Assembly (NCBI GenBank): GCA_020216745.1
Contig: JAIWNQ010000258.1
Coordinates: 1-10,000 of the forward strand
Direction: 5' to 3'
Source of the DNA: Candidatus Hydrogenedens sp.
GTDB lineage: Bacteria; Hydrogenedentota; Hydrogenedentia; Hydrogenedentales; Hydrogenedentaceae
DNA length: 10,000 bases
In this document: piece by piece, positions 1 to 10,000 of the stretch
Position numbering within the stretch: position 1 is the first letter of the stretch
How the letters are laid out: each line of letters opens with the position of its first letter
Notes under the pieces: generated by a model
The model's database searches: none
What the model was told of the DNA's origin: nothing
The model's input: the letters and a program-made list of their open reading frames with translations, nothing else
Position numbers and translations under genes: made by a program

Positions 1-35
1 CCTCAAAAAGGTTAGAAAAAGGTAAAGGAGAAAAT

Positions 36-132
36 GACCAGCATTGTCAGAGGTGTGTGGGAAAGATAATAAGTTTTGGGTTGGATAGAATGATTGTTTG
101 AAAACTTGTGGTTATTGGGAACAATGCTGGTC
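36..132. repeat. 12-bp perfect inverted repeat with distant arms
   Basis: GACCAGCATTGT at 36-47 is repeated as its exact reverse complement at 121-132. The 73 bp between them are G/T-rich and hold no gene. The arms are too far apart for an ordinary terminator hairpin. They could be a decayed repeat element or the ends of a miniature element. The match is seen directly; any role is unknown. Confidence 0.55.
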
Positions 133-134
133 GT

Positions 135-167
135 GGGGATGGGTGGGTGGGCAAGTGGGGGGGGGGG
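135..167 (+). other. G-quadruplex-forming motif followed by an 11-G run
   Basis: Positions 135-151 read GGGGATGGGTGGGTGGG: four G-runs of three or more with loops of 2, 1 and 1 nt. This is the pattern expected to give a very stable parallel quadruplex on the + strand. Five bases later comes an uninterrupted run of 11 G (157-167). The motif lies in non-coding DNA downstream of the minus-strand operon ending at 315. It may affect replication or transcription end formation. The G run is also prone to length variation and sequencing error. Confidence 0.7.
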
Positions 168-237
168 ATGATTGTTTTTGTGTTAATATAAAGTTTATTA
201 TTCATTTGTGTATGTTTGTGTTGTGATATTACGAATG

Positions 238-263
238 TAGGGGCGAAAGATTTTTCGCCCCTA
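238..263 (-). terminator. 11-bp hairpin downstream of the exporter operon, possible terminator
   Basis: TAGGGGCGAAA (238-248) pairs perfectly with TTTCGCCCCTA (253-263) around a GATT loop. It lies 51 bp past the stop of the LolA-like gene on the minus strand, where a terminator would be expected. No T-tract follows on the minus strand, so it is not a canonical intrinsic terminator. It could be a transcript-stabilising hairpin or one copy of a dispersed REP-like palindrome. Confidence 0.45.
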
Positions 264-314
264 AGCCAGTTTTACGGTCTTTTTAATATAAAAATTGCTC
301 TTTACTATACAGGG

Positions 315-1112
315 TTATTTTAGGTATTCTCTGGGGGCTTTTCTAAGGTATCTTTCGGTAAATATATCGTCAGGTAGGTTAATATCATACTGGACATCGG
401 AGTATTCTAATAAGGTTTCTCCACCAATATTGGTGTCGGTCATTTTTGATTTTATAACAGTGGGGTAGCCCTGAATTTCTTTTACTTCTAATGCTTCTGC
501 AACTCGATAAACTTTACCGCCTTTTTCAAACTCTGCTTTTACAGGGATAAAAGTTCCTTTGTGGACATAAACTTTATAAGAATCGAATTCAACGCTTTTC
601 GGGTCTTTGGGGGTATTTTTGATAACATAGAAGTTTTGTGTCGTTTCAATTAATTCGTGATTATCTTCATCAATACCTCTACCAGAGACATCTTCATAAA
701 AGAAATGAGAGCCGACAAAACTGGTGCGTTCATCGGATGCGGCAATTCGTTTCACAACATCGAGAGCGGGAAGGTATAGCCAGCGGTCATCATCTTTACC
801 GACATGTTTGTGAACCATAAAGACGGTATCTCGCACATCTGCGGGCTGGTGGAAATATACATAGAAGCGTTGTTCTTCATCTTTATCATCCATGTTTTTA
901 CGGAGGATAGTTAATTCCCTTGTGCGTTCACGGTTCTGAGCATCTTTGATTGTCATTTTGACGCGGGCTTTACCATCGTTCCCTTTATAGTATGCGGAAT
1001 GGTTGGCTTTTTTAACAATTTCATTGACATCGGTCAAGTCCTGTGAAAATCCTTTTGGCATGAGCAGGAAAACGGCCACGATTGCTGTTAATAGAATGGA
1101 TACATGTTTCAT
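315..1112 (-). CDS. LolA-like outer membrane lipoprotein-sorting protein
   Basis: A 265-residue exported protein of the LolA-like family that usually accompanies MMPL/RND exporters (outer membrane lipoprotein-sorting protein, PF17131 type). Residues 1-24 form a signal peptide: Lys at 3, a hydrophobic stretch ILLTAIVAVFLLM, then GFSQ near the cleavage point. There is no lipobox Cys, so it is probably a soluble periplasmic carrier. The body has the family's alternating beta-strand character, with the marker region RTSFVGSHFFYEDVSGR near residues 129-145. The start has AAGGAG (1120-1125) 7 nt upstream. The gene follows the exporter gene by 23 bp on the same strand, so the two are almost certainly co-transcribed and probably share a lipid or lipoprotein substrate. 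The cargo cannot be read from the sequence. Family assignment comes from recalled similarity rather than a search. Confidence 0.85.
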   Translation of the reverse strand: MKHVSILLTAIVAVFLLMPKGFSQDLTDVNEIVKKANHSAYYKGNDGKARVKMTIKDAQNRERTRELTILRKNMDDKDEEQRFYVYFHQPADVRDTVFMVHKHVGKDDDRWLYLPALDVVKRIAASDERTSFVGSHFFYEDVSGRGIDEDNHELIETTQNFYVIKNTPKDPKSVEFDSYKVYVHKGTFIPVKAEFEKGGKVYRVAEALEVKEIQGYPTVIKSKMTDTNIGGETLLEYSDVQYDINLPDDIFTERYLRKAPREYLK

Positions 1113-1135
1113 GGTAAAACTCCTTATCTTTACGG

Positions 1136-4039
1136 TTATTTGTTTTGATTTTCTATGGGTATTTCAACGCAAGGTTTGCATTGATTTCTACGAGAACTAA
1201 TGAAGCAAATTATAGAAAGGATGATAATGGCTATTAACGAAACCCAACTGATAGTAGTCCAGCCAATATTTAGAAACTGATAGATATTAATAGCAACAGC
1301 ACCTACAATTGTAATCCCTGTAACGATGCAGGTGTTGCACATGCAGGTAATACTGCAAAACCGTGTTTTAGGAAAGAGTAACGGTTCGAAAAGTCGAGTT
1401 AATGCAGGTAGAATAATTAATGTTCCTACGCCGGAGAAAAGCATAATAGAAGCCATAAAAGTTCCCACCGTAATATGGGGAGCAAGTGGTGCAAACAATA
1501 ATGGAGTAAAGCCCAAGGCGATAACGATGATATTCCGATACAATGCCCGTGCCGTTTCTCCGAATAAAATCATGTGGGCTTTTTCCCACGAGCCCGTTTC
1601 ATTATAGGCAACTCTGCCCCGTGCGAGGAAGTGAATGGCATAGTCAACTGCAAGACCGAGAGTTAATGATGATAACACAGCAACAGGCATGTCGTAATAT
1701 TTTCCAACTAACCCTAAGGCTCCATAGATAGCACCGATAGTAATTGTCAGAGGTATCATACTGAGTAAGCCCCATAAGCCCGAGTGGAATAAGATTATCA
1801 TCATCGCTAAAACGACAAGGAACGACCCTAAAAAGGCCTCTAACATTCCTATGACCATTTTTTTCTGCCAGACGACATTGATATAAGTCAGACCATACCA
1901 GTCGTGCTTCATAGGGAAGGGGGGAGGATTATCTTTAATGAATGTATCTATGGTTTCAACTACTTTGTTCATATCTTTGTTGTCACCACTTTTTAATTGA
2001 ACCCAGATACTGGCAGATTTGTAGTCAGGTGTAACGAAGTGATAAATATCTTGAGGACGATGGCTACCTTCATAGGTCATGATACATTGAGCCACAGCCC
2101 GGGAACTTTCCGGTATTCGATATTCCTTCTCATCACCTCCCATAAGTTCACGATGAACGGTTTTTATAAGGGTAGGTAAAGAATTTGTTTTCCCGACAAT
2201 TCCTGTTTTCATCATGGTGTCATTTAATTGGTCTATATAATGAAGGATTTCAGGTTGTTTGAATATCTCACTCCTCTGGAGTTCAAGGCCGACAAACCTT
2301 TCTGCAAGGTCCCATGCATCCTGAGTTTCACTATTTGCATTGTTGAGTTGTTCACCACACCAATTCTGGAGCGATTCAAGTATAGATTTTAATTCCTTAT
2401 TATCTGCCTGTTTATGTAAATTGATGAATTCAGAATAAACCTTTTCAGTAATTTCATTAGTATTTGCGTCATCTGCTCCGTTTTCTTTGAACCATTTAGT
2501 GAGTCTTTCCTTAAAACCTTTTTGATAATTCTCAAATGAAAATTGACTTTCATCCGATTTTAAAGCCAGATATGCCATATATGTTCCGCCAAAATGTTTA
2601 TTCAAAACTGTATCCGCTACTCTAATTTTATGGGTAGATTTGAACCATCGGGTAGGATTGTCATTAACTTCTATTTGCGTTATTCCATATATAGCAATGA
2701 CTATCATTATAGCCGTGCCTAAAAGAATAAGTTTATATTGATTATAAGTGAATTTGCCGAGGGCATATAAAATCTTTGCAAGCAATGTATGTTCCTCTGC
2801 TTCATGAGAAGTTTTATTCACAGAGGCACCGAAGTTTTTGAGTTTCTTTTCGGATAGAAGCATGGCATATGCAGGGATAAAGGTTACGGTTAAAATCCAT
2901 GCGATAGCAACGCCAACTGCAATGAATATACCAAAGGTCTGCACGGGTGGATTAGGTGTTAAAGCAAGCGAAGCAAATCCAGCAAGTGTTGTCAATGAGG
3001 TATATAACATGGGCATAAAAAGGGTATCCATTACGGATAATAAAATCTCTTTTCTCGGTTTTTGGGGAGTGTATCGTTCAAAAAATTCGGAAAGGATATG
3101 TATGGAATCCAATACCGCTATGGGCATAATAAACACAGGTATCATAGAACTCATAATGTGAACGGTATTACCGGAAATTACTAAAAGCCCCATAGTCCAG
3201 ATGGTAGTAACAATCGCAAGAATAAGAGGGGAGAGGATTAAAATTAATTGACGGAAAAAGAATAACATCAGTAAGAAAATAACCAACATAGCAAGAGGAG
3301 AAGAAATCGCCATTTGTTTGAACATCTCTACCCCAAAGGTATCGTTGGCAACAGGTAATCCCGTGATATAGTATTTTTCATCCCCCTTAAAGGTGGCTAT
3401 TTTACCCTCTAATGCTTTACTAACCCGATAACTTTGATTCTTTGCTGTGATAGGAATATATAAGGCTATTGCTTTCCCATCTTCAGAAATAAGCGTATCC
3501 TTTAAGAACGGAAGTCGCTCCGTTTTCTTCTTTATTTCTAATGCTTCTTCATCCGTTGCAGGAGGGGAACTCATAAGCCATTCAAAGCGAACTTCTCCAA
3601 TACCTCCTTGTTCGACATTATCCACAGTGGACGGAGCAATAAGTTCACTGGCTATAACACCATCATATTTTTCAGGCTCATTTGGATTTTGCCATTGAAG
3701 CGTTTTTGCAAATTCCGTTAACTCGTATATTTTTTTCAGTGTATCCGCATTAAATACTCCCTGCGGATGTTTTTCATTTACAATACCCAGAACTACAATT
3801 TCATAAATGGTAAATTGCTTTTTCATCTCATTATGAAATATACGCACTGCCTCTTTGTGGCTAAGCATATTTTCGGGGTCTGTATCAATACTGATTTTGT
3901 TTAGCATGGGAAATGATTGAGGAAATAAATTAGGAAGAGCCACAAGGGCAATGATTACGAAAGTAACTATTGCCATTACACCAACTACAGTTTTAGGATG
4001 ATCAACAGAAAACTTTACCATTTTCAGTCCTGGGTTCAT
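1136..4039 (-). CDS. RND/MMPL-family exporter with Cys-rich C-terminal tail
   Basis: A 967-residue inner-membrane exporter of the RND superfamily, MMPL type, expected to be driven by the proton gradient. It has the duplicated layout: TM1 at about 17-36, a periplasmic domain to about 240, a TM bundle at about 246-395, TM7 at about 436-453, a second long periplasmic domain, and a second bundle at about 735-885. Asp311 (AVLDSIHI) and Asp799 (GLAVDYAIHFLAR) sit in equivalent helices and are the likely proton-relay residues. Most relatives end soon after the last bundle. This one continues about 80 residues, with four Cys at 895, 899, 901 and 904, two further hydrophobic segments, and a CKPC pair at 954-957. 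Start: AAAAGGAG lies 6 nt before the ATG. It is flanked by DUF2892 (62 bp upstream) and the LolA-like gene (23 bp downstream). The substrate is probably lipid-like, by analogy with the family. Confidence 0.9.
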   Translation of the reverse strand: MNPGLKMVKFSVDHPKTVVGVMAIVTFVIIALVALPNLFPQSFPMLNKISIDTDPENMLSHKEAVRIFHNEMKKQFTIYEIVVLGIVNEKHPQGVFNADTLKKIYELTEFAKTLQWQNPNEPEKYDGVIASELIAPSTVDNVEQGGIGEVRFEWLMSSPPATDEEALEIKKKTERLPFLKDTLISEDGKAIALYIPITAKNQSYRVSKALEGKIATFKGDEKYYITGLPVANDTFGVEMFKQMAISSPLAMLVIFLLMLFFFRQLILILSPLILAIVTTIWTMGLLVISGNTVHIMSSMIPVFIMPIAVLDSIHILSEFFERYTPQKPRKEILLSVMDTLFMPMLYTSLTTLAGFASLALTPNPPVQTFGIFIAVGVAIAWILTVTFIPAYAMLLSEKKLKNFGASVNKTSHEAEEHTLLAKILYALGKFTYNQYKLILLGTAIMIVIAIYGITQIEVNDNPTRWFKSTHKIRVADTVLNKHFGGTYMAYLALKSDESQFSFENYQKGFKERLTKWFKENGADDANTNEITEKVYSEFINLHKQADNKELKSILESLQNWCGEQLNNANSETQDAWDLAERFVGLELQRSEIFKQPEILHYIDQLNDTMMKTGIVGKTNSLPTLIKTVHRELMGGDEKEYRIPESSRAVAQCIMTYEGSHRPQDIYHFVTPDYKSASIWVQLKSGDNKDMNKVVETIDTFIKDNPPPFPMKHDWYGLTYINVVWQKKMVIGMLEAFLGSFLVVLAMMIILFHSGLWGLLSMIPLTITIGAIYGALGLVGKYYDMPVAVLSSLTLGLAVDYAIHFLARGRVAYNETGSWEKAHMILFGETARALYRNIIVIALGFTPLLFAPLAPHITVGTFMASIMLFSGVGTLIILPALTRLFEPLLFPKTRFCSITCMCNTCIVTGITIVGAVAINIYQFLNIGWTTISWVSLIAIIILSIICFISSRRNQCKPCVEIPIENQNK

Positions 4040-4101
4040 AAATATCTCCTTTTGTCGTGAGTTTATCTATAATAATATCAAATAAATACTTTTTTATTAA
4101 C

Positions 4102-4296
4102 TTATTTTTGATGAGGAACACCTAATTTCTCTAATATCCACACCATTGGACACCAGTTGGTAATGCCCGATTGAAAAAGGTTTAGCCCTACAAAAGCGGT
4201 GAATAATAGCCAGTAGGGACTGTGTAAATAGGCAAGAGCCACACTTAGTAGCACAAAACTCCCTGCGATAAGTCTTAAATATCTTTCAATTGTCAT
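4102..4296 (-). CDS. DUF2892 (YgaP-like transmembrane) small membrane protein
   Basis: A 64-residue protein with the DUF2892 pattern: a short basic N-terminus (MTIERYLRLIAG), a first hydrophobic helix (about 10-25), a short break (HSP), a second helix (about 27-42), then GITNWCPMVWILEKLGV with the Cys-Pro found at this position in the family. In other bacteria the domain occurs alone or fused to rhodanese domains, as in E. coli YgaP. The stand-alone form has no established function. AAAGGAG (4304-4310) lies 7 nt before the ATG. As the first gene of the minus-strand group, with 62 bp to the exporter gene, it may share the promoter. Its link to lipid export is inferred from position only. Confidence 0.85.
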   Translation of the reverse strand: MTIERYLRLIAGSFVLLSVALAYLHSPYWLLFTAFVGLNLFQSGITNWCPMVWILEKLGVPHQK

Positions 4297-4599
4297 GTCT
4301 AAACTCCTTTTATTTCTGTTTTTTTATTATAAAGCAAAGCCTGTGCCAAAAAGTAAAACTTTTGTAATTGCCTATTTAATAATAGTTTATATATGGGAAA
4401 GTTTGGATGTTTGATTTTGAAACATGATAAATAAATTAACATCGTTTAATTTTGAATATAGTTAAACTAGTTCAGATATTCTGCCTTACTATAAAATCAT
4501 AACCAAGATATATCTGACTATTTAAATTTATGATTAAAAACATATCATTTTTGAATTAATCCTTTAATTTATAGTATAAAAGAAGGGTTGAATGTACTC
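4297..4599. other. Divergent AT-rich intergenic region between operon and tRNA-Ser
   Basis: These 303 bp separate the minus-strand operon from the plus-strand tRNA and contain no credible ORF. A TATAAT box on the minus strand (4326-4331) is the best -10 for the operon, but the hexamer 17 bp upstream (ACTTTT) is a poor -35. The right end holds the tRNA promoter. A weak hairpin, GTTTAA/TTAAAC, occurs near 4444-4467. Nothing else stands out. Confidence 0.4.
4551..4580 (+). promoter_or_regulatory. Probable promoter of tRNA-Ser
   Basis: TTGAAT (4551-4556), an 18-bp spacer, then TATAAA (4575-4580) resembles a sigma70-type promoter. It would start transcription near 4587, about 13 nt before the mature 5' end of the tRNA. 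The overlapping TATAGT/TAGTAT gives alternative -10 choices. Inferred from consensus only. Confidence 0.5.
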
Positions 4600-4692
4600 G
4601 GAGAGATGGCCGAGTGGTTGAAGGCGGCGGCCTCGAAAGCCGTTGTGCCGGTTTACCCGGCACCGTGGGTTCGAATCCCACTCTCTCCGCCA
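4600..4692 (+). tRNA. tRNA-Ser (anticodon CGA)
   Basis: A complete class II tRNA of 93 nt including an encoded CCA. The acceptor GGAGAGA (4600-4606) pairs perfectly with TCTCTCC (4682-4688), followed by discriminator G and CCA (4690-4692). The D arm is GCC...GGC. The anticodon stem GCGGC/GCCGT encloses the loop CTCGAAA with anticodon CGA at 4634-4636, reading UCG. The long variable arm is TGTGCCGG...CCGGCAC. The T arm is GTGGG-TTCGAAT-CCCAC. The long variable arm and anticodon fix the identity as serine. The 3' half has a decayed direct copy 1924 bp downstream, so this tRNA may have been an integration target. Confidence 0.97.
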
Positions 4693-4980
4693 GTAAAAAA
4701 AGTATTAAAGTAATAGCTTCGTAGATGAATAAGAGGGTTATATAAAAGTGGGGAGGAATCCAGGTTTTAAACTTTGGGAATATTGAATTGATTTTGTTGG
4801 TAAAAGTAAAGAACTGGAGATATTCATCTCGAAATGTCTAAAGGGGAAGAGGGGTCAAATAATAATGAATTGAATTATGCATGCTATTTATTCAACATTG
4901 TATTTTATTGATGTACCTGGTTAAAATGTTGGAGGATAAATATAATTTTTTTGACCTGTTTATTTATTTGCATTTTGATT
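4693..4980. other. Non-coding stretch between tRNA-Ser and the palindromes
   Basis: No convincing ORF, hairpin or terminator is visible here. The tRNA is followed by GTAAAAAAAG rather than a GC hairpin with a T-tract. TTGACC at 4951-4956 resembles a -35, but no good -10 follows at 16-18 bp. A 26-codon ORF starting near 4926 runs into the first palindrome and is probably chance. If the region to the right is an integrated cassette, this could be its left flank. Confidence 0.35.
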
Positions 4981-5040
4981 TCAGTTACTATTATAATAGG
5001 AACTGATATTAAAAACAGTTACTATTATAATAGGGACTGA
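4981..5040. repeat. Left pair of 24-bp palindromes (copies 1 and 2)
   Basis: Copy 1 (4982-5005) and copy 2 (5016-5039) both begin CAGTTACTATTATAATAGG and end AACTG or GACTG. They are separated by 10 AT-only bases, so the period is 34 bp. Each is an almost complete inverted repeat around the centre TATTATAATA, with one A:G mismatch; copy 2 also has one T:G. The core gives a perfect TATAAT on both strands. Copy 2 ends 6 bases before the ATPase start codon, and its right arm contains AGGGA (5032-5036), the only Shine-Dalgarno-like sequence for that gene. The pair could be an operator, a recombination site or terminal repeats. Confidence 0.85.
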
Positions 5041-5045
5041 AAAAT

Positions 5046-6530
5046 ATGGATAAAAACAAGATAGAACAGTTTTATATGAAATGGCAGTTAACTCTTCCGA
5101 AAAGAATTGAAGGGTATATTTATAATGAAAATAAGCAACTTCTGCCAATTCGATATATTTTCCCCAGATTTATAAATTTAATTGAGCGATTCTTAAAAAA
5201 TGAGATTTCAGAAATAGAAAAGATTATATTGATGCCGGGTATCAGAGGCATAGGGAAAAGCACCCTTTTATCTCAAATATATACTTTAGAGAAATTTTTA
5301 TTACCTGATAATAAAAGTATCCTAAAGAATCTCGGAAAATTGGATGAAAGATTATATCTTGATGTAAGTCAGTTGCATGCAGAACAGATTTCGTTACATG
5401 ACTTTTTCCAATTTTATGAGGAAATGAAAGATATTCATTTTGAAAAGCCAAATAAAAAAATATTAATTCTTCTTGATGAGGTCCATTTTGATGATAGATG
5501 GGGATTGTTTTTGAAAAATCTTTTTGATAGGACTAAAGGTCATAAAGATGTATTGGTAATAGCAACAGGTTCTTCCGCTTTGCACATAGATATAATTCCC
5601 GATTTAGGAAGACGTTCCGATATATGGGAAATGTTCCCTTTGGATTTTAGTGAGTATTTACTTTTAAAGTATGGCAAAGATATTGTCAAACATGGTTTTT
5701 CAGAAAAATTGCGGACGATAATATTTAGTTCTTCAACTGCAAAAGAAGTATTTAATAAATTATATAAGGAAAAGAAGCAAGTAGATAAATATTTTGTTAA
5801 TGAAGTTCCTGTTAAAGCAGAAGAGGACTTTTTTGAGTTAGGAGGGTTTCCCTCATCGCTAAAAATAGAGAATAAACAAAAAGCAATAGAGAAAATAAAG
5901 AGTGTAATAGATGGTATTATCGCCAAAGATATTCTTAAATTAAAGAACTTTGAGACACATACTGTCGCAAAAATTACTGATTTGTTATATCTTTTAGCTC
6001 AGTCTGATTTGATAAGTTATAGTAAGCTTCAATCAGTGCTTCAAATAAATAGACCTGAAACATTAGACAACCTAATTGAGGTTTTGATGTTAAGTGGACT
6101 GTTACTTAAAGTAAAGGCTTATGGGACAACTTATGGACCTACACGAAAAACACCGAAATACCTTTTTATAACCCCTTCCCTTCGTTGTGCAATTTTAGAT
6201 AACAATTTCTACGGTGGTATCGAAGGGAAGAAATTAGAAGATTATTTTGCATTAATCTTTCAAAAACATATAAGAAGAGGAAGTAGTATCGGTTCCCCCA
6301 AATTATCATTTGATATGGCTGAAGGTGGTGCCGATTTTATACTAACCCTGCAAGATAAAAGTAGCGTTGTAATTGAAGTCGGTTTTAATAAAGAAGATGT
6401 AAAACAAGTAGAAAAAACAATGCAAAAGGCAAAGAATTGCAAATATGGACTGGTATTTGGAAGTAACAATCTGGATTTAATCAATAATTCTATTGTAAAA
6501 ATACCCTTACGATTTCTACTACTTATTTAA
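5046..6530 (+). CDS. AAA_14/DUF4143-type ATPase with PD-(D/E)XK-like C-terminus
   Basis: A 494-residue P-loop ATPase of the AAA_14 plus DUF4143 architecture, a family common as orphan, horizontally moving genes whose function is not established. Walker A is GIRGIGKST (65-73). Walker B is ILILLDE (139-145) with the catalytic Glu. A sensor-like ATGSSA lies at 173-178. The family's LGRR...WEMFPLDFSEYL stretch covers about 187-205. A helical, winged-helix-like region occupies about 290-380. The C-terminus (about 395-494) has the restriction-endonuclease-fold pattern ADF(x)nVVIEVGFNK, with Asp430 and Glu444. The usual ExK lysine is replaced by Gly446, so nuclease activity is doubtful. The start at 5046 relies on a weak AGGGA inside the adjacent palindrome; Met11 is an alternative. 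The gene stands alone, is visibly more AT-rich than the exporter operon, and is bracketed by palindrome pairs. This suggests a mobile or accessory cassette. Confidence 0.85.
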   Translation: MDKNKIEQFYMKWQLTLPKRIEGYIYNENKQLLPIRYIFPRFINLIERFLKNEISEIEKIILMPGIRGIGKSTLLSQIYTLEKFLLPDNKSILKNLGKLDERLYLDVSQLHAEQISLHDFFQFYEEMKDIHFEKPNKKILILLDEVHFDDRWGLFLKNLFDRTKGHKDVLVIATGSSALHIDIIPDLGRRSDIWEMFPLDFSEYLLLKYGKDIVKHGFSEKLRTIIFSSSTAKEVFNKLYKEKKQVDKYFVNEVPVKAEEDFFELGGFPSSLKIENKQKAIEKIKSVIDGIIAKDILKLKNFETHTVAKITDLLYLLAQSDLISYSKLQSVLQINRPETLDNLIEVLMLSGLLLKVKAYGTTYGPTRKTPKYLFITPSLRCAILDNNFYGGIEGKKLEDYFALIFQKHIRRGSSIGSPKLSFDMAEGGADFILTLQDKSSVVIEVGFNKEDVKQVEKTMQKAKNCKYGLVFGSNNLDLINNSIVKIPLRFLLLI

Positions 6531-6555
6531 TTTTTAGGAAATAATAGAAATCAGA

Positions 6556-6612
6556 CTCAAAACTGATTGTGCCAGTTTCCACGTCATTGTGGGCTTACGT
6601 ACCCCATTCCTA
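6556..6612 (+). pseudogene. Decayed 3' half of a tRNA (Ser-like)
   Basis: This stretch aligns without gaps to 4632-4688 of the tRNA-Ser, at a constant offset of 1924. The anticodon loop CTCnAAA, TTGTGCC, GTTT and GTGGG are shared. By hand count 21 of 27 bases match from 4643 to 4669, and 34 of 57 overall. Similarity stops at the anticodon loop and the 5' half is absent. A 6-bp stem AATCAG/CTGATT (6549-6554, 6563-6568) surrounds an 8-nt loop that includes CTCAAAA, so a decayed tRNA-Leu(CAA) is an alternative. The T-stem and acceptor no longer pair, so it cannot be functional. A direct 3'-half duplicate is what integration at a tRNA gene leaves behind. Confidence 0.6.
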
Positions 6613-6707
6613 CCTAATGAAAAGTTGAGAAAAAATTTTTTTATGTTTTATGATGCAAATTAATTATTGGACAGAATCTTTTATAAGAGTGAGAAGGATT
6701 TTAAAAA

Positions 6708-6772
6708 TTCAGTCCCTATTATAATAGGAACTGAATTTTATTTCAGTTTCTATTATAATAATAATTAAAACT
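6708..6772. repeat. Right pair of palindromes (copies 3 and 4), inverted relative to the left pair
   Basis: Copy 3 (6710-6733) begins CAGTCCCTATTATAATAGG and ends AACTG. With flanking bases (6708-6735) it forms 13 of 14 pairs. On the minus strand it differs from left copy 2 by one base. Copy 4 starts at 6744 with CAGTTTCTATTATAATA and is degenerate, but its outer arms AGTTT (6745-6749) and AAACT (6768-6772) still pair. The gap between copies is 10 AT-only bases, as on the left. The TATAAT at 6754-6759 could serve as a -10 for the dehydrogenase at 6796, though no -35 is evident. Copy 3 followed by TTTTATTT could also end transcription of the ATPase gene. Confidence 0.8.
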
Positions 6773-6795
6773 AAAAATATTAATGGTGAGATTAA

Positions 6796-7761
6796 ATGAA
6801 ATCACTTTTTTTTGATGGACGAGATTTATTTATAAGAGAAATGGATATTCCTATTCCAGGACAAGGAGAAGTATTAATTCGGGTATTAATGGCGGGGATA
6901 TGTAAGACGGATTTGGAGATTGTGAAAGGGTATATGGATTTTAAGGGAATTTTAGGACACGAGTTTGTGGGTGAAGTAGTTGAAGCGGAAAATAAAAGTC
7001 TGATTGGTAAACGAGTTGTCGGAGAGATAAATTGTCCCTGCTATCGTTGTTCATTTTGCCTTCAAGGTATGTCGAACCATTGTCCAACCCGAACTGTGCT
7101 CGGGATAAATAATAGAGATGGGGTTTTTGCAGAATATACTACACTGCCTGAAAGGAATTTGCATATTGTTCCGGATAGTGTGTCTGATGAAGTAGCAGTA
7201 TTTACGGAGCCCGTTGCAGCGGGATTTCGCATCCTCGAACAAATACAATTTAATCCTGAAGATTTCGTAGTTGTGTTGGGTGATGGACGAATGGGACAGA
7301 TTATTTCTCAAATTATAAATCCTTATGTCCGAAGATTAGTATGTGTAGGGAAACATACGAAAAAACTGTTCTTATTAAACATAATTGGAATTGATACATG
7401 TTTATTAGACTATTGGAAAGATAAAAATTTAGATGTCGTAATAGATGCCACTGGAAATCCTACAGCACAGTCTTTGGCATTAGATAGGTTACGACCTCAG
7501 GGGACATTAGTCATAAAAAGCACTACAGAAGAACAAAATACATTAAACCTTTCAAAATTGGTTGTGGACGAAATTAAAATTATTGGTTCTCGTTGTGGTC
7601 CGTTTGGACCAGCATTAAAAGCATTATCAGAAAAGAAAGTTGAAGTAGAATATATGATAAGTTATAAGTTTGCTTTTGAAGATATAATAAAAGCATTTGA
7701 GATTGCACAAAGTAAAGACTGCCTTAAAGTATTAATAGACTTTCGAAATAAGAAAGGATGA
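6796..7761 (+). CDS. Zinc-dependent MDR-family alcohol/polyol dehydrogenase
   Basis: A 321-residue medium-chain dehydrogenase. The GroES-like catalytic domain has Cys36 (GICKTD), His55-Glu56 (GHEF) and Glu138 (TEPVA) as catalytic zinc and relay residues. The structural-zinc lobe is C-x2-C-x2-C-x7-C at Cys82, 85, 88 and 96. The Rossmann domain has GDGRMG (162-167). The end of its second strand reads CVGKHTKK, with no Asp or Glu; basic residues there favour NADP(H), an inference. It is slightly shorter than the usual 340-350 residues. The start at 6796 has GGTGAG 5 nt upstream. The next gene starts 4 nt after this stop with its AAAGGA inside this ORF, so the two are translationally coupled. Pairing with an aldose-epimerase-like protein suggests oxidation of a sugar or polyol. 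The substrate is unknown. Confidence 0.88.
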   Translation: MKSLFFDGRDLFIREMDIPIPGQGEVLIRVLMAGICKTDLEIVKGYMDFKGILGHEFVGEVVEAENKSLIGKRVVGEINCPCYRCSFCLQGMSNHCPTRTVLGINNRDGVFAEYTTLPERNLHIVPDSVSDEVAVFTEPVAAGFRILEQIQFNPEDFVVVLGDGRMGQIISQIINPYVRRLVCVGKHTKKLFLLNIIGIDTCLLDYWKDKNLDVVIDATGNPTAQSLALDRLRPQGTLVIKSTTEEQNTLNLSKLVVDEIKIIGSRCGPFGPALKALSEKKVEVEYMISYKFAFEDIIKAFEIAQSKDCLKVLIDFRNKKG

Positions 7762-7765
7762 AATT

Positions 7766-8848
7766 ATGAAAAAGAAAACAACAAAAAGTTGGTATGAGGT
7801 ATCTCCAATTGAAATAAAAAAATATGCAGGTCAGATAGACCAGATTGCAGGTATACAAACATCCATACTTCAAGATGGCAAAGCATTCCCATCGCGTTCT
7901 GTTTTCGTATATACTGGTTCTGGTTTAGAGTTTTCTGTTTATTTAGATCGCTGTATGGACATTTCCCATGCGAGTTATAAAGGCATTCCATTAGGTTGGC
8001 GTTCTACACCTGGGGATGTCGCTCCCTTTTACTATGAACCTGAAGGTATTCGATGGTTACGAAGTTATTTTGGTGGTCTTTTAACCACTTGTGGTGTAAC
8101 CAATGTTGGCCCTCCATGCGAAAGGAGTGAATTAACGGGGGAAGGATTACATGGTAGGATTAGCAGTACTCCTGCTGAAGATATTTGTGTTGAGAAAAAG
8201 TGGATAAGCGGAAAATATGTTCTCTCCCTAAAAGGAAAAATGAGACAAACAGCTTTGTTTGCCGAAAATATTATTGTAGAAAGAAAAATAGAAACATATT
8301 TAGGAGCAGATTATTTTAAAATTACAGATACCATAACGAACGAAGGTTTCCGTAAAACACCATTTATGATTTTGTATCATTGCAATATTGGTTGGCCTGT
8401 GGTTTGTAAAAAGGCAAAAGTCTGTATCCCTGCTAAAAGAACTATCCCGAGAGATGAAATTGCAAAGCAGGGGAAAGATGCTTGGTATGAAATAACACCA
8501 CCTGAAGAAAACTATCAAGAAAGAGTGTATTTTCATGATGTTAAAACACAAAAAAATGGAGAAGTTATAATAGGCGTTTATAATGCAGAACAAGAACTTG
8601 AACAAAATTTTTATGGTGTTTACATCAAATATAAAAAAGCACAACTACCCAAATTAGTTCAATGGAAAATGTTAGGGACAGGTGAATATGTGATTGGCTT
8701 AGAACCTTGCAACGCAGGTGTTTTGGGAAAAGATGAAACCGAAAAAAGAGGCGAAATGGATTATCTTCAACCAGGTGAAACACGAATTCATGAACTCGAA
8801 ATTGGAATTATAAATCAACAAGTAAGTGGCTATTTTTCAAATTTATAA
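7766..8848 (+). CDS. DUF4432 aldose 1-epimerase-like protein
   Basis: A 360-residue cytoplasmic protein (no signal peptide) of the DUF4432 family, which has the galactose-mutarotase beta-sandwich fold. Recognisable segments are LDRCMDIS (60-67), GGLLTTCGVTNVGPP (103-117), GLHGRISSTPAE (127-138), YHCNIGWP (204-211) and GLEPCNAGVLG (311-321). His129, His205 and Glu313 occupy places like the catalytic His/His/Glu of aldose epimerases, by analogy only. Length fits the family. The start has AAAGGA (7753-7758) 7 nt upstream, overlapping the end of the dehydrogenase gene. Together they probably interconvert sugar anomers and oxidise or reduce the same substrate. No regulator, kinase or transporter is present in the window to identify the sugar. 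Confidence 0.85.
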   Translation: MKKKTTKSWYEVSPIEIKKYAGQIDQIAGIQTSILQDGKAFPSRSVFVYTGSGLEFSVYLDRCMDISHASYKGIPLGWRSTPGDVAPFYYEPEGIRWLRSYFGGLLTTCGVTNVGPPCERSELTGEGLHGRISSTPAEDICVEKKWISGKYVLSLKGKMRQTALFAENIIVERKIETYLGADYFKITDTITNEGFRKTPFMILYHCNIGWPVVCKKAKVCIPAKRTIPRDEIAKQGKDAWYEITPPEENYQERVYFHDVKTQKNGEVIIGVYNAEQELEQNFYGVYIKYKKAQLPKLVQWKMLGTGEYVIGLEPCNAGVLGKDETEKRGEMDYLQPGETRIHELEIGIINQQVSGYFSNL

Positions 8849-8865
8849 AAATATAATTAAAAAAA

Positions 8866-8895
8866 TTGACATAGAGTATATAAAAATTGTATTAT
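8866..8895 (+). promoter_or_regulatory. Sigma70-type promoter of the PilT-like gene
   Basis: A perfect -35 TTGACA (8866-8871) is followed after 18 bp by TATTAT (8890-8895), which matches the -10 consensus at five of six positions. Transcription would start near 8902, giving a leader of about 64 nt. It lies in the 117-bp gap after the DUF4432 gene, so the PilT-like gene is probably transcribed separately. No terminator is visible in the gap, so read-through from upstream is possible. Confidence 0.65.
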
Positions 8896-8965
8896 TTCAT
8901 ATCAATTTTATAGTTTTTATATAATTTTACACCAAAAATATCGGGCAACTATAAAGGATAAAATT

Positions 8966-10000
8966 ATGTATATTGGTAGTCAATCCACATCTACTATCCT
9001 TGATATTCTAAGAATTGGGCTACATGAAGTTATTAGGGCAACAGGTATTCCATCCGAGGTAAAGATTACTACAGAAGGATGTAGTATTGTTGTAAAATCC
9101 ACTGATTTGAGTCGTAAAGTAGATTCAATGCAAATCACATTTAACCTAAAAGAATCTACAAATCCGACAGAGCTAAACAAAGCATTTGAAGACACAAGAT
9201 TAGGTGTTCGTGTTAAAAATGAAGACGGAATATGTCGGGTGATGCTTCCTGGTTTTAATTGGAAGCAACTGCCTCTTTTAATTCCTGTAGATGGGGTTGT
9301 TGAAAAATTTAGCAAATCTTCACTTCGTTCGCGAACATGGCAATTAGAGGTTCTTGCATATTTAAAAACAGGTTTTAATATTAACGCAATGATTGAAATG
9401 ATGAAGGCAAAAAATGCATCTGACCTTCACCTTAGAGCAGGTGCAAAGCCCTATATTCGTATTGATAATGATTTGATGCCTTTGGATATGCCACCATTAA
9501 ATGCAGAAGATATGAGGGAGTTGTTGTATCAATTAGGTGGACAAGAAGAAGTAGATATGTTATATACAGAACGTGAAACAAGTTTCCAATACCATGCAGC
9601 AGGCATTGGATATTTGCGTTGCAGTGGTTATATTAAGATGGGTGCTCCAGCTCTTGCTATCCGTTTAATTCCAGAAGAACCATTACCATTCGAAAAGTTA
9701 AATATTCCAGAAGTGGTTCGTGATGTATGTAACAAACACAGGGGACTTTTCCTTGTATGTGGTATTACTGGGAGTGGTAAGTCAACAACATTAGCAGCAA
9801 TGGTAGATTATATAAACGCAACGCGTTCTGCCAATATAATTACTATCGAAGACCCCATCGAATATGTGTATACCGATAAGAAAAGTATTGTTTCCCAACG
9901 TCAGGTAGGGAGAGATACCCTATCCTTTGCCAATGCTTTGCGTGGTTCCTTGCGTGAAGACCCCGATGTGATTCTTGTCGGTGAGATGCGAGATAGAGAT
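8966..10000 (+). CDS. pilT: PilT-like type IV pilus retraction ATPase, N-terminally extended, cut by window end
   Basis: An open frame of 345 codons from ATG 8966 to the window edge; the C-terminus is missing. From about residue 138 it matches PilT/PilU: MIEMMKAKNASDLHLRAGAKP opens the PAS-like N-domain, Walker A is GITGSGKST (266-274), the Asp box is ITIEDPIEYVY (292-302), then QVGRDTLSFANALRGSLREDPD and the Walker B region DVILVGEMRD (334-343) with catalytic Glu340. PilT proteins form hexamers at the inner face of the pilus machine and drive pilus retraction. Normal PilT begins about where residue 138 lies here, so the first 135 or so residues are an extra domain I do not recognise. AAAGGA (8953-8958) lies 7 nt before the ATG, supporting this start. 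It could instead be a PilU or PilT paralogue with a specialised role. Confidence 0.9.
   Translation, partial: MYIGSQSTSTILDILRIGLHEVIRATGIPSEVKITTEGCSIVVKSTDLSRKVDSMQITFNLKESTNPTELNKAFEDTRLGVRVKNEDGICRVMLPGFNWKQLPLLIPVDGVVEKFSKSSLRSRTWQLEVLAYLKTGFNINAMIEMMKAKNASDLHLRAGAKPYIRIDNDLMPLDMPPLNAEDMRELLYQLGGQEEVDMLYTERETSFQYHAAGIGYLRCSGYIKMGAPALAIRLIPEEPLPFEKLNIPEVVRDVCNKHRGLFLVCGITGSGKSTTLAAMVDYINATRSANIITIEDPIEYVYTDKKSIVSQRQVGRDTLSFANALRGSLREDPDVILVGEMRDRD

Follow-up and report, generated by a model that had tools for sequence, protein, structure and literature searches.

A putative portable ATPase gene module with its own promoter-operator of two palindromes 34 bp apart in Candidatus Hydrogenedens

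The window, that is, the whole stretch of 10,000 nucleotides of Candidatus Hydrogenedens sp. DNA analyzed here, contains a gene for an AAA_14-type ATPase that is absent from sister genomes and preceded by two 24-bp palindromes, a pair that keeps a period of 34 bp among relatives of the gene, diverges together with the encoded protein and overlaps predicted promoters. Judged from these data, gene and pair probably form a portable single-gene ATPase module with a built-in promoter-operator, the ATPase likely binding its own pair and repressing itself. In such a module, the promoter would lie within two palindromes 34 bp apart, followed within a few bases by the start codon. The ATPase would most likely bind its own pair, probably through a winged helix and as two dimers in mutual contact (cooperatively), and once bound it would hold down its own synthesis until its nucleotide state or a ligand causes release. 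Gene and operator would be transferred together, both between phyla and between bacteria and archaea. A contact between two bound dimers would preserve exactly the combination of a fixed period and a drifting sequence, repression seems likelier than activation because the -10 box and, in many cases, the -35 box fall within the sites, and the ATPase gene would be the natural source of the binder, since no other gene travels in the unit of pair and ORF. The initial annotation had left three options for the ATPase, either supplying mobility itself, being a passenger mobilised in trans or controlling its own expression through the palindromes, and it is the last one that gains support from the co-diverging pair of fixed period lying on the promoter, with binding by the ATPase presumed.

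Table 1. Features of the ATPase module in the window and operator palindromes of five relatives
Feature	Position	Strand	Remarks
Outer palindrome, upstream operator pair	4982-5005	+	11 of 12 mirrored positions match
Inner palindrome, upstream operator pair	5016-5039	+	10 of 12 mirrored positions; 34 bp from outer; 6 bp before ATG
Predicted promoter	5003-5031	+	CTGATA 5003-5008, 17 bp, TATAAT 5026-5031; 2 mismatches in all to TTGACA/TATAAT
ATPase gene, 494 aa, AAA_14 and divergent DUF4143, PDC-S01-like	5046-6530	+	Profile matches
Walker A region, residues 64-73 (PGIRGIGKST)	5235-5264	+	GK in all 73 proteins
Predicted winged helix, residues 306-385, candidate operator-binding domain	5961-6200	+	Structure model; binding presumed
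PD-(D/E)XK-like tail, residues 386-494, E-x-G replaces E-x-K	6201-6527	+	Gly at the expected catalytic Lys in 71 of 73 proteins
Inner palindrome, right-hand solo pair	6710-6733	-	11 of 12 mirrored positions; read towards the ATPase gene
Outer palindrome, right-hand solo pair	6744-6767	-	Degenerate: 3 mismatches to the pattern; below the 10 of 12 cut
Operator palindrome sequence, L014			CAGTTACTATTATAATAGTAACTG
Operator palindrome sequence, L025			CAGTTTGTATTGTAATACAATCTG
Operator palindrome sequence, L048			ACTATATCACTAGAGTAATATAGT
Operator palindrome sequence, L064			TCTATTATAGTTAAGTATAATAGA
Operator palindrome sequence, L074			TCTATGGTAATGCATTACCATAGA

The features of the window are listed in Table 1, where the mirror-symmetry cut for a good palindrome is 10 of 12 mirrored positions. 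According to the initial annotation, 24-bp palindromes stand at both ends of the ATPase region with exactly 10 AT-only bases between them, and the inner copies, on opposite strands, differ by one base. A check of the sequence, together with shuffles, bears out both statements: the two spacers (5006-5015 and 6734-6743) are each 10 bp long and AT-only, the palindrome centres are 34 bp apart in both pairs, and the four palindrome matches of the window compare with a mean of 0 in 200 dinucleotide shuffles of it. On the minus strand, the degenerate copy of the right-hand pair is the outermost one and the spacer resembles those of the virus pairs described below; this pair lies 28 bp before the start of an ADH gene. 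The left and right pairs can be aligned in inverted (84% over 69 nt) as well as in direct orientation (83% over 53 nt), so that "inverted" is a weak statement for palindromes. A dispersed repeat was rejected as an explanation: at up to three mismatches, the 3.13-Mb assembly of the same genome (86% complete) contains only the four palindromes of the window, with one match for a backwards-pattern control, and pairs are single or absent in the other genomes scanned.

The ATPase scores 74.6 bits with the AAA_14 Pfam profile (cut-off 27) and 26.8 bits with DUF4143, under the cut-off of 28.1, while a PF13635 search of its own genome gave no match and NCBIfam none for the protein, which is filed here as a divergent relative and not as a plain DUF4143 member. 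Its own genome holds a single match to it. The PDC-S01 profile PDLC04787 matches residues 55-464 with an E-value of 2.5e-26, and the archaeal ATPase 2QEN aligns over residues 22-385; a sequence search for relatives of solved structure gave no convincing match. Among the proteins of the best 80 of 212 relatives, the Walker residues GK and DE are intact in 73 of 73, and a glycine stands at the expected catalytic lysine of the nuclease-fold tail in 71 of 73. This replacement would speak against a tail that supplies mobility by cutting, and would disfavour the suggestion of the initial annotation that the nuclease-fold ATPase might move itself. The helix and strand order of a winged helix is seen in the structure model, with a local pLDDT of only about 43-70, and this domain is a low-to-moderate-confidence assignment.

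Relatives of the gene were collected with two conserved-word patterns, the best 80 of 212 being used and many of the loci being MAG contigs; a scan of genome contigs with the single window protein as query found no relatives. Gene starts were assigned by homology to the window protein, and the best pair of similar palindromes was sought from 140 bp before to 20 bp after the start at periods of 24 to 60 bp (37 periods), leaving out five of 79 loci in which the gene start was cut off (L031, L069, L078, L086 and L088), with L032 being too short. A period of 34 bp was the best one in 51 of 74 loci (another period in the remaining 23) among the best 80 of 212 relatives, as compared to 13 of 232 control regions that precede other ORFs of these loci. 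The initial annotation had proposed to look for further copies at AAA_14/DUF4143 genes, and what relatives of the AAA_14 ATPase show is an upstream pair. With one representative per 60% identity from the same set, the period was best in 22 of 33 upstream regions and in 0 of 35 downstream regions; copy identity alone gave 22.1 of 33 representatives, and mirror symmetry alone a weaker 9.2 of 33. The period was present in 13 of 16 protein clusters of the best 80 of 212 relatives, the exceptions being clusters 3, 4 and 16. The pair lies directly upstream of the start codon and keeps its 34-bp period, whereas its sequence varies by branch. Operator and protein distances are correlated (rho 0.57, 0 of 999 permutations) in the 40 of 73 loci, from the best 80 of 212 relatives, whose operator score is at least 22. 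That DUF4143 ATPases in general have such an operator was rejected: none of 29 ordinary DUF4143 genes taken from the relatives (a 30th being too short) and none of 5 plasmid members showed the 34-bp signal.

The pair overlaps predicted sigma-70-like promoters. With at most one mismatch, such promoters precede 21 of 72 loci among the best 80 of 212 relatives versus 5 of 226 control regions, and the TTGACA/TATAAT form is found upstream in 10 of 14 clade-1 loci of the same set; the three Altarchaeum loci show no good sigma-70 (bacterial) promoter. The window, L013-L017 and L024 have the -10 box at the centre of their inner palindrome, and L022, L023 and L025 have it at the centre of the outer one. 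In six loci (the window, L014, L015, L016, L017 and L024) the ATG follows the -10 box by 11-24 bp, which would imply a very short transcript leader.

The mobility that the initial annotation envisaged is supported as far as horizontal transfer is concerned. None of three genomes of the same genus has a match to the ATPase, and a search of 100 genomes, its own included, found matches in eight, the seven others with 27-35% identity over part of the protein. On the other hand, relatives with 51-70% identity (best 80 of 212) come from MAGs named as Actinomycetota, Patescibacteria, Moranbacteria, Shapirobacteria, Altarchaeum and Omnitrophota, and relatives among protein records reach 86%. Phyla appear intermixed in the ATPase tree: with 73 proteins of the best 80 of 212 relatives, L047 and L059 being left out because they could not be translated cleanly, the phylum labels form 30 groups and need 38 changes, with a minimum of 29 and a shuffled mean of 45.3. 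Binning errors are possible for four of the nearest relatives (L013-L016), given their contigs of less than 8 kb, and L017, L018, L019, L022 and L024 lie on contigs of 18-39 kb. The segment is not a syntenic constant of the relatives, from which it is missing, and the interval that separates tRNA-Ser(CGA) from the ADH-like gene (4693-6795 in the window; counterparts L112, L113, L114 and L115) varies within the genus. This interval measures 44 bp in G001, whose ADH is 53% identical. In G002 it is occupied by genes for an HTH protein, a DNA methylase and a DUF6544 protein; in G003, where it spans two contigs with seemingly continuous ends, a solo palindrome pair follows genes for a methylase-SNase protein and an MjaI-type restriction enzyme. 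Behind the ATPase gene of the window, positions 6556-6609 repeat the 3' half of the tRNA-Ser (4600-4692) in degenerate form, with a score of 38 as compared to a best of 25 in shuffles (0 of 500); ARAGORN and Rfam make no call for this copy, which may be an old integration scar.

The extent of the moving unit can be approached by comparing relatives as DNA. In ten of 16 pairs of relatives (best 80 of 212) the similarity comprises approximately the upstream pair and the ORF only, and it extends further in six (L048/L055, L051/L053, L039/L044, L039/L040, L040/L044 and L087/L089). The pairs L013/L014 and L018/L019, with 88% and 91% DNA identity and different surroundings, share DNA that begins, respectively, at or 18 bp ahead of the outer palindrome, and that ends within about 27 bp after the ORF or just at its end; at lower identity, sharp ends of similarity may only reflect constraint. 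Since L039, L040 and L044 have 460-570 bp in common beyond the gene, and L087/L089 a longer common region, the moving unit is not always minimal. The contigs of L051 (Roizmanbacteria) and L053 (Beckwithbacteria) share 3,357 bp at 99.8% and may be one genome binned twice. In the Omnitrophota contig of L022, a different AAA-type ATPase frame, read by eye, follows soon after the window-type ATPase, downstream of position 7473.

For the window itself, the initial annotation had proposed a cassette, in which the pairs would be composite terminal inverted repeats and a transposition machinery would move the ATPase gene. This proposal could appeal to the two inverted-looking pairs that flank one gene, to the horizontal transfer of that gene and to a locus, L081, that also has a pair on each side. 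It is nevertheless very improbable. Among the 75 loci scanned (best 80 of 212 relatives), there are 17 strong 34-bp pairs (score of at least 25), with 0-2 for each of ten other periods, and 16 of them have their inner centre 6-59 bp before the ATPase start, the 17th being the right-hand pair of the window. A copy of each locus's own palindrome was also sought within 600 bp after the gene, both in the window and in 44 relatives with an operator score of at least 20 (the full 600 bp being present in 42 of the 45 loci). The window matched 23 of 24 bases, L081 20, L083 a borderline 17 and all others at most 16, which is also the best value of shuffled sequences, so that 43 of 44 relatives have no downstream copy clearly above shuffles. 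The only clear one, a weak 34-bp pair 156-230 bp after the ATPase gene of L081, has the same orientation as the upstream pair, which does not fit terminal inverted repeats. A second pair is therefore not unique to the window, and an inverted right-hand pair was found only there. In addition, the common DNA of the closest relatives stops at or shortly after the stop codon, the tail lacks the usual lysine, and, as annotated at the outset, no transposase ORF is present, the ATPase being the only ORF of more than 130 aa between the window pairs. The second pair of L081 is itself followed by a further AAA-type ORF, 424 aa long.

Palindrome pairs also occur on their own. Among 68 genomes of the phylum, a pair with at most one mismatch was found only in the genome of the window, and G003 has one solo pair at two mismatches, with no ATPase remnant beside it; nor is there any trace of a decayed second ATPase at the right pair of the window, in the sequence behind the ATPase gene (6531-6800). 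Of 14 genomes with clade-1 loci, eight show one pair each, at the ATPase (one genome with an additional backwards-control match), and six have no pair at two mismatches. In IMG/VR, four contigs contain the pair at 34 bp and none at 33 or 36 bp; with one more contig from a single-palindrome scan, the 34-bp pair is present in five of five, single backwards-control matches being found too. Three of these five virus contigs have an ORF start 6-7 bp behind the pair (141 aa at 6 bp in L118, 62 aa at 6 bp in L125 and 38 aa at 7 bp in L127), as compared to 6 bp for the window ATPase. For the 141-aa protein there are 19 relatives, of which two carry the names Patescibacteria and Omnitrophica. No ATPase was seen in the five contigs, which are fragments and give this search limited power, nor by a pattern search of IMG/VR, and a phage collection yielded one distant match with 25% identity. 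Searches of viruses with the palindromes of two other clades gave 17 single matches without a 34-bp partner in one case and 0 in the other. In L118 (8190-8069, minus strand), the pair lies directly after a tRNA-like sequence for which ARAGORN makes no call, and L125 (7113-9561) carries two identical RNA-ligase-like ORFs, with a further palindrome copy near the second.

The solo pairs in G003, the viruses, the window and L081 imply that the pair is not exclusive to the ATPase gene. The right-hand pair of the window, as an extra solo operator, may be a relic of another module, a second target or a mark left by recombination at such pairs. A more speculative and rather unlikely possibility is that viruses captured the operator for small genes of their own, and that the mobile cross-domain ATPase is a trans-acting switch in host-virus conflict. 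If true, it would silence or sense incoming virus genes through the operator that controls the ATPase itself.

The solo pairs also give room to other readings. A different host regulator might bind the pair, with the ATPase as just one of its targets, as the solo pairs before unrelated virus ORFs and the one adjoining the ADH gene in the window would allow. This is unlikely in view of a period that is kept, and of a co-divergence with the ATPase that holds, across many phyla and two archaeal lineages, and of the rarity of the pair, single in all eight clade-1 genomes where it was found and absent, at one mismatch, from 67 of 68 genomes of the phylum. The ATPase might also act, like Orc1/Cdc6, at an origin-like or joining site of its own, in replication, partition or recombination, the solo pairs being unoccupied sites that modules could enter by recombination, and the weak second pair in L081 makes this slightly more plausible. 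The overlap of the pair with promoters, its fixed short distance to the start codon in many members and three of five viruses, and a window ATPase gene with no replication genes beside it make such a site decidedly improbable. Finally, each palindrome can fold, and in two virus contigs the next ORF (of at least 35 aa) lies more than 100 bp after the pair (142 bp in L117 and 105 bp in L126), as might be expected of RNA hairpins serving as terminator, attenuator or stability element. Hairpins are the reading to which we give hardly any credit, because, in the six loci whose ATG follows a -10 box in the inner palindrome by 11-24 bp, transcription would start downstream of most of the pair, and because they would not need a fixed period.

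A self-repressing ATPase with its own promoter-operator would have several consequences. The fixed 34-bp geometry would predict the DNA that each protein binds and make this ATPase branch testable, and the natural sets of matched proteins and sites could be used to read out winged-helix specificity. The built-in operator would suggest how one gene remains controlled after jumps between phyla, and it would point to virus genes with the same switch. In the literature covered, mostly titles and the first lines of abstracts, with subscription journals outside its scope, no published description of a palindromic operator at DUF4143-type ATPases was found.

Among known systems, the closest in profile is PDC-S01, a single-gene phage-defence candidate of PADLOC that combines an ATPase with a PD-(D/E)XK domain, and whose profile the window ATPase, also a single gene, matches. 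PDC-S01 is described as a single gene transferred across domains, and ATPases of this kind as some of the commonest defence candidates in prokaryotes, most such candidates still awaiting validation (PMC12988326). By analogy, the window ATPase could be a candidate for phage defence, a label borrowed from PDC-S01. The window branch differs from PDC-S01 in its length of about 490 aa, its sub-cut-off DUF4143 match and a tail without the usual lysine, and from the ordinary DUF4143 genes of the relatives in the 34-bp operator, which those genes lack. The archaeal ATPases 2QEN (PABY2304) and 2FNA (SSO1545) share its AAA+ core and lid-winged-helix layout, with 15-18% identity and no window-type tail within the aligned range. 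Palindromes beside a single gene also occur in REP/RAYT (REPIN) systems. However, REP sequences have a high copy number, whereas the window palindromes form two pairs in their own genome and one in eight others, and the window module has no HUH transposase. Restriction-modification controllers, toxin-antitoxin operators and RptR share with the window a mobile gene whose promoter contains a palindromic operator. Unlike these autoregulated mobile defence genes, the window unit has no separate regulator gene, and the ATPase would regulate itself.
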